Notes under the pieces: model-generated
The model's input: only the letters and a program-made list of their open reading frames with translations
Told to the model about the DNA's origin: nothing
The model's database searches: none
Part shown: positions 1 to 64,000 of the stretch, piece by piece
How the letters are laid out: each line of letters opens with the position of its first letter
How positions within the stretch are numbered: position 1 is the stretch's first letter
Made by a program: the position numbers and the translations under genes
Source of the DNA: Actinomycetota bacterium
GTDB lineage: Bacteria; Actinomycetota; Nitriliruptoria; Nitriliruptorales; Nitriliruptoraceae
Direction: 5' to 3'
Assembly: GCA_019347575.1 (NCBI GenBank)
Contig: JAHWKY010000001.1
Location: 62,001-126,000, forward strand
Length of the DNA: 64,000 nucleotides

Positions 1-774
1 GTTCTCCTCCTCATCCCCGCGCTCGTGGCGCGGCACGGGCTACTGGGGTTCCAGCGCGAGGCCGACGCCTACGACCGCCTGGTCCGCGCGTTCGTGAAGG
101 TGATCGAGGTCAAGGACGGGTACACGCGGGGCCACGCGGAGCGGGTCGCCGAACTCGCCGAAGCCGTCGCGGGTCAGCTGGGCTACGACTACGACGCCCG
201 ACGCGAGATCCGCTACGCGGCGCTGCTGCACGACGTGGGCAAGGTCGGTACTGATCCCGGGGTGCTCAACAAGCCCGGGCCGCTTACCGATGCCGAGTTC
301 GAGCACATCCGCGTGCATCCCACGGTCGGCGTCGAGATCCTCGCGGATGTCGACTTCCTCGCGCCCGCTCTCGACGCGGTCCGCCACCACCACGAGCGGT
401 GGGACGGCCGCGGCTACCCGCACGGTCTCGCGGGCAGCGACATCCCCGAGACGGCGCGGATCGTCACCGTCGTCGACGCCTTCGATGCGATGACCTCGAC
501 CCGCTCGTACCGCCCCGCCATGACCGTCGGAGCGGCGCTGGAGGAGCTCCGGCGCTGTGCCGGTAGCCAGTTCGACGCGCGTGGCGTGGAGGCGCTCGCG
601 TCGGTGACGCGGAGCATGGGCTGGGAGCCGACCACCCACCTCGAACACGATCGCGACGACGACGAGGTGGCGCTGGACGTGTCGGGGACCCACCCGATCG
701 CACCGAGCGGCGCGGCCCCGGCCGGAGACCGGCTGATCGTGCTCGGGGACGAGCGCGATCGGGAGGTGAGCTGA
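1..774 (+). CDS. HD-GYP domain phosphodiesterase, 5' end cut by window edge
   Basis: The reading frame is open to base 1. The first codons (VLLLIPAL) look like the end of a membrane helix, so the gene starts upstream; the GTG at 25 is in frame but probably internal. The rest is an HD-GYP domain, a family that hydrolyses cyclic di-GMP. It shows GHAERV, the metal-binding LLHDVGK, a VHP segment and the diagnostic HHERWDGRGYP followed by VVDAFDAM, so all ligand positions look intact. The last 40 or so residues are acidic and variable. The stop overlaps the next start (TGATG), so the two genes are probably translated together. The substrate is inferred from the family. Confidence 0.85.
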   Translation, partial: VLLLIPALVARHGLLGFQREADAYDRLVRAFVKVIEVKDGYTRGHAERVAELAEAVAGQLGYDYDARREIRYAALLHDVGKVGTDPGVLNKPGPLTDAEFEHIRVHPTVGVEILADVDFLAPALDAVRHHHERWDGRGYPHGLAGSDIPETARIVTVVDAFDAMTSTRSYRPAMTVGAALEELRRCAGSQFDARGVEALASVTRSMGWEPTTHLEHDRDDDEVALDVSGTHPIAPSGAAPAGDRLIVLGDERDREVS

Positions 775-1982
775 TGGGTGCCCGCTCCGCCTGGTCGGGC
801 TTCCTCGTCGGCGCCGTCGTCACCGCAGCACTGGCGTGCGCCTGGCTGCTGCGTCCGGAGACGCTGTCCGCGTCCCGCGGCTCCCTCGCAGTGTTCGTCG
901 CGGCCGCGGCGCTCGGCGAGATGATCACGGTCGACAAGCTACGAGGACACGCCATCCCCGTCGCGTCCGCCGTCGTCGCCACGTTCGCTCTGCTCGGCAA
1001 CCCCCCCGGCACGACGGCAGCGGTCGCAGCCGGCGGGTGGGTACTGGCGGCGGTCGCGCGAGCCGGTGCGGGTGCGGAACTCCGACCCCTCGACCTGCTC
1101 GGACGCGTGTCGGTCGGCGTCAGCCTCCCCGGTGTCGTCGCGCTCGCGGCTCTCCTGGCTCCGACCGTCACTGTGGCGACCGTGGCGGCCGCGACCGAAG
1201 CGGTCAACGTGGTCGGCCTCGCTGCGGTGTCGCTCGTGCTCGTCGTCGGGGTGCCGTACTGGGAGGCGATCGAGGAGACCGTCGGCAAGCGTGTGCGCAT
1301 CCTGCCCGTCTACCGCGGCCTGCTGCTGTCGAGCTGGGCCGCGCTCGTCGCCTTCGCAGCGTCGGCCGGACTGGCCGCCATGGTCCACGGTGCCCTCGGG
1401 GCGTGGGCGATCGTGCTGATGCTGCTGCCACTGCTGGCCGCCCGGTCCGGCCTGCGACGCCACGCGCTCGTCCAGCGGACCTACGACCAGACCGTCCGGG
1501 CGATGAGCCGGCTGCCCGAGCTCGTCGGCGCCACGACCGAGGGGCACGGCATCCGGGTTGGACGTCTCGCCATGGAGATCGGTCGCGAGCTCGCGCTGGC
1601 GGACGAGGACGTCGCCGCGCTCGAACGGGCGGCCCACCTGCACGAACTCGGTGCCGTCCGCGAGCAGGCTGTCGGCGCGAACATCGCCACCGCCGGGGCG
1701 GCGGTCGTCCGCGAGGCCGGCAACATGCCGGCGGTGGTCGCGATCCTCGAACGCCAGCGTGACCCGTACCGTCGGCGCCGCGAGGGCGAGGACGCGTCGG
1801 TCCCGATGACCGCCAGGATCCTGCGCACCGCGTGTGAGTACGACCAGTACAGCCACCCCGGCGGTCCGGGCCGGCAGCCGTGGGACGCGCTCGAGCGGCT
1901 CCACCTCGGCATGGCTTACGAGCACGACCCCGTCGTCATCCAGGCCCTCAACCGCGTCCTCTCCCGTCGCGGCGTGCTGTGA
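774..1982 (+). CDS. Membrane protein with degenerate HD-GYP-like domain
   Basis: This 402-residue protein has about six or seven hydrophobic segments in residues 8-230. Its C-terminal part resembles an HD-GYP domain (GHGIRVGRLAMEIGRELAL, then AAHLHELGAV). The HD motif has become HELG and no HHE-GYP segment follows, so metal binding and cyclic di-GMP hydrolysis are unlikely. It overlaps the intact HD-GYP gene by one base, which suggests a catalytic and a non-catalytic partner, perhaps a membrane sensor or regulator. The last 35 bases overlap the convergent DUF5317 gene. The function is unknown; the degenerate-paralogue reading is inferred from motif loss. Confidence 0.75.
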   Translation: MGARSAWSGFLVGAVVTAALACAWLLRPETLSASRGSLAVFVAAAALGEMITVDKLRGHAIPVASAVVATFALLGNPPGTTAAVAAGGWVLAAVARAGAGAELRPLDLLGRVSVGVSLPGVVALAALLAPTVTVATVAAATEAVNVVGLAAVSLVLVVGVPYWEAIEETVGKRVRILPVYRGLLLSSWAALVAFAASAGLAAMVHGALGAWAIVLMLLPLLAARSGLRRHALVQRTYDQTVRAMSRLPELVGATTEGHGIRVGRLAMEIGRELALADEDVAALERAAHLHELGAVREQAVGANIATAGAAVVREAGNMPAVVAILERQRDPYRRRREGEDASVPMTARILRTACEYDQYSHPGGPGRQPWDALERLHLGMAYEHDPVVIQALNRVLSRRGVL

Positions 1983-2568
1983 AGGTCTGACCCGGCACGT
2001 CGTCGGTCCGAGCATGGCCTGTTCGCCTGACGCCTCCGCGGCGTTCGGGCGCGGGGCGGAAGGTCATCAGGTGGTGCACCAGCGCCACCAGGCCGGCCGC
2101 CAGCACGATGTCGCCGATGGAGATGATCGTGCGCAGCGGTGGCAGCGGGATGACGTCGCCCAGGAACCCCAGCCGCGTGCTCTCGTCGAGCGCTTCGTGC
2201 TTGCCCATCGGGACCCCCTGGCCGCCTAGCTCCGCGACGGCGTCCAGATCCACCGGCATCGCCCCGTTCGCCCCGATCACGAGCGCGTTGAGCAACAGCC
2301 CGATCACGATCAGCGCCATGCCCGGCCGCCACCAGTTCCAGATCGCCCACCCCACCACGAGCAGCTGACTCGCGAGCAGGCCCAGGTAGCCAACCGTCTC
2401 GTTGACGGCGTCGCGTGCGGAGGCGATGTCGACGGTGATCTGCAGCACCAACCCGACGAAGAGCAGCCACACGCCCCGCAGATCCGCGTCGGCGATGCGC
2501 TGCAGCCGTCCTCCTCGGAGGTAGGCGACGAGGACCGCACCCGCGACCACGACGACCGTGAACGGCAA
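1948..2568 (-). CDS. DUF5317 family membrane protein
   Basis: This small integral membrane protein has about four or five hydrophobic segments. The pattern is typical of DUF5317: an N-terminal helix, a basic RGGRLQRIADADLRG loop, then helices around LLFVGLVLQ, LLVVGWAIWNWW and MALIVIGLLLNALVIGANG. The chosen TTG start at 2568 follows a GGAGGT box at seven bases and begins MPFTVVVVAG, which fits the family better than the upstream in-frame GTG at 2601. No enzymatic residues are evident and the function is unknown. It is transcribed away from the enoyl-CoA hydratase gene and runs into the end of the degenerate HD-GYP gene. Confidence 0.7.
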   Translation of the reverse strand: MPFTVVVVAGAVLVAYLRGGRLQRIADADLRGVWLLFVGLVLQITVDIASARDAVNETVGYLGLLASQLLVVGWAIWNWWRPGMALIVIGLLLNALVIGANGAMPVDLDAVAELGGQGVPMGKHEALDESTRLGFLGDVIPLPPLRTIISIGDIVLAAGLVALVHHLMTFRPAPERRGGVRRTGHARTDDVPGQTFTARRDGRGRG

Positions 2569-2645
2569 CCACCCACCTCCTCGTCCTGCGGAGCCTGCCA
2601 CGTCGCCCCCTACGCTCCGAGGTCCCAGCTCAGTTGGAGGGGCGC

Positions 2646-3419
2646 GTGACGTTACGGCGTGAGGACGACGGACCGGTCCGGGTCCTGACCATCGACCGCC
2701 CCGACCAACGCAACTCGCTCAACGGCGAGGTGCTCGACGGGCTGTTGCGCGAGTTCCGGTCCGCGAGCCAGGACGACGCCGTGCGCGTCGTCGTGCTCAC
2801 CGGCGCCGGCGATCGCGCCTTCTGCGCGGGCGCCGACCTGAGCGACATCGCACCCGACGCGGGCGCCGTGGCGCAGCACGAGGGCCGCGCAAAGCTGCGT
2901 CAGCTGTTCACCGCCGCCGCCGAGTTGGATCGTCCCCTCGTCGGGCGTGTGAACGGTCACGCGCTCGCGGGTGGTCTCGGTCTCGCACTGCTGTGCGATC
3001 TGCTCGTCGCCGTGGAGGATGCGCAGTTCGGCACGCCCGAGGTCCGCGTCGGGTTGTGGCCCTACGTCATCTCGCGTGCGATCGCGGACCACGTCGGACC
3101 CAAGCGCGCCTTGGAGCTGATGATGACCGGACGGCGTCTCAGCGCCGACGAGGCGGTCGCGTGGGGCCTGGTCAACCGCGCCGTCCCGCGCGCCGACCTC
3201 GACCCCGCCGTGGACGCGGTCGTGTCCGAGCTGCTGCGGGGTGCCCCGGTCGCTCAGCGCCTGGGTCGGCGCTCCTTCTACACCGCTCGTGACCTGCCTC
3301 ACCGCGAGGCCATGGCGTACCTGCAGGGGATGCTCGACCTCAACGTGCAGACCGAGGACGTCGTCGAGGGCATCACGGCGTTCTTCGAGAAGCGCGACCC
3401 CCAGTGGCGGGGCCGGTGA
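2646..3419 (+). CDS. Enoyl-CoA hydratase/isomerase family protein
   Basis: This is a crotonase-fold protein of 257 residues, the usual size. It has the oxyanion-hole segment FCAGADLSDI, the second oxyanion stretch around HALAGGLGLALLCDL, and FGTPEVRVGLWP. The Glu of PEV, one of the two acid/base residues of classical hydratases, is present. The other normally lies in GGGCELA and is a non-acidic residue here (AGGLGLA), so the protein may be an isomerase or a specialised hydratase. GTG at 2646 was chosen because GGAGG lies five bases upstream; an upstream TTG at 2634 has no ribosome site. A TACGCT -10 box at 2611-2616 suggests its own promoter. Substrate unknown. Confidence 0.85.
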   Translation: MTLRREDDGPVRVLTIDRPDQRNSLNGEVLDGLLREFRSASQDDAVRVVVLTGAGDRAFCAGADLSDIAPDAGAVAQHEGRAKLRQLFTAAAELDRPLVGRVNGHALAGGLGLALLCDLLVAVEDAQFGTPEVRVGLWPYVISRAIADHVGPKRALELMMTGRRLSADEAVAWGLVNRAVPRADLDPAVDAVVSELLRGAPVAQRLGRRSFYTARDLPHREAMAYLQGMLDLNVQTEDVVEGITAFFEKRDPQWRGR

Positions 3420-3497
3420 CCTCCGACGCCAGGCGCCCCCGGGTCCACTCACCTCGTGCGGGGACTACTCTCGTCGGACCGACCGAGGTGTGACGCG

Positions 3498-3815
3498 ATG
3501 GCCGATCAGAAGCGGCGTACCGGTGCGTCGGGGCGCGGTGGTGCCGCGAAGCGGCGTTCACGCCCCGAGGAGGACGACCCCGCTCGTGCCCTGGCACGCC
3601 CGCTCAAGCAGGTGTTGGACCGCCTCCCAGAGGTGGAACGACGCGTCATCGAGTTCCGCATGGGGCTCGTGGACGGCCACCCCCACCCCATCGGCGAGAC
3701 CGCCCGCGAGGTCGGCCTGAGCCTCAAGGAGGCGAAGGAGATCGAGGCGCGCGCCTTCGCGCGCATCCGTGAGGTCGTCCCGCTCGAGCAGCTCCAGAAA
3801 CACCTCGGGAGCTGA
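3498..3815 (+). CDS. Stand-alone sigma-70 region 4-like protein
   Basis: This protein of 105 residues has a basic, disordered first 40 residues followed by a region that reads like region 4 of primary sigma factors (VLDRLPEVERRVIEFRMGL, then GETAREVGLSLKEAKEIEA). Regions 1-3 are absent. The recognition-helix positions usually reading RERIRQIEAKAL are LKEAKEIEARAF here, so the basic residues that contact -35 DNA are mostly gone. It may bind the RNA polymerase beta-flap without classical DNA recognition. The ATG at 3498 is preferred to an in-frame upstream GTG at 3456. A TACTCT -10 box lies at 3466-3471. The pdtaS gene starts three bases after its stop, so they are probably co-transcribed. Confidence 0.75.
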   Translation: MADQKRRTGASGRGGAAKRRSRPEEDDPARALARPLKQVLDRLPEVERRVIEFRMGLVDGHPHPIGETAREVGLSLKEAKEIEARAFARIREVVPLEQLQKHLGS

Positions 3816-3818
3816 CGC

Positions 3819-5261
3819 GTGTCGTCGCTGCAGGAGGTCGCCGAGCTCCACGGCGCGGTCTCGGATGCAGCGGTCGACCACCTCCAAACGGTCGTCTCCG
3901 ACTGGCAGATCCTCGCCGATCTCGCCTTCGCCGACCTGCTGCTGTGGCTCCGCGACGAGGACGGTCGTGACCTGCACGTCGCGGCCCAGATGCGGCCCTA
4001 CACCGCGCAGACGATCTACCACGAGGACCTCGTCGGGCGCCGCTTCGAACCCGAGGAGCGCCCGGCCGTCGTGCGTGCGTTCGAACAGGGCGAGATCGTC
4101 CGAGACGGCGACCCGGACTGGTCGTCGGGTGTCCCGGTGCGGGAGGAAGCGATACCGCTGCACTTCGAGGACGAGGTCGTCGCGGTCGTCACGCGCGAGG
4201 CGAACCTGTCGATGGTGCGCTCCCCGAGCCAGCTCGAGCTGACCTACCTGCAGACCGCCGACGAGCTGGTGGAGATGCTGGTCGAGGGCACCTTCCCCTA
4301 CCCCGGCGAGGACCCCGAGCGTGAACTCGCGCCCCGTGTGGGCGACGGTCTGCTGCGGGTCGACCGAGCGGGGACCGTGGTCTACGCGAGCCCCAACGCG
4401 ATCAGCGCCTACCGGCGGCTCGGAGTGCTCGAGAACATCATCGGTCGCAACCTCGCCGACTTCGACCTCGACGACCAGGCCGTCCTCGAGGCCCTCGCGG
4501 ACGGTGAACCGCTCGAGTCGGAGGTGGAGGCGCGCGGGGCGGTGGTGCTGCGGCGGCTGCTGCCGCTGACTCGCCAACACGAGGTGCTCGGCGGTGTGAT
4601 GCTGATCCGTGAGGTCACCGAGCTGCGCCGCCACGAGCGGCTGCTGCTGTACAAGGACGCCACGATCCGCGAGATCCACCACCGTGTCAAGAACAACCTC
4701 CAGACCGTCGCCTCGCTGCTGCGGCTGCAGTCGCGACGGCTCGGCTCACCCGAGGCGGTGCAGGCCCTGGCCGAGTCGGTGCGGCGCATCTCGTCGATCG
4801 CGCTGGTGCACGAGACGCTGAGCCAGGACAGCCGTCAGCGGGTGTCGTTCGACAAGGTCGCCCACCGGCTCGTGGACATGCTCGCGGTCGGGCTCACCGA
4901 CCCCGAACGTCCCGTGCACATGCGCCTCGACGGCGCAGCTGGCGAGCTCCCCGCGGAGGTGGCGACGCCGCTGGCGCTGGTGTTGTCCGAACTGCTCCAG
5001 AACAGCGTCGAACACGCCTTCCCTGACCGCGGCGGCACGGTCTTCGTCGAACTCGACCGCCGCCCGGCGAGCCTCGTCCTGCGTGTCCGCGATGACGGGG
5101 TCGGCGTGCCCGAGGGTTGGCGCATCGAGTCCGACGCGAACCTGGGCTTGCAGATCGCCACTACCCTCGTCGACAGTGAGCTGGGTGGGAAGCTGTCGGT
5201 GGGACCCGGCGAGGACGGCTCGGGGACGACGTGCGAGGCGGTGCTGCCGCTGCCGCGTTGA
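3819..5261 (+). CDS. pdtaS: PdtaS-type sensor histidine kinase
   Basis: This is a soluble kinase of 480 residues with no membrane helix. The order is an N-terminal GAF-like H_kinase_N domain (about 1-155), a PAS domain (about 165-275), a HisKA_2 dimerisation domain with EIHHRVKNNLQ (His287/288), and an HATPase domain with an ELLQNSVEHAF N box and DDGVGVP. PdtaS of M. tuberculosis has the same layout and phosphorylates PdtaR, an ANTAR-domain RNA-binding antiterminator; no pdtaR is in this window. It lies directly after the sigma region 4 gene and next to whiB1. In M. tuberculosis pdtaS (Rv3220c) and whiB1 (Rv3219) are also neighbours, which strengthens the call. Confidence 0.9.
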   Translation: MSSLQEVAELHGAVSDAAVDHLQTVVSDWQILADLAFADLLLWLRDEDGRDLHVAAQMRPYTAQTIYHEDLVGRRFEPEERPAVVRAFEQGEIVRDGDPDWSSGVPVREEAIPLHFEDEVVAVVTREANLSMVRSPSQLELTYLQTADELVEMLVEGTFPYPGEDPERELAPRVGDGLLRVDRAGTVVYASPNAISAYRRLGVLENIIGRNLADFDLDDQAVLEALADGEPLESEVEARGAVVLRRLLPLTRQHEVLGGVMLIREVTELRRHERLLLYKDATIREIHHRVKNNLQTVASLLRLQSRRLGSPEAVQALAESVRRISSIALVHETLSQDSRQRVSFDKVAHRLVDMLAVGLTDPERPVHMRLDGAAGELPAEVATPLALVLSELLQNSVEHAFPDRGGTVFVELDRRPASLVLRVRDDGVGVPEGWRIESDANLGLQIATTLVDSELGGKLSVGPGEDGSGTTCEAVLPLPR

Positions 5262-5268
5262 TCGCCGG

Positions 5269-5532
5269 TCAGCCGCCGGGGTCGGGGGGCGGTGAAGCGG
5301 GTTGGTCGGTCAGGGCCGGGTCGAAGTCCTGGCCCACGGTGACCAGCCGGTAGGTGGCGAGCACACCGGTGATCACGACCACGACCACCAGGAAGACGAT
5401 CAGCCGACGGCGCCAAGGACCGGTGACGTGCGGCTCGCGCGGTAGCGCGAGCCCGGGCGTGTAGAGCTCGGAGGCGCCGGTCGACGGCTCGAGCTCGCCG
5501 CCGCCGGTCAGTCGGGTCCGCCCGTGGGCCAC
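5269..5532 (-). CDS. Small single-span membrane protein
   Basis: This protein of 87 residues has a variable N-terminal half, one strong transmembrane helix (RRLIVFLVVVVVITGVLATYRL) in the middle, and a short tail ending PASPPPDPGG. The GTG start overlaps the whiB1 stop by one base (TAGTG), so it is likely translated from the whiB1 message by coupling. No family was recognised. The position suggests a membrane protein made in step with WhiB1, but the role is unknown. It converges on pdtaS, with seven bases between the two stops. Confidence 0.65.
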   Translation of the reverse strand: MAHGRTRLTGGGELEPSTGASELYTPGLALPREPHVTGPWRRRLIVFLVVVVVITGVLATYRLVTVGQDFDPALTDQPASPPPDPGG

Positions 5533-5783
5533 TAGGAGGCGATGCGGCGCCGGCGCTGGCGCTGACGGCGCAGCGAGCGGCGCTCCTCCTCGGTCAGACC
5601 GCCCCAGACACCGGCGTCCTGGTTGGTGGCGAGGGCGAACTCGAGGCACTCCTCGCGCACGTCGCACCGGGCACAGACGCGCTTGGCGGCGTTGGCCTGG
5701 TCGATGGCTGGCCCGGTCGTGCCGATGGGGAAGAACAGCTCCGGATCCTCGTCGCGGCAGGCTGCGTCGCGTCGCCAGTCCAC
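5532..5783 (-). CDS. whiB1: WhiB1-like iron-sulfur regulator
   Basis: This is an 83-residue WhiB protein. Cysteines at 9, 37, 40 and 46 match the four ligands of the nitric-oxide-sensitive 4Fe-4S cluster, followed by GVWGG and a basic tail (RRSLRRQRQRRRR) that contacts DNA. Starting with VDWRRDAACRDE, size and cysteine positions are like mycobacterial WhiB1, an essential partner of the primary sigma factor region 4. The GTG at 5783 has AGGAG nine bases upstream; longer in-frame starts add a low-complexity leader without a ribosome site. A good promoter lies at 5857-5885, leaving a leader of about 65 bases. Confidence 0.92.
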   Translation of the reverse strand: MDWRRDAACRDEDPELFFPIGTTGPAIDQANAAKRVCARCDVREECLEFALATNQDAGVWGGLTEEERRSLRRQRQRRRRIAS

Positions 5784-5856
5784 TTTGCGCTGCTCCTGTT
5801 CTCGCGGTCGGGAGGGGGACGGACCGCTCGTGAAGGATTTCTCTTGCTCTGGGGTG

Positions 5857-5885
5857 ACTGTAACGAGCGCTCGCAGCGAGGGCAA
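5857..5885 (-). promoter_or_regulatory. whiB1 promoter
   Basis: On the minus strand, TTGCCC (5885-5880) and TACAGT (5862-5857) are separated by exactly 17 bases. Transcription would start near 5850, about 65 bases before the whiB1 GTG. Confidence 0.6.
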
Positions 5886-6028
5886 GGGTTCGCTTGCAAC
5901 CGTTCGCATCCGGGCCGGATGTGTCCGTTCCGCGTGCGGCATGCGCGCGCAGGTGCACGTCAGCTCTGACGTTGAGCCGTGCCGACAGCGGTCTCACGGT
6001 CTTCCCGCACGGTTCCCGTGTGTCCCGA

Positions 6029-6097
6029 GCGGCCGAGACCGCGCTCTCGGCCGCGGGAGCGGCACGACGCCCCATCGACGGCGCGGATGCGCCGTCG
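6029..6097 (-). repeat. Two-hairpin dispersed element, copy A (downstream of lipid kinase gene)
   Basis: Hairpin 1 (6029-6054) has a 10-bp stem, GCGGCCGAGA against TCTCGGCCGC, and the loop CCGCGC. Hairpin 2 (6076-6097) has a 9-bp stem, CGACGGCGC against GCGCCGTCG, and the loop GGAT. They are 21 bases apart. Read on the minus strand the order is gene, hairpin 2, hairpin 1, starting seven bases after the lipid kinase stop. There is no T-tract. Copies B (9381-9450) and C (19054-19122) share loops and spacing but have compensating stem changes. Confidence 0.8.
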
Positions 6098-6103
6098 CCA
6101 ATT

Positions 6104-7018
6104 TCAGGCGAGCACGTGGAGGGCGTCGGGGATGGTCTGGAATCTGACCCCAGCGTGGTCCCCGGCGTAGTCGCCGTCGACCTGCAGCGACAGCGGCCGG
6201 TCGCTGAGCAGGCGGAAGCTGGCCAGGTCGTGCCAGTGATCCACCTGTGGCCGACGCAGGTGCGTGGCGGTCGTGAACGTGCGACCCACGATGCCCAGGA
6301 GGGCGGCGGTGCTGGTCCCGCGGATCGCGACCAGGTCGAGGCCGCGTTCGAAGTGGGCATCCGGGGTGGCGCGCAGGGGGCGGGGCCCGAGGTAGGTGTA
6401 GGGGTCGGCGTTGCCCACGATCGCGATGGGGTAGGGCCCCCGGCGCTGACCGGTGCCGAGATCCACGTGGACGGCGGGGTGGCGCCGGTCGTCGCCGAGG
6501 AACCACTCCTGGAACGCTGCGGCGACGAACGACATCTGACGGATGGTCCGCTTGATCCGCGGCCGACGCTCGACCAGCGAGACCACCGAGGCGTCGAAGC
6601 CGTAGCCGGCGTTGAACGCGAAGTAGCGTGAGCCGGCACGCCCGAGGTTGACCGTGCGTGACGTGCCCTCGCGTAGCTTGGCCAGCAGGAAGCTGGTCGC
6701 CTCCACCGGGTCCCGCGGGATCCCCAGCGCACGGGCGAGCACGTTGGTGCCGCCACCCGGCAGCACCCCGAGCCGCACGGTCGTGCCGGCGAGCGCCTGG
6801 ATGACCTCGTTGGCGGTCCCGTCACCGCCGAGTGCGAAGACGACGTCGAAGCCCTCGTGGACCGCTCCCGCCGCGATGTGGATCGCTTGACCCCGTTGCT
6901 TGGTCGGCTGGACCTCGAGCTGCTTGACCTCGGACGCGAGCGCCGACGCGATGACGTCCCGGACGTGCTCGTCCGTCGTCGTCGCGTTGGGGTTGAACAC
7001 GAGCAGCGCCCGCACCAC
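6104..7018 (-). CDS. Diacylglycerol kinase family lipid kinase
   Basis: This is a soluble kinase of 304 residues in the DagK/YegS family. It has the nucleotide-binding ALGGDGTANEV (about 62-72), a GVLPGGGTNVLARALGI loop, and a typical beta-sandwich C-terminal half ending in a VDGDYAG segment. Such enzymes phosphorylate diacylglycerol or a related lipid at the membrane. The GTG at 7018 follows AGGGAG at three bases; the adjacent GTG codon at 7015 is an equally good start. A TAGCCT -10 box lies at 7048-7043, so it can be transcribed apart from the upstream penicillin-binding protein gene. The two-hairpin element copy A follows its stop. Confidence 0.9.
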   Translation of the reverse strand: MVRALLVFNPNATTTDEHVRDVIASALASEVKQLEVQPTKQRGQAIHIAAGAVHEGFDVVFALGGDGTANEVIQALAGTTVRLGVLPGGGTNVLARALGIPRDPVEATSFLLAKLREGTSRTVNLGRAGSRYFAFNAGYGFDASVVSLVERRPRIKRTIRQMSFVAAAFQEWFLGDDRRHPAVHVDLGTGQRRGPYPIAIVGNADPYTYLGPRPLRATPDAHFERGLDLVAIRGTSTAALLGIVGRTFTTATHLRRPQVDHWHDLASFRLLSDRPLSLQVDGDYAGDHAGVRFQTIPDALHVLA

Positions 7019-7042
7019 CGGCTCCCTCGCCGTCGAGGCGTC

Positions 7043-7048
7043 AGGCTA
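7043..7048 (-). promoter_or_regulatory. -10 box for the lipid kinase gene
   Basis: TAGCCT on the minus strand, about 25 bases before the GTG start. The same TAGSCT form precedes cbs, argS, hom, glyA and others in the window. Confidence 0.4.
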
Positions 7049-7099
7049 GTGGTGGGACGGCACTAGGACCCGACCGTGCCAGGTGTTAGCCGGTGTGGC

Positions 7100-9286
7100 T
7101 CAGGTGGATGGTTCGTCGGACTTGGGCGCTGGCTCGACCGGCTCGGACTCCGGTGCTGGCTCGTCCCCGGGCTCGTCAGCGCCCTCAGGTTCATCCGCGC
7201 CGTCGGTGGGGCCGGGGAGCGGTGACTCGGTGGGCGCTCGAACGGGTACGCAGTCGCGCGGGGAGGGAGCGGGCGCCGGGGACGGCGTCGCCGTGGGGCA
7301 CGGTGGTGGTGGCGACGGTGGTGGCGGAGGAGGTGGTGGCGGCGACGGGCACGTCGCCTTCGGGACGAGTACGCGAGGCAGCGCACGTTCCTCCGATGCG
7401 CACCACGGCGCCGATCGCAGCCCGGTCACCGGGTCGATCGCCACGATCTGGTAGTACTCCTCGGGCAGCATGAAGCTCACGGGATCCTGATCGGTGAGGT
7501 ACGACGACACGAAGTCGCGCCAGATACGAGCCGGGATCGAACCGCCGGTGACACGCCCCACGCCCCGCACGTTGACGAGGGGCACCCGTTCCTCGGCATC
7601 GCCGACCCAGACCGCGACCGAGATCGTCGGCGTGTAGCCGACGAACCAGGCGTCGGTGTGGTCGTCCACGGTCCCGGTCTTACCGGCGACCTCCCACCCC
7701 GGCACCCGTGCCGCCGTCCCGGTGCCGTCCTCGACGACGGTGCGCAGCATCTGGGTCGTGACGAACGCGGCCGACGGCTCCAGCACCTGGACCCGGGCGC
7801 GGTTGGGGCGCCACACGACCTTCCCATCGCTGTCCTCGATGCGATCGATGGGCGAGACCGGCACGCGCTCGCCCAGGTTGGCCAGCGTGGCGTACGCCGC
7901 CGCCATGTCGAGCGGGCTCACCCCGTGGTCGAGACCCCCGATCGCGATCGGCGGGTCCTCGTTGATCGGGGACTCGATCCCCATCGCTCGGGCGAGCGTC
8001 GCCACACGGCCGGGCCCCAGCTCGAGGATGAGGCGCGCGAAGACCGCGTTGACCGAGGCTCGCGTCGCCTCCTGCAGCGTGATGGCGCCGTACGACACCC
8101 GTGAGAAGTTGCGCACCGTCCACGGGCCGTTGCTGGTGTCGAGCGTGGTCTGGTTGCCGTTGACGCGTGAGTCGGGGCGGTAGCCCGACTGCAGCGCCGC
8201 CGCGAGAACGAACGTCTTGAAGGTCGAGCCGGGCTGACGCCGCGCCTGGGTGGCCAGATCGAACTGGCTGTGCTCGTAGTCCCGACCTCCGACCAGCGCG
8301 AGGATCTCGCCGGTGTCGGGCACGACCACGGCGATCCCCACCTCGGGGTCGGTCGGGTCTGGGAGGTGCGTGTCGCGTGCGGTCTCGGCCACGGCGAGGA
8401 CGTCGGGGCGGAGCGTGGTGTGGACGCGCAATCCGCCGCCGAAGAGGCGCGTCGCCCGTTCGGACTCGGTCGCGCCGAAGCTGGGGTCCTCCAGCAGCTC
8501 GCGCACGACGAAGTCCACCCAGTGCGGGTGTCTGGTCTCGGGGGTGGCTGGCCGCGGTAGCACAACGATGGGCTGGCCCTTGGCGCGCGCGGCGGCGTCG
8601 GAGTCGACGAGGCCGCCGTCGACCATGCGGTCGATGATGTCGTCGCGACGTGCCCGCAGTCCCTCGGAGTCGCGTGCGGGTTGCAGGCTCTCGGGGGACC
8701 GGATGAGCGCAGCCAGCATCGCCGACTCGGCGAGGTCGAGGTCCTCGATGGGCTCGCGGAAGTACGTGAACGCGGCGGCCTGGACGCCGTACGCCCCGTT
8801 GCCGAAGTAGACCGTGTTCAGGTAGTCCTCGAGGATGCGCTCCTTGGAGGTCTCGTCCTCGATCCGACGGGCGAGCAGCGCCTCACGGAACTTGGTGCTG
8901 GGGGTCCGCGGGGCGTCGGGCATGTAGACGTTCTTGACCAGCTGCTGCGTGATCGTGGATCCGCCCTGCGCGATCTCGCCGCTGGCACGGTTCGCGAGAG
9001 CCGCTCGGACGATGGCGCGGGCGTCGACCCCGGCGTGGATCCAGAAGCGGCGGTCCTCCGCGGTCACGACCGCGTCGACGAGGTGCTCGGGGAGATCGTC
9101 GAACGCCGCGCGCTCGCGGAACTCCTGACGCAGGACCGCGATCTGTGCGCCATCGGCGTCGTAGACGAACGTCTGCTCGGGGACGTGCCTTGGTACCGCT
9201 TCGAGATCCGGCGGGTCGAGCTCGACGACCGGTCCACACGCGGCGGCCGCCAGACCCCAGATGAGCGCCGCGACGGCGAGCCGCAC
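7100..9286 (-). CDS. Class A penicillin-binding protein
   Basis: This bifunctional peptidoglycan synthase has 728 residues. The glycosyltransferase part shows EDRRFWIHAGVD and GGSTITQQLVKN. The transpeptidase part shows the active-site PGSTFKTF, RASVNAVF and AGKTGTVDD. The C-terminal 80 or so residues are a disordered Pro-rich and Glu/Pro-rich tail. GTG at 9286 has GGAGGG six bases upstream and is preferred over TTG at 9319. From this start the N-terminus is unusually short: a 14-residue hydrophobic stretch runs directly into LAAAACGP, which resembles a weak lipobox rather than a full membrane anchor. A TACCTT -10 box lies at 9327-9322. The lipid kinase gene follows 81 bases downstream. Confidence 0.92.
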   Translation of the reverse strand: MRLAVAALIWGLAAAACGPVVELDPPDLEAVPRHVPEQTFVYDADGAQIAVLRQEFRERAAFDDLPEHLVDAVVTAEDRRFWIHAGVDARAIVRAALANRASGEIAQGGSTITQQLVKNVYMPDAPRTPSTKFREALLARRIEDETSKERILEDYLNTVYFGNGAYGVQAAAFTYFREPIEDLDLAESAMLAALIRSPESLQPARDSEGLRARRDDIIDRMVDGGLVDSDAAARAKGQPIVVLPRPATPETRHPHWVDFVVRELLEDPSFGATESERATRLFGGGLRVHTTLRPDVLAVAETARDTHLPDPTDPEVGIAVVVPDTGEILALVGGRDYEHSQFDLATQARRQPGSTFKTFVLAAALQSGYRPDSRVNGNQTTLDTSNGPWTVRNFSRVSYGAITLQEATRASVNAVFARLILELGPGRVATLARAMGIESPINEDPPIAIGGLDHGVSPLDMAAAYATLANLGERVPVSPIDRIEDSDGKVVWRPNRARVQVLEPSAAFVTTQMLRTVVEDGTGTAARVPGWEVAGKTGTVDDHTDAWFVGYTPTISVAVWVGDAEERVPLVNVRGVGRVTGGSIPARIWRDFVSSYLTDQDPVSFMLPEEYYQIVAIDPVTGLRSAPWCASEERALPRVLVPKATCPSPPPPPPPPPSPPPPCPTATPSPAPAPSPRDCVPVRAPTESPLPGPTDGADEPEGADEPGDEPAPESEPVEPAPKSDEPST

Positions 9287-9321
9287 GACACTCCCTCCGA
9301 GCGCAGGCCAGGACCCCAAAA

Positions 9322-9327
9322 AAGGTA
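9322..9327 (-). promoter_or_regulatory. -10 box for the penicillin-binding protein gene
   Basis: TACCTT on the minus strand, 35 bases before the GTG start and followed by a T-rich stretch. It lies between the two-hairpin element copy B and the gene. Confidence 0.4.
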
Positions 9328-9380
9328 CAGGAGCCGAACGCTCGGCCCTCGGGGCAGGTACGGGTCCCCTTGCGAGCCGA

Positions 9381-9450
9381 GCCGCCGAGACCGCGCTCTC
9401 GGCGGCGGATGGACCTCGACGGCTCTATCGACGCCCCGGATGGGGCGTCG
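9381..9450 (-). repeat. Two-hairpin dispersed element, copy B (overlaps metB 3' end)
   Basis: Hairpin 1 (9381-9406) has a 10-bp stem, GCCGCCGAGA against TCTCGGCGGC, with loop CCGCGC. Hairpin 2 (9429-9450) has a 9-bp stem, CGACGCCCC against GGGGCGTCG, with loop GGAT. Spacing is 22 bases. Hairpin 2 lies inside metB: it encodes the last residues ATPHPGRR, and the TAG stop (9427-9425) follows at once. Confidence 0.8.
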
Positions 9451-10588
9451 CCAAGATCAGCGCGTAGTCGAGATCGGCGAGCAGATCGTCGCCGTCCTCG
9501 ATCCCGACGGACAGCCGGACGAGGTCCTCGGGGACCTCGAGGGCGGTGCCACTCACCGATGCGTGCGTCATAACGCCGGGGTGCTCGATGAGGCTCTCGA
9601 CCCCACCGAGCGACTCCGCCAGGATGAAGACCTCGGTCGACGCGGCGACCCGGCGTGCGACGTCGCCGCCGCCCCGCACACGGAACGACACCATGCCACC
9701 GAAGCGGCTCATCTGACGCGCCGCCAGCTCGTGCCCCGGGTGGCGGTCGAGGCCGGGGTAGATGACCTCGTCCACGGCAGGGTGCTCGGCGAGGAAGGCC
9801 GCGACGCGCTCGGCGTTGTCGCAGTGCGCCTCCATGCGTAGCGCCAGCGTCTTGATCCCGCGCAGCGTCAGCCACACGTCGAAGGGTCCGGGCACCGCCC
9901 CGACCGCGTTCTGGAGGAACGCGAGCTCGGCGGCGGTCTCCTCGTCGGTGCACACGGCCCCGCCGACCACATCCGAGTGCCCCCCGAGGTACTTCGTCGT
10001 CGAGTGCACGACGATGTCGGCTCCGAGCTCCAGCGGGCGCTGGAGGTAGGGGGTCGCGAAGGTGTTGTCGACCACGAGCCGGGCACCGTGCTCGTGCGTG
10101 AGATCGGCGAGCGCCGCCAGGTCGAGCACCTTGAGCAGCGGGTTCGATGGCGTCTCCGACCACACCAGCCGGGTGCGCGGACGGAAGGCACCGCGGACGG
10201 CGTCGAGGTCGGTGAGGTCGACCGGGGTCACCTCGATGCCGACCCGGTCGAGGACCCTGACGGCGAGGCGGAAGGTCCCCCCGTAGACGTCGTCGGCGAG
10301 GATCAGGTGGTCGCCGGTGGACAACAGGCGCATCACCGCGTCCTCGGCCGCCATGCCCGAGGCGAAGGCGACCGCGGCGGAGGCGTCCTCGAGACTCGCC
10401 AGGCAGGTCTCGAGCGCCGTGCGTGTCGGGTTGCCGGTACGCGAGTACTCGTAGCCGCGGTGCTGACCGACCTCTGCCTGGGCGTAGGTCGAGGTCTGGT
10501 AGATCGGGACGATGACCGCCCCGGTGGTGGGATCGGGAGCCTGCCCGACGTGGATGGCCCGGGTCGCGAAGCCGCGCTCGTCGCTCAT
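9425..10588 (-). CDS. metB: Cystathionine gamma-synthase/lyase family PLP enzyme
   Basis: This 387-residue enzyme is of the Cys/Met-metabolism PLP family. It has YEYSRTGNPTR, a SGMAAEDAV phosphate-binding segment, DNTFATPYLQRP, and the PLP lysine in HSTTKYLGGHSD. Because cbs is directly upstream and overlaps by four bases (ATGA), the pair probably moves sulfur from homocysteine to cysteine, so lyase activity is as likely as synthase activity; M. tuberculosis has a similar cbs-metB neighbourhood. The last eight codons are contributed by a dispersed hairpin element, so the C-terminus ATPHPGRR is probably not native to the family. Confidence 0.9.
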   Translation of the reverse strand: MSDERGFATRAIHVGQAPDPTTGAVIVPIYQTSTYAQAEVGQHRGYEYSRTGNPTRTALETCLASLEDASAAVAFASGMAAEDAVMRLLSTGDHLILADDVYGGTFRLAVRVLDRVGIEVTPVDLTDLDAVRGAFRPRTRLVWSETPSNPLLKVLDLAALADLTHEHGARLVVDNTFATPYLQRPLELGADIVVHSTTKYLGGHSDVVGGAVCTDEETAAELAFLQNAVGAVPGPFDVWLTLRGIKTLALRMEAHCDNAERVAAFLAEHPAVDEVIYPGLDRHPGHELAARQMSRFGGMVSFRVRGGGDVARRVAASTEVFILAESLGGVESLIEHPGVMTHASVSGTALEVPEDLVRLSVGIEDGDDLLADLDYALILATPHPGRR

Positions 10589-12075
10589 CGCCGCCCCGCC
10601 AGGAACGTCAGGAGGTCGGCCCGGGTCAGCACGCCGATCGCGCGGTTGCCGTCGGCCACCACCACCGCGGGACTGCCCGCGGCGAGATCGCTGAACACGT
10701 CGTCGAGGGGCTCGCCCACATCCGCGACCGGCAGCGGCGGCTGCATCACCTCGACCACCTTCTTCTGCATCGCGCCGGGATCGGACAGCACGGTGTCGAG
10801 CAACGAGTTCTCGCGGATGGAGCCGATGATCTGTCCGAGCTCGGGCTCGTGGACGTCCTCCTTGAGCACCGGCATCTGGCTCACCCCGAACTCCTTCAGC
10901 AGCGCGATCGCCTGGGCGACCGTCTCGAACCCGTGGCAGTGCACGAGTCCGGGAAGCTCGCCGCCTTTCCCGCGCAGCGCCTCGCTCACGTGGGCCGTGC
11001 CTCCGGTGCGCTCGAGGAAGCCGTGCTCGGCCATCCAGTTGTCGTCGTAGAGCTTCGACAGGTAGTTGCGTCCGCTGTCGGGGAGCAGCACCACGACGGT
11101 CGCGTCCACCGGCAGGTCGCGGGCCACCTCGAGGGCGGCGTGGACCGCGGTCCCGCACGAACCGCCGACGAGCATCCCCTCCTCGCGCGTGACACGCCGG
11201 GCGGTCAGGAACGAATCGCGGTCGCTGACCCGGACGTAGCGGTCGACGACCTCGGGGTCGAACGACTCCGGCCAGAAGTCCTCGCCGATCCCCTCGGTCA
11301 GGTAGGTGTGGACCTCACCCGAGTAGATCGACCCTTCGGGGTCGGCGCCCACGATCTGCACGTCCGGCTTGCGCGACTTGAGGTAGCGACCGACGCCCGT
11401 GATCGTGCCGCCGGTCCCGACCCCCGCCACGAACACGTCGATGAGCCCGTTCGTCTGGCGCCACAGCTCGGGTCCGGTCGACCAGACGTGCGATTGCGGG
11501 TTGGCCTGGGCGAAGTACTGGTTGAGCTGGAACGCGCCGGGGGTCTCCTCGCCCAGCCGGTTCGCGACCGAGTAGTACGACTCGGGCGACTCCGGTTCGA
11601 CCGCTGTCGGGCAGACGACGACCTCGGCCCCGTAGGCCCGCAGGAGGCTGATCTTCTCCTGGGACATCTTGTCGGGCATGACGAAGATGCAGCGGTAGCC
11701 CTTCCGGGCCGCGGCGATCGCCAGCCCCACGCCCGTGTTGCCCGACGTCGGTTCCACGATGATCCCGCCCGGCTCGAGCAGTCCGGCCGCCTCGGCGGCC
11801 TCGATCATCGCGATGCCGATGCGGTCCTTCACCGATCCTCCCGGGTTGAGGAACTCGCACTTGGCCAGGATCGTCGGTGGCACGCTGCGCGAGATCCGGT
11901 CGAGCCGCACCAGAGGGGTGTCCCCGATCAGCGCGAGCAGATCGGGTGCCACCTCGCGACCACGGTCGTCGAGTTGGCGGCGGGGACCCTCTTCGGGGTC
12001 GTGCGCGACGCCGGTCGTCAAGCGGTAGATGGCGCGATCGGTGACGTCGACGCGTTGCGCTACGGGGTCGCGCAC
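10585..12075 (-). CDS. cbs: Cystathionine beta-synthase with CBS-domain pair
   Basis: This PLP enzyme has 496 residues. The first 40 residues are a short extension. The catalytic core has the PLP lysine in GGSVKDRIG, TSGNTGVGLAI, GVGTGGTITG and GMLVGGSCGTAV. Two CBS domains fill about 365-496. It condenses serine (or O-acetylserine) with homocysteine. There is no N-terminal haem motif. The start is GTG with AGGAG five bases upstream and a TAGCCT -10 box at 12115-12110. The coupled metB gene completes reverse transsulfuration. Confidence 0.92.
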   Translation of the reverse strand: MRDPVAQRVDVTDRAIYRLTTGVAHDPEEGPRRQLDDRGREVAPDLLALIGDTPLVRLDRISRSVPPTILAKCEFLNPGGSVKDRIGIAMIEAAEAAGLLEPGGIIVEPTSGNTGVGLAIAAARKGYRCIFVMPDKMSQEKISLLRAYGAEVVVCPTAVEPESPESYYSVANRLGEETPGAFQLNQYFAQANPQSHVWSTGPELWRQTNGLIDVFVAGVGTGGTITGVGRYLKSRKPDVQIVGADPEGSIYSGEVHTYLTEGIGEDFWPESFDPEVVDRYVRVSDRDSFLTARRVTREEGMLVGGSCGTAVHAALEVARDLPVDATVVVLLPDSGRNYLSKLYDDNWMAEHGFLERTGGTAHVSEALRGKGGELPGLVHCHGFETVAQAIALLKEFGVSQMPVLKEDVHEPELGQIIGSIRENSLLDTVLSDPGAMQKKVVEVMQPPLPVADVGEPLDDVFSDLAAGSPAVVVADGNRAIGVLTRADLLTFLAGRR

Positions 12076-12109
12076 GGGAGCTCCTGGGGATGGGACCCTG
12101 TGCGCGTCG

Positions 12110-12115
12110 AGGCTA
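12110..12115 (-). promoter_or_regulatory. -10 box for cbs-metB
   Basis: TAGCCT on the minus strand, 34 bases upstream of the cbs GTG, in the 70-base gap after the DUF916 gene. Confidence 0.4.
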
Positions 12116-12145
12116 GTGGTCGTGGGGTTCCGCGGCGGCGCGCGG

Positions 12146-13672
12146 TCAGCGCAGGTGGTCGAGGATGTCCTGGGCGAGCTTGGGGCCGATGCCCTTCACC
12201 GCCGCGAGCTCCTCGACGCTCGCCGATCGCACCGCCTCGACCGAATCGAAGCGATCCATCAGCGCCTGCCGCTTCGCGGGACCGAGTCCCTTGACGTCGC
12301 CGAGCCCACCCGTTCCGGCCGCCTCACGACCCTCGCCGCGGTGCTCTCCGTTGCCCGACGAGCCGGCGAGGACGAGTACGCGCGCCCCGATCCTCTCACG
12401 GAGCCCCTCCGGGAGGCTCGACGTGCGCTGGTTGTCCGCGATGGCGTCGGCGCCGTACGAGGCGACGGCGTCGACCAGCGCCGGGACGTGCTTGCCGTCG
12501 TGGCGGCTGAGGGCCTCGAGCAGCACGTCGAGCGCGTCGTCGGTGCTCGCGTGGAGCGCGAGCGCGGCGCGAGCCAGCGCGGCATCGTCGTCAGCCCGTC
12601 GAGCGCGCGCGACCGTCGCGTTCAGCCCGGTGATCTCGTCGCCCGCCGGCGGCTCGACGTTGGGGACGCCGGTGGGTTCGGTCTCGCCTCCGGCCTGTTG
12701 CGTGATCAACCGTTCGAGCCGTGCGATGTCGGCCTTGAGCTCGGCCTGCCCGCTCCCGCGGGTGCGCCACCAGTGCCTGATACGCCAGCCGACGGCGGTC
12801 GCCAGGGCGAGGCCGATCAGCAGTCCCCACGGGATCACGAACTTCGTCGCGTTGACGCGTCGCGTCAACCCGCTGTCGTCCACGGCTTCAACCGGGATCG
12901 TCACGGGCCCGCCGTACCACGGCACCGACACGAACGCCGACCACTCCTCGACCGACTCGGACATGAACGGATCCGGCCCGTCGGCCGCGGCACCGCCGAT
13001 GGTCACGGTCGGGCTCAGTCGAACCCGCCCGTCGTTGCGCATCGTGACGGTGACGAGAGCGGTGCTGGGGAACAGACCGCTGTCCAGTGAGGTGTCCACC
13101 GCGACGATCTCGAACGCCCGAGTCGCGTCGCCGGGAACGGTCACGTACACGCGTGTGGCGACACGCCGCCGGATCTCGAACTGTGCACCCTCGTCACTGT
13201 CGGCACCCTCGAATCCGGTGGCCACCGTCTCGGCCACGACCACCCCGACGTGATCGCCGGGCGGGGCGTCGGCCGGGACCGCGATCACGAACTCAGCGAC
13301 GACCGTCTGACCCGGCCGGATCGTGATCTCGGGGTTGCGGAAGGCCCCCCAGGCACCTATCCCCGCCTGGTCACCCTCCTCCATCGTGGGGGTGCCGTCG
13401 GGGGCGAACGTGAGGTCGAGCAGGTACAGCCGGACGGTCTGCGAGACCTCGGCCGGGTTGACGATCTGTGCGCGCGCGACCCCCGTGGCTCCCTGGGTGA
13501 TGTCGAGGAGGAACCACTGACCACCGTTGGGATCTCCGGGCTCAGGGTCCGCCGGCGCCACACCGACCGACGGGATGCCCTCCTGATCCTGTCCCTGGAG
13601 GGGCCCGGGTGACAGCAGGGCAGCCGCCGCGGCTATCGCGACGGCTGTCCGGATGCTGTGTGGAAGGGTCAT
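12146..13672 (-). CDS. DUF916 (WxL-interacting) membrane protein with UvrC-like HhH tail
   Basis: This 508-residue protein has an unusual layout. Residues 1-28 are a signal peptide. Residues 35-270 are beta-rich and resemble DUF916, the peptidoglycan-binding domain of WxL-interacting proteins (QWFLLDITQGATGVARAQIVN, then an AVPADAPPGDHVGVVVAE turn). One transmembrane helix spans 278-297, followed by basic RHWWRTR. The cytoplasmic part has a helical 310-450 region and ends with a double helix-hairpin-helix at 458-506 (VKGLGPAKRQALMDRF and VKGIGPKLAQDILDHL), very like the DNA-binding end of UvrC. It lies 26 bases after the WxL-like gene on the same strand, so the two proteins likely work together. 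The DNA-binding role is inferred. Confidence 0.75.
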   Translation of the reverse strand: MTLPHSIRTAVAIAAAAALLSPGPLQGQDQEGIPSVGVAPADPEPGDPNGGQWFLLDITQGATGVARAQIVNPAEVSQTVRLYLLDLTFAPDGTPTMEEGDQAGIGAWGAFRNPEITIRPGQTVVAEFVIAVPADAPPGDHVGVVVAETVATGFEGADSDEGAQFEIRRRVATRVYVTVPGDATRAFEIVAVDTSLDSGLFPSTALVTVTMRNDGRVRLSPTVTIGGAAADGPDPFMSESVEEWSAFVSVPWYGGPVTIPVEAVDDSGLTRRVNATKFVIPWGLLIGLALATAVGWRIRHWWRTRGSGQAELKADIARLERLITQQAGGETEPTGVPNVEPPAGDEITGLNATVARARRADDDAALARAALALHASTDDALDVLLEALSRHDGKHVPALVDAVASYGADAIADNQRTSSLPEGLRERIGARVLVLAGSSGNGEHRGEGREAAGTGGLGDVKGLGPAKRQALMDRFDSVEAVRSASVEELAAVKGIGPKLAQDILDHLR

Positions 13673-13698
13673 GGCATCAATATCGGCCGGTCTCCCAG

Positions 13699-14247
13699 CT
13701 ACTGAACCAACGTGACCGAGACGTTGCCGGTGTAGATGCCCGTCTTGGTCCCGGTCGGAACGGTCAGCGTGAGGCCGCTCGTCTGCGTGTAGGTCCCGGA
13801 GTAGGTCGTGTCCGTGGCCTGACCGCTGACGCTGAAGAGCGTCTTGCCGGCATCCAGGGCCCCACCGCTGCCGGCGGCCGGTGCCCCACCGCCGAGGGTC
13901 TGGATCACCGACCCGGGTGCGACCGCGAGGTTGCTCGCCGCGATGGTGTTGGTGAGACCGTCGCTCAGGGCTCCGTCGAGCACCGCCTGCACCGACCAGG
14001 GGTTGGTACCCGTACGCGTGAGTTCCTCCACCGTCACGCTCAAGGTGCCCGTGAGTTGACCGCTGCTCAACACGGAAGTCATGGGCGTCGCGCTCGCGAG
14101 CGTCACCGCCCGGGATCCGATGTTGTCGACGGTCGCCGAGATGGTCGCGTCCCCCTCGCCGCCGTCAGCTCCCAGCGCCGCCCCGCTCGCGAGGACGAGC
14201 ATGCCGGCTGCGGCGATGATGGCTCGCTTGGTGATCTTGGTGTTCAT
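13699..14247 (-). CDS. WxL-like secreted surface protein
   Basis: This exported protein has 182 residues. A signal peptide (MNTKITKRAIIAAAGMLVLA, probable cleavage near residue 26) is followed by a Ser/Thr/Gly-rich beta protein. NPWSVQAVL (82-90) and the closing YSGTYTQTSGLTLTVP to VSVTL pattern resemble the WxL domain, which binds peptidoglycan without covalent linkage. The distal second WxL motif is not clear. The ATG at 14247 has AGGAGA nine bases upstream. The DUF916 gene downstream is the usual partner of WxL proteins. It could also be an unrelated beta-sandwich surface protein. Confidence 0.6.
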   Translation of the reverse strand: MNTKITKRAIIAAAGMLVLASGAALGADGGEGDATISATVDNIGSRAVTLASATPMTSVLSSGQLTGTLSVTVEELTRTGTNPWSVQAVLDGALSDGLTNTIAASNLAVAPGSVIQTLGGGAPAAGSGGALDAGKTLFSVSGQATDTTYSGTYTQTSGLTLTVPTGTKTGIYTGNVSVTLVQ

Positions 14248-14504
14248 CCGCACATCTCCTGCCTGGAGGGGTGGCGAGGTCTGGGGCTCCCCGGACGTCC
14301 CGGCCGGGCCTCGCTTCGTGTACAGAGAGCATCTATGGGATGACGCTGCGTTGGAATGGCGAAGTCGTGTCAACTTCTCGTGGTCGGATCGGGCTAGTCA
14401 CCGGTCGACACCGTGACGCGCCGTAGAGCCAGCGTCGCGGAACGCGGGGAGATCGCCCGGGTTCGCGGTGGTTCGTCGGGGGGGCTAGTGCGTTCGAGGG
14501 GCGA

Positions 14505-16154
14505 TCAGCTCTCCGGATGGGCCCCGGGCTGCGATCCGGCCGCGGGGATCTCGACCACCGCGCGCGTACCAGGGTCGCGACGTTCCAGGCGGACCCGGCC
14601 GTCCATCGCCTCGGTGAGGGTGCGGACGAGCGCGAGTCCCAGCCCGATCCCCCCCTCGTCGCGAACGCGCGTGTCGACCGCCTCGCCCTGCGTGAACAGC
14701 TCGAACAGTCGCGACGTGTCCGAGGGCAACCCGATGCCCTCGTCCTCGACCAGGATCCGGATCCACCGCCCCGCCGGGGCGGCCGAGACGCGGATCGGGC
14801 CTTCCGCGGGCGAGTACCGGATGGCGTTGTCGAGCAGCTGGACCAGGATCTGTTCCACCGCGGTAGCGTCGGCTCGGGCTATGAGCGTCGGTGTGGCGAC
14901 CTCGATGGTGACGTCGTGCACCGGCGAGAGCGCGGCGGCGTGCTCGACCGCCCGGTCGATGACGGGGACGATGTCGATGTCCCGCGTGTAGAGCCGGAAC
15001 GCCCCGCCGGTCTCGAGCTGCGCGACGAACAGGATGCGCTCGATGTTGAGGTGGAGGCGGCGGCCGTGGACGTCCATCATCCGCAATGCACGTTCGAGCA
15101 ACGCCGGGTCGATCTCGGCCTTCCGTGCCAGCAGCGTCTGGATCATGCCGTTGATCACCGTCACCGGTGTGCGCAGCTCGTGGCCGCTGACGGCGAGGAA
15201 CGCCCGCTTCGCGTCCTTTTCGCGTTGCCGAGCGCGGCGAGCACGTCGGTCGAGCACGACGTAGATCGCGACGGGGAGCACCGCGAGCGCGACGGCGCCG
15301 GGCAGGGCGGCTCCCGCGGCGCGGGTGCTCTCGGCGAACGGCGTGAAGGCGGCGGCCTCTTGCGTCATGACGAGCGACCAGCCGTCGTCCACGGGGGCGT
15401 AGGCCGCGATGGCAGCTACCCCGGCGATCCCCTCGAACTCGACGGATCCGCGCTCGGCCCGGCCGAGGACGGCGGGCGCCGCCAGCTCCGGTCCTGCTGG
15501 TTCGATCTCCGTCACGCCACCTGGTCGCGCGACCGTAGAGTCGGGGTCCACGAGCGCGAGCTGGGCCGCAGGCGGCAGCGGGATGGCGGCGAGCTGGTCG
15601 GTCAGGATCCCGGCGTCGAGGCGGACGAGGCCGACGGCGACCACGGCTGGCGATGCGTCGTCGGCTCGCACCGGGGCGGCGACGTAGATGACCGGGACGC
15701 GCAGCAGCGGGTCGAGCGTGATGCCCGAGGCCGCGGCATCGCCATGGAACGCCTGCTGCAGGTACGGGCCGGGCCGTGCGAGGTTGAGGAACGCCGCTGA
15801 GGCATCGGCGGTGGCCACGACGCGACCGGTCTCGTCCACGACGAACCGTTCCGCGAACGCCGGTGTCAAGCTTGCGACCGCATCGAGGCTCGGTCCGACC
15901 TCGCCCGCCGGCACCGTCCCCCACGGTCCGACCGACTGCGTCAGCACGGTCGCCTGCGTCCGCATCCGAGCGAAGGTCTCACCCAGGCTGACCGCGGCCG
16001 CTTCGACGGTGCGGACACGCTCGGCGATGCGAGGAGCGGCGACGTCACGGGTCACGTCCCGGACGGCGATGACCGTCAGGCCCGCGAGCGCAGCAGCTAG
16101 CAGCGCCACCGCGATCCCGAGCAGGATCCTCTGCAACCGCTCCGCCCCGCGCAT
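14505..16154 (-). CDS. Membrane sensor histidine kinase with extracytoplasmic Cache-like domain
   Basis: This 549-residue kinase has a first membrane helix at 10-30, an extracellular sensor at about 35-280 with a Cache-like pattern (FVVDETGRVVATADAS, then YLQQAFHGDA and VIYVAAPV), and a second helix at about 283-301. The HisKA domain is SGHELRTPV (His325). The HATPase domain has QLLDNAIRYSP, EDEGIGLP and GGIGLGLALV. It autophosphorylates on His325; the partner is not adjacent on this strand. The gene diverges from a second kinase across 160 bases. The 257 bases downstream of it, before the WxL-like gene, contain no gene I can support. Confidence 0.88.
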   Translation of the reverse strand: MRGAERLQRILLGIAVALLAAALAGLTVIAVRDVTRDVAAPRIAERVRTVEAAAVSLGETFARMRTQATVLTQSVGPWGTVPAGEVGPSLDAVASLTPAFAERFVVDETGRVVATADASAAFLNLARPGPYLQQAFHGDAAASGITLDPLLRVPVIYVAAPVRADDASPAVVAVGLVRLDAGILTDQLAAIPLPPAAQLALVDPDSTVARPGGVTEIEPAGPELAAPAVLGRAERGSVEFEGIAGVAAIAAYAPVDDGWSLVMTQEAAAFTPFAESTRAAGAALPGAVALAVLPVAIYVVLDRRARRARQREKDAKRAFLAVSGHELRTPVTVINGMIQTLLARKAEIDPALLERALRMMDVHGRRLHLNIERILFVAQLETGGAFRLYTRDIDIVPVIDRAVEHAAALSPVHDVTIEVATPTLIARADATAVEQILVQLLDNAIRYSPAEGPIRVSAAPAGRWIRILVEDEGIGLPSDTSRLFELFTQGEAVDTRVRDEGGIGLGLALVRTLTEAMDGRVRLERRDPGTRAVVEIPAAGSQPGAHPES

Positions 16155-16315
16155 GGTCCGAGACTACGGGGACGCTCGCCGTGCGCGTGTGAGCCGACAC
16201 GCTCCGTGGACGTTCGGACAGGAGGGCCAGGCGGCGGAGGTGCTACCAATCGTGCGCGAAGGGGTGATCGCCAGCGGCGAGCGGACGTCGTTGCCGTCGC
16301 GTAGGGGCGTGGTGC

Positions 16316-18463
16316 ATGGATCAACCAGGACGACCAAGGCCGGGTGCCGGTCGTCCTCGGGGTCCGTCGCCAGGGGAGCCCAGGGGCAAGCCGCACCGTG
16401 TCCTGCACGAGCTGGGGCGCATCGGCGAGGCGGTCAGGGCCGCGGCGGAACCTCGCGAGCTGCTCGACGGCACGCTGTCCCACGTGCTGGCACTCGTCGG
16501 CGCGACGACCGGCTTCGGAGCCCACCTCGTCGGCGATCGCCTCGTCATCGACCGTGCGGTGCGGTCAGGGGAGCCCCAGGTCCTGGACCTCGAGCTGTCG
16601 CTGCACGAGCCTCCGTACGTGCAGCTCCGCGACGAGCCGGGCGACGTCTTGGAGGTCACGACCCATCCGGGGGTCGCATCCCGGTTCGGCAGTCCGCGAG
16701 CGATCCTGGTCCCGCTGCGCGATGCCGAGGGGAGCATCCGCGGGCTGTTCGAGCTCCACGGCGCGACGCACCTGAACGGCGACGGGCCCACGGCTGGTCT
16801 AGGTGTGGCCGCGCGGATCGTGGCGGCGGGCCTGCACCACTTCGACGTGCTCGAGGAGCTGCGTGGTGCCAACCGCAGCGTGCGCGAAGCCGAGGAATCC
16901 CTGCGCCTGGTGCTCGACACGGCCAACGATGCGTTCGTCGGGATGGACGAGAACGGCGCCATCGTCGACTGGAACCGGCGCGCCGAGGAGATCTTCGGGT
17001 GGACCGCGACCGAGGTCGTCGGCCGCGCGGTAGCCGACGTCGTCATCCCGGACCGCTTCCGCGATGAGCACTGGGAGGGCCTGGAGCGCTTCAAGCGCAC
17101 CGGCGAGGGACCCATCCTGTTCAAGCGGCTGGAGCTGCCAGCGCTGCACCGCGAGGAGCACGAGTTCGACTCCGAGATCACCATCTGGCCGAGCCGGAGC
17201 AAGGGCCGGTACCGGTTCAACGCCTTCATCCAGGACATCACCGCGCGCAAACGGCTCCAGGCCACCATCGCCCTGCGTCAGCGGATCACGAAGGCTGCGA
17301 ACGAGGCCGCCGAGCTGTCGACCGCGGTGCGCACGGCGCTCGAGGAGGTGTGCGGGCTGACGGGATGGCCCCTCGGGCACGCCTACCTCGTCTCCGAGGA
17401 CGATCCCGACATGTTGCTGCCGACGGATTGGTGGTTCGCCCGCCGCGACTCCTTCCGCAACCTTCAGGAGGTCACGTCCCGGACCACGTTCCGTCGCGGT
17501 CGCGGGTTGCCAGGTCGGGTCCTCGAGGTCGGCGAACCGGTCTGGATGCCCGACCTCGACGTCGCCGACTTCCCCCGGCGCGAGTCGGTTCTGGACCTCG
17601 GCGTCGCCAGCGCGTTCGCGTTCCCCGTCCGATCGGGGGAACGGGTCGTCGCGGTGGCCGAGTTCTTCTCGGAGGACGTCAGCCACCCCGATCCCGAGCT
17701 GCTCGCCGTCATGGGCGACATCGGCACGCAGCTGGGACGCGTGTGGGAGCGCCAGCGTGCCGAGGACGAGCTGCGCCGCGCCAACGAGGAGCTGCTCCAG
17801 ACCGACAAGCTCAAGAGCCAGTTCGTGTCGATCGTGTCACACGAGTTGCAGACCCCGCTCGTGACGATCCGAGGCTTCGGGGCGCTGGTCGAGGACCAGT
17901 GGGACGAGCTCGACGATGACGAGAAGCTGGCGCACGTCCGCGCCATCAACCGTCACGCGCGACGGATCTCGCGCATGGTCGGCGATCTACTGACCCTCTC
18001 ACGCATCCAGGCCGGCGTGATCAGCTCCTCGCCTTCGGACGTGGCGGTCCGTGGAGCCGTCGAGCAGGTCGTCGCGGACCTGGAGATCGAAGAGGTCGAG
18101 GTGAGTTGCCCTCAGGACGTCCGTATCCGTGTCGACCTCGACCACTTCATCCAGATCCTCATCAACTTCCTCTCGAACGCGCAGAAGTACGGGGCGCCAC
18201 CGTACGAGATCACGGTCGGGACGCTCGACGAGCGGGTCGAGATCGCAGTCACCGATCACGGCGAGGGTGTGCCGGAGGAGTTCGTCCCGAGCCTGTTCGA
18301 GCCCTTCACCCAGGCGGTCCGCGGCAGTGGGCAGTCGAGGGGAGCGGGTCTGGGGCTGTCCATCGTCGCCGGCCTGGTCAGGGCGAACCGCGGCACGCTG
18401 CGCTACGAGGTCGCGGCTGACGGCGGGGCGCAGTTCGGGGTCGCGTTCCCGCGGACCGGCTGA
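16316..18463 (+). CDS. Soluble multi-domain sensor histidine kinase (GAF-PAS-GAF)
   Basis: This 715-residue kinase has no membrane helices. After a basic leader come a GAF domain (about 25-185), a coiled stretch, a PAS domain with a PAC tail (about 195-315), a second GAF domain (about 320-475), a coiled coil (ERQRAEDELRRANEELLQ), HisKA with SHELQTPLVTIRGF (His509), and HATPase with NFLSNAQKYG, DHGEGVP and GAGLGLSIV. The HELQTP variant is seen in photoreceptor-like actinobacterial kinases. The stop abuts the stop of a convergent receiver gene, forming TGATCA, so that receiver is a plausible partner. Ligands of the GAF and PAS domains are unknown. Confidence 0.88.
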   Translation: MDQPGRPRPGAGRPRGPSPGEPRGKPHRVLHELGRIGEAVRAAAEPRELLDGTLSHVLALVGATTGFGAHLVGDRLVIDRAVRSGEPQVLDLELSLHEPPYVQLRDEPGDVLEVTTHPGVASRFGSPRAILVPLRDAEGSIRGLFELHGATHLNGDGPTAGLGVAARIVAAGLHHFDVLEELRGANRSVREAEESLRLVLDTANDAFVGMDENGAIVDWNRRAEEIFGWTATEVVGRAVADVVIPDRFRDEHWEGLERFKRTGEGPILFKRLELPALHREEHEFDSEITIWPSRSKGRYRFNAFIQDITARKRLQATIALRQRITKAANEAAELSTAVRTALEEVCGLTGWPLGHAYLVSEDDPDMLLPTDWWFARRDSFRNLQEVTSRTTFRRGRGLPGRVLEVGEPVWMPDLDVADFPRRESVLDLGVASAFAFPVRSGERVVAVAEFFSEDVSHPDPELLAVMGDIGTQLGRVWERQRAEDELRRANEELLQTDKLKSQFVSIVSHELQTPLVTIRGFGALVEDQWDELDDDEKLAHVRAINRHARRISRMVGDLLTLSRIQAGVISSSPSDVAVRGAVEQVVADLEIEEVEVSCPQDVRIRVDLDHFIQILINFLSNAQKYGAPPYEITVGTLDERVEIAVTDHGEGVPEEFVPSLFEPFTQAVRGSGQSRGAGLGLSIVAGLVRANRGTLRYEVAADGGAQFGVAFPRTG

Positions 18464-18934
18464 TCAGGGCGTCGTCGGTGTCCCTGGCGGATGCCGCAGG
18501 ATCGGCGCTACCAGGTCCTCGCCGTCGAGAGCGCGGCGGAACTCCCCGAGCAGGCCGATGAGGTGATCGGGTAGCTCCTGGCCGTCGAGGATGTGCTTCT
18601 CGAGGTAGGCGAACGCGCCCAGCGCGAGGGCGGGCTCCTTCTCGACGTTGGCCGGCAGCACCGAGAGGATGACGACCATGGTCTTGGGCGCTTCGCGGAC
18701 GATACGTGGCAGCGCGGTGCGTCCGTCCATCTCGGGCATGCGGATGTCGAGCAGCATCACGTCGGGCTGATGCTCGGTGGCGAGCTCGATCGCTTGCACG
18801 CCGTTCCCGGCCTCGGCCACGATCTCGAAGCGTTCGGAACGATGGAGCCGCAAGCGGATGAGTTGGCGCAGGTCGGGCTCGTCCTCCGCGATGACCACGG
18901 TGGACCGGTCGGGTACGCCGAGATGTTCGCTCAC
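18464..18934 (-). CDS. Single-domain response regulator
   Basis: This 156-residue protein has one receiver domain and no output domain. Acidic pocket EDEPD, phosphoacceptor Asp in VMLLDIRMPEMDG, Ser in VILSVLP and Lys in AYLEKH are all present. The 35-residue extension after the domain is not a recognisable DNA-binding region. GTG at 18934 was chosen because it places the receiver start normally; its ribosome site is weak. A TATACA box about 50 bases upstream may be the promoter. It converges exactly on the GAF-PAS-GAF kinase gene, suggesting a pair. Confidence 0.8.
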   Translation of the reverse strand: MSEHLGVPDRSTVVIAEDEPDLRQLIRLRLHRSERFEIVAEAGNGVQAIELATEHQPDVMLLDIRMPEMDGRTALPRIVREAPKTMVVILSVLPANVEKEPALALGAFAYLEKHILDGQELPDHLIGLLGEFRRALDGEDLVAPILRHPPGTPTTP

Positions 18935-19053
18935 GTTGGTCGTCTCACCGATCCCTCTCGACTGCTGCACTCCCGCCCCGTGTATACCAGAGGCACGACC
19001 GACCGGCGGTCCCGCCCCGTAGCCATCGAGGGTACGGGTCGCGAGCGATGCGA

Positions 19054-19122
19054 GCCGCCGACACCGCGCTGTTGGCGGCGGATGGGTGTGGGGTCTGCAT
19101 CGACGACACGGATGCGGCGTCG
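19054..19122 (-). repeat. Two-hairpin dispersed element, copy C (downstream of tRNA-Arg)
   Basis: Hairpin 1 (19054-19079) has a 10-bp stem, GCCGCCGACA against TGTTGGCGGC with one G-T pair, and loop CCGCGC. Hairpin 2 (19101-19122) is CGACGACAC against GCGGCGTCG with two mismatches and loop GGAT. Spacing is 21 bases. On the minus strand it begins ten bases after the tRNA 3' end. Confidence 0.75.
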
Positions 19123-19132
19123 CTGAAGGAGG

Positions 19133-19205
19133 CGCCCCCGGCAGGGATCGAACCTGCGGCACCTGGTTCCGGAAACCAGTGCTCTATCCACTGAGCTACG
19201 GGGGC
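19133..19205 (-). tRNA. tRNA-Arg (anticodon CCG)
   Basis: A full cloverleaf can be folded on the minus strand. The acceptor stem is GCCCCCG with CGGGGGC, followed by discriminator G. The D arm is in TAGCTCAGTGGATAGAGCA. The anticodon stem is CTGGT/ACCAG with loop TTCCGGA, giving anticodon CCG for codon CGG. The T arm contains GGTTCGATCC. No CCA is encoded; the next bases are CCT. Length is 73 bases with a short variable loop. Confidence 0.96.
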
Positions 19206-19218
19206 CTGTCACGCGAGA

Positions 19219-19318
19219 GTGCTCAAGCAGCGAAGCGGTAGCACAGCCTCGCTGAGTGCTCAAGCAGCGAAGCGGTAGCACAGCCTCACGAAGTGCTCAA
19301 GCAGCGAAGCGGTAGCAC
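19219..19318. repeat. Three tandem copies of the CAAGCAGCGAAGCGGT hairpin, 37-bp period
   Basis: Three identical 26-base units start at 19219, 19256 and 19293. Each has GTGCT, the core CAAGCAGCGAAGCGGT and AGCAC, so the ends pair around the core. The 11-base spacers (AGCCTCGCTGA, AGCCTCACGAA) are themselves similar. The array lies between tRNA-Arg and the next receiver gene. Further copies lie in the atp operon at 49670 and 54623-54682. Confidence 0.85.
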
Positions 19319-19418
19319 AACCTCACGGGTCGAGACGGTACCACGGGCCCCGTGATGGCTCCGCCCACGTCCGTGCCCGTGGCGCTACCGTTCGGGCGCA
19401 GCGTGGGAGGCGACGGCG

Positions 19419-19787
19419 GTGGCAACGAAGGTCCTCGCGGTTGACGACGACCCGGTCATCCAGCGTTTGCTCCAGGTCAACCTCGAGATGGAGGGCTACG
19501 AGGTCGAGCTGGCCGGCGACGGCGAGGAAGCACTGGCGAAGGTGCGTGCGTTCGGACCCGCCATCGTCCTCCTCGACATCATGATGCCCAAGCTCGATGG
19601 CTGGCAGGTGTGTGCGGCGATGAAGGAGGATCCGGCCCTCGAGAACATCCCGGTGGTGTTCCTGTCGGCCCGGGCCCAGGACGCGGATGTCCAGCGTGGC
19701 AACGACCTCGGCGCTGCGGCCTACATCACCAAGCCGTTCGACCCCATCGACCTGCTCGAGCTGGTCGAGGAACTCACGCGGTCGTGA
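19419..19787 (+). CDS. Single-domain response regulator (CheY-like)
   Basis: This 122-residue protein is a complete receiver domain and nothing else. It has DDDP, phosphoacceptor Asp in IVLLDIMMPKLDGW, VFLSARA, and Lys in AYITKPFDP. The start is GTG at 19419; a TACCGT -10 box lies at 19386-19391, just after the hairpin array. Its kinase is not adjacent in an operon; the two kinases upstream are candidates. It probably acts through protein contacts. Confidence 0.88.
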   Translation: MATKVLAVDDDPVIQRLLQVNLEMEGYEVELAGDGEEALAKVRAFGPAIVLLDIMMPKLDGWQVCAAMKEDPALENIPVVFLSARAQDADVQRGNDLGAAAYITKPFDPIDLLELVEELTRS

Positions 19788-19824
19788 CGGTTCGGTGCGG
19801 TTCCACGTCCTGACGCTGGGACCG

Positions 19825-19830
19825 TAGGCT
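19825..19830 (+). promoter_or_regulatory. -10 box for argS-lysA
   Basis: TAGGCT, 28 bases before the argS GTG. It is placed to serve the overlapping argS-lysA-GNAT gene string. Confidence 0.45.
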
Positions 19831-19857
19831 CGCTCGCAGCTCGCTGCCGGAGGAACC

Positions 19858-21510
19858 GTGGCACGCCCCGAGGAACTGGACCCCGTCCTGGCCGACCTGG
19901 CTGGTCGTATCCGCGCGGCGCAGCGTGCGGCAGGGCTCCCCGAGGCCGAGACCGACTTCGAGCGGCCCAAGAACCCCGACCACGGCGACTGGGCGACGTC
20001 GATCGCGCTGCGGTCGGCCAAGCAGGCGGGGCGCCCCCCGCGCGACATCGCCACCGCTCTGGTCGAGCACCTCGACCCGCCCGAGGTCGTCGACGAGGTC
20101 ACGATCGCGGGTCCCGGGTTCCTCAACTTCCGCTTCGCCCCTCGCTACTTCGAGGACGCCGTCCGGCAGGTCCTCGCCGACGGGGAGTCCTTCGGTCGAC
20201 GCAAGCGCGACGACGCCGAGCGCATCAACATCGAGTTCGTGTCGGCGAACCCGACGGGGCCGCTGCACGCGGGGCACGGCCGCTGGGCGGCAGCCGGTGA
20301 TGCGCTCGCCGAGGTGCTGGCGGCGGACGGCAACGACGTCGACCGCGAGTACTACGTCAACGACGCCGGGGAGCAGATCCGTCTGTTCGGGGAGTCGGTG
20401 CTTCTCGCGGGCCGTGGCGACCCGCTCGGGGAGGATCACTACAAGGGCGGGTACGTCGCGGACCTCGCTTCGGAGCTGCGCGAGGAGCACGGCGATGCGT
20501 TGTTCGCCTCCACGGACGAGGAGACGGTGTCGCGCGTAGCCGAGGCAGCGGTCGAGCGGATGCTCGAACACATCCGCGAGACCCTCCACCGGATGGGGGT
20601 GCACTTCGACGTCTACTTCTCGGAGCGGACCCTGCACGAACGCGACGAGATCGGGGCGGCCATCGCCGAACTGTCCGCTGCCGGCCACACCTACGAACAG
20701 GACGGCGCGAGGTTCCTGCGCACCACCGCCTTCGGTGACGACAAGGACCGGGTGCTCGTCCGTCAGGACGGCCGGCCGACGTACTTCGCGGCGGACTGCG
20801 CCTACTTCATGGACAAGCGTGATCGCGGCTACGACCGGTTGATCTACGTCTTGGGCGCCGATCATCACGGCTACCTGGGCAGGATGCGCGCCCTCGCGCG
20901 CTGCTTCGGCGTGCCCGACGACGCCCTCGAGATCCGCATCGGCCAGAACGTCAACCTGCTCCGCGGTGGCGAGCCGGTGAAGATGAGCAAGCGTGCCGGC
21001 GAGTTCGTGACCCTCGACGAGGTCGTCGAGGAGGTCGGGGCCGACGTCGCGCGCTACGTCTACCTCCGCCAGAGCCTCGACACGGCCGTCGACTTCGATC
21101 TCGACGTGGTCGCGCAGCAGTCGATGGACAACCCGGTCTACTACGTCCAGTACGCGCATGCTCGTATCGCGTCGGTGGTCCGGTACGCCGACGACAGCGG
21201 TTTCCGACCGGGAGACGCCGACACGGCTGACCTGTCCTGGCTGACGCACCCGGCGGAGGTCGAGCTGCTGCGCGGCATGGCGATGCTCCCGGAGATCGTC
21301 GCGGGGGCTGCCGAGCTGCGCGCCCCGCAGCGCGTCGCTCGTTACGCCGAGGACCTCGCGTCCTCGTTCCACCGCTTCTACACCGAGTGCCGCATCGTGC
21401 AGGAGGACGAGGGACTCGCCCGGGCACGGTACTGGCTGGCCGTCGCCGCGAAGCGCGTCCTGGGCAACGCCCTGGCCATCCTGCGCGTCTCCGCTCCGGA
21501 CCGGATGTGA
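19858..21510 (+). CDS. argS: Arginyl-tRNA synthetase
   Basis: This class I synthetase has 550 residues, the usual length. The N-terminal ArgRS additive domain is followed by the HIGH-equivalent in NPTGPLHAGHGRW, the catalytic Rossmann fold, the KMSKS-equivalent KMSKRAG, and a helical anticodon-binding domain. It charges tRNA-Arg in the cytoplasm. GTG at 19858 has GGAGG upstream. The stop overlaps the lysA start as GTGA. The argS-lysA-hom-thrC-thrB order is also that of M. tuberculosis. Confidence 0.96.
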   Translation: MARPEELDPVLADLAGRIRAAQRAAGLPEAETDFERPKNPDHGDWATSIALRSAKQAGRPPRDIATALVEHLDPPEVVDEVTIAGPGFLNFRFAPRYFEDAVRQVLADGESFGRRKRDDAERINIEFVSANPTGPLHAGHGRWAAAGDALAEVLAADGNDVDREYYVNDAGEQIRLFGESVLLAGRGDPLGEDHYKGGYVADLASELREEHGDALFASTDEETVSRVAEAAVERMLEHIRETLHRMGVHFDVYFSERTLHERDEIGAAIAELSAAGHTYEQDGARFLRTTAFGDDKDRVLVRQDGRPTYFAADCAYFMDKRDRGYDRLIYVLGADHHGYLGRMRALARCFGVPDDALEIRIGQNVNLLRGGEPVKMSKRAGEFVTLDEVVEEVGADVARYVYLRQSLDTAVDFDLDVVAQQSMDNPVYYVQYAHARIASVVRYADDSGFRPGDADTADLSWLTHPAEVELLRGMAMLPEIVAGAAELRAPQRVARYAEDLASSFHRFYTECRIVQEDEGLARARYWLAVAAKRVLGNALAILRVSAPDRM

Positions 21511-22811
21511 CCGCGTCACCCTGGCCGATGACCGCGTCCCGCGACGAGGACGGTGTCCTGTGCGTCGGTGGGATCGCGGTCACCGATCTCGCCGCCGAGT
21601 ACGGCACACCCCTGTGGGTCGTCGACGAGCACGACATCCGCGAGCGCTGCGCCGCCTACGTGACGGCGTTCAGCGGCGCGAGGGTGTGCTACGCGAGCAA
21701 GGCCTGGCCGACCGCGGGGCTCATGCAGATCGCGGTCGAGGAGGGCCTGTGGATCGACGTCGCGTCCGCGGGCGAGCTGCACACGGCACGGGTCGCCGGG
21801 GTGCCGATGGACCGGGTCGTGTTCCACGGGAACAACAAGTCCGAGGAGGAGCTGGCGCTCGCGGCCGAGCTCGAGGTCGGCCGCGTCGTGATCGACAGCT
21901 TCGACGAGCTCGACCGACTCGAACGGCTCGGCGCCCAGCGCGATCACCGCTACACGTGCTGGTTGCGGATCACTCCCGGCATCGACGCGCACACACACGA
22001 GTACGTGCGCACCGGGCACGACGACACCAAGTTCGGGTTCACGCTGTCGCTGGGTCTCGCTGACGAGGCGGTGCGTGTGGCGTCCCGTCTCGAGAACGTC
22101 CACGTGGTAGGCGTGCACGCCCACGTCGGATCGCAGATCTTCGGCACCGATCCGTTCGTCGCGAACGCCGAGGTGACGATCGAACTGATGGCGCGGTGGC
22201 GCGAGGAACACGGCGTCGCACTCGGCGAGCTCAACCTCGGCGGCGGCATGGCGATCCGCTACACGCACGAGGACCATCCCGTCGCGATCGAGCGGTACGG
22301 CGAGACCGTCCTCGCAGCGGTCACGGCAGCGTGCGCCGCTCACGACTTCCCCCCGCCCGCCCTGTTCGTCGAGCCCGGCCGGGCCATCGTCGCCCCGTCG
22401 ACGATCACCCTCTACACGATCGGGACGGTCAAGGATCTGCCCGGCCTGAGCCGCTGGATCAGCGTCGACGGCGGGATGAGCGACAACATCCGTCCCGCCC
22501 TCTACCAGGCCGAGCACGAAGTCATGCTGGCGAACCGCACCGGGGGGGCGGAAGCGCGCGCTGCGGCGGTGGTCGGCAAGCACTGCGAGTCGGGTGACCT
22601 CGTCCGTGCCCACGTGCCGCTCCCGAGCGATGTGGTCCCGGGGGACCTCCTCGCGGTCGCCGCCACCGGGGCGTACACGGCGTCCATGGCGTCCAACTAC
22701 AACCGTCTCCCGCGCCCCGCCGCCGTCCTCGTCCGTGATGGGAGCGCGCGTCCCCTCCTGCGGCGGGAGACCCTCGATGACGTCGTCGCCCGGGACGTGG
22801 TGTTGTCGTGA
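21507..22811 (+). CDS. lysA: Diaminopimelate decarboxylase
   Basis: This 434-residue PLP enzyme makes L-lysine from meso-diaminopimelate. The PLP lysine is in CYASKAW. Other fold III landmarks are HAHVGSQ, LNLGGGMAIRY, FVEPGRAIV, and the substrate-side Cys in GKHCESGD, with YNRLPRP near the end. The start is a GTG overlapping the argS stop by four bases, so translation is coupled. The next gene starts in a second GTGA overlap. Confidence 0.95.
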   Translation: MTASPWPMTASRDEDGVLCVGGIAVTDLAAEYGTPLWVVDEHDIRERCAAYVTAFSGARVCYASKAWPTAGLMQIAVEEGLWIDVASAGELHTARVAGVPMDRVVFHGNNKSEEELALAAELEVGRVVIDSFDELDRLERLGAQRDHRYTCWLRITPGIDAHTHEYVRTGHDDTKFGFTLSLGLADEAVRVASRLENVHVVGVHAHVGSQIFGTDPFVANAEVTIELMARWREEHGVALGELNLGGGMAIRYTHEDHPVAIERYGETVLAAVTAACAAHDFPPPALFVEPGRAIVAPSTITLYTIGTVKDLPGLSRWISVDGGMSDNIRPALYQAEHEVMLANRTGGAEARAAAVVGKHCESGDLVRAHVPLPSDVVPGDLLAVAATGAYTASMASNYNRLPRPAAVLVRDGSARPLLRRETLDDVVARDVVLS

Positions 22812-23350
22812 CCTCGCTGAGCGGCGGGCGGGTGCGGCTGCGTCGACTCCGGGCCGATGATCGGTCCTGGATGCTCGAGCTGGAGCAGGACCCCGACGGG
22901 GGCCTCACGGCGCGTGCCGGCCCCGCGGAACCGTGGTCGGGAGCCGACCTCGACGCCTACCTCGAGCGCCACGCCGACAGCCTGCTGTACGCGGTGGAGA
23001 CCATCGACGGGTCCCCGGTGGGCAAGTGCGTGCTGAAGGACCACGACGCGAAGAACCGTCACGCGGCGATCGGCATCAGCATCCTCTCGTCGGCACAGGG
23101 GCAGGGGTACGGCACCGAGGCGATCGCGTTGCTCGTGGACCACGGCTTCCGCCAGTACGACCTGCACAAGGTCAAGCTCGACGTGCGCGCCAGCAACGCC
23201 CGGGCGATCGCGGTGTACGGGAAGCTGGGGTTCCAGGTCGATGTCCGCCGCCGCGAAGCGCGCTACCGCGACGGCGGGGTCCACGATGTGCTCGACATGA
23301 GCCTGCGGCAGGGTGCGTGGGAGGCCGTCCGAGAGGAGCTGCTCGGGTGA
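22808..23350 (+). CDS. GNAT family N-acetyltransferase (RimJ/RimL type)
   Basis: This 180-residue acetyltransferase is of the type that modifies protein N-termini or small amines. It opens GGRVRLRRLRADD, has the acetyl-CoA binding motif SAQGQGYGTEA, and ends with the VRASNARAIAVYGKLGF motif. It starts in a GTGA overlap with lysA and ends in a GTGA overlap with a second GNAT gene. The two GNATs are similar in plan and probably arose by duplication. Substrate unknown. Confidence 0.85.
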   Translation: MTSLSGGRVRLRRLRADDRSWMLELEQDPDGGLTARAGPAEPWSGADLDAYLERHADSLLYAVETIDGSPVGKCVLKDHDAKNRHAAIGISILSSAQGQGYGTEAIALLVDHGFRQYDLHKVKLDVRASNARAIAVYGKLGFQVDVRRREARYRDGGVHDVLDMSLRQGAWEAVREELLG

Positions 23351-23889
23351 CGGCGGGGCGGGGTGTCCTGACCGGTGAGCGCGTCCGTCTTCGCGCGGTC
23401 GCCCTCGAGGACCTCGACCGGCTGGTCGAGAGCCGCAACGACGAGCAGGTCCTCGTCACGGCGCGACTCGACGCCGCCGGGCCGGTCAGCCGCACCGAGG
23501 GTGAGGCGTGGGTTCGCGACCCCGGTCCCGACGTGCTCGTGCGCTTCGCGATCGTCGCCCACGACCGTGACCGCGTCGCGGGTACGGTCACGCTCGAAGG
23601 CCACGAACGGGTCTCACGGGTCGCGCGGCTGGGCATCCAGCTCCACCCCGACTCCCGCGGTCGGGGGTTGGGCACCGACGCGGTCCGCACCGTCGTGCGC
23701 TACGCCTTCGATCAGCTGAACCTGCGCCGCGTGTGGCTCGGTGTGCAGGACGACCAGGCGGTAGCACTCGGCTGCTACGGCAAGGCGGGGTTCGTCGAGG
23801 AGGGTCGCCTACGCGACGAGGTGTGGCGCGATGGCGCGTGGCACGACCTCGTCATCATGAGCGTGCTCCAGCACGAGTGGCGCGGATGA
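23347..23889 (+). CDS. GNAT family N-acetyltransferase (second copy)
   Basis: This 180-residue protein has the same plan as the preceding gene: GERVRLRAVALED at the N-terminus, DSRGRGLGTDAVRTVV for acetyl-CoA, and AVALGCYGKAGFVEEG near the end. Identical length and adjacency suggest a tandem duplication that has since diverged. It is translationally coupled on both sides, with GTGA before it and ATGA after it. Substrate unknown. Confidence 0.85.
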   Translation: MTAGRGVLTGERVRLRAVALEDLDRLVESRNDEQVLVTARLDAAGPVSRTEGEAWVRDPGPDVLVRFAIVAHDRDRVAGTVTLEGHERVSRVARLGIQLHPDSRGRGLGTDAVRTVVRYAFDQLNLRRVWLGVQDDQAVALGCYGKAGFVEEGRLRDEVWRDGAWHDLVIMSVLQHEWRG

Positions 23890-24113
23890 TCGGACTGGCC
23901 GCGGAACAGGTCGCGCTCCCGCCCGAGACCATCGTGCGGGTGCGGGACGGGTACGCGCTGATCGAGACGCCATCACGCCGCGACTTCCGCGACGGCAACA
24001 TCATCGAGGTGGGAGAGCCGGACACGACGGCAGCCAGCCTGTACCGACGCCTCGGGTTCCGGCCGCACAGCCACCTCATGGTCGTCAAGCAGCGAGCGAC
24101 GCCACGTGGCTGA
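23886..24113 (+). CDS. GNAT remnant: N-terminal and C-terminal ends without the middle
   Basis: This 75-residue reading frame joins what looks like the start of a GNAT-type protein (RVRDGYALIETPSRRDFRDG, residues 18-37) to a typical GNAT C-terminal motif (ASLYRRLGFRPHSHLMVVK, residues 50-68). The acetyl-CoA-binding middle, normally over 100 residues, is missing. It therefore looks like an in-frame internal deletion that kept both ends and the coupled start (ATGA overlap with the second GNAT). It is unlikely to be an active enzyme. The next gene overlaps its end by eight bases. Confidence 0.6.
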   Translation: MIGLAAEQVALPPETIVRVRDGYALIETPSRRDFRDGNIIEVGEPDTTAASLYRRLGFRPHSHLMVVKQRATPRG

Positions 24114-24906
24114 GGCGGTGACGACCGACGCCCCGACACGCTCGTGGGCGGGATGGTTCCCGCGGCAGTGGGCCGCCATCGACGCCGAGACCGTGGAGCG
24201 CCGGCCCTTCGGGGCGTTCGAGTCCGGCCTGCTCGTCGCCGCCGCCATCGCGCTCGTCTTCCAGCGTTTCCCCGCCCGTGGTGACGCGCTCCAGCGGACG
24301 CTCGACCCGGACAGCACGTGGTTCGATCTGGCCGACCAGCTCCAGTGGGGGCTGGGCACGTCGTTCGCGTACATCGCGATCCCGCTCGCCTACCTCGCGC
24401 TGACGCGCGCCCCGATCCGCGACTACAACCTCGGCTGGCGCGGCACCCAGCGTCACCTCCCGATGTACCTCGCGATGCTCGTGCTGATGGGGCTGCCCAT
24501 CCTCATGGTGTCGGTCACAGGCGACTACCAGCGCATCTACCCCTTCTACGACAGCGCGCACCGGTCGTGGACCGACCTGGTCGCGTGGGAGCTGGTGTAC
24601 GGGCTGCAGTTCGTGGGGCTCGAGTTCTTCTTCCGGGGCTTCCTGCTGCAGGGACTGCGTCCCGCGTTCGGGCACGCGGCCATCTTCGTCATGGTCGTTC
24701 CCTACTGCATGCTGCACTTCGGCAAGACCTGGTCGGAATCGCTGGCGGCGATCGTCGCGGGGATCGTCCTCGGCACGCTCGCCATGCGGTGGCGGTCGAT
24801 CTGGGGCGGCGTGCTCATCCACTGGACCGTCGCCATCTCGATGGACGTGGCTTCGCTGACGCGGCAAGGCCGTTTCCCACCGGGAGAGCTGTTCCCCCCT
24901 GGGTAG
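24106..24906 (+). CDS. CPBP family intramembrane metalloprotease-like protein
   Basis: This 266-residue integral membrane protein has about six or seven helices. The CPBP (Abi) signature is seen as VGLEFFFRGFLLQGLRP, then a helix with MLHFGK, and GGVLIHWTVA near the end. The first Glu of the usual EExxxR pair is replaced (LEFFFR keeps one Glu and the Arg), while both later His-containing motifs are present. The family includes Rce1-like proteases and bacteriocin-immunity proteins; the role here is unknown. The GTG start overlaps the GNAT remnant by eight bases. Confidence 0.78.
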   Translation: MAEAVTTDAPTRSWAGWFPRQWAAIDAETVERRPFGAFESGLLVAAAIALVFQRFPARGDALQRTLDPDSTWFDLADQLQWGLGTSFAYIAIPLAYLALTRAPIRDYNLGWRGTQRHLPMYLAMLVLMGLPILMVSVTGDYQRIYPFYDSAHRSWTDLVAWELVYGLQFVGLEFFFRGFLLQGLRPAFGHAAIFVMVVPYCMLHFGKTWSESLAAIVAGIVLGTLAMRWRSIWGGVLIHWTVAISMDVASLTRQGRFPPGELFPPG

Positions 24907-24909
24907 GCT
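24904..24909 (+). promoter_or_regulatory. -10 box for hom-thrC
   Basis: TAGGCT, 41 bases upstream of the hom GTG and overlapping the stop of the CPBP gene. It lets hom-thrC be transcribed independently of the lysA string. Confidence 0.4.
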
Positions 24910-24949
24910 CGGCTGACACCTCTGTGCGCGCGACCTCCGGAGAGCAGAC

Positions 24950-26245
24950 GTGGACCGCATCATCCGCATCGGCCTGCTCGGCTGCGGCACCGTCGGAAGC
25001 GGCGTCGTGCGCATCCTCGACGCCGGGGCGGATGACATCGCCGCGCGGACCGGGGCCAAGCTGGAGATCACCCGCGTCGCGGTCCGCGACGCCAGCCGGG
25101 TCCGCGACCTGCCGCTCCCCCCGGACGTGTTCACCGATGATGCTGATGCGGTTGTCGCCGCCGAGGACGTCGACGTCATCGTCGAGGTGATGGGTGGCCG
25201 CGACCCCGCGGGGCGCCTCGTTCGCCGAGCGCTCGCGCTGGGGAAACCGGTCGTCACCGCCAACAAGGAGCTCGTGGCCCACGAGGGACCGGAGCTGTTC
25301 GACGCGGCCGACGCCGCCGGTGTGGACCTGATGTACGAGGCGGCGGTCGCTGGCGCGATCCCCATCATCAAGCCCCTCAAGGAATCGCTCGCTGGTGACC
25401 GCGTGCGCCGCGTCGCGGGGATCCTCAACGGCACGACCAACTACATCCTCACGCGCATGACCGAGGAGGGGGTCGGCTACCCCGAGGCCCTCGCCGAGGC
25501 GCAAGCACTCGGGTACGCCGAGGCCGATCCGACCGCCGACGTCGGAGGTCACGATGCCGCGAGCAAGTGCGCCATCCTCGCGTCGCTCGCCTTCGACACG
25601 CGCGTCCACGCGGAGGAGGTCTACCGCGAGGGCATCGAAGCGGTCACCGCCACCGACATCCGGGTCGCCGACCGTCTCGGATACGTGATCAAGCTCCTCG
25701 CGATCGCTTCGGAGGTCGAGGGCGCCGTCGCCGTGCGGGTCCACCCGACCTTCGTCCAGAAGACCCATCCTCTGGCTGCGGTGCGCGAGAGCTTCAACGC
25801 CATCTTCGTGCAGGCGGATGCGGCGGGCGAGCTGATGTTCTACGGGCGGGGCGCGGGGTCGCTCCCGACCGGATCCGCGGTCGTGGGTGACATCATCGAC
25901 GTCGTGCGCAACCTGCTGCAGGCGTCGCGTGGCCCTACCGAGGTATCGCACCAGGCCAAGCCGCTGCGTCCCATCGAGGACCTGTCCACCCAGTACTACA
26001 TCCTGCTCGACGTCGACGACCGACCCGGCGTCCTCGCGGCGGTGGCGGCGATCACCAGCGACCACGAGGTGTCCATCGCGCAGGTGTGGCAGGAGGGCCA
26101 CGGTGACACGGCGCAGCTGGTCCTCATCACCCACCGCAACACCGAGGGCGCGCTGCGGGCGACGGTCGAGGCGATGGCCGCTGCGGCCGGCGTCCGCTCC
26201 GTGGCGAGCGTGCTCCGTGTGGAGTCCGAGGTGCTGTCGACGTGA
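24950..26245 (+). CDS. hom: Homoserine dehydrogenase
   Basis: This 431-residue enzyme reduces aspartate semialdehyde to homoserine. It has the NAD(P)-binding [12 protein letters not shown], then the catalytic region with VTANKELVA and [16 protein letters not shown]-terminal ACT domain (about 352-425, opening [15 protein letters not shown]) is typical of the threonine-inhibited actinobacterial and Gram-positive enzymes. The GTG start has GGAGAG upstream. Its stop overlaps the thrC start (GTGA). Confidence 0.95.
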
Positions 26246-27297
26246 GCGGGCAGTGGCGCGGTGTGATCGAGGAGTACCGCGACCGCATGCCCGTGGCTGC
26301 CGACACCCCCGTCGTCACGTTGCGCGAGGGCGGTACGCCGCTGATCCACTCGGAGCGGCTCTCGCAGTTGACCGGCTGCGAAGTCCACCTCAAGTTCGAC
26401 GGGGCCAACCCCACGGGATCGTTCAAGGATCGCGGGATGACCGTCGCCATCACCAAGGCGGTCGAGGCCGGAGCGAAGGCGGTCATCTGTGCGAGTACCG
26501 GCAACACCTCGGCGTCCGCGGCCGCGTACGCCGCCAAGGCGGGGCTGGTGTGCGGCGTGATCGTCCCCAAGGGCAAGATCGCCCTCGGCAAGCTCGCCCA
26601 GGCGCTGGTCCACGGCGCGCGCGTGCTGCAGGTCGATGGGAACTTCGATCAGGCGCTGCAGATCTGCCAGACGCTCGACGAGAAGTACCCGGTCACGCTC
26701 GTCAACTCGACCAACCCGTTCCGCATCGACGGCCAGCGCTCCGGAGCGTGGGAGGTGTGCGACTTCCTCGGTCGTGCCCCGGACGTGCACGTGATGCCCG
26801 TCGGCAACGCCGGCAACATCACCGCGTACTGGCGCGGGTACCGCGAGTACCACGGGGACGGCATCATCGATCGCCTCCCGGTCATGCGTGGGTGGCAGGC
26901 CGCCGGGGCCAACCCGATCGTGCGGGGTGAGCCGGTCGAGCAGCCCCAGACCATCGCGACGGCCATCCGTATCGGCAACCCGGTGTCGTGGCAGCACGCC
27001 GTCGAGGCTGCCGACGCCTCGGGTGGGTCGATCCGCGACGTCACCGATCGCGAGATCCTGCAGGCCTACCGTGAGCTCGCTCGCGAGGGAGTCTTCTGCG
27101 AGCTGGCCTCTGCCGCCTCCGCGGCCGGCCTGAAGAAGCTGCACGCCGGCGGTGACCTCGACGCTGGTCAGACCGTCGTGTGCGTCCTCACCGGGCACGG
27201 CCTGAAGGATCCCGACTGGGCGGTCGCTGGGGCGGCGCAGCCTCCGGTGATCCCCGTGGACGTCGACGCTGCCGCGGAGCTCCTCGACCTCGCCTGA
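26242..27297 (+). CDS. thrC: Threonine synthase
   Basis: This 351-residue PLP enzyme is of the short class II type. It converts O-phosphohomoserine to threonine. The PLP lysine is in [25 protein letters not shown] and [16 protein letters not shown] are the phosphate-binding and glycine-rich loops. It is coupled to hom. In related genomes thrB follows directly, but here a SIMPL-domain gene on the other strand and a strong terminator separate them. Confidence 0.95.
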
Positions 27298-27311
27298 ATC
27301 CCGCGACTGAG

Positions 27312-27362
27312 GGAAGGTCGAACCCTTGAACCGGGCCTCCCGGTTCAGCGGTTCAACCTTCC
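27312..27362. terminator. Long hairpin between thrC and the SIMPL-domain gene
   Basis: A nested, nearly perfect palindrome: GGAAGGT at 27312 pairs with ACCTTCC ending at 27362, and inside it GAACCGGG pairs with CCCGGTTC across the loop CCT. It lies between two convergent genes, so it can serve both strands. The SIMPL-domain stop codon (27355-27353) lies inside its right arm. Confidence 0.75.
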
Positions 27363-28081
27363 GACGGCTCACGGGGTTCGAGGTGGAAGGTGACCTCGAC
27401 GGTGGCGTGCACGTCGCGCGCGCCGGGGCGCAGATCGAGCTCGGGGGCGGGCTGTGGTGCTGCGCCCGGCGGGGCGCCGCGCAAGGGCATCCGCGCTGCG
27501 GGGGCTGCTGCGGGGCGCAGGGGTTCCTCGGGCACGATCGGCGACACCGTGCTCACGCCGGGCTCGACTACCCGGAGTGCCTCCCCGAGTCGCTGACCCA
27601 ACCCGTCGGCGTAGGCCTCTGCGCGGCTCCGAGCCGCACGCGCCGCCTTGGCGCAAGCCTCCGCCCAGGCGGGATGTTCCGGCGTCAGCGTCCACCGTGG
27701 TCCCTGCACATCCGCGCCGGTCGCCGTGACCGCTTCCGCGATGACCGTCCCGAGCGGCTCCGCGTTCGACGTGCGGATGTCGATGCGCGCCGTCGCGTGG
27801 TGCCCCTTCGACAACCAGCGGGTGCCGTCACGCTCGCGGTCCTCGCGCACCCGGATGGACGTGGCGCGGTCGTCCTCACCGATGCCGTTGCGCTCCAGCA
27901 GTGCCACGATCGCATCGACGTCGCGGGTCACCTCCTCGAGCGCCGCGTCCGACGAACGAGCGCTGGCCGCCAGTTCCAGTACCAGGTGTGCCTCGTCGGG
28001 TACAGCCCGGACGGTGCCGCTGCCGCGGACGCTCACGGTCGGCAGGAGCCTGGAGTCCATGTCCTCGGTGCCGCTCGCCAT
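27353..28081 (-). CDS. SIMPL (DUF541) domain protein
   Basis: This 242-residue protein carries a SIMPL domain (VSVRGSGTVRAVPDEAHLVL near the start, then a WTLTPEHPAWAEACAKAARAARSRAEAYA helix pair). No signal peptide is evident, which is less usual as many SIMPL proteins are periplasmic or secreted. A Pro/Ala-rich linker precedes a final beta strand (ATVEVTFHLEP). The ATG at 28081 follows GAGGGGG. The family forms oligomeric rings of unknown function. Its last codons (PSEG) are read from the terminator hairpin. Confidence 0.8.
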   Translation of the reverse strand: MASGTEDMDSRLLPTVSVRGSGTVRAVPDEAHLVLELAASARSSDAALEEVTRDVDAIVALLERNGIGEDDRATSIRVREDRERDGTRWLSKGHHATARIDIRTSNAEPLGTVIAEAVTATGADVQGPRWTLTPEHPAWAEACAKAARAARSRAEAYADGLGQRLGEALRVVEPGVSTVSPIVPEEPLRPAAAPAARMPLRGAPPGAAPQPAPELDLRPGARDVHATVEVTFHLEPREPSEG

Positions 28082-28329
28082 CGTGACCCCCTCATCGACG
28101 CCGGTGGAGCCTACGTGTGCGGACGAGGGGGTGACGTCTCTGGCGCTGGAGCACTGGCAGACCGTGCTGCTCGTCAGGCGCGACGAGCTCGAGCACGTAC
28201 ACGCGACCGCCGCGCACAGCGGACGAGGTGAGACGCCGTGACGCCAGGAGCCACGGGGCGCTCCCAACGCTCAGGTCCTACGCGGACCATCGTCGTGCGT
28301 TGGAGGGCTTGGCGCGGAACCGGGTGGGT

Positions 28330-28423
28330 GACGGAAACACGCGTGGATGCGTGTTCCTGTCGGGCTGGCGCGCCCTGGCTGCGATGGCGGTGACGGGAAC
28401 GCGCGTGGATGCGTGTTCCCGTC
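28330..28423. repeat. Twin hairpins in the SIMPL-thrB divergent region
   Basis: Two copies of a 32-base palindrome start at 28330 and 28392, 62 bases apart. Each has a 13-base arm, the middle GTGGAT and the other arm. The second is nearly perfect: GACGGGAACGCGC against GCGTGTTCCCGTC with one G-T pair. The first has a matching plan with two weak positions. A TATAGC box at about 28429 follows and may be the thrB -10. The rest of the gap (28082-28474) holds no gene I can support. Confidence 0.75.
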
Positions 28424-28474
28424 GTGATATAGCGTGCCGATCGACCATGGGTCGTGTCGATGCACGGAGGATCG

Positions 28475-29362
28475 TTGGACCGTCCACCGCTCCGGGTCCG
28501 CGTGCCGGCGACCTCCGCCAACCTCGGCCCGGGCTACGACGCTTTCGGTGTCGCGCTGACCCGTCACCTCGTCGCCGAGGTCACGGCCCGAGCCGACGCC
28601 CGTGTCGAGACGGTCGGAGAGGGCGCTGGCGAGGTCGCCACGGGGGACGACAACCTCGTCTGGGCATCCCTCGCGGCGTTCTGTGATGCGTACGGTGTGG
28701 CCCCCCCCGACGTCAGCCTGCGTGTGGACAACCGCGTTCCCCTCGAGCGGGGACTCGGGTCGTCGTCGGCCGCGATCGTGGCCGGCCTCGTGTTGGCCCG
28801 AGCGGTCAGCGGCGTGACGGTCGGGGATCGGGACCTCGTCGCGTTGGCGACCCGGATCGAGGGCCACCCCGACAACGTCGTCCCGGCGTTGCTCGGTGGC
28901 GTCACCGTGACGGCGTCGACCGGGGACGGGACGCTGGTCGTGAGGCGGGTGCAGCCGCACGCCCGGCTGCGCCCCGTGCTCTTCGTACCGGCGCAGCGCC
29001 AGAACACCGCGGCGGCACGCAGTGTCTTGCCGACCGAGGTCGCGCTCGCGACGGCGGCCGACCAGGCCGCTCGTGCCGGACACGTCCTCGGGGCGTTCAT
29101 CGGCGCCTGGCCGGTCGACGCTCGATTGGCCGGGGACCACCTCCACGAACCGCGTCGGCTCGAGGTCATGGCTGCGTCAGGAGTTCTGGTCTCCGAGCTG
29201 CGGGCCGAGGGACACCACAGCTGGCTGTCGGGAGCCGGGCCCGCGGTCGGTGCCGCGGTGACGCGCCCGACGCCGACCGAGCCGATCGCCACGCTCGCCC
29301 GCCGTCACGGGTTCGAGCTCGTGATGCTCGATTGGGACCTGAGCGGAGCGACCACCGCCTGA
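28475..29362 (+). CDS. thrB: Homoserine kinase
   Basis: This GHMP-family kinase phosphorylates homoserine for ThrC. It has the N-terminal VPATSANLGPGYDAFG, the ATP-binding PLERGLGSSSAAIVAG, and a C-terminal SWLSGAGPAVGA. The length of about 295 residues is normal. TTG at 28475 was chosen because GGAGG lies four bases upstream. ATG at 28460 and GTG at 28454 are in frame and give 5-7 more residues, so the start is uncertain. It is cut off from hom-thrC by a convergent gene and a terminator, so it needs its own promoter. Confidence 0.93.
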   Translation: MDRPPLRVRVPATSANLGPGYDAFGVALTRHLVAEVTARADARVETVGEGAGEVATGDDNLVWASLAAFCDAYGVAPPDVSLRVDNRVPLERGLGSSSAAIVAGLVLARAVSGVTVGDRDLVALATRIEGHPDNVVPALLGGVTVTASTGDGTLVVRRVQPHARLRPVLFVPAQRQNTAAARSVLPTEVALATAADQAARAGHVLGAFIGAWPVDARLAGDHLHEPRRLEVMAASGVLVSELRAEGHHSWLSGAGPAVGAAVTRPTPTEPIATLARRHGFELVMLDWDLSGATTA

Positions 29363-29680
29363 GGCTCGGGATCGTCGTTCTCACCGTAGGTACGTGCAGA
29401 CGCGTGCCGAGACGATATAGTTGACCCGTCGACCGCGCAGAGCCCCCGCGTCCAGCGGGATCTCTGATCTCCGCACCCTCGTGTAGGACTCGTGTAGACA
29501 CCTCCTCCACGTCGCTCTGCGGACACCTCGCGGGACCGGTCTTCCTTCCCCGACCGGTCGCGGGATGAGCGTGCTCGACGAACCCCGTTCCCCCGTCGTC
29601 CGGGTCTGCCGGCACTGGGTCGGGGGAAGGTGCGGGGCTCGTGCGCCAACCGCGTGACGAGGAAGATCGAAGGGAGCAGG
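29363..29680 (+). other. Non-coding stretch upstream of transaldolase gene
   Basis: These 318 bases hold no gene I can support. A TATAGT box lies near 29414, with no clear -35 box. A stable hairpin lies further on (GACCGGTC repeated as an inverted pair across about 12 bases, near 29540-29570). If TATAGT is the promoter, the transaldolase message has a leader of about 250 bases that could be structured. Confidence 0.4.
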
Positions 29681-30337
29681 GTGAAGCTCTTCCTGGATAC
29701 CGCCAACATCAGCGAGATCAGCGAGATCAACGCGTGGGGTGTGCTCGACGGCGTGACCACCAACCCCACCCTCGCGGCGCGTGAGGGCAAGGACTTCGCG
29801 TCTATGATCAAGGAGATCTGCGCCGAGGTCACCGGTGACGTGTCGGCCGAGGTGGTCTCCACCGAGACCGAGTCGATGGTCGACGAAGCCCGCAAGCTCG
29901 CCGCCATCGCCTCGAACGTGGTGGTGAAGATCCCGCTCATCCCGGCGGGTCTCGCAGCGGTCAAGATCCTCGCCGGGGAACAGATCCGCACCAACGTGAC
30001 GTTGTGTTTCTCGCCCACGCAGGCCATCCTTGCTGCCAAGGCCGGGGCTTCGTACGTCTCCCCGTTCCTGGGGCGTCTCGATGACATCTCCAGCGACGGC
30101 ATGGACCTGTTAGCGCGTATCTGCGAGATCTTCCGGGTGCAGGGGTACGAGACCGAGGTTCTGGCCGCGTCGTTGCGCCACCCCATGCACGTCGTTGACG
30201 CGGCGCTCGTGGGCGCGGACATCGCCACGATGCCGGCCAAGGTGTTCCACCAGATGGTCAAGCACCCCCTGACGGACAAGGGACTCGACCAGTTCCTGGC
30301 GGACTGGAGGACCTACCAGGACTCCCTGCACTCCTGA
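29681..30337 (+). CDS. Transaldolase of the Fsa/TalC small type
   Basis: This 218-residue TIM-barrel aldolase starts KLFLDTANISEI, the standard opening of the small transaldolase / fructose-6-phosphate aldolase group. The Schiff-base lysine is in VVVKIPLIPAG. TNPTLAAREG and ASYVSPFLGRLDD are further family segments. Reaction specificity (transaldolase in the pentose phosphate pathway or Fsa) cannot be fixed from sequence alone. GTG at 29681 has AGGGAG upstream. A tal-rho-rpmE order also occurs in Bacillus. Confidence 0.9.
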   Translation: MKLFLDTANISEISEINAWGVLDGVTTNPTLAAREGKDFASMIKEICAEVTGDVSAEVVSTETESMVDEARKLAAIASNVVVKIPLIPAGLAAVKILAGEQIRTNVTLCFSPTQAILAAKAGASYVSPFLGRLDDISSDGMDLLARICEIFRVQGYETEVLAASLRHPMHVVDAALVGADIATMPAKVFHQMVKHPLTDKGLDQFLADWRTYQDSLHS

Positions 30338-30382
30338 GAGACGGCATCCGAGCCGGGTGCCTGGACGACGAAGGTGAACGTG

Positions 30383-32074
30383 ATGGATCGAACCGGCCTC
30401 GAACGCAAGGCGCTCGTCGAGCTGCGCGAGATCGCCGCGGCGATGGAGCTCAAGGGCTACCAGCGCCTCAAGAAGGCCGATCTCGTCGATCTCATCATCG
30501 ACTCCGGTGGCGGCAGCAGCAACGGCAAGGCCAAGGGCAACGGCAAGAAGGACTCCGAGGACCGCGACACCGACACGTCGTCGGACCGCAAGGGCAAGGA
30601 CGAGGCCGAGTCGAAGCGGGACGACGGCTCGCACGGCGAAGGCGACGACGACGCCGGTGACGACGTGCAGCGGGAGCGCACACGCTCACGGGGCGGCAAG
30701 GGTGACGACGACGCGGACAGCGACGACGATGACGACGACGGCCGCAGCGAGCATGACGACGGCGGCAACGGTGGGGACGACGACACCAACCGCGGTGACG
30801 ACGACGGCGGCAACCGTGGTGATGACGACGGCGGCAACCCCAGTGATGACGACGGCGGCAACCGCAACCGCAACAAGCGCAACCGCAACAAGCGCAACCG
30901 CAACCGCAGCAAGGGCGGCGGTCAGCAACAGCAGCAGGAGGACCTGAGCGACGCCGAGGTCCGCGAGGGCGTGCTCGATCTGCTGCCCGAGGGGTACGGC
31001 TTCCTCCGCGTGACCGGCTACCTCGCCGGTGACCGCGACGTCTACGTGAGCCAGAGCTTCGTGCGACGCTACAACCTGCGGCGCGGTGACCTGATCAAGG
31101 GCCCGATCCGCCGCAACAAGAACAGCGACAAGTTCCCGGCCCTCGCCCGCGTCGACCAGATCGAGGGCGATGAAGCCAAGGACGGCGGTGGCAAGCGCGT
31201 CGACTTCAACAAGCTGACGCCGCTGTTCCCCAGGGAGCGTTTCCTGCTCGAGACCGAGGACGCTTCACCCGTCTCGATGCGGTTGGTCGACATGATGTCG
31301 CCCATCGGCAAGGGGCAGCGCGGGCTGATCGTGTCTCCACCGAAGGCTGGGAAGACCACGATCCTGAAGCAGCTGGCCCACGCCATCGAGACCAACAGCC
31401 CCGAGACGCACCTGATGGTGCTGCTGGTCGACGAGCGTCCCGAGGAGGTCACCGACTTCCAGCGTTCGACCAAGGGTGAGGTCATCGCCTCCACCTTCGA
31501 CCGGCCGGCCGATGACCACACTCAGGTCGCCGAGCTCTGCATCGAGCGTGCCAAGCGACTCGTCGAGCGCGGTAGGGATGTGGTGATCCTGCTGGACTCG
31601 ATCACCCGACTCGGACGCGCGTACAACCTGGCCGCGCCCGCGTCGGGTCGGATCCTCTCGGGTGGTATCGACTCCGCCGCGCTCTACCCCCCCAAGCGGT
31701 TCTTCGGCGCAGCTCGCAACATCGAGGAGGGTGGCTCGCTGACGATCATCGCGACCGCGCTCGTCGAAACCGGCTCGAAGATGGACGAGGTCATCTTCGA
31801 GGAGTTCAAGGGCACCGGGAACATGGAGCTGCGCCTCGATCGCAAGCTCGAGCAGAAGCGCATCTTCCCGGCTATCGACGTCGCCGCCAGCGGCACGCGG
31901 AAGGAGGAGCTGCTGCTCGAGAAGGACGACCTCGATGCCGTGTGGAAGCTGCGTCGCGTCGTCGCTTCCCTCGAGGGCGGCGCCGCGCTCGAGCTGCTCA
32001 TCGACAAGATCAAGGCGACCCGGAACAACGATCAGTTCCTACAGATGATCGCCAAGTCCAACCTCAACGTCTGA
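30383..32074 (+). CDS. rho: Transcription termination factor Rho with long acidic/Asn-Arg insert
   Basis: This hexameric RNA helicase has 563 residues. The N-terminal Rho_N helices fill about 1-40. A low-complexity region of about 140 residues follows: first Lys/Asp/Glu-rich, then repeated DDDGGN units, then repeated NRNK units. The RNA-binding cold-shock fold starts near [15 protein letters not shown]. The ATPase has the P-loop PPKAGKTT (about 318-325), the [12 protein letters not shown] segment and the R-loop region [28 protein letters not shown] (split here only by family landmarks). ATG at 30383 has GAAGG eight bases upstream; GTG at 30374 is an alternative. Inserts of this kind are known in actinobacterial Rho. 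Confidence 0.95.
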
Positions 32075-32113
32075 CCCGGCTCCCCGAGCCGCCCATACCC
32101 CTGGAGGAACACC

Positions 32114-32338
32114 ATGCGTCAGGGCATCCACCCAGAGTACGTCAAGGCCACCGTGACCTGCTCGTGCGGGAACCGGTTCGAGACCCGGGCCACCACCGAC
32201 GAGATCCACGTCGAGCTGTGCAGCCAGTGCCACCCGTTCTACACCGGCAAGCAGAAGCTGGTCGACACGGGTGGCCGCGTCGACCGCTTCCAGCGCCGCC
32301 TTCAGGCCGCCGAGGAAGCCAAGGCCAAGAAGAAGTAG
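32114..32338 (+). CDS. rpmE: Ribosomal protein bL31 (zinc-binding form)
   Basis: This 74-residue protein has the C+ type cysteines: CSCG near residue 16 and CSQC near 37, then the conserved [20 protein letters not shown]. Zinc-binding L31 sits on the large subunit and can be swapped for a zinc-free paralogue under zinc limitation. GGAGG lies seven bases before the ATG. It follows rho, as in Mycobacterium and Bacillus. Confidence 0.97.
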
Positions 32339-32369
32339 GCATCGACGGCGCCAGCTCCCGGAGCGCACC

Positions 32370-34409
32370 GTGTCCAGATCCGTCTCGTCGGGCATCACCG
32401 TGTGCACGGCGCTCGCCGTGGCGCTCGCCGCTGCCTCCCTGGCGCTGGCGCCGTCCGCGGCGGCCGCGCCGTCGTCCGCAGCGGGTGACGGTCAGGCGCC
32501 AGCTGGCGTGGGTTCGCACACTTGGACCGTCTCCGACTTGCAGATCGAGACGCTGACCGGCCCGGACGACGACATCCCCGTGACGCTCGATGCGTCGCTG
32601 TGGCTGCCCGATGACGCCAGCCCCGCGTCGCCCATGCCCGCCATGCTGATCGCGCCGGGTTTCGGCAACAGCAAGGATGCCGCCGAGATGGTCACCCTCG
32701 CGGCGTACTTCGCCTCGCATGGCTACATCGCGATGACCTTCACACCCCAGGGCTTCGGCGCGTCGACCGGTTGCATCGGCCTCGACTCGCGCACCTACGA
32801 CAACAAGAACGCCCGCGCGATGATCGACCACCTCGCCAGCCTGGACGTCGTCGCCACCGAGGCGCCGGGGGACCCGAAGGTCGGCATGGTCGGCGGCTCC
32901 TACGGTGGGGGGCTGCAAGGCCACACCGCGATCGCGGATGCGCGGATCGACGCGATCGCGCCTGGACGCACGTGGACGGACCTGGCGTACGCGCTCAACC
33001 CCAACAACTGGGTGCGCGACGCCGACGCCCCGTACGCGGTGGACGGGTACGAGCAGGGGGTCTTCAAGCAGGCCTGGACCTCGCTCTTCTTCGCGCTCGG
33101 CACCGCCCAACCGGCGATGGGTGGTGGTGGCTGCGATCCCGTGACGCGCCAGCAGACCTACCCGACCGCGACCCCGTGCAGCGCCTGGATCCCCGGCATC
33201 TGCGAGACGTTCGCGCGTCTGTCGACGACCGGTGACGCCTCGGAGGAGGACCGCGCACTGGTGGCCGACTCGAGCCTCGCGCCCGAGCTCGGCCAGCTCA
33301 CCACCCCGACCCTGTTGCCGCAGGGTCTGCCCGACACCCTGTTCACGCCCAACGAGACGGTGCCCGTTCTCCTCGACCTGCAGAGCCGGGGCGTGCCCGT
33401 CGCCGTGATCTGGCACTCGTCGGGGCACGGCGGGCACAACGGCGCACCCGGTGACGGTGAGCCGTACACCGGCCAGTTCGACGACTCGCCGGAACGTCAG
33501 GCCGAGTTCGCGCAGACGTACCTGGCGCGGCGGATGCTCGCCTGGATGCAGCGCCACGTCCGTGGCGATGCCTCGGTCGACACCGGCCCGGCGTTCGCGT
33601 ACTTCCGTGACTGGGTGGACTACGACGTCGCCGAGACCGGCGGCACGGCAGCCCCCGCATACGGCACCTCGGACGGGATCCCGCCCGGGGATGACCTCGA
33701 GCTCGTGCTCGATCCGGTCGCGGGTCGCCTCGTCGAGGTCGGCGAGCCCATGACCGGTGGGAGCGGCACCTTCCTCAACCCGCCGGGCGGAACACCGGCC
33801 GCGTACTCCGAGCTGCCGAACTTCTCCTCACCTGGGGACACCGGCGACCGGCCACCGCAGGAGATCGAGGGCCAGCACCTCGCTTTCGACACCGAACCTC
33901 TCCAGGCACCGCTCGATCTCGTGGGGATCCCCTTCGTGGACCTCCACCTCAGCCACGGCAACGCGCTCCGTGACGCCAGGCTGTTCGCCAAGCTCTACGA
34001 CGTGGCGCCTGACGGGACGGCGACGCTCCTGCGCCGGCAGGTCGCTCCGGCGCGGATCCCCACCGAGGCGCTCACCGAACCGGTGACGTTGCGACTGGTC
34101 GGTACGAGCTGGCGGTTCGAGGAGGGCCACCGTCTGCGCCTGGTTCTCGCCTCGACGGACACGGCCTTCTACAACGAGCGCCTGGCCGACGTGCTGACGG
34201 TCAGCTCGACCACCGATGCGCCTTCCGCCCTCCGCCTGCCGGTCGTGGGTGCCAGCCTGGTGACAGGGGGGACGCCGGCTCCCCCCGCCCCGGCACCGAG
34301 CAGCCCGCCGGCACGCGCCCCGCTCCCCGCGACCGGTGGCGGCGTGGCGGTCGTCGGACTCGCGTTGCTGCTGACGACCGGACGGCTCCGCCGCGACGTG
34401 GGGCGCTGA
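32370..34409 (+). CDS. Secreted CocE/NonD-type alpha/beta hydrolase with LPATG wall-sorting tail
   Basis: This 679-residue exported enzyme is of the Xaa-Pro dipeptidyl-peptidase / cocaine-esterase family. A signal peptide (about 1-33) is followed by an alpha/beta-hydrolase domain with nucleophile motif VGGSYGGG. The His is probably in SSGHGGHNG. A C-terminal jelly-roll domain (from about 540) ends in STDTAFYNE. The extreme C-terminus is LPATG (652-656), a hydrophobic helix and a basic RLRRDVGR, a textbook sortase signal. It is therefore probably anchored covalently to the wall; no sortase gene lies in this window. GTG at 32370 has GGAG upstream. Substrate unknown. It begins the accessory block between rpmE and the prfA group. 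Confidence 0.82.
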   Translation: MSRSVSSGITVCTALAVALAAASLALAPSAAAAPSSAAGDGQAPAGVGSHTWTVSDLQIETLTGPDDDIPVTLDASLWLPDDASPASPMPAMLIAPGFGNSKDAAEMVTLAAYFASHGYIAMTFTPQGFGASTGCIGLDSRTYDNKNARAMIDHLASLDVVATEAPGDPKVGMVGGSYGGGLQGHTAIADARIDAIAPGRTWTDLAYALNPNNWVRDADAPYAVDGYEQGVFKQAWTSLFFALGTAQPAMGGGGCDPVTRQQTYPTATPCSAWIPGICETFARLSTTGDASEEDRALVADSSLAPELGQLTTPTLLPQGLPDTLFTPNETVPVLLDLQSRGVPVAVIWHSSGHGGHNGAPGDGEPYTGQFDDSPERQAEFAQTYLARRMLAWMQRHVRGDASVDTGPAFAYFRDWVDYDVAETGGTAAPAYGTSDGIPPGDDLELVLDPVAGRLVEVGEPMTGGSGTFLNPPGGTPAAYSELPNFSSPGDTGDRPPQEIEGQHLAFDTEPLQAPLDLVGIPFVDLHLSHGNALRDARLFAKLYDVAPDGTATLLRRQVAPARIPTEALTEPVTLRLVGTSWRFEEGHRLRLVLASTDTAFYNERLADVLTVSSTTDAPSALRLPVVGASLVTGGTPAPPAPAPSSPPARAPLPATGGGVAVVGLALLLTTGRLRRDVGR

Positions 34410-34416
34410 GTCCGAG

Positions 34417-35850
34417 CTACGCCGCGGAGGCCGCAGGGGCGAGCTCGCTGGCCAGCTCGCACCACTGCTGGAGCTGGCGTGGAGCGAGGAAATACGTGCG
34501 GACGCGCTCGCGTGCCTCGGTTCCGAGCTGCTCGGCGGCGGTCGGATCGTCGAGCAGGCTCAGCACCGCCGTGGCCACGCCGGCCAGGTCGTGCGGATCC
34601 TCGACGACGAGACCGCTGCGGCCGTGCTCGATCTGGTCCTGTATCCCGCCGACCGCACTGGCCACGACCGGCCGGCGCTTCCACATCGCCTCGGCCACGG
34701 TGAGCCCGAAGCCTTCGACGAGGCTCTTCTGGATCACGACGTCCGATCGGCGTTGCAGCGCGTTGACGATGGCCGAGTTCTCGTCGTCGTCCGCCATCGG
34801 TACCTGCACGAGGTGAACCCGCTCCCGTAGGGATGGTTCGAGCGCGTCCCAGGCGGTGCAGCAGTCCGCGTACACGCCCGCGCTCTCCGGGTCGTCGGTG
34901 ACGGTCCCGATCTCGGGGCCAGCGAGGATCAGGTCGACATCGGCACGTGCACGCAGGTGGTCGGCGGCCATGCGGACGAGGCCGACGGGGTCCTTCAGCC
35001 GGTCCCACCGCGAGATCTGCGTGGCGACCTTCGCGTCCCCGCGCAGGGCCGGATGTCCACCGTGGCAGCGCACGCGGTGACGCACCCGACCGACGGAGCC
35101 GTCGACCCGCTCGAACGTCGGGGCGTGCGACGAGCCGTCCGACCCCAGACCCGCAGCAGCGAGGATCGAGTCGGTCGTCTCCGGCGACAGCTCCTGGTTC
35201 TTGGGAGAGAAGGCGTCGATCGTCGGCGGCACGATCCGCAGCCGGTCCGCGTCGAGTCCGTCCCACAGGTAGTCGGGACGTGTCAGGACGAAGCGCTCCG
35301 AGTGGCGGACCGCCGGCCGCAGCAGGTCCCAGGCGGCGCGGGTGTGGCGGTTCGGCTCGTCGCAACCCACGTGGCACTGCCACACCACTCGCGCCCCGAA
35401 GGCTCGTACCAGCGGGATGAGACCCGCGGTCTGGGGATCGTGGAACACCACGACATCTCCCGGTCCGACCCGATCCGCGAGGTCTTCGCCGTTGTGCGCC
35501 ATCACCTCGGCGTACAGGTCCATCTCGGCCGCGCTGGGACGTTCGGCACGGGCACCGTGCAGGAGGTTGTGGATGCGCTTGGTGATGTCGAAGAACGCGT
35601 CCGTCCCCTCGATCACCGCCCAGCGCGCGTCGATGCCACCGCCACGCAGGTACGGCACCAGGGTGCTGAGCATCTCGGCCACACCGCCCCCCTCAGCGGT
35701 CGAGTTCACGTGCCACAAGGTCCGGCCGGAGAGATCGGCGGCCGTGCGCGCGAGGCTCCGCTCGACCTGCGCCTGCTCATCGTCGGACAGCAACGCGTGG
35801 AAGGGGTCGATCGATCTGGAGTCGAGTGGCACCGCGGTGATCGATGTCAT
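34417..35850 (-). CDS. GT4 glycosyltransferase resembling TreT trehalose synthase
   Basis: This 477-residue GT-B enzyme opens with WHVNSTAEGGGVAEML, GGGIDARWAVIEG and FFDITKRIHNLLHG, segments characteristic of TreT, which makes trehalose from NDP-glucose and glucose. The C-terminal half has the retaining-GT4 donor site (SLVEGFGLTVAEAMWKR). No signal peptide is present. The ATG at 35850 follows GGAGG at eight bases; earlier in-frame starts would run into the divergent control region. It is the only minus-strand gene in the surface-polysaccharide block and diverges from the GH5 gene over 176 bases. It could use a different acceptor from TreT. Confidence 0.78.
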   Translation of the reverse strand: MTSITAVPLDSRSIDPFHALLSDDEQAQVERSLARTAADLSGRTLWHVNSTAEGGGVAEMLSTLVPYLRGGGIDARWAVIEGTDAFFDITKRIHNLLHGARAERPSAAEMDLYAEVMAHNGEDLADRVGPGDVVVFHDPQTAGLIPLVRAFGARVVWQCHVGCDEPNRHTRAAWDLLRPAVRHSERFVLTRPDYLWDGLDADRLRIVPPTIDAFSPKNQELSPETTDSILAAAGLGSDGSSHAPTFERVDGSVGRVRHRVRCHGGHPALRGDAKVATQISRWDRLKDPVGLVRMAADHLRARADVDLILAGPEIGTVTDDPESAGVYADCCTAWDALEPSLRERVHLVQVPMADDDENSAIVNALQRRSDVVIQKSLVEGFGLTVAEAMWKRRPVVASAVGGIQDQIEHGRSGLVVEDPHDLAGVATAVLSLLDDPTAAEQLGTEARERVRTYFLAPRQLQQWCELASELAPAASAA

Positions 35851-36026
35851 CTCGTCATCCTCCGCTGGGGACAGGGGCCTATCGGCTGCGACGCCGAGAG
35901 CGATGTCAGCCACGGTACGTACCCTCCGGGGGTGCGGCGGTGTGGTCACGCGGCGAAGGTCACCGGCCGCGCGTCGCCTACCCGACGAAGGTCCATGGGG
36001 CACGCCCCATCCGCCAGGGAGCGGCT

Positions 36027-38144
36027 GTGCGCACGTCCAGGTGGTTGTCGCCGGTGGTGGTGCTCGCCGTGCTCGCGGCTCCTACCGCCGTCGGGGCGGA
36101 CCCCTCGTGTACCGACGAGCTGACGACCCGGGTCCAGTCCGAACTCGGGGTGTTCACGAGGTGGCTCGAGGCCCACGACGTCGAGGGTGTGATCGGCGAG
36201 GTCGGTTGGCCCGACGACGAGGGGGGTGCTGCCGACCGTTGGAACGCGCTCGCTGACGCCTGGTACCGCGATGCCGATGCAGCCGACCTATGGGTGATGG
36301 CGTGGGCGACCGGTGAGTGGTGGGGCGACTACCCACTGGCGGTGTACGAGGCGGACGGCTCGGGGCCCGTCTCGCAGCCCAACACCCAGGCGCGGGTGGT
36401 TGAGAGCCACCTCGGTTCCAGTGGTGTGCTCCGAGGAGTGAACAGCGCTGGTGGGGAGTTCGGTACCCCGGGGCCACTCGATGCCACCAGTGCCTTCTCG
36501 AACCACACGCCAGGCACGTACGGCACATCCCACCACTACGACAGCAGCGCGACCTTCCACTACCTCGCGACCCGGGGGATCGAGGTCGTGCGGCTCCCCT
36601 TCCGGTGGGAGCGCGTCCAACCAGAGCTCGGTGGTCCCCTCGACCCGGAGGAGATGGGGCAGTTGCGCGCAGCCGTCGACCGCGCGACCGACGCCGGGCT
36701 CCACGTCGTGCTCGACGTGCACAACTACGGCGCCTACTGGAGGTGGGACGGCAGTCGCGGCGTGCGCACCCCGATCGGCTCCGACGCCCTCAGCATCGAC
36801 GAGTTCGCCGACCTCTGGCGTCGGCTCGCCACGCACTTCATCGGTACGGCTGGAGTCGTCGGCTACGGCCTGATGAACGAGCCGGTCGGCCTGCCGTCGA
36901 TCGGCGGGCGGTCTCCGGCGGAGGTGTGGGAGCAGGCGGCGCAGGCAGCCGTCACGGCGATCCGGCAGGTGGACCGGACGACCACGGTCCTCGTCGGAGG
37001 CTACGAGTGGAGCGGCGCCCAGCGCTGGGACGCCGTTCACGACGACGCCTGGATCGACGACCCCGCCGGGGCGATCCGCTACGAGGCCCACCACTACTTC
37101 GACCGCGACAACTCCGGGAAGTACGCGCACGGGTACGAGGCCGAGGTGACCGATGCCCGCGCCCGCGGTTACTCGATCGTCTGTGGCCGGCACAACGTCG
37201 AGCGCATCGCTGGACCCGACCGCGTCGCGACCGCCGTCGCGGCCGCCCGCCGCGGCTGGTTGGCGGCCGAGGCGATCGTGGTTGCCCGCAGCGACGACCC
37301 GTCGGACGCCCTCGCAGGGACGGTCGTCGCCGGGAGCCTCGACGCCCCGCTCGTCCTCACGCCGACGGACGGACTCGCTCACGAGGTCGCGATGCTCGTC
37401 CGCGAACTCGGGGTGGAGCGGGCGGTCGTCATGGGCGGGGAGCGTGCACTCGGACGCCAGGTCGTCGCTGACCTCGAGGCGGCCGGCGTGACCAGGATCG
37501 ACCGTCTCGCAGGCGCAACACGGGTCGAGACCGCCGCTGCCGCGGCCCGCGCGGTCCCGGACGCCGGCCGCACGGCGCTGCTCGTGCGCGGGTCGTTCCC
37601 GACCGAGCCGACCCGGGCGTGGGCGGACGCACTGGCCGCTTCGGGTCTCGCGGCCGGGCGAGCCCGCAGCGGCGCGGCGTGGCCCGTCCTCGTCGCGGGT
37701 GACACGGTGCCGCCGGCGACCCGCGAGACACTCGACGATCTCGACATCGAGCACGTCATCGTCGTGGGTGGGACCGCGACGATCCCAGCGGGGGTCGACG
37801 ACGACCTCCGCTCGGCCGGCTACGACGTCGAACGGCTGGCCGGCGCCACACGGTACGACACGAGCCTCGAGGTCGTGCGGCGCGAACTCGCCCTCCGAGG
37901 CGACGCTCCCAGTCCGCTGCTGATCGCGACCGGGACCGCGTTCCCGGACGGGCTCAGCGCAGGCGCTCTCGCGGCGCGTCTGGGCGGGACGTTGCTGCTC
38001 GTACCCAGCCAGACGGACGCGTCGCAGGTGGCGTGGTTGGGCGACCACCGCGACCGGTTCACCCACACCCCGCTCGTCGTGGGTGGTGAACTCGCGGTCG
38101 CACCGGCCGTCGCTGCCGACATCGCCGCCGCCGTGGACGGCTGA
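36027..38144 (+). CDS. Secreted GH5-type glycosidase, apparently circularly permuted, with three CWB2 repeats
   Basis: This 705-residue exported protein has a signal peptide at 1-24. Residues 40-107 read like the last two strands of a GH5 barrel: GVIGEVGWP with the nucleophile-like Glu58, then LWVMAWATGEWWGDY. Residues 133-375 supply the earlier strands in normal order: LRGVNSAGGEFG, GIEVVRLPFRWERVQP, VVLDVHNYGAYW, GYGLMNEPVG with acid/base-like Glu285, and IRYEAHHYFD at 351-360. Then, where strands 7-8 should follow, the sequence changes directly to three cell-wall-binding repeats of type 2 (about 387-705), marked RIAGPDRVAT, RLAGATRVET and RLAGATRYDT. CWB2 repeats hold proteins non-covalently in Gram-positive walls. 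GTG at 36027 follows AGGGAG. A beta-glucan substrate is inferred from the neighbours. Confidence 0.8.
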   Translation: MRTSRWLSPVVVLAVLAAPTAVGADPSCTDELTTRVQSELGVFTRWLEAHDVEGVIGEVGWPDDEGGAADRWNALADAWYRDADAADLWVMAWATGEWWGDYPLAVYEADGSGPVSQPNTQARVVESHLGSSGVLRGVNSAGGEFGTPGPLDATSAFSNHTPGTYGTSHHYDSSATFHYLATRGIEVVRLPFRWERVQPELGGPLDPEEMGQLRAAVDRATDAGLHVVLDVHNYGAYWRWDGSRGVRTPIGSDALSIDEFADLWRRLATHFIGTAGVVGYGLMNEPVGLPSIGGRSPAEVWEQAAQAAVTAIRQVDRTTTVLVGGYEWSGAQRWDAVHDDAWIDDPAGAIRYEAHHYFDRDNSGKYAHGYEAEVTDARARGYSIVCGRHNVERIAGPDRVATAVAAARRGWLAAEAIVVARSDDPSDALAGTVVAGSLDAPLVLTPTDGLAHEVAMLVRELGVERAVVMGGERALGRQVVADLEAAGVTRIDRLAGATRVETAAAAARAVPDAGRTALLVRGSFPTEPTRAWADALAASGLAAGRARSGAAWPVLVAGDTVPPATRETLDDLDIEHVIVVGGTATIPAGVDDDLRSAGYDVERLAGATRYDTSLEVVRRELALRGDAPSPLLIATGTAFPDGLSAGALAARLGGTLLLVPSQTDASQVAWLGDHRDRFTHTPLVVGGELAVAPAVAADIAAAVDG

Positions 38145-38233
38145 CGCCCCACGATCGTCCGGCCAGGGTCGGCCCTGGCGTGGGTCATGGCCGTGGGGTC
38201 ACCTCTGCCCCCTGCCTGTGCGAACGGCGACCC

Positions 38234-39433
38234 GTGACCCGGAGAACGACGGTCATCACCGCGTTGACCCTGATCGCCGTGGCCGCCGCGGTCGTGTTCA
38301 CGGCCACGCGTGGTGATCGGAACATGTCGATGCCCGAGGAGGTAGACGACGTCGGCGAGGTCGACGAGTCCGATGACGCCAACGCGGGTGACGTCGATGA
38401 CGCCGATGATATCCACGACGCCGATGACGCGGACGAGGACGCCGGGGCGGCTGCGGCGCTCGCCGCCGCCCGCGCCTTCCTGGACCGCTACGTCGCCGAC
38501 GACGGTCGCGTCGTACGCCACGACCAGGGTGGTGACACCGTCAGTGAGGGCCAAGCTTACGCGCTGCTCTTGGCCGTCGCGGTGGAGGACGAGCGGATGT
38601 TCCGCACGGTGTGGGACTGGACCCGCGCCAACCTCGTGGGTCCGGACGGACTCCTCGCGGCACACTGGAACGACGGGGGTGTGGTGGACGACGATGCAGC
38701 TACCGACGCCGATCTCGATGCAGCGCACGCGCTGGTGCTGGCGGGGGACCGGTTCGGCGAACCCGCGTTCTCGGCCGCAGCGGTGGAGCTAGCCAGCGCG
38801 ATCGCGGCGCACGAGATCCAACGGGTCGGGGACCGTCACCTCCTGCTGCCCGGGCCGTGGGCGCGCGGTGCCGAGCCGGTCGTGTTCAACCCCAGCTACG
38901 TGTCGCCCCTGGCTTTCGATGCCCTCGGTGCCGCGTCGGGCGACCCGATCTGGGATGCGCTGCGCGCCGACTCGTTCGAGCTCCTCGATCACCTGATGGC
39001 GCCCCCCGCGGCGCTGCCTCCGGACTGGGCCGAGGCGACCGCCGATGTCGTCACGGCTGCGCCGGTGCCGGGCGACGACGGCCCTCCCCGCTACGGCTAC
39101 GAGGCGGTCCGGGTTCCCATCCGCCTCGCGGCGGATCGCGACGGTCCCGGGTCCGACCTCGCGGCCCGGCTGTGGCCGTTCCTCGAGCAGCGGGTTCGCC
39201 AGGGTCTCGTCGACGTCTACGCCCTCGACGGCAGCCCCCTCGGCGAGGCGCCACATCCAGTGGCTCTCGTGGCGGCCGCAGCGGCCGCACGTGCCGCCGG
39301 CGACGACGGTGCCGTCCACGACGTCCTGGATGCCGCCGCCGCTCTGGACGAGGAGCGGCCCTCCTACTACGGGGCCGCGTGGGTGGCGCTCGGGCGCGTG
39401 CTGCTCACCACCGACCTGCTGGACCCGCACTGA
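38234..39433 (+). CDS. GH8-family glucanase, membrane-anchored
   Basis: This 399-residue protein starts with a hydrophobic anchor (TTVITALTLIAVAAAVVF), then an acidic low-complexity linker of about 55 residues rich in DD, DA and DV. The catalytic domain has GH8 landmarks: TVSEGQAYALLLAV with the catalytic acid Glu, ATDADLDAAHAL, FNPSYVSP, and YEAVRVPIRLA. GH8 members beside cellulose synthases (BcsZ type) trim the nascent glucan. GTG at 38234 gives the anchor without an extra leader. It lies between the GH5 and the GT2 synthase genes, consistent with work on the same polymer. Confidence 0.82.
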   Translation: MTRRTTVITALTLIAVAAAVVFTATRGDRNMSMPEEVDDVGEVDESDDANAGDVDDADDIHDADDADEDAGAAAALAAARAFLDRYVADDGRVVRHDQGGDTVSEGQAYALLLAVAVEDERMFRTVWDWTRANLVGPDGLLAAHWNDGGVVDDDAATDADLDAAHALVLAGDRFGEPAFSAAAVELASAIAAHEIQRVGDRHLLLPGPWARGAEPVVFNPSYVSPLAFDALGAASGDPIWDALRADSFELLDHLMAPPAALPPDWAEATADVVTAAPVPGDDGPPRYGYEAVRVPIRLAADRDGPGSDLAARLWPFLEQRVRQGLVDVYALDGSPLGEAPHPVALVAAAAAARAAGDDGAVHDVLDAAAALDEERPSYYGAAWVALGRVLLTTDLLDPH

Positions 39434-39531
39434 TCTGGACCTGTCCCCACGGTCCTCCCTCTCGATGGACCTGTCCGACGTGCCAGGGTCGTCCGACGCA
39501 GCCGGCGAAGGCGCGCACGAAGGTGCCGCCC

Positions 39532-41391
39532 ATGAGTCGAGACACGACGCCGATCCACCCCGACAAGTCGTCCGGATCGTTCACCGCACACCGTCCTCGG
39601 GACCCCGCCCCACCGGCGTCGGACGGGCCCGCCGGCGACGCCACCGAGAGGTTGCCGGCGGCGGCTCCGGTCGCCACCGACCCCGGTGACGAGACGCTCG
39701 AACGTCTCCTCGAGCAGCACCGGCGCTTCCGCGGCCCGCGTCGAGCGGCGGACAGCGTCACGACGGGCGAGCACCCGACCGCGGGTCGGGTCCACGAGGA
39801 GCCTTGGCCCGGGAGGTTCGGGGCGCGTCTGCTCATCCTCCTCAACGTCCTGTTCACCGCCGCGTACCTCGGGTGGTGGTCGGTCGGTGGTCACGTCGGC
39901 AACCCGTGGCTGTTCGTCGCCCTCGCGGTCGCCGAGGCGTTCACGGTCGGCCACCTCGTCGGTCTGTGGCAGTCGATCTGGAAGGCGGGAGTGGAGCTGC
40001 CGCCGCCGGGGGAAACGTGGTTCTCCATCGACGTGTTCGTCCCCACCTACGGCGAACCGCTCGACGTCCTGCGGCGAACGGTCACCGCGGCGGTGGGGAT
40101 GGACGGATCGCACCGCACGTACGTCCTTGACGACGCGGTTCGCGACGAGGTGCGCCAGCTCGCGGTCGAGCTCGGCGCCGAGTACATCCCCCGCGAGTCC
40201 TCCGGGGGCGCCAAGGCCGGCAACCTCAACCACGCGATGGCCCGTACCGATGGCGACCTCGTCGTGGTGTTCGACGCCGATCACGTCGCGCGACGCGACT
40301 TCCTCTACCACCTCGTGGGGTACTTCGAGGACCCCGACGTCGCTCTCGTCCAGAGTCCGCAGTGCTACGGCAACGCGGTCTGGAACCCCGTGGCTCGCGG
40401 GGCGTGGAACCAGCAGGAGGTCTTCTACGGCCCGATCAAGCGCGGCAAGTACGGCCTCGGCGCGGCGTTCCTCTGCGGGACCAACGCCATCATCCGGCGC
40501 GCCGCACTCGAGCAGGTCGGCGGGTTCGACCAGACCACCGTCACCGAGGACGTCGCCACCAGCCTGCACCTGCATCGCGACGGCTGGTCCACGGTGTACT
40601 TCCCGTTCGTGCTCGCCGAGGGTGAGGGCCCTCCGACCGTCCGCCAGTACCTCACTCAGCAGCTTCGCTGGGCGCACGGGTCGATCTCTCTGCTGTTGTC
40701 CGGCGCCCCGCTGAAGCTCGGGCTGCGGCCGTTGCAGCGGTTGCAGTACCTGTTCAGCACGACCTACTACTTCATCGGGGTCATCACTCTGATCTACCTG
40801 TCACTGCCCCTGTTCGCTCTGCTGGCTCGCGAGGGTCCGTTCGCGAGCGGAGCCACGACGTTCTTCGTCTTCTACATCCCCCACGTGCTCGTGACGCTGT
40901 ACAACCTGCGGCGCGAGCTGCAGGGCGAGTTCGGCCTCCGCCACATGCAGTTCACGTTCGGGGCGTTCCCGATCTACGTCAAGGCGGCGATCGCGGCGTT
41001 CCTGGGGCGCGAGACGGGGTTCAGCGCGACCGGCGCGGCCGAGCGGCAGGGTCCACCTGCGGTGGCTTGGGTGACGGTCCTGGCCCTCGTGATCACCGTC
41101 GGTGCCGTCGTCGCAGCACCCTTCGTCGCTCCGCTGGACGTGTGGAGCGGCGTGGCGATGTTCTGGGGCGTTGTGAACACGGTCCTGCTCTGGCCCATGA
41201 CCCGCCTGATCGTCATGGAGGCCTTCGGGCGCTTCCACGCCGCCCCGGCGCCGGCCGCGGTCGGCGGGTCCCCGGCGCGACCGGCCGCCCCGACGTGGGT
41301 GTTGGGTCACTTCGAGCGGCCGCCGCTGCCGGAGAAGGTCCTCCCGAACTACGTGCTCGCGATGCGCGCCCTCGGCTACGTGGACAGGTGA
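39532..41391 (+). CDS. Cellulose-synthase-like GT2 glycosyltransferase
   Basis: This 619-residue membrane enzyme has a disordered first 80 residues and two helices (about 100-150). The GT2 domain has VPTYGEPLDVLRRT, VVVFDADHVARRDF (DxD), TEDVATSLHLH (TED base) and QQLRWAHGS (QxxRW), the set of processive beta-glycan synthases. Several C-terminal helices follow. There is no PilZ domain, so direct cyclic di-GMP control of the BcsA type is not indicated. The ATG at 39532 has an AAGG box. It probably makes a beta-1,4- or mixed-linked glucan and extrudes it; the linkage is not decidable from sequence. A small membrane protein starts seven bases on. Confidence 0.88.
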   Translation: MSRDTTPIHPDKSSGSFTAHRPRDPAPPASDGPAGDATERLPAAAPVATDPGDETLERLLEQHRRFRGPRRAADSVTTGEHPTAGRVHEEPWPGRFGARLLILLNVLFTAAYLGWWSVGGHVGNPWLFVALAVAEAFTVGHLVGLWQSIWKAGVELPPPGETWFSIDVFVPTYGEPLDVLRRTVTAAVGMDGSHRTYVLDDAVRDEVRQLAVELGAEYIPRESSGGAKAGNLNHAMARTDGDLVVVFDADHVARRDFLYHLVGYFEDPDVALVQSPQCYGNAVWNPVARGAWNQQEVFYGPIKRGKYGLGAAFLCGTNAIIRRAALEQVGGFDQTTVTEDVATSLHLHRDGWSTVYFPFVLAEGEGPPTVRQYLTQQLRWAHGSISLLLSGAPLKLGLRPLQRLQYLFSTTYYFIGVITLIYLSLPLFALLAREGPFASGATTFFVFYIPHVLVTLYNLRRELQGEFGLRHMQFTFGAFPIYVKAAIAAFLGRETGFSATGAAERQGPPAVAWVTVLALVITVGAVVAAPFVAPLDVWSGVAMFWGVVNTVLLWPMTRLIVMEAFGRFHAAPAPAAVGGSPARPAAPTWVLGHFERPPLPEKVLPNYVLAMRALGYVDR

Positions 41392-41398
41392 GCGACCC

Positions 41399-41827
41399 AT
41401 GTACCGGATCCTGCTCTACCCCGTCGTGGTCGCGGTGATCCTGACCGGCTTCCTCGGCGGGCGCTACCTGGAGACGTCCGGGACGCTCCACGGCATCCTC
41501 GAGGAGGGCGGGACGTCGGTCGGGGTCCCCGACCGCGTCTTCCAGGAGCCGCCGGGCCGACCTCCCCCCGAGGCGCCGGCTCCCGCGCCCGAGGCGGAGC
41601 CTGCGGACGAACCTGCAGCTCCGCCGACCGTCACGAGCCCGACCGCGCCCACGACGGCGGATCCGGTGCCAACGGAGCCCACGAGTCCGGAGCCGGATCC
41701 GACCACCGAACCCTCGCCCACGGAGCCGTCGCCCACGTCGGAGCCGTCGCCCACGTCGGAGCCGTCGCCCACGGTGGAGTCGACGGCGGTAGCCGAGTCG
41801 TCACCGCTCTCGGAGCCATCCCCCTGA
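41399..41827 (+). CDS. Small membrane-anchored protein with Pro/Glu/Ser/Thr repeat tail
   Basis: This 142-residue protein has one N-terminal helix (LLYPVVVAVILTGFLGG), a short globular stretch (to about residue 50), then a disordered tail rich in Pro, Glu, Thr, Ser and Ala with repeated EPSPT(S) units. No family was recognised. It begins seven bases after the GT2 synthase gene, so it is probably co-translated, and it may be an accessory subunit that reaches into the wall. The tail repeats are visible in the DNA and may vary in number between strains. Confidence 0.7.
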   Translation: MYRILLYPVVVAVILTGFLGGRYLETSGTLHGILEEGGTSVGVPDRVFQEPPGRPPPEAPAPAPEAEPADEPAAPPTVTSPTAPTTADPVPTEPTSPEPDPTTEPSPTEPSPTSEPSPTSEPSPTVESTAVAESSPLSEPSP

Positions 41828-41924
41828 CGCACGCTCCGGTGAGCTCCGCGCAGCTCACCTCGATCGCGGCCGACGCCATGGCAGTACCATCCGCCAGATC
41901 TGCTGCCCCGATCGGGAACACGAA

Positions 41925-43001
41925 GTGTCGACAACGCACGCCAACGGCCACGGATCAGCGGAGCGCGAGCTCGACCCACTCGAGATGGCCCCCCACTACT
42001 ACGGGGGCCAGGCCATCATCGAAGGGGTGATGATGCGCGGCGCTGACCGCTGGGCGGTCGCCGTGCGCCGGCCCGACGGCGGCATCTACCTCGAGCGGCA
42101 CGCGGTCAGCGACTTCCCCGAGCGCTTCCCCGCCTTCAAGAAGCCGATGCTGCGGGGCGTGTATGCGCTCGGCGACGCGCTCACGATCGGGATGAAGGCA
42201 CTGGGCATCTCGGCGAACCAGGCCCTCGAGGACGAGGAGCAGCAGGACCTGCCGACTGGTGCGATGGGCGCGTCGATGGCGGTCGCGCTCCTGGTCTTCG
42301 TGGGCATCTTCATCGTGCTGCCCTCGGCCGGCACCAAGCTGATCGGCGGCGAAGGGCTGGGTGACGGTGCGTGGTTCCACCTCGTCGAGTCGCTCGCGCG
42401 CATCGCGATATTCCTCGCCTACCTGTACGCGATCAGCTTCATCGCCGACATCCGCCGCGTGTTCCAGTACCACGGCGCGGAGCACAAGACCATCGCCGCC
42501 TGGGAGCACGGCGAACCGCTCGATCCCGATAGCGTCAACCGCTACTCCACCCTCCACGTGCGCTGCGGCACCAACTTCCTGATCATGGTGATGCTGCTGG
42601 CGCTGGTCGTCTACACGCTGGTCGGCGCCGTCATCCCTGCCCCGGACACCAACGTCATCGGCAAGATCGGCTACCACGTTGGGCTGCGGGTCGTGCTCCT
42701 TCCCGTCATCGCGGGACTGGCTTACGAGGGGCTGAGGCTCGGGGCGCGCTACGGCGACAACCTCATCATCCGTGGCCTGATGAAGCCCGGACTGTGGCTG
42801 CAGCTGCTCACTACGAAGGAGCCCACGCCCGACATGATCGAGGTCGCGATCCGGGCCTTCGAGTTCGTGGTGCCCAACGAGCACCTCGAGGGACGCATCC
42901 CGCCGGACACGCTGGACAGCAAGCTGGTGATGGGGGAGGACGATCTGGCGGAGCCACTGCCCCCGGACGCGGACGACCTGCTCGCACCCGAGAGCGCCTG
43001 A
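41925..43001 (+). CDS. DUF1385 family membrane protein
   Basis: This 358-residue protein has the DUF1385 opening YYGGQAIIEGVMMRGADRWAV, four or five membrane helices, and the conserved YHGAEHKTIAAWEHG and LHVRCGTNFL between helices. The His and Cys residues suggest metal binding, but no activity is established. In many Gram-positive genomes it sits beside rpmE or prfA, as here. The GTG start at 41925 follows a TACCAT -10 box at 41885-41890. The stop is 34 bases before prfA. Confidence 0.85.
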   Translation: MSTTHANGHGSAERELDPLEMAPHYYGGQAIIEGVMMRGADRWAVAVRRPDGGIYLERHAVSDFPERFPAFKKPMLRGVYALGDALTIGMKALGISANQALEDEEQQDLPTGAMGASMAVALLVFVGIFIVLPSAGTKLIGGEGLGDGAWFHLVESLARIAIFLAYLYAISFIADIRRVFQYHGAEHKTIAAWEHGEPLDPDSVNRYSTLHVRCGTNFLIMVMLLALVVYTLVGAVIPAPDTNVIGKIGYHVGLRVVLLPVIAGLAYEGLRLGARYGDNLIIRGLMKPGLWLQLLTTKEPTPDMIEVAIRAFEFVVPNEHLEGRIPPDTLDSKLVMGEDDLAEPLPPDADDLLAPESA

Positions 43002-43023
43002 GGGCCGCTCCGGCGCTGACGCG

Positions 43024-43029
43024 TACCCT
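43024..43029 (+). promoter_or_regulatory. -10 box giving a probable leaderless prfA message
   Basis: TACCCT ends six bases before the prfA ATG, with no ribosome binding site between them. In actinobacteria this TAnnnT spacing is typical of transcripts that start at the initiation codon. Confidence 0.5.
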
Positions 43030-43035
43030 GCGCCC

Positions 43036-44106
43036 ATGTTCGACCGTCTCGATGAGATCGAGCGCGCCCACGGCGAGCTCGAGCGCCAGCTCTCCGACCC
43101 CGAGGTCCTCGCTGACCAGGGCCGGTACGCCGAGCTGGCCAAGAAGCACGCCGAGCTGAACGAGATCGTCACCGCCTACAACGAGTACCGCCAGGTGACC
43201 GACGACCTCGCCACCGCACGCGAGCTGGCGGACGAGTACTCCGGCGACGACGCCGATCTCATGGCTCAGGAAGCACGCCAGCTCGCACGGCGCCAGAGTC
43301 AGCTCGAGGGACGGCTGCGCGAGCTGCTCCTGCCCAAGGACCCCAACGACGAGAAGGACGTCATCGTCGAGGTCCGGGCAGGCACCGGTGGTGACGAGGC
43401 CGGCCTGTTCGCCGGTGAGCTGGTCGAGATGTACCAGCGCTACGCCGACGCGCACGGATGGAAGACCGAGGTGCTGTCCCTGAGCCAGCAGGACATCGGA
43501 GGGATCAAGGACGCGGTGTTCGAGGTGAAGGGTCGTGGCGCCTACAGCCGGCTCAAGCACGAATCCGGCGTCCACCGCGTGCAACGGGTCCCGAAGACCG
43601 AATCCCAGGGTCGGATCCATACCTCCACCGCGACGGTCGCCGTCCTGCCCGCCGCCGAGGAGGTCGACCTCGAGGTCGACCCAGGCGACCTCCGTATCGA
43701 CGTGTACCGCTCATCCGGTCCGGGTGGACAGTCGGTGAACACCACCGACTCCGCCGTTCGGATCACCCACCTCCCCACCGGTCTCGTCGTGAGCTGCCAG
43801 GACGAGAAGAGCCAGCACCAGAACCGCGACAAGGCGATGCGCATCCTGCGCTCCCGTCTGCTCCAGATCGAGCAGGATCGCCAGGCTCAGGAGCGCGCCG
43901 ACACCCGCAAGGGCCAGATCGGTACCGGCGACCGCAGCGAGAAGATCCGGACCTACAACTTCCCCCAGGACCGGGTCACCGATCACCGCATCGGGCTCAC
44001 CATCTCGAACCTCCCACGGGTGATGATGGGTGAGATCGATGACCTCATCGAGGGACTCCAGGCGGCCGAACGCATGCTGCACCTGCAGACGGAGGAGGTC
44101 GGGTGA
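43036..44106 (+). CDS. prfA: Peptide chain release factor 1
   Basis: This 356-residue release factor reads UAA and UAG. It has the stop-reading PxT motif as PKT (in RVPKTESQGRIHTSTATV) and the catalytic GGQ in SSGPGGQSVN. The length and the coiled-coil N-terminus are normal. The ATG at 43036 is directly preceded by a -10 box, suggesting leaderless expression. The stop overlaps the prmC start (GTGA); PrmC methylates the GGQ glutamine of this protein. Confidence 0.97.
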   Translation: MFDRLDEIERAHGELERQLSDPEVLADQGRYAELAKKHAELNEIVTAYNEYRQVTDDLATARELADEYSGDDADLMAQEARQLARRQSQLEGRLRELLLPKDPNDEKDVIVEVRAGTGGDEAGLFAGELVEMYQRYADAHGWKTEVLSLSQQDIGGIKDAVFEVKGRGAYSRLKHESGVHRVQRVPKTESQGRIHTSTATVAVLPAAEEVDLEVDPGDLRIDVYRSSGPGGQSVNTTDSAVRITHLPTGLVVSCQDEKSQHQNRDKAMRILRSRLLQIEQDRQAQERADTRKGQIGTGDRSEKIRTYNFPQDRVTDHRIGLTISNLPRVMMGEIDDLIEGLQAAERMLHLQTEEVG

Positions 44107-45002
44107 ACGCCGGTGTCACGCGGCCGACCTCCGCCGGTCCGAGCCTGCAGGATCTGCTCTCCCGCCACCGTGTCGCGCTCGCGGCCGCAGGGGTGCCCTC
44201 GCCTGATGCCGATGCGCGCTGGCTCGCCCAACACGTCCTCGGCCGAGAGGCGCTGCGGTCATCACGGCCGGTGCCGGTCCAGGCGGCGGCCCGGCTGGCG
44301 GCGCTCGTCGAACAGCGCTGTCGGCGGGTTCCGTTGCAGCACCTGATCGGCTCCACGGGGTTCCGTCACGTGCAGCTCAGCGTGCGGCCAGGTGTGTTCG
44401 TGCCGCGCCCCGAGACCGAGATCGTCACCGGCCACGCAATCGAGCTGCTCGCGTCGGCGGCCGGATCGACCCGTACCGCGGTCGACGCCTGCACCGGGAG
44501 CGGGGCGATCGCCGTCTGCCTCGCCACCGAACTCGACGGTGTGCGGGTTGTGGCCACCGACAGCTCCGCGGACGCGGTGGCGCTGTGCCGACACAACGTC
44601 GCCTCACTGCGCACGGACTTCGGATCGGGGTCGGAGGCCGAGGTCGTCCTCGGGCACCTGCTCGAGGGCGTGGACCCCGAGCTGGAGGGTCACCTCGACC
44701 TGCTCGTGTCCAACCCGCCGTACCTCGGCGTCGCCGAGCTCGACGCCCTCGATCCCGAGGTACGACTGCACGACCCCCCTGCCGCGCTCGCCGCGGGTCC
44801 GGACGGCTACGAGCTCGTCATCGAGCTGCTCGAGCTCGCTTCGACGTGGCTACGGCCCGGTGGCGCGGTCGTCCTCGAGATCGCCCACGGTCGCGGCGCC
44901 GAGGCGGCGGAGCGCGCACGTGCCGTCGGCATGGGCGAGGTCGAGGTGCACCCGGACCTGTCTGGGCGAGAGCGTGTCCTCGTCGCCAGGAGGACCTGTT
45001 GA
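44103..45002 (+). CDS. prmC: Release factor glutamine methyltransferase
   Basis: This 299-residue SAM-dependent methyltransferase (HemK family) has an N-terminal helical domain, the fold opening VDACTGSGAIAVCLA, and the substrate-binding LLVSNPPYLG. It modifies the GGQ glutamine of release factors. It is translationally coupled to prfA by GTGA. The end overlaps the TTG start of the tsaC-type gene. Confidence 0.95.
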   Translation: MNAGVTRPTSAGPSLQDLLSRHRVALAAAGVPSPDADARWLAQHVLGREALRSSRPVPVQAAARLAALVEQRCRRVPLQHLIGSTGFRHVQLSVRPGVFVPRPETEIVTGHAIELLASAAGSTRTAVDACTGSGAIAVCLATELDGVRVVATDSSADAVALCRHNVASLRTDFGSGSEAEVVLGHLLEGVDPELEGHLDLLVSNPPYLGVAELDALDPEVRLHDPPAALAAGPDGYELVIELLELASTWLRPGGAVVLEIAHGRGAEAAERARAVGMGEVEVHPDLSGRERVLVARRTC

Positions 45003-45706
45003 GCGAGGTACTGGACGCGACCGGTCACGACCGCGATGAGGTGGTCCGGATCGCCGCCGAGGCGCTTCGGCGTGGCGAACTCGTCGTGCTGCCTACGGAT
45101 ACCGTCTACGGCCTGGCCGCGGATGCCTTCTCCGCGGAGGGCACCCGGGCGGTCTTCGCAGCCAAGCAGCGCGGCCGGAACCTGCCACTTCCGGTGCTGG
45201 TCCGCAGCCCCAAGCAGGTCAACGGCCTCGTCACCGCGGTCCCGGAGGTCGTCGAACGGATCATGGCGGCGTACTGGCCCGGCCCGCTGACGATCGTCGT
45301 CCGCGCGGACCCCAACCTCTCCTGGGACCTCGGCGACACCGACGGCACGGTCGCCATCCGGATGCCTCTGGACGAGCTGTGCCTCGACGTGATCCGGGCT
45401 GTCGGCCCGCTGGCCGTGACCAGCGCGAACCTGTCCGGCCAGCCGCCGGCGACCGATGTCGCGACCGCGCAGCGTGGACTGGGTGAGAGCGTCGCGGTCT
45501 ACCTCGACGACGGACCACGTCGGACCGTACGTCCCTCGACGATCGTGGATCTCACCCGGACCGAGCCCGCGATCCTCCGCGAGGGCGCGGTTCCCGAGAG
45601 CGAGGTCCTCGCCGTCGCCACGGGCGAGCTCGGACCGCAGGACGTCGCACCCATCGCACGGGCGGACGTCGCGACCGACGATCTCGACGATGCGGAGCCC
45701 GCGTGA
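44999..45706 (+). CDS. tsaC: L-threonylcarbamoyladenylate synthase (YwlC/TsaC family)
   Basis: This 235-residue enzyme of the Sua5/YciO family activates threonine and bicarbonate for the t6A modification of ANN-decoding tRNAs. It has VLPTDTVYGLAADAF, the basic AAKQRGRNLPLPVLV, WPGPLTIVV and TSANLSGQPPATD. The start is TTG at 44999 overlapping the prmC stop, with AGGAGG five bases upstream. Its stop lies in the first GTGA of a 65-bp tandem repeat. The order prfA-prmC-sua5 matches Mycobacterium. Confidence 0.93.
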   Translation: MSEVLDATGHDRDEVVRIAAEALRRGELVVLPTDTVYGLAADAFSAEGTRAVFAAKQRGRNLPLPVLVRSPKQVNGLVTAVPEVVERIMAAYWPGPLTIVVRADPNLSWDLGDTDGTVAIRMPLDELCLDVIRAVGPLAVTSANLSGQPPATDVATAQRGLGESVAVYLDDGPRRTVRPSTIVDLTRTEPAILREGAVPESEVLAVATGELGPQDVAPIARADVATDDLDDAEPA

Positions 45707-45832
45707 CCGATCAGGCCTCACCCCCCAGGCCGGCAACGCCGGCCCCTCCCCCCTCCAGGGGGGAGGCGTGACCGATCAGGCCTCACCCCCCAGGCCGGCA
45801 ACGCCGGCCCCTCCCCCCTCCAGGGGGGAGGC
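45703..45832 (+). repeat. 65-bp tandem duplication with palindromes and chained GTGA junctions
   Basis: Two identical 65-bp units (45703-45767 and 45768-45832) each start GTGACCGA, and a third GTGACCGA begins the phosphatase gene. Each unit contains the palindrome GCCGGCAACGCCGGC and a second, CCTCCCCCCTCCAGGGGGGAGG truncated here to its arms CCCCCC and GGGGGG. From each GTG a 22-codon frame (opening VTDQASPPRPATP, ending SRGEA) runs to a TGA that overlaps the next GTG. Confidence 0.9.
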
Positions 45833-46426
45833 GTGACCGACGACGCGGTCCAGATCGTCGTCATCTGCACCGGCAACATCGCGCGGAGCCCCTTCGCGAT
45901 GGTGCTGCTCGAGAACGAGGTGCGGCGACGGCTGGGCGACGATGCACCCGTGACCGTCCGGAGCGCCGGCGTGCACGGCCTCGAGGGGGAACCGGCGGTC
46001 GAGGCGATGCTCGCCGAGGCAGCGGCCAGGGGACTCGATCTGAGCCACCACCGCGGAGCGAGGATCGGGGAGGTCGACGTCCGCTCTGCCGACCTGCTGC
46101 TGACCGCGACGGCATCCCACCGCGACCGGCTGATCTCGTTGGCGCCGGAGGCGGCCGGACGGATCTTCACCCTGAAGGAGTTCGCCCGGCTCACCCAGCG
46201 TGCTCCCGATCCGCCCGGGGACCTCGCGCCCCGCGACCGCGTGCGCTGGTACGTCAGCCACGCTCATGACGCGCGCGACCGACGGACGCGGACCCGTCAC
46301 GACGATGTCGCCGATCCCTACGGTGGACCGCGCGATGGCTACCGCACAGCCGCCCTCGAGATCGAGCGCACCGTCGCCACGATCGCCGCCGCGGTGTTCG
46401 GTCACTCCGGACTCGGCCAGGGCTGA
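45833..46426 (+). CDS. Low-molecular-weight protein tyrosine phosphatase-like protein
   Basis: This 197-residue protein has the P-loop VVICTGNIARSPFA (CxGNxxRS form of the CX5R active site) near residue 11 and the general-acid region DVADPYGG near 160, so catalytic residues look complete. It is longer than the usual 150-160 residues because of an insert before the acid loop. The Bacillus homologue YwlE, a protein-arginine phosphatase, lies in the same neighbourhood (ywlC-ywlE-glyA), so Arg-phosphatase activity is possible. The GTG start is embedded in the third GTGACCGA of the upstream repeat. Confidence 0.85.
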   Translation: MTDDAVQIVVICTGNIARSPFAMVLLENEVRRRLGDDAPVTVRSAGVHGLEGEPAVEAMLAEAAARGLDLSHHRGARIGEVDVRSADLLLTATASHRDRLISLAPEAAGRIFTLKEFARLTQRAPDPPGDLAPRDRVRWYVSHAHDARDRRTRTRHDDVADPYGGPRDGYRTAALEIERTVATIAAAVFGHSGLGQG

Positions 46427-46428
46427 AG

Positions 46429-46434
46429 TAGGCT
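46429..46434 (+). promoter_or_regulatory. -10 box for glyA
   Basis: TAGGCT, three bases after the phosphatase stop and 33 bases before the chosen glyA GTG. Confidence 0.45.
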
Positions 46435-46467
46435 GGCGACGCCGACCTCGTGAGGAGCCTCGCTCTC

Positions 46468-47739
46468 GTGTCCGATGTGACTCTGCGTGACTTCGACCCG
46501 GACATCGCGGCGCTCATCGAGGCGGAGAACCGCCGTGAGGACGAGTCGCTCCGGCTCATCCCCTCCGAGAACTACGTGTCGCAGGCGGTGCTCGAAGCCA
46601 CCGGCTCCGTGCTCACGAACAAGTACTCCGAGGGCTACCCCGGCAAGCGCTACTACGAGGGCCAGGCCGTCATCGACCAGGTCGAATCGCTCGCCATCGA
46701 GCGCGCGAGGTCGCTGTTCGGGGTCGCGCACGCGAACGTGCAGCCCTACTCGGGGTCACCGGCGAACCTCGCCGTCTACCTCGCGTTCCTCGAGCCCGGG
46801 GACACCGTGATGGGCATGTCGCTGCCACACGGCGGCCACCTCACGCACGGGTGGAGCGTGTCGATCACGGGTCGGTGGTTCAACGCGGTCAGCTACGGCG
46901 TCTCCCGCGAGAGCGGCCGCATCGACTTCGACGAGGTCCGCGACGTCGCCAAGCGCGAACGCCCCAAGGTCATCTTCTGCGGCGGCACGGCCATCCCCCG
47001 GACCATCGACTTCGCTGCCTTCGCCGAGATCGCCGCCGAGGTCGATGCCCTCCTCGTCGCCGACATCGCCCACATCGCGGGGCTCATCGCCGGCGGCGCG
47101 CACCCGAGCCCGGTCGGGCACGCGCCCGTCATCTCGACGACGACCCACAAGACGCTGCGTGGCCCGCGCGGGGCGATGTTGCTGTCGGACGAGGAGCACG
47201 CCAAGCCGCTCGATCGCGCGGTCTTCCCCGGTCTGCAGGGAGGCCCCCACAACCACACCACCGCGGCGATCGCGGTCGCGCTGAAGGAGGCGGCCACGGC
47301 GGAGTTCCGCGACTACGCGCACGCGATCGTCGCGAACTCGAAGGCCCTGGCGGATGGCCTGCTCGAGGGCGGGTTCGTGCTCGTCTCGGGAGGCAGCGAC
47401 AACCACCTGATCCTCGCCGATCTGACCGACAAGGGCATCGGTGGCAAGCCGGCGGCGCAGGCCCTCGACCGGGCCGGGATCGTGTGCAACTACAACACCG
47501 TCCCCTTCGACCCGCGCAAGCCCTTCGATCCCTCCGGCATCCGGCTCGGGACGCCCGCCGTGACGAGTCGGGGGATGGGCACCGACGAGATGCGGACGCT
47601 CGCGGGGTGGATCGACGAGGTCGTCGAGGCCGCCAAGCGTGAGGACGAGGACACCGTCACGCGGGTGCGGGGCGAGGTCCTCGAACTCACGCGCAGCTTC
47701 CCGGCACCCGGTCTCCGGTTGGGCGAGACGACCGGGTGA
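46468..47739 (+). CDS. glyA: Serine hydroxymethyltransferase
   Basis: This 423-residue PLP enzyme interconverts serine and glycine and charges tetrahydrofolate with one-carbon units. It has [37 protein letters not shown], and the PLP lysine in [16 protein letters not shown] at 46468 is preferred over GTG at 46450 because AGGAG lies ten bases upstream and the length then matches the family. The stop overlaps the wecA-type start (GTGA). Confidence 0.96.
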
Positions 47740-48869
47740 CACCGTTCCTGGTCGTGTTCGCAGTCGCGGTCGGCGTGACCATGGTGGCGACACCTCTCGC
47801 CTCCCGCGTCGCCTGGAGGGTGGATGCGGTCGACCGACCGACGGCCCGGAAGGTCCACGACCGACCCACCCCGCTCCTGGGCGGCCTGGCCATGCTGGCC
47901 GGCTTCGCAGCCGCTCTCGGGGTCGGCTCGCAGCTCGACGGGCTGCGGGACGTGTTCGGAACGACGTCGGAGCCGATGGGGCTGCTCATCGGCGTCCTGC
48001 TGATCGCCGCCCTCGGCATCATCGACGACCTGCGTGGACTCTCGGCACCGGTCAAGCTCGCTGGCCAGATCATCGCGGCGGTGCCGCCGATCCTCTTCGG
48101 TGTCCAGATCGTCTACGTCTGGGTGCCGGGACTCGACGTCGTGGCCCTATCGCCCGACCTCGGCTTCCCCCTGACCGTCCTGCTGATCGTGGCCATGGTC
48201 AACGCGGTCAACCTCATCGACGGCCTCGATGGCCTCGCGGCCGGCGTGGTGGCGATCGCGGCGGCAGCGTTCTTCGCGTTCGCTCACGCATCCGGCGGCA
48301 CCGGCATCACCGAGTCGGTCCCGACCTCAGCGCCGGTCGTTGCCGCGGCCCTGACCGGCATCTGCCTCGGGTTCCTCGTGTTCAACTTCCATCCAGCCCG
48401 GATCTTCATGGGCGACACGGGCTCGATGATCCTCGGGCTGCTGCTGGCGTCAGCCGGCGTTTCCTACGTGGGTCGGACCACCGCCCCGAGCTACACCGAC
48501 TTCGCCGGGTCGATCCCCCTGTTGATCCCGGTCCTCGTCCTCGCGGTGCCCTTCCTCGACACCCTCTTCGCGGTCCTGCGCCGCGCGTTGTCCCGGCGCC
48601 CGCTGATGCAGGCCGACCGCGGCCACCTGCACCACGTGCTCATCGCGTTCGGGCACAGCCACCGCAGGGCCGTCCTGGTCCTGTACTACTGGTCGGCGGT
48701 CATGGCGTTCGCGGCGGTTGGGTTCTCGCTGCTTCCCACGCCGGTCGTCGGCTGGGTGACGGCCGGAGCCGTCGCGGTCGGGGCGCTCGTCACCGCGGCG
48801 GGGGTGCGGAGGGCACGGGACGAGACCGTGCCGGATGCGGATCCGGTGGTGCGCCGTCGTTCGGGGTGA
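47736..48869 (+). CDS. wecA: WecA/TagO-type undecaprenyl(decaprenyl)-phosphate GlcNAc-1-phosphate transferase
   Basis: This 377-residue integral membrane enzyme of the MraY/WecA family has about ten helices. Signature loops are [31 protein letters not shown] and RGHLHHVLI. It transfers sugar-1-phosphate to a polyprenyl phosphate and starts the synthesis of wall polymers. In M. tuberculosis the matching gene (rfe/wecA, Rv1302) also lies just upstream of the atp genes. It is coupled to glyA by GTGA. The basic C-terminal tail is disordered. Confidence 0.9.
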
Positions 48870-48920
48870 GCGCAGCGCGCGCTCGGCTGCGCGGCTTTGG
48901 TAGGCCCCATCGGGCACTGC

Positions 48921-48926
48921 TAGCCT
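48921..48926 (+). promoter_or_regulatory. -10 box for the atp gene string
   Basis: TAGCCT, ten bases before the atpZ ATG. It would give a very short or absent leader and could drive atpZ through atpC. Confidence 0.45.
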
Positions 48927-48936
48927 CCCGCCCGCC

Positions 48937-49182
48937 ATGGATCAGGGCTCGAGGCAGCAGGTCTGGCGTGACCTCGACGCCGGCTGGATCATGACCGTCG
49001 AGTTGCTCACCGCGACCTTCGTGTGGGGCGGCATCGGCTGGCTGATCGACCGGTGGCTGGGTGTCGCCCCCTGGGCCATGGTCGCCGGTTTCACGCTCGG
49101 CTTCGGCCTCGGGACGTACCTGCTGTTCCTCCGAGCAGCGGAGCAGGGTCGGGCCGCCGACGCGGAACGCGAACGACTGTAG
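48937..49182 (+). CDS. atpZ: AtpZ/AtpI-type ATP synthase accessory membrane protein
   Basis: This 81-residue protein has two membrane helices (ELLTATFVWGGIGWLIDRWL and PWAMVAGFTLGFGLGTYLLFL) separated by a short loop, matching AtpZ (putative F0F1 subunit). Members are thought to help ion handling or c-ring assembly. It is the first gene of the atp string, followed by atpI 96 bases on. Confidence 0.82.
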   Translation: MDQGSRQQVWRDLDAGWIMTVELLTATFVWGGIGWLIDRWLGVAPWAMVAGFTLGFGLGTYLLFLRAAEQGRAADAERERL

Positions 49183-49278
49183 AGCACACGCAGACCGACG
49201 ATCGCGGCCTCGGCCGCAGCTCCAGCCCGCCACCGCGCGCGGTAGCAGCGCCACCGACCACGGACAACGGGGTCCCAC

Positions 49279-49692
49279 GTGCACAACGACGAGGTCACCA
49301 TGGCACGGGCTGCCCTGCCCGTTGGTCTGGCGCTCGCCGTGCTCGCCGTGCTCACCGTCTTCCCTGTGCGGGGCGCAGCAGGAGCGCTCACGGCCTTGGC
49401 CGCGGTCGTCTTCGTCGTCGGCAACTTCTACCTCACTGGGCGAGCCCTGGCCTGGGCCGGCCGGATCAGCCTCTCTGTGCTGCAGGCCGTCGCTCTCGGG
49501 GGGTTCTTCCTCAAGCTCGTCGTCCTCGCCATCGCCCTGGTCCTGCTGCGACCGATCGAGGCGATCGACGGGCCCGTACTCGCCATCACCACGGTCGTGG
49601 CCACCGTGGTCGTGTTGGTCGCCGAGGTCCGCCTCGTGAGCCGGCGATCCAGTTTCTGGTGGCTCGTCGATCCTCAAGCAGCGAAGCGGTAG
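49279..49692 (+). CDS. atpI: ATP synthase subunit I-like membrane protein
   Basis: This 137-residue protein has four hydrophobic helices in the AtpI pattern, with LALAVLAVLTVFPVRGAAGA and GGFFLKLVVLAIALVLL as the clearest. It precedes atpB as usual and probably assists c-ring assembly. GTG at 49279 follows a weak ribosome site; GTG and ATG codons further in are alternatives. The last residues (DPQAAKR) and the TAG stop are read from a copy of the CAAGCAGCGAAGCGGT hairpin, so its native C-terminus has been replaced or extended by the repeat. Confidence 0.8.
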   Translation: MHNDEVTMARAALPVGLALAVLAVLTVFPVRGAAGALTALAAVVFVVGNFYLTGRALAWAGRISLSVLQAVALGGFFLKLVVLAIALVLLRPIEAIDGPVLAITTVVATVVVLVAEVRLVSRRSSFWWLVDPQAAKR

Positions 49693-49695
49693 GAC
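49670..49695. repeat. CAAGCAGCGAAGCGGT hairpin, single copy at the atpI 3' end
   Basis: The 16-base core is intact. The flanks are ATCCT and AGGAC instead of GTGCT and AGCAC. At the third position G-C has become C-G on both sides, so pairing is kept. The atpI TAG stop lies within the right flank. Confidence 0.8.
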
Positions 49696-49722
49696 AAACC
49701 AGATGAACGAGAAGGGACGCGC

Positions 49723-50842
<1,120 letters not shown>

Positions 50843-50876
50843 TCGAGACAGGCCCCTGTAGGCAGAAGGAGACACC

Positions 50877-51434
50877 ATGAACGCGTTCGCGACGACGCTC
50901 TTCCTCGCCGTCGAGGGTGGCGCTGAGGAGCGCAGCGGTCTCGACGTCATCCTGCCCGCGCCCGCCGAGCTGGTCTGGGGCGCCATCGCGTTCGGGATCC
51001 TGTTCTGGCTCCTGTCGCAGGTCGCGTTCCCCAAGCTCAACGATGTTCTCGAGGAGCGGCGGTCGGCGATCCAGGGACAACTCGAGGAGTCGGAGTCACG
51101 GCTGCGTGAGGCCGACGACATCAAGTCGCGGTACGAGGCCCAGCTGCAGGACGCCAAGTCTCAGTCCAACCGCATCATCGAGGAGGCGAAGTCGACGGCG
51201 GAGTCGCTCCGGCGCGACATCGTCGCGAAGGCCGAGTCCGAGGCTCAGGCCATCGTCCAGCGGGCGCAGTCGGAGATCTCGGCCGAGCGTGACCGGGCGC
51301 TGCAGGAGCTGCGCGCCGAGGTGGCGAGCATGTCGGTGGATCTAGCTGGCCGCATCGTCGAGAAGGAGCTGGACAAGAAGAGCCACCAGCAGCTGGTGGA
51401 CTCCTACATCCAGAACATCTCGGGCAAGAACTGA
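50877..51434 (+). CDS. atpF: ATP synthase subunit b
   Basis: This 185-residue protein has one membrane helix (ELVWGAIAFGILFWLLSQVAF) followed by a long charged coiled coil (LNDVLEERRSAIQGQLEESE onward) that forms the peripheral stalk. It is a single b subunit. Unlike mycobacteria there is no second b fused to delta; atpH is a separate normal gene 24 bases on. The ATG follows an AGAAGGAG box. Confidence 0.95.
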   Translation: MNAFATTLFLAVEGGAEERSGLDVILPAPAELVWGAIAFGILFWLLSQVAFPKLNDVLEERRSAIQGQLEESESRLREADDIKSRYEAQLQDAKSQSNRIIEEAKSTAESLRRDIVAKAESEAQAIVQRAQSEISAERDRALQELRAEVASMSVDLAGRIVEKELDKKSHQQLVDSYIQNISGKN

Positions 51435-51457
51435 CCGACCGGAACAGGGACCGATAG

Positions 51458-51991
51458 ATGGCAGACCAGCGCAACCGGGCGTACGCGGCGGCAGTCGTCG
51501 CGGTGGCCGAGGCCGAGAAGGCCCTGGACACCGTCGAGGACGAGCTGCTCGAGCTCGCCCGCGCGCTCGACGACAACCGTGAGCTGCGCGAGAAGCTGAC
51601 CGACATCCACCTGCCGGTCGGGCGTCGGCTGGAGCTCGTGGAGTCCGACCTGCTGAAGGCGGCCCACCCCGCCACGCGCAGTGCCCTGTCGCTGCTCATC
51701 GGGGCGGGGCGCGTCGGTCACCTCGGCGAGATCGCCAGGGCGGTGGCCCAGCAAGCCGCCGCAGCACGCGAGCAGGAGCTCGCCGAGGTCCACGTGGCCG
51801 TGCCGTTGACCCAGAAGCAACAGGACGCACTACGCAAGGCGCTGGAGCAGGCCACGGGCAAGAAGCTCGAACTCAAGGTGTTCGTGGATCCGGATGTGAT
51901 CGGCGGCGTCCGCGCTCGCGTCGGTGACACGGTGATCGACGGCTCCGTGGCGAAGCGTCTCTCCGACATCCGTGCCCGACTGGGCAGCTAA
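51458..51991 (+). CDS. atpH: ATP synthase subunit delta
   Basis: This 177-residue OSCP/delta subunit has an N-terminal helical bundle ([20 protein letters not shown]) and the conserved C-terminal [28 protein letters not shown] landmark (given in parts: [13 protein letters not shown] and DGSVAKRL). It links the b stalk to the top of F1. Length is normal. The atpA ATG follows its TAA stop by 13 bases. Confidence 0.95.
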
Positions 51992-52004
51992 CGAGGAACC
52001 AACG

Positions 52005-53705
<1,701 letters not shown>

Positions 53706-53722
53706 CCCGAGGAGGCTGAACC

Positions 53723-54610
53723 GTGCCCGGAAGCGCGCAGATCCGCATCCTGCGGCGACGCATCCGTTCTGTGAAGAACACGCAGAAGATCACGCGTGCC
53801 ATGGAGCTGATCGCCGCGTCGCGGATCGTCAAAGCGCAGCAGCGGGTGAGAGCGGCCGCTCCCTACGCCGAGATGGTGCACGACGTCATCAAGGGGCTCG
53901 CGGTTAGCAACGAGGTCAAGGACCACCCGATGGTCCGCGAGCACGAGGAGGTACGCAACGTCGGCCTGGTGGTCGTGACCTCCGACCGCGGCCTTGCGGG
54001 CGCCTACAACACCAACATCCTGCGCCGTGCCGAGAACATCATGCGGCGCGAGGAGGAACGCGGCCGCAACGTCAAGCTCTACCTGATCGGCCGCAAGGGC
54101 ATCACCTACTTCCAGTTCCGCGGATACCGGCCGGAACGCACCTGGACCGGCATCACCGATCAGCCGGGCTACGCGGACGCCCAACCGATCGCCGAGGAGC
54201 TCATGCACGGGTACGCGTCGGAGAAGCTCGATCGCGTCTACTACGCGTACACCGACTTCAAAACCGCGTTCCTGCAGGAACCGACCCACTTGGAGCTGTT
54301 GCCGGTGCGCCCCGAGGAGTTCGAAGGTGGGACCGAGATCCCGCCGGAGTTCATGTTCGAGCCCGGCCCCGACAGCATCCTCGAGTTCCTCGTGCCGCGG
54401 TACGTCGAGGCGATCGTGTTCAACGGTCTGCTCGAGTCGTCCGCGTCCGAGCACGCATCACGACAGCGCGCCATGCACTCGGCGACCGAGAACGCCGACG
54501 ACGTCATCGAGTCGCTGTCGCGCGTGATGAACCAGGCACGTCAGGACCAGATCACCACCGAGATCGCCGAGATCGTCGGCGGCGCCGAGGCCCTCGGCCA
54601 ACGCTCGTAG
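53723..54610 (+). CDS. atpG: ATP synthase subunit gamma
   Basis: This 295-residue central rotor subunit opens with RILRRRIRSVKNTQKITRAMELI, a segment shown here only by its landmarks RRIRSVKNT and ITRAMELI, and closes with the matching C-terminal helix AMHSATENADDVIESL. GLVVVTSDRGLAGAYN is the conserved Rossmann-like strand. The start is GTG at 53723 with GAGG upstream. After its stop, two copies of a hairpin repeat separate it from atpD. Confidence 0.95.
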   Translation: MPGSAQIRILRRRIRSVKNTQKITRAMELIAASRIVKAQQRVRAAAPYAEMVHDVIKGLAVSNEVKDHPMVREHEEVRNVGLVVVTSDRGLAGAYNTNILRRAENIMRREEERGRNVKLYLIGRKGITYFQFRGYRPERTWTGITDQPGYADAQPIAEELMHGYASEKLDRVYYAYTDFKTAFLQEPTHLELLPVRPEEFEGGTEIPPEFMFEPGPDSILEFLVPRYVEAIVFNGLLESSASEHASRQRAMHSATENADDVIESLSRVMNQARQDQITTEIAEIVGGAEALGQRS

Positions 54611-54622
54611 TCACAGAGAGAA

Positions 54623-56126
<1,504 letters not shown>

Positions 56127-56127
<1 letters not shown>

Positions 56128-56519
56128 TGGCGACGTTCCACGTCGAGGTGGTCTCCGCGGAACGTTCCCTGTGGTCGGGTGAGGCGTCCGAGGTCTACGC
56201 GCGCTCGCTCGACGGCGAGATCGGGATCCTTCCGGGGCACCAGCCGGCGCTGCTCGCGCTCGACATCGCGCCGGTGAAGATCAAGCAGGAGGACGGCACC
56301 GTGACCCGCGTCGCCGTCCATCGGGGGTTCCTCTACTTCCGTCCCGACACGGGCCTCATCGTGCTCGCGGACATGGCCGATCTGTCCACGGATGTGGACC
56401 TGACGGCCGAGGAGGCGCGCGTGCGCGAGCTGGAGCAGCGCCTGGGACGGGAGGACGATCGGGAGTCGCGCGACGAGCTCCGGCGTGCGGAGACCAGGGT
56501 CTCGGTCGCTCGCGAGTGA
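56127..56519 (+). CDS. atpC: ATP synthase subunit epsilon
   Basis: This 130-residue subunit has an N-terminal beta sandwich ([36 protein letters not shown]) and a short C-terminal helical hairpin starting at [16 protein letters not shown]. It sits on gamma and can inhibit hydrolysis. It starts in an overlap with atpD and ends the atp string. The murA -10 box lies 70 bases after its stop. Confidence 0.93.
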
Positions 56520-56588
56520 GGTGACCCGTGACCGACCGGTCGGAGCCGTCAGCCGCTCAGGTGTGATGGCCGCACGTGACCGCGGTCG

Positions 56589-56594
56589 TACACT
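56589..56594 (+). promoter_or_regulatory. -10 box giving a probable leaderless murA message
   Basis: TACACT ends seven bases before the murA ATG; no purine-rich ribosome site lies between. This spacing places the transcription start at or next to the ATG. Confidence 0.5.
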
Positions 56595-56601
56595 CGCGCG
56601 G

Positions 56602-57897
56602 ATGTCAGCACCTGTCCACCCCGGTCTCGAGCACGACGATGTGTTCGTCGTGCGTGGTGGTGCGAGCCTGCGTGGCGACGTGACCGTCCAAGGCGCGAAG
56701 AACTCGGCGCTCAAGCTGCTCGCCGCCGCGCTCCTCGCCGAGGGTCGGACGATCATCACGAACGTCCCCGGCATCGCCGACATCCCGGTCATGTGCGAGG
56801 TCATCCGGGGCGTAGGTGCCAACGTGGATACCACCGCCGAGGGTCGGATCGTCATCGACGTCCCTGCCGAGGTGCACCACGAGCCGCCCAGCGAGGCGGT
56901 CACGAGCATCCGCGCATCGATCTCGTGCCTCGGACCGCTGGTCGCCCGCGCCGGCCGCGCGCGCATCGCCATGCCCGGCGGTGACCGCATCGGGGCGCGG
57001 AGCATCGACATCCACCTGCGCGGGCTCGCCGAGATGGGCGCGACGATCGACGAGGCGCCCGATCATATCGACGTGCGCGCCTCGCAGCTCCGGGGAGCCG
57101 ACTTCACCCTCGACTTCCCCAGCGTCGGTGCGACCGAGAACCTCGTCATGGCCGCTGTGCTCGCCGATGGGACCACCCACCTCGACAACGTCGCACGGGA
57201 GCCCGAGATCCAGGACCTGTGCCACATGCTCGTCGCCATGGGTGCCCGGATCGCGGACATCGGGACGGCGACGCTGACCATCGAGGGCGTCGAGCAGCTC
57301 AGCCCCGTCACGCACGCCACGTGCCCGGACCGGATCGAGACCGGGACCTTCGCGATGATGGCGGCGGTGACCGGCGGCGTCGTGACGCTCCACCGCGTCG
57401 CCGCCGACGACCTCCACCTGCCGCTGATGAAGCTCGAGGCGGCGGGCATCCACCTCGAGCGGGGCGATGGCACGCTGACCGTCAAGGCCGACGACGTCCG
57501 GCCCACCGATTTCGTGACCCTGCCGTACCCGGGGTTCCCCACCGATCTGCAGGCGATGATGATGGTGCTGCTCTCGCAGGCACACGGCACCAGCATGTGC
57601 ACCGAGAACGTCTTCGAGTCACGCTTCGCCTTCGTCGACGAGCTGCGCAAGTTCGGAGCCGATGTCGAGATCGACGGCCACCACGCCATCATCCGGGGAC
57701 CCAGACCGCTCCGGGGCACCACCGTGCGTGCGCTCGACGTGCGTGCCGGAGCGGCCTCGGTCATGGCGGGGCTCGTCGCCGACGGGGAGACCACGGTCGT
57801 CGACGTGTTCCACATCGACCGCGGCTACACCGCCTTCGTCGACAAGCTCCGTGCTCTGGGTGCCGACATCGAACGACGCTCGGCTGACGGTGCGTGA
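56602..57897 (+). CDS. murA: UDP-N-acetylglucosamine 1-carboxyvinyltransferase, Cys-to-Asp form
   Basis: This 431-residue enzyme takes the first committed step of peptidoglycan synthesis, adding enolpyruvate to UDP-GlcNAc. It has [16 protein letters not shown] at the start and [21 protein letters not shown] at the active-site loop (shown by [10 protein letters not shown]). The residue that is Cys in E. coli (Cys115, target of fosfomycin) is Asp128 here, as in M. tuberculosis. The ATG at 56602 is leaderless-like. The order atp-murA-spoIID also occurs in Bacillus. The next gene overlaps its end by eight bases. Confidence 0.95.
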
Positions 57898-59623
57898 TCG
57901 GCGCCGCGGCCTGATCCTGCTCGTCGCGCTGGTCGCGGCCACCGGGATGCTGCCAGGCACGGCGTCGGCGCAGGAGGCACTCGGGGCGTACGGCGTGCCG
58001 CTGAGATTCGAGGCGGCTGCGGGCGTGACCTTCGAGGTCGAGGACGTCGGACGGTACGTCGACACGCTCGTCGCCCGACTCGCACCGGACGGAGAGCTGG
58101 TGCTCATCAACGACGTCACCATCGACGAGTACGTCATGGGCATCGCCGAGATGCCGGCACGCTGGCCCGTCGAGGCGTTGAAGGCGCAGGCGGTGGCGGC
58201 CCGGACCTACGCCTGGTACCAGATGCACCTCGGCACGTTCGCCGCTCGTGGCTACGACATCTGCCCCTCGACGGCGTGCCAGGTGTTCGCGGGGCGCGAG
58301 GTGGTCGAGACACCGGTCATCGGTGATCGCTGGCGGCAGGCGGTAGAGGCCACCACCGGCGAGGTCATCCTGCACGAGAGAGAGCCGATCCTGGCGCGGT
58401 ACTTCTCCACCTCAGGAGGTTCGACGCGGAACAACGAGCACGTCTTCCCGAGCGAAGGCCCCCGCCCCTACCTCAAGGCGGTCGAGGACCCTGCGGACGA
58501 GGTGTCGCCGTTGCACGAGTGGGAGGTCCGGTTCGACCGTGCCGACTTCGACACGCTGTTGTCGGAGGGCGAGACACTCTCGACGGCCGTCCCGGTCGCG
58601 GCGATCGAGCTCGTGCCGGCTCAGCAGACCGGACGGACCGACGTCGTGCGGGTCACGGGTCAGAGCGGTCAGGTGGCGGAGGTCAGCGCATCCGCGTTCC
58701 GGGCGTTCGTCTCGGAGCAGGCTCCGGAGGCCTTCCCGAACAAGTACCCCAGCGATCGCCCCGACGGTCGCCAGCTGCCAGCCGCGCTGCCGTCGTCGCG
58801 TGTCAGCTTCGAGCTCACCGAGGACGAGCTCATCATCTCCGGCCGCGGTTGGGGTCACGGCGTCGGCATGAGCCAGTGGGGCGCCAACGGCCTCGCCGAG
58901 CAGGGTGCGAACTACCGCGAGATCCTCCGCCACTACTACACGGGCGTCGAGGTGACCGCGTCGCCGCCGGACCTGCCGAACCGCATGCGGGTGGGGCTCG
59001 ACGCCAAGTCGTCCAGTGGCGAGTCGTTCCGGGTGAGCGCCGACGGGCCGTTCCGGGTCCTCGCCGGGGATGCGGTCATCACCGACCGCGCGCTCGGCAG
59101 TTGGGAGGTCGTGCTGCGGGACGACCGCTCCATCGGCCTGCAGGCACCCGCCGGTTACGGTGCGCCGCTCGTCGTCTCGCCCACCGAGACGACCCGAACC
59201 GAACCCACCGAGGTCGAGGTCGTGACGCTGGAGACGGTCGTCAACAAGGCCACCGAGCTGCGGCTGTCGGTGGTCGATGCCGAGGGCACGGTGGTCCTCG
59301 AGCGTGACCTCGGGATCGTCGAGGCCGGTCGTCACGAGGCGAGCTGGTCGCTCGACGACACCGACGGCCTTCCGGTCGCCGCGGGCCGCTACCAGGTGGT
59401 CTTGACGGCGACCGACGAGGAGTCCGTCACCGGGGGAGAGCCGATCGACATCGAAGTGCGGACGCTGCAGGCCAGTGCGTCCATCGCATCCCTCTTGGAT
59501 GCCCGCCCGCCCCGGCCCCCAACGTCGGGCGGTGTCCCGAACGTGGTGCTCACGGGGTTGCTCGGCCTTGCGGGCGGGGCGTTCGCCGCCGCTGTGTGGC
59601 CCCTGGGTCGCCGCCGTGACTGA
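57890..59623 (+). CDS. SpoIID/LytB-domain protein with FlgD-like Ig fold and C-terminal anchor
   Basis: This 577-residue exported protein has a signal peptide ([21 protein letters not shown]). The SpoIID domain follows, with [31 protein letters not shown] and [17 protein letters not shown]. SpoIID of Bacillus is a lytic transglycosylase acting on denuded glycan strands. A FlgD-like Ig module lies at about 455-535 ([20 protein letters not shown]), and a C-terminal helix ends with RRRD. GTG at 57890 lies inside the murA end. The order murA-spoIID is shared with Bacillus, but no sporulation role is implied here. Confidence 0.88.
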
Positions 59624-60422
59624 GCTACCCACCGATCCGCCCTGGCCACCGCGGTCGGACGGCTGGCGCCACGACGCGCCGGATCCGCCCGAGGCGTTCC
59701 CCGTCCCCTGGGGCCCAGGCGACGCGGTGGCGATGGTGGCGTGGGTCCTGATCGCCCAGATCATCGTGGGCATCGTCGTCGGCGGGGCGGGCGTGGACTT
59801 CGAGAGCACGCTGGGCTTCCTCGGTACCGCGATCGCCGTCCAGCTCATGACGCTGGGTGGCGTGTACCTGTGGTTGCGCCGACGCGAGGCGTGGTCCTGG
59901 CGGCTCCTCGGTCCGGTCCGCCCGGAGCGCCGGTTCATCTGGACGGGTACCGGCGTCGGGGTCACCGGCGTCGTGCTCGTCGTGTTCACCTTGACACTGC
60001 TGGGGCAGCTGCTGGGTCCGCTCGAGGTGCCGACCCAGGAGGCGCTCGAACAGGCGTCCCAGGGGGGTCTCGCGACGGTGCTCGGGGTCATCGTCGCCGT
60101 TTTCATCGCTCCCGTCCTAGAGGAGCTGGTGTTCCGCGGCATCCTCTTCCAGACCCTGCGCCACCGCATCGGCGTGTGGCCCGGGATGGTCATCTCGGCG
60201 CTGGTTTTCGGGTTCATCCACCTCGAGTTCATCGTCAGCTCGACCGGCGAGTACCGCCCCGCCGGCTTCCTGCCGATCGCGGCCCTGACCGTGCTGGGGG
60301 TGTGGTTCGCCGGGGCGTTCCACCGCACCGGCTCGCTCGTCGTGCCGATCGTGGGCCACGCGTCCTTCAACGGGGCGGTCATCGCCCTCACCTTCGTCCC
60401 CGTCGAAGCCCTCACCGGCTGA
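59616..60422 (+). CDS. CPBP family intramembrane metalloprotease
   Basis: This 268-residue membrane protein has an N-terminal Pro-rich leader of about 35 residues and seven or so helices. The three CPBP motifs are complete: APVLEELVFRGILFQ (EExxxR), VFGFIHLEF, and PIVGHASFNG. It could process prenylated or membrane proteins; the substrate is unknown. GTG at 59616 overlaps the SpoIID-like stop by eight bases, so translation is coupled. Confidence 0.85.
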   Translation: MTELPTDPPWPPRSDGWRHDAPDPPEAFPVPWGPGDAVAMVAWVLIAQIIVGIVVGGAGVDFESTLGFLGTAIAVQLMTLGGVYLWLRRREAWSWRLLGPVRPERRFIWTGTGVGVTGVVLVVFTLTLLGQLLGPLEVPTQEALEQASQGGLATVLGVIVAVFIAPVLEELVFRGILFQTLRHRIGVWPGMVISALVFGFIHLEFIVSSTGEYRPAGFLPIAALTVLGVWFAGAFHRTGSLVVPIVGHASFNGAVIALTFVPVEALTG

Positions 60423-60443
60423 CCCCGAGCACCACATGGGTTG

Positions 60444-60537
60444 GTGACATCACTTCGTTGGCCCGAGCGGACGACGTGACATCACGATCGGTCCCGTCCC
60501 GGCGCGTTCGTTGGTGCATCGCCGTCCGCTCTAGGCT
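60444..60537 (+). promoter_or_regulatory. Paired GTGACATCAC sites and -10 box before the hydroxyacyl-CoA dehydrogenase gene
   Basis: GTGACATCAC occurs at 60444-60453 and 60476-60485, 32 bases apart, about three helical turns. Each is an inverted repeat, GTGA-CA-TCAC. A TAGGCT -10 box lies at 60532-60537 and the coding start at 60565. The arrangement fits a repressor or activator operator; the protein is not identified. Confidence 0.5.
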
Positions 60538-60564
60538 CGTGGCTCCTTCGAGACAGGGAAGGCG

Positions 60565-62391
60565 ATGCCTGTGGCGGACATCGACACGCTCTCCGAGACC
60601 GAGACGATCCCCGAGGCTCCCCCCGATCGCATCACGAAGGTCGGCGTCGTCGGGTGCGGCACCATGGGATCAGGGATCTGCGAGATCGTCGCCCGCAACG
60701 GTCACGACGTCGTGTTCGTCGAGGTCGACGACGGCGCGGTCGAACGAGGCAGGGCCCGCATCGTCGGCTCGCTCGACCGCCACGTGAACCGTGGGAAGCT
60801 CGAGGAGGCGGAGAAGGAGCGGATCCTCGCGCGCATCACGGGTTCGACCGACTACGCCGCCCTGTCCGATCGCGATCTGATCGTGGAGGCGGTGCCGGAG
60901 GAGCTCGCCCTCAAGCAGAAAGTGTTCGAGCAGATCGACACGCACGCCCCGGACGACGCCATCATCGCGACCAACACCAGCTCGCTGCCGGTCATCGACA
61001 TCGCCGTGCACGCGCGCCGTCCCAACCGGGTGCTGGGCTTCCACTTCTTCAATCCCGCCCCGGTCATGGAGCTCATCGAACTCGTCCGCACGGTCGTCAC
61101 CGACGACGAGGTCGTCGCCAAGGCGCGGCAGTTCGCCGACACGATCGGCAAGACCCCCGTCGCCGTCGGCGATCGCGCGGGGTTCATCGCCAACCAGCTG
61201 CTGTTCCCCTACATAAACCAGGCGATCGGCATGGTGGAGTCGGGCTACGCGACCAAGGAGGACGTGGACGCAGCCATGCGCTTCGGGACCGGTCACCCCA
61301 TGGGTCCGATCGCGCTCGCGGACCTGGTCGGTCTCGACACCATGCTCGGCATCATGAACGCGATCCACCGTCAGTTCGGTGAGACCCGCTTCGCCCCGAG
61401 TCCGATCATCAGCCAGTTCGTGGCCGCGGGGTTCCGCGGACGCAAGTCGGGGCGCGGCTTCTACACCTACGACGAGCCCGGGTCCGGCAAGGTCGTCGAC
61501 GACGAGTCGGCACGGCCGACACCCAGCGCCGATCCGATCTCGGGGTGGACCACCGTCGGCGTCGTGGGCACCGGGACCATGGCGAAGGGCATCACCGAGG
61601 TCTGTGCCAAGGCCGGCTACGACATCATCGTGCGGGGGCGCTCCAAGGAGAAGGCCGAGCGGGTCGCAGCTGCGGTCGCGAAGTCGATGCAGCGCATGGT
61701 GGAGAAGGGGCGGCTGTCCGAGGAGGACATGGTCGAGGCCCTGTCCCACATCCGCGCGACCGACAGCTTCGAGGACCTCGCGGACGCCGACATCGTCATC
61801 GAAGCCGTCGCTGAGGAACTGGATATCAAGCGTGACCTGTTCGCTCAGATCACCGATGTCGTCTCCGATGACACCGTGCTGGCGTCGACGACCTCGAGCC
61901 TGCCCGTCATCGAGTGCGCGATGGCGACCGACCAGCCCGACCGCGTGATCGGTCTGCACTTCTTCAACCCCGCGGCCGTGATGAAGTTGGTCGAGATCGT
62001 CCCGACGGTTCGCACTGATCCCGAGGTCGTCGAGGCCTGCCGCGCCTTCGTCGACCACGTCGGCAAGGTCGGCGTGCTCTGCGGTGACCGGGCCGGGTTC
62101 ATCGTGAACGCACTGCTGTTCCCCTACCTCAACGACGCGGTCAAGATGCTCAGCAGCCACTACGCCACCGCAGAGCAGATCGACACCGCGATGAAGCTCG
62201 GCTGTGCGCACCCCATGGGGCCCTTCGAGCTCATGGACATCGTCGGTCTCGACGTGACGCTCGCCATCATCGAGCGTCTCCACGAGGAGTTCCGGGAGCC
62301 CTCCTTCACCGCCGCCCCGTTGCTGCGGTACATGGTGGAGTCGGGGTTCCTCGGGCGGAAGGCCGGCCGCGGTTTCTACGTGTACACGTGA
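60565..62391 (+). CDS. Double 3-hydroxyacyl-CoA dehydrogenase (two full enzyme copies in one chain)
   Basis: This 608-residue protein consists of two complete 3-hydroxybutyryl/acyl-CoA dehydrogenases in tandem. Copy 1 (about 20-305) has VGVVGCGTMGSGI, ATNTSSLPVIDIA, GFHFFNPAPVMELIE and HPMGPIALADLVGLD. Copy 2 (about 325-608) has VGVVGTGTMAKGI, ASTTSSLPVIECA, GLHFFNPAAVMKLVE and HPMGPFELMDIVGLD. The catalytic His of HFFNP and the N of NTSS are kept in copy 1; copy 2 has TTSS. There is no hydratase domain. It acts in beta-oxidation or in acetoacetyl-CoA metabolism. A Pro-rich link of about 20 residues joins the copies. Confidence 0.92.
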   Translation: MPVADIDTLSETETIPEAPPDRITKVGVVGCGTMGSGICEIVARNGHDVVFVEVDDGAVERGRARIVGSLDRHVNRGKLEEAEKERILARITGSTDYAALSDRDLIVEAVPEELALKQKVFEQIDTHAPDDAIIATNTSSLPVIDIAVHARRPNRVLGFHFFNPAPVMELIELVRTVVTDDEVVAKARQFADTIGKTPVAVGDRAGFIANQLLFPYINQAIGMVESGYATKEDVDAAMRFGTGHPMGPIALADLVGLDTMLGIMNAIHRQFGETRFAPSPIISQFVAAGFRGRKSGRGFYTYDEPGSGKVVDDESARPTPSADPISGWTTVGVVGTGTMAKGITEVCAKAGYDIIVRGRSKEKAERVAAAVAKSMQRMVEKGRLSEEDMVEALSHIRATDSFEDLADADIVIEAVAEELDIKRDLFAQITDVVSDDTVLASTTSSLPVIECAMATDQPDRVIGLHFFNPAAVMKLVEIVPTVRTDPEVVEACRAFVDHVGKVGVLCGDRAGFIVNALLFPYLNDAVKMLSSHYATAEQIDTAMKLGCAHPMGPFELMDIVGLDVTLAIIERLHEEFREPSFTAAPLLRYMVESGFLGRKAGRGFYVYT

Positions 62392-62702
62392 CCAACAACC
62401 TCCGCGAGCTCGCCAGGCTGCTGCCGGACATCGCCCGCCTGCTCGTACGGCTGATGCGCGACCCTCGTGTGCCGTGGCACGGCAAGGCGGTGGCTGCGGG
62501 CGCCGCGGCCTACGCCCTCAGTCCCATCGACGTCGTGCCCGACTTCCTGCCGGTCGTGGGCAGCCTCGACGACGTCTACCTCGTCATGCGGGCTCTCCGC
62601 TACCTCGTCCACACGGCCGGCTACGACGTCGTGCGCGATGCGTGGCCGGGGACCGATGACGGGTTCCTGGCGCTCATGGTCCTGTCCGGCATGAAGGACT
62701 GA
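62388..62702 (+). CDS. YkvA/DUF1232 family small membrane protein
   Basis: This 104-residue protein has the DUF1232 core: VPWHGKAVAAGAAAYALSPIDVVPDFLPVVG (landmarks AAYALSPIDVVPDFLP), then a DDVYLVMRALRYLV helix. It is probably membrane-associated; the function is not known. The GTG start overlaps the dehydrogenase stop (GTGA), so it is co-translated with it. Confidence 0.85.
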   Translation: MTNNLRELARLLPDIARLLVRLMRDPRVPWHGKAVAAGAAAYALSPIDVVPDFLPVVGSLDDVYLVMRALRYLVHTAGYDVVRDAWPGTDDGFLALMVLSGMKD

Positions 62703-62739
62703 ACTACCCTTCCGCGTCCGCTCGAGGTTCGGGGAGCAC

Positions 62740-63612
62740 GTGAGCAAGAAGAGTCACCGACGGCAGATCGAACGAGCCCGCGCGAAGCGTGAGGCGGAGC
62801 GCATGGGCGCGCGCCGGCGACGCACCCGCGCCGTGGCTATCACGCTGGTGTTCCTGCTCGTCGGCGGCACGGTCGTGGCGCTGGTGGCCGGCGGTGGTGA
62901 TGACGTCCCCGATCCCGAGATCGTCGCCACGGACGACCCCTTCGCCACCGAGACGCCGGATGATCCGGCCGCCACCGCACCAGCCGACGATCCCGTGGCA
63001 ACCGCAACGCCGGCCGATCTCGAGGCGCTCCCGCCACCACCGGCCCGCGAGTCGCTCGAACCCTGCGACACCACGCGCCCCGAGGGTGCCGATGCCGAGA
63101 GGCCGACCTGGGACGCCCCACCCGACATGAGCATCGACCAGTCCGCCACGTACCACGCCACCATCGCGACGACCTGTGGCGACATCACGCTCGAGCTGTT
63201 CGCCGCCGACGCTCCGCTCGCGGTGAACAACCTCGTGTTCCTGGCCGAGAACGACTTCTACGACGCGGTTCCGTTCCACCGCACCATCTGGGGCTTCATG
63301 ATCCAGGGGGGTGACCCGACGGGCACGGGCACGGGCGGGCCGGGCTACAGCTTCGAGGACGAGCTAGGTACGGTGGCCAAGTACGGGTTCGCGCGCGGCA
63401 ACCTCGCGATGGCGAACTCGGGACCCAACACGAACGGATCGCAGTTCTTCATCGTCCACGACGACGCTTCGCACCTGACGACCCACACCGTGTTCGGTCG
63501 GGTCACCGAAGGCATCGAGGTCGTCGACCGCATCGCGGCCATGCCCGCCGGCCCGAACGGCGAGGTCGAGGCGCCGGTGTGGATCACCGACGTCACGATC
63601 ACCGAGAGCTGA
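62740..63612 (+). CDS. Membrane-anchored cyclophilin-type peptidyl-prolyl isomerase
   Basis: This 290-residue protein has a basic N-terminus ([20 protein letters not shown]), one membrane helix ([20 protein letters not shown]), a Thr/Pro/Asp-rich linker, and a cyclophilin domain from about residue 140. Catalytic landmarks are [36 protein letters not shown] and HTVFGRV. The enzyme domain would face the outside, helping exported proteins to fold. The active-site Arg (FHR) and Gln are present. A TACCCT -10 box lies at 62705-62710. Confidence 0.9.
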
Positions 63613-63644
63613 GCTCCCCCGCACACCCGACGAGAGGTACGCAC

Positions 63645-64000
63645 GTGGCTAGCTACGACGCCCCGCCCGAGATGCAGATCGATCCCGAGAAGTCCTACCG
63701 CGCCACGATCTCGACCTCCGAAGGGGACATCGAGCTCGACCTGTTCGCGTCGGAGAGCCCCGCCACCGTCAACAACTTCACGTTCCTGGCGCGCGAGGGG
63801 TTCTACGACGGCGTCATCTTCCACCGCGTCATCGCAGGCTTCATGATCCAGGGCGGCGACCCGACGGGCACGGGCACGGGGGGGCCGGGCTACCGGTTCG
63901 CCGACGAGCTCGATGCCGCTCGGGACCGCGGCTACTCCCGGGGCACGGTGGCGATGGCCAACGCGGGCCCGAACACCAACGGGTCACAGTTCTTCATCAT
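63645..64000 (+). CDS. Cytoplasmic cyclophilin-type peptidyl-prolyl isomerase, 3' end cut by window edge
   Basis: The frame opens at GTG 63645 ([19 protein letters not shown]) and runs off the window after 118 codons. It has no signal or membrane helix. [19 protein letters not shown] and [17 protein letters not shown] show the cyclophilin active site. It is very similar in the catalytic part to the membrane-anchored copy 32 bases upstream, so the two are probably duplicates serving inside and outside of the membrane. Confidence 0.9.

Follow-up and report, generated by a model that had tools for sequence, protein, structure and literature searches.

Glycoside hydrolase family 5 (GH5) is among the most studied of the glycoside hydrolase families, and the order of the elements in its barrel is treated as fixed. 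Within subfamily 5 (GH5_5), the solved enzymes RBcel1 (4ee9) and P. stutzeri Cel5A (PsCel5A; 4lx4/6r2j) run from beta1 to beta8, and the catalytic residues of RBcel1 are the acid/base Glu135, Tyr201 and the nucleophile Glu245 (PMC8900817). A natural permutation of a barrel has been described for the GH70 glucansucrases, which, relative to GH13, are ordered N-alpha3-beta4 ... beta3-C (PMC11046441; PMC8398850). Wall-binding repeats of the CWB2 kind are found in Cwp6, Cwp8 and S-layer proteins of Clostridioides. Here we describe a gene from a stretch of 64,000 nucleotides (the window) of the draft genome of an Actinomycetota bacterium of the family Nitriliruptoraceae, the predicted product of which would be a secreted, retaining, GH5_5-like endo-beta-1,4-glucanase with a circularly permuted (beta/alpha)8 barrel.

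RBcel1 (which stands for GH5_5 among the nearest solved proteins) and PsCel5A are the closest solved relatives of the window protein by sequence and by fold, and they share its catalytic residues and its beta/alpha elements; however, both follow the usual strand order and lack CWB2, whereas the chain of the window protein starts with alpha6 and its barrel ends after beta6. GH70 enzymes resemble the window GH5 in being naturally permuted glycoside hydrolase TIM barrels that start with a helix (PMC11046441), but they are other enzymes, with another cut site and a CAZy family of their own. The Clostridioides proteins carry the same kind of repeats as the window protein, in which, unlike in them, the repeats are fused to a permuted GH5. 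The GH5 enzymes of two Corynebacterium genomes (L017, L018) share the GE-GWP and GEW motifs with the permuted proteins and cluster with them in a tree (100/99), yet their elements run in the usual order, their beta6-alpha6 connection is longer where the permuted chains are cut, and they show no evident signal peptide. No report of a natural circular permutation in GH5 or in a cellulase was found in the open-licence PMC literature; within the literature so searched, permuted GH5 enzymes as a group, with a single wall-repeat fusion among them, appear to be unreported.

Layout of the gene and its catalytic residues

The gene (36027..38144, + strand, as are all its features given below) is one continuous open frame of 705 aa with no internal stop, and its GTG start lies a few bases downstream of a purine-rich AGGGAG. 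Residues 1-24 (36027..36098; VRTSR, a hydrophobic core, then VGA) read as a predicted signal peptide. Next, at residues 27-133 (36105..36425), comes alpha6-beta7-alpha7-beta8-alpha8, the displaced C-terminal portion of the GH5 barrel, as delimited by profiles, PDB matches and AlphaFold2, and after it the N-terminal part, beta1-beta6 with a final short helix ending in ARGY, at residues 134-382 (36426..37172), as delimited by PF00150, the duplicated profile described below and the model. Three CWB2 cell-wall-binding repeats recognised by Pfam (residues 387-705, 37185..38141) complete the protein.

Homology to GH5 (clan GH-A) is documented by the doubled profile, by PDB matches with E-values down to 1e-47, and by PF00150 (Cellulase, GH5), which in Pfam aligns residues 160-376 with positions 16-223 of 272 (E 1.5e-34). 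The CWB2 family (PF04122) matches three stretches (E 3e-37, 127.5 bits against a cut-off of 24.9). These are the only Pfam annotations, and the first ~110 mature residues are blank. This is a blind spot of annotation, in that domain searches that depend on order call a permuted GH5 truncated and leave unannotated the N-terminal 110 residues that bear the nucleophile.

The motifs named in an earlier sequence-only reading of the gene, that is GVIGEVGWP with Glu58, NEP with Glu285 and YEAHHYFD at 352-359, followed by CWB2, were all found where it had placed them. The string LWVMAWATGEWWGDY comprises residues 88-102 and LRGVNSAGGEFG starts at residue 135; GEFG at residues 143-146 belongs to the beta1 loop and is not a second nucleophile motif. 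The GH5 catalytic set is complete in the window protein (R189, H232, N284, E285, H355, Y357, E58 and W93). The predicted nucleophile, Glu58 (36198..36200), aligns to RBcel1 Glu245, the predicted acid/base, Glu285 (36879..36881), to Glu135, and Tyr357, within His355-His-Tyr357 (37089..37097), to Tyr201. Among the 13 permuted proteins considered below, Glu58, Glu285, His355 and Glu97 are invariant, Arg189, Asn284 and Tyr357 are each kept in 12, His232 in 11, and Trp93 (36303..36305), the GH5 beta8 Trp, in eight. The Trp is replaced by His or Gln in most permuted proteins of the f15 genomes (L061, L063, L065, L066, L067), which retain the Glu four residues past this site that corresponds to Glu97 and that is found family-wide. 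In one permuted paralog (L060 7070-8407, G099), V, A and R occupy the sites of the GH5 Arg, His and Asn and both catalytic Glu residues are kept; this enzyme is possibly altered or dead.

Evidence for rotation of the barrel

The sequence-only reading held that strands 7 and 8 precede beta1-beta6, with every part of the barrel present once. Both propositions are borne out by profile and PDB searches. With phmmer, the window protein yields two out-of-order matches on the single chain of 4lx4, query residues 153-367 corresponding to chain residues 19-218 and query residues 42-113 to chain residues 236-303. RBcel1 and XacCel5A show the same pattern, and out-of-order matches on single PDB chains are also obtained with a permuted relative (L010). 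With a GH5 profile of canonical order, residues 27-128 reach 60.8 bits, compared with 10.0 bits for the best of 2000 shuffles. In the opposite direction, a profile of the N-terminal piece built from the 13 permuted proteins matches GH5 chains only in their C-terminal portion (chain 219-318), the top match (E 3e-11) spanning chain residues 226-301.

Alignment to a duplicated profile, a check proposed in that reading, also favoured permutation. The canonical profile, built from five relatives of normal order, has 325 positions, and its duplicated version 650. The single version matches the window protein in two segments, positions 233-308 (55.6 bits) being followed by positions 9-231 (253.5 bits). 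The duplicated version gives one continuous match, in which residues 31-377 correspond to positions 233-556 of 650 (317.8 bits, 324 of the 325 positions), running through the later part of copy 1 into the first part of copy 2 and using each element once. The other 12 permuted proteins likewise give one match each, cut at positions 225-236, and canonical-order controls align in register. As the element order is alpha6-beta7-beta8-alpha8 and then beta1-beta6, rather than the beta1-beta8 of GH5, the protein was classed as a circularly permuted relative and not as an ordinary GH5. The moved piece had been given as residues 40-107; that it has moved is upheld, but its extent was underestimated, since it comprises the full alpha6-beta7-alpha7-beta8-alpha8 unit at about residues 27-133.

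It might be argued that the gene joins what is left of an upstream GH5, or a separate domain, to a second piece that is a C-terminally truncated and dead GH5. This would agree with the behaviour of sequential structure aligners, which cover only residues 127-380, just as expected of a barrel cut short, and which never align both halves at once. However, a second copy of beta7/beta8 was sought after residue 376 of the window protein and none was found, which makes the arrangement a rotation rather than a duplication. Moreover, every strand is found a single time, each half retains its catalytic Glu in all 13 proteins, all members are cut at one profile position, and the AlphaFold2 model is a single compact domain with a high pTM. 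Partial duplication was therefore rejected for want of the second copy, and we consider it very improbable.

The AlphaFold2 model of residues 24-385, computed with 15 related rows, is one domain with all eight strands (pLDDT 81.8, pTM 0.86), in line with the sequence-only reading. Its strands lie at 30-37 (beta7), 66-72 (beta8), 113-117 (beta1), 164-169, 203-208, 254-258, 297-301 and 327-334 (beta6), and pLDDT falls below 50 at residues 100-124 and 146-158 (model 77-101 and 123-135). By Foldseek and VIA-align, model residues 105-357 superpose on residues 6-229 of PsCel5A (4lx4), with a VIA-align Z of 22.9 and an rmsd of 2.7 over 224 residues. As the sequential aligners miss the last third of GH5, we infer from the pTM and from the catalytic residues on either side of the cut that the barrel probably closes into one fold. 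A genuine permutation could also give rise to a domain-swapped dimer, in which each barrel is completed by the N-terminal piece of a partner molecule. Such a swap would be compatible with the sequence and with a monomer prediction, and model confidence is low around the alpha8-beta1 linker; against this, there is only a short linker between the two elements and the monomer is, overall, predicted with confidence, and we regard the swap as very unlikely. The window GH5 is thus best read as a natural circular permutation in which the last quarter to third of the barrel has been placed first, a reading that we hold to be highly probable.

The chain is cut in the beta6-alpha6 connection. The intact permuted relatives, with the exception of L010, end in a short helix and GY, GF or GH directly before the stop codon, and L010 terminates at the same short helix. 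In the window protein the equivalent ARGY leads through SIVCGRHN into the first CWB2 repeat. Its only two cysteines are Cys28 (36108..36110), where the permuted barrel now begins, and Cys386 (37182..37184), just past the barrel and ahead of CWB2. A full-length AlphaFold2 model that includes CWB2 is poor (pTM 0.56), and it assigns residues 28-29 and 385-386 to strands, which is compatible with their pairing; a Cys28-Cys386 disulfide that would staple the new ends of the barrel is plausible. With its catalytic residues intact, the permuted clade offers a natural experiment on how well a TIM barrel tolerates termini at the beta6-alpha6 loop, and on the changes in substrate-binding loops that come with tying alpha8 to beta1.

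Permuted relatives and their history

The order of N-terminal piece and then C-terminal piece was found in 13 intact ORFs from 10 genomes, the window included. The other 12 genes, from nine further genomes, are 36-59% identical to the window protein and share both the rotation and the cut site. They include a relative in the same family (L010/L070, 37% identity), one in 'Actinobacteria bacterium isolate 28' (L015/L056, 59% identity) and, in the phylum sample, members from genomes of three more families. The assembly is a 120-contig draft, and tandem GH5 genes that had been collapsed or mis-joined in assembly or by local rearrangement, with the end of one placed ahead of the start of the next, could give such an order. 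This explanation is effectively ruled out because 12 independent, intact homologs in nine other assemblies show the same order and the same cut site; in addition, the closest named relative comes from a separate public record (CADDZK010000069.1), and the window gene contains no leftover of a second GH5 copy. On this comparison of genes, the rotation is a real, inherited redesign rather than a sequencing error, since no fewer than 12 related genes, from distant actinobacteria, are rearranged in the same way.

Relatives from Corynebacterium (two), Planctomycetota and Bacteroidota have the canonical order. Among 246 Planctomycetota genomes, 15 had a match and none was permuted, all whole GH5_5-like ORFs being in normal order; no intact permuted gene was found in a sample of 296 Acidimicrobiia genomes, and in the plasmids searched each match was to one piece only, that of beta1-beta6. 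With the permuted order found in 10 genomes and the canonical order in these other groups, the permuted clade is patchily distributed in the Actinomycetota. Decayed or frame-broken copies were also observed: L069 ~7318-7900 keeps the N-then-C order with internal loss, L012 ~1506-1608 consists of the C-terminal end only, and L022 8001-8150 of the first 50 residues only.

The canonical-order GH5 proteins closest to the permuted clade are those of Corynebacterium hylobatis and C. lemuris, two of 101 genomes in the genus sample. In a tree of the larger piece they fall inside the permuted clade (91/85). Because of this position, because they have a long linker at the old cut site, and because they begin and end at what is the alpha8-beta1 linker of the permuted proteins, it is conceivable that the barrel was rotated once in the actinobacterial lineage and was then rotated back in Corynebacterium. 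The trees do not reject a single origin that leaves Corynebacterium as the unpermuted sister (p-AU 0.40 for both pieces, 0.26 for the larger piece), and for this reason reversal is viewed as an unlikely possibility.

Wall repeats, neighbouring genes and predicted role

The sequence-only reading had also offered a reason for the permutation, namely a C-terminus left free to carry wall repeats. The relatives do not support this, as 12 of the 13 permuted proteins end right after the barrel and only the window protein has CWB2, and permutation as an adaptation for C-terminal repeats was accordingly rejected. Given that those 12 stop after the barrel, the rotation would, most simply, be older than the CWB2 fusion and independent of it. 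Some 60 further places in this genome encode CWB2, the best of them 52-55% identical to the window repeats, and because the repeats are so abundant here the simplest reading is that an already permuted GH5 acquired a local wall-binding module. Many of these places lie in frames of more than 1000 aa, and together they amount to an unusually large set of CWB2 surface proteins.

The permuted gene is followed after 35 bases, on the same strand, by the frame of a BcsZ-like GH8 glucanase (38180..39433; PF01270, E 4.9e-35) and then by a cellulose-synthase-like (BcsA-like) GT2 gene recognised by Pfam (39526..41391, start approximate). As the GH8 protein scores 123.9 bits against NCBIfam BcsZ, under its cut-off of 299, and the GT2 protein 280.6 bits against TIGR03030, under its cut-off of 699, the locus can only be termed 'bcs-like'. 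Cellulose synthase loci typically include a GH8 or a GH5 glucanase, and cases in which GH5 stands in place of GH8 are on record for other bacteria (PMC9693552); RBcel1 is able to polymerise cello-oligosaccharides (PMC8900817). Since a BcsZ-like and a BcsA-like gene lie next to it, the window protein may well act on a cellulose-like polymer, and we lean slightly towards a wall-tethered glucanase or transglycosylase working on the product of the neighbouring GT2.

An enzyme that degrades environmental or plant beta-glucan as a nutrient, with no relation to the cell's own polymer, is also possible, if less so. Many GH5 cellulases are catabolic, and a GT2 gene was found close to the permuted gene at only three of the 13 loci (the window, L070 and L058) and not by the other 10, some of which are on short contigs; a general tie of permuted GH5 to cellulose synthase was rejected on this count. 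In the window itself, however, the gene order and shared strand, together with the standing of GH8 and GH5 glucanases at cellulose synthase loci, speak against a purely catabolic role.

For the protein as a whole, a secreted, permuted GH5 fused to CWB2 is very likely the correct explanation. Its chain would run from alpha6-beta7-alpha7-beta8-alpha8 through a short linker between the former C- and N-termini into beta1-beta6, with three CWB2 repeats gained at the new C-terminus in this genome. The repeats should anchor the enzyme in the cell wall, and its probable activity would be to trim or transglycosylate nascent beta-1,4-glucan at the cell surface. Elsewhere in the window, an S15-family peptidase/hydrolase (32271-34409) ends in LPATGGGVAVVGLALLLTTGRLRRDV, which resembles an LPxTG sorting signal, and in this genome sortase may serve for anchoring alongside CWB2.
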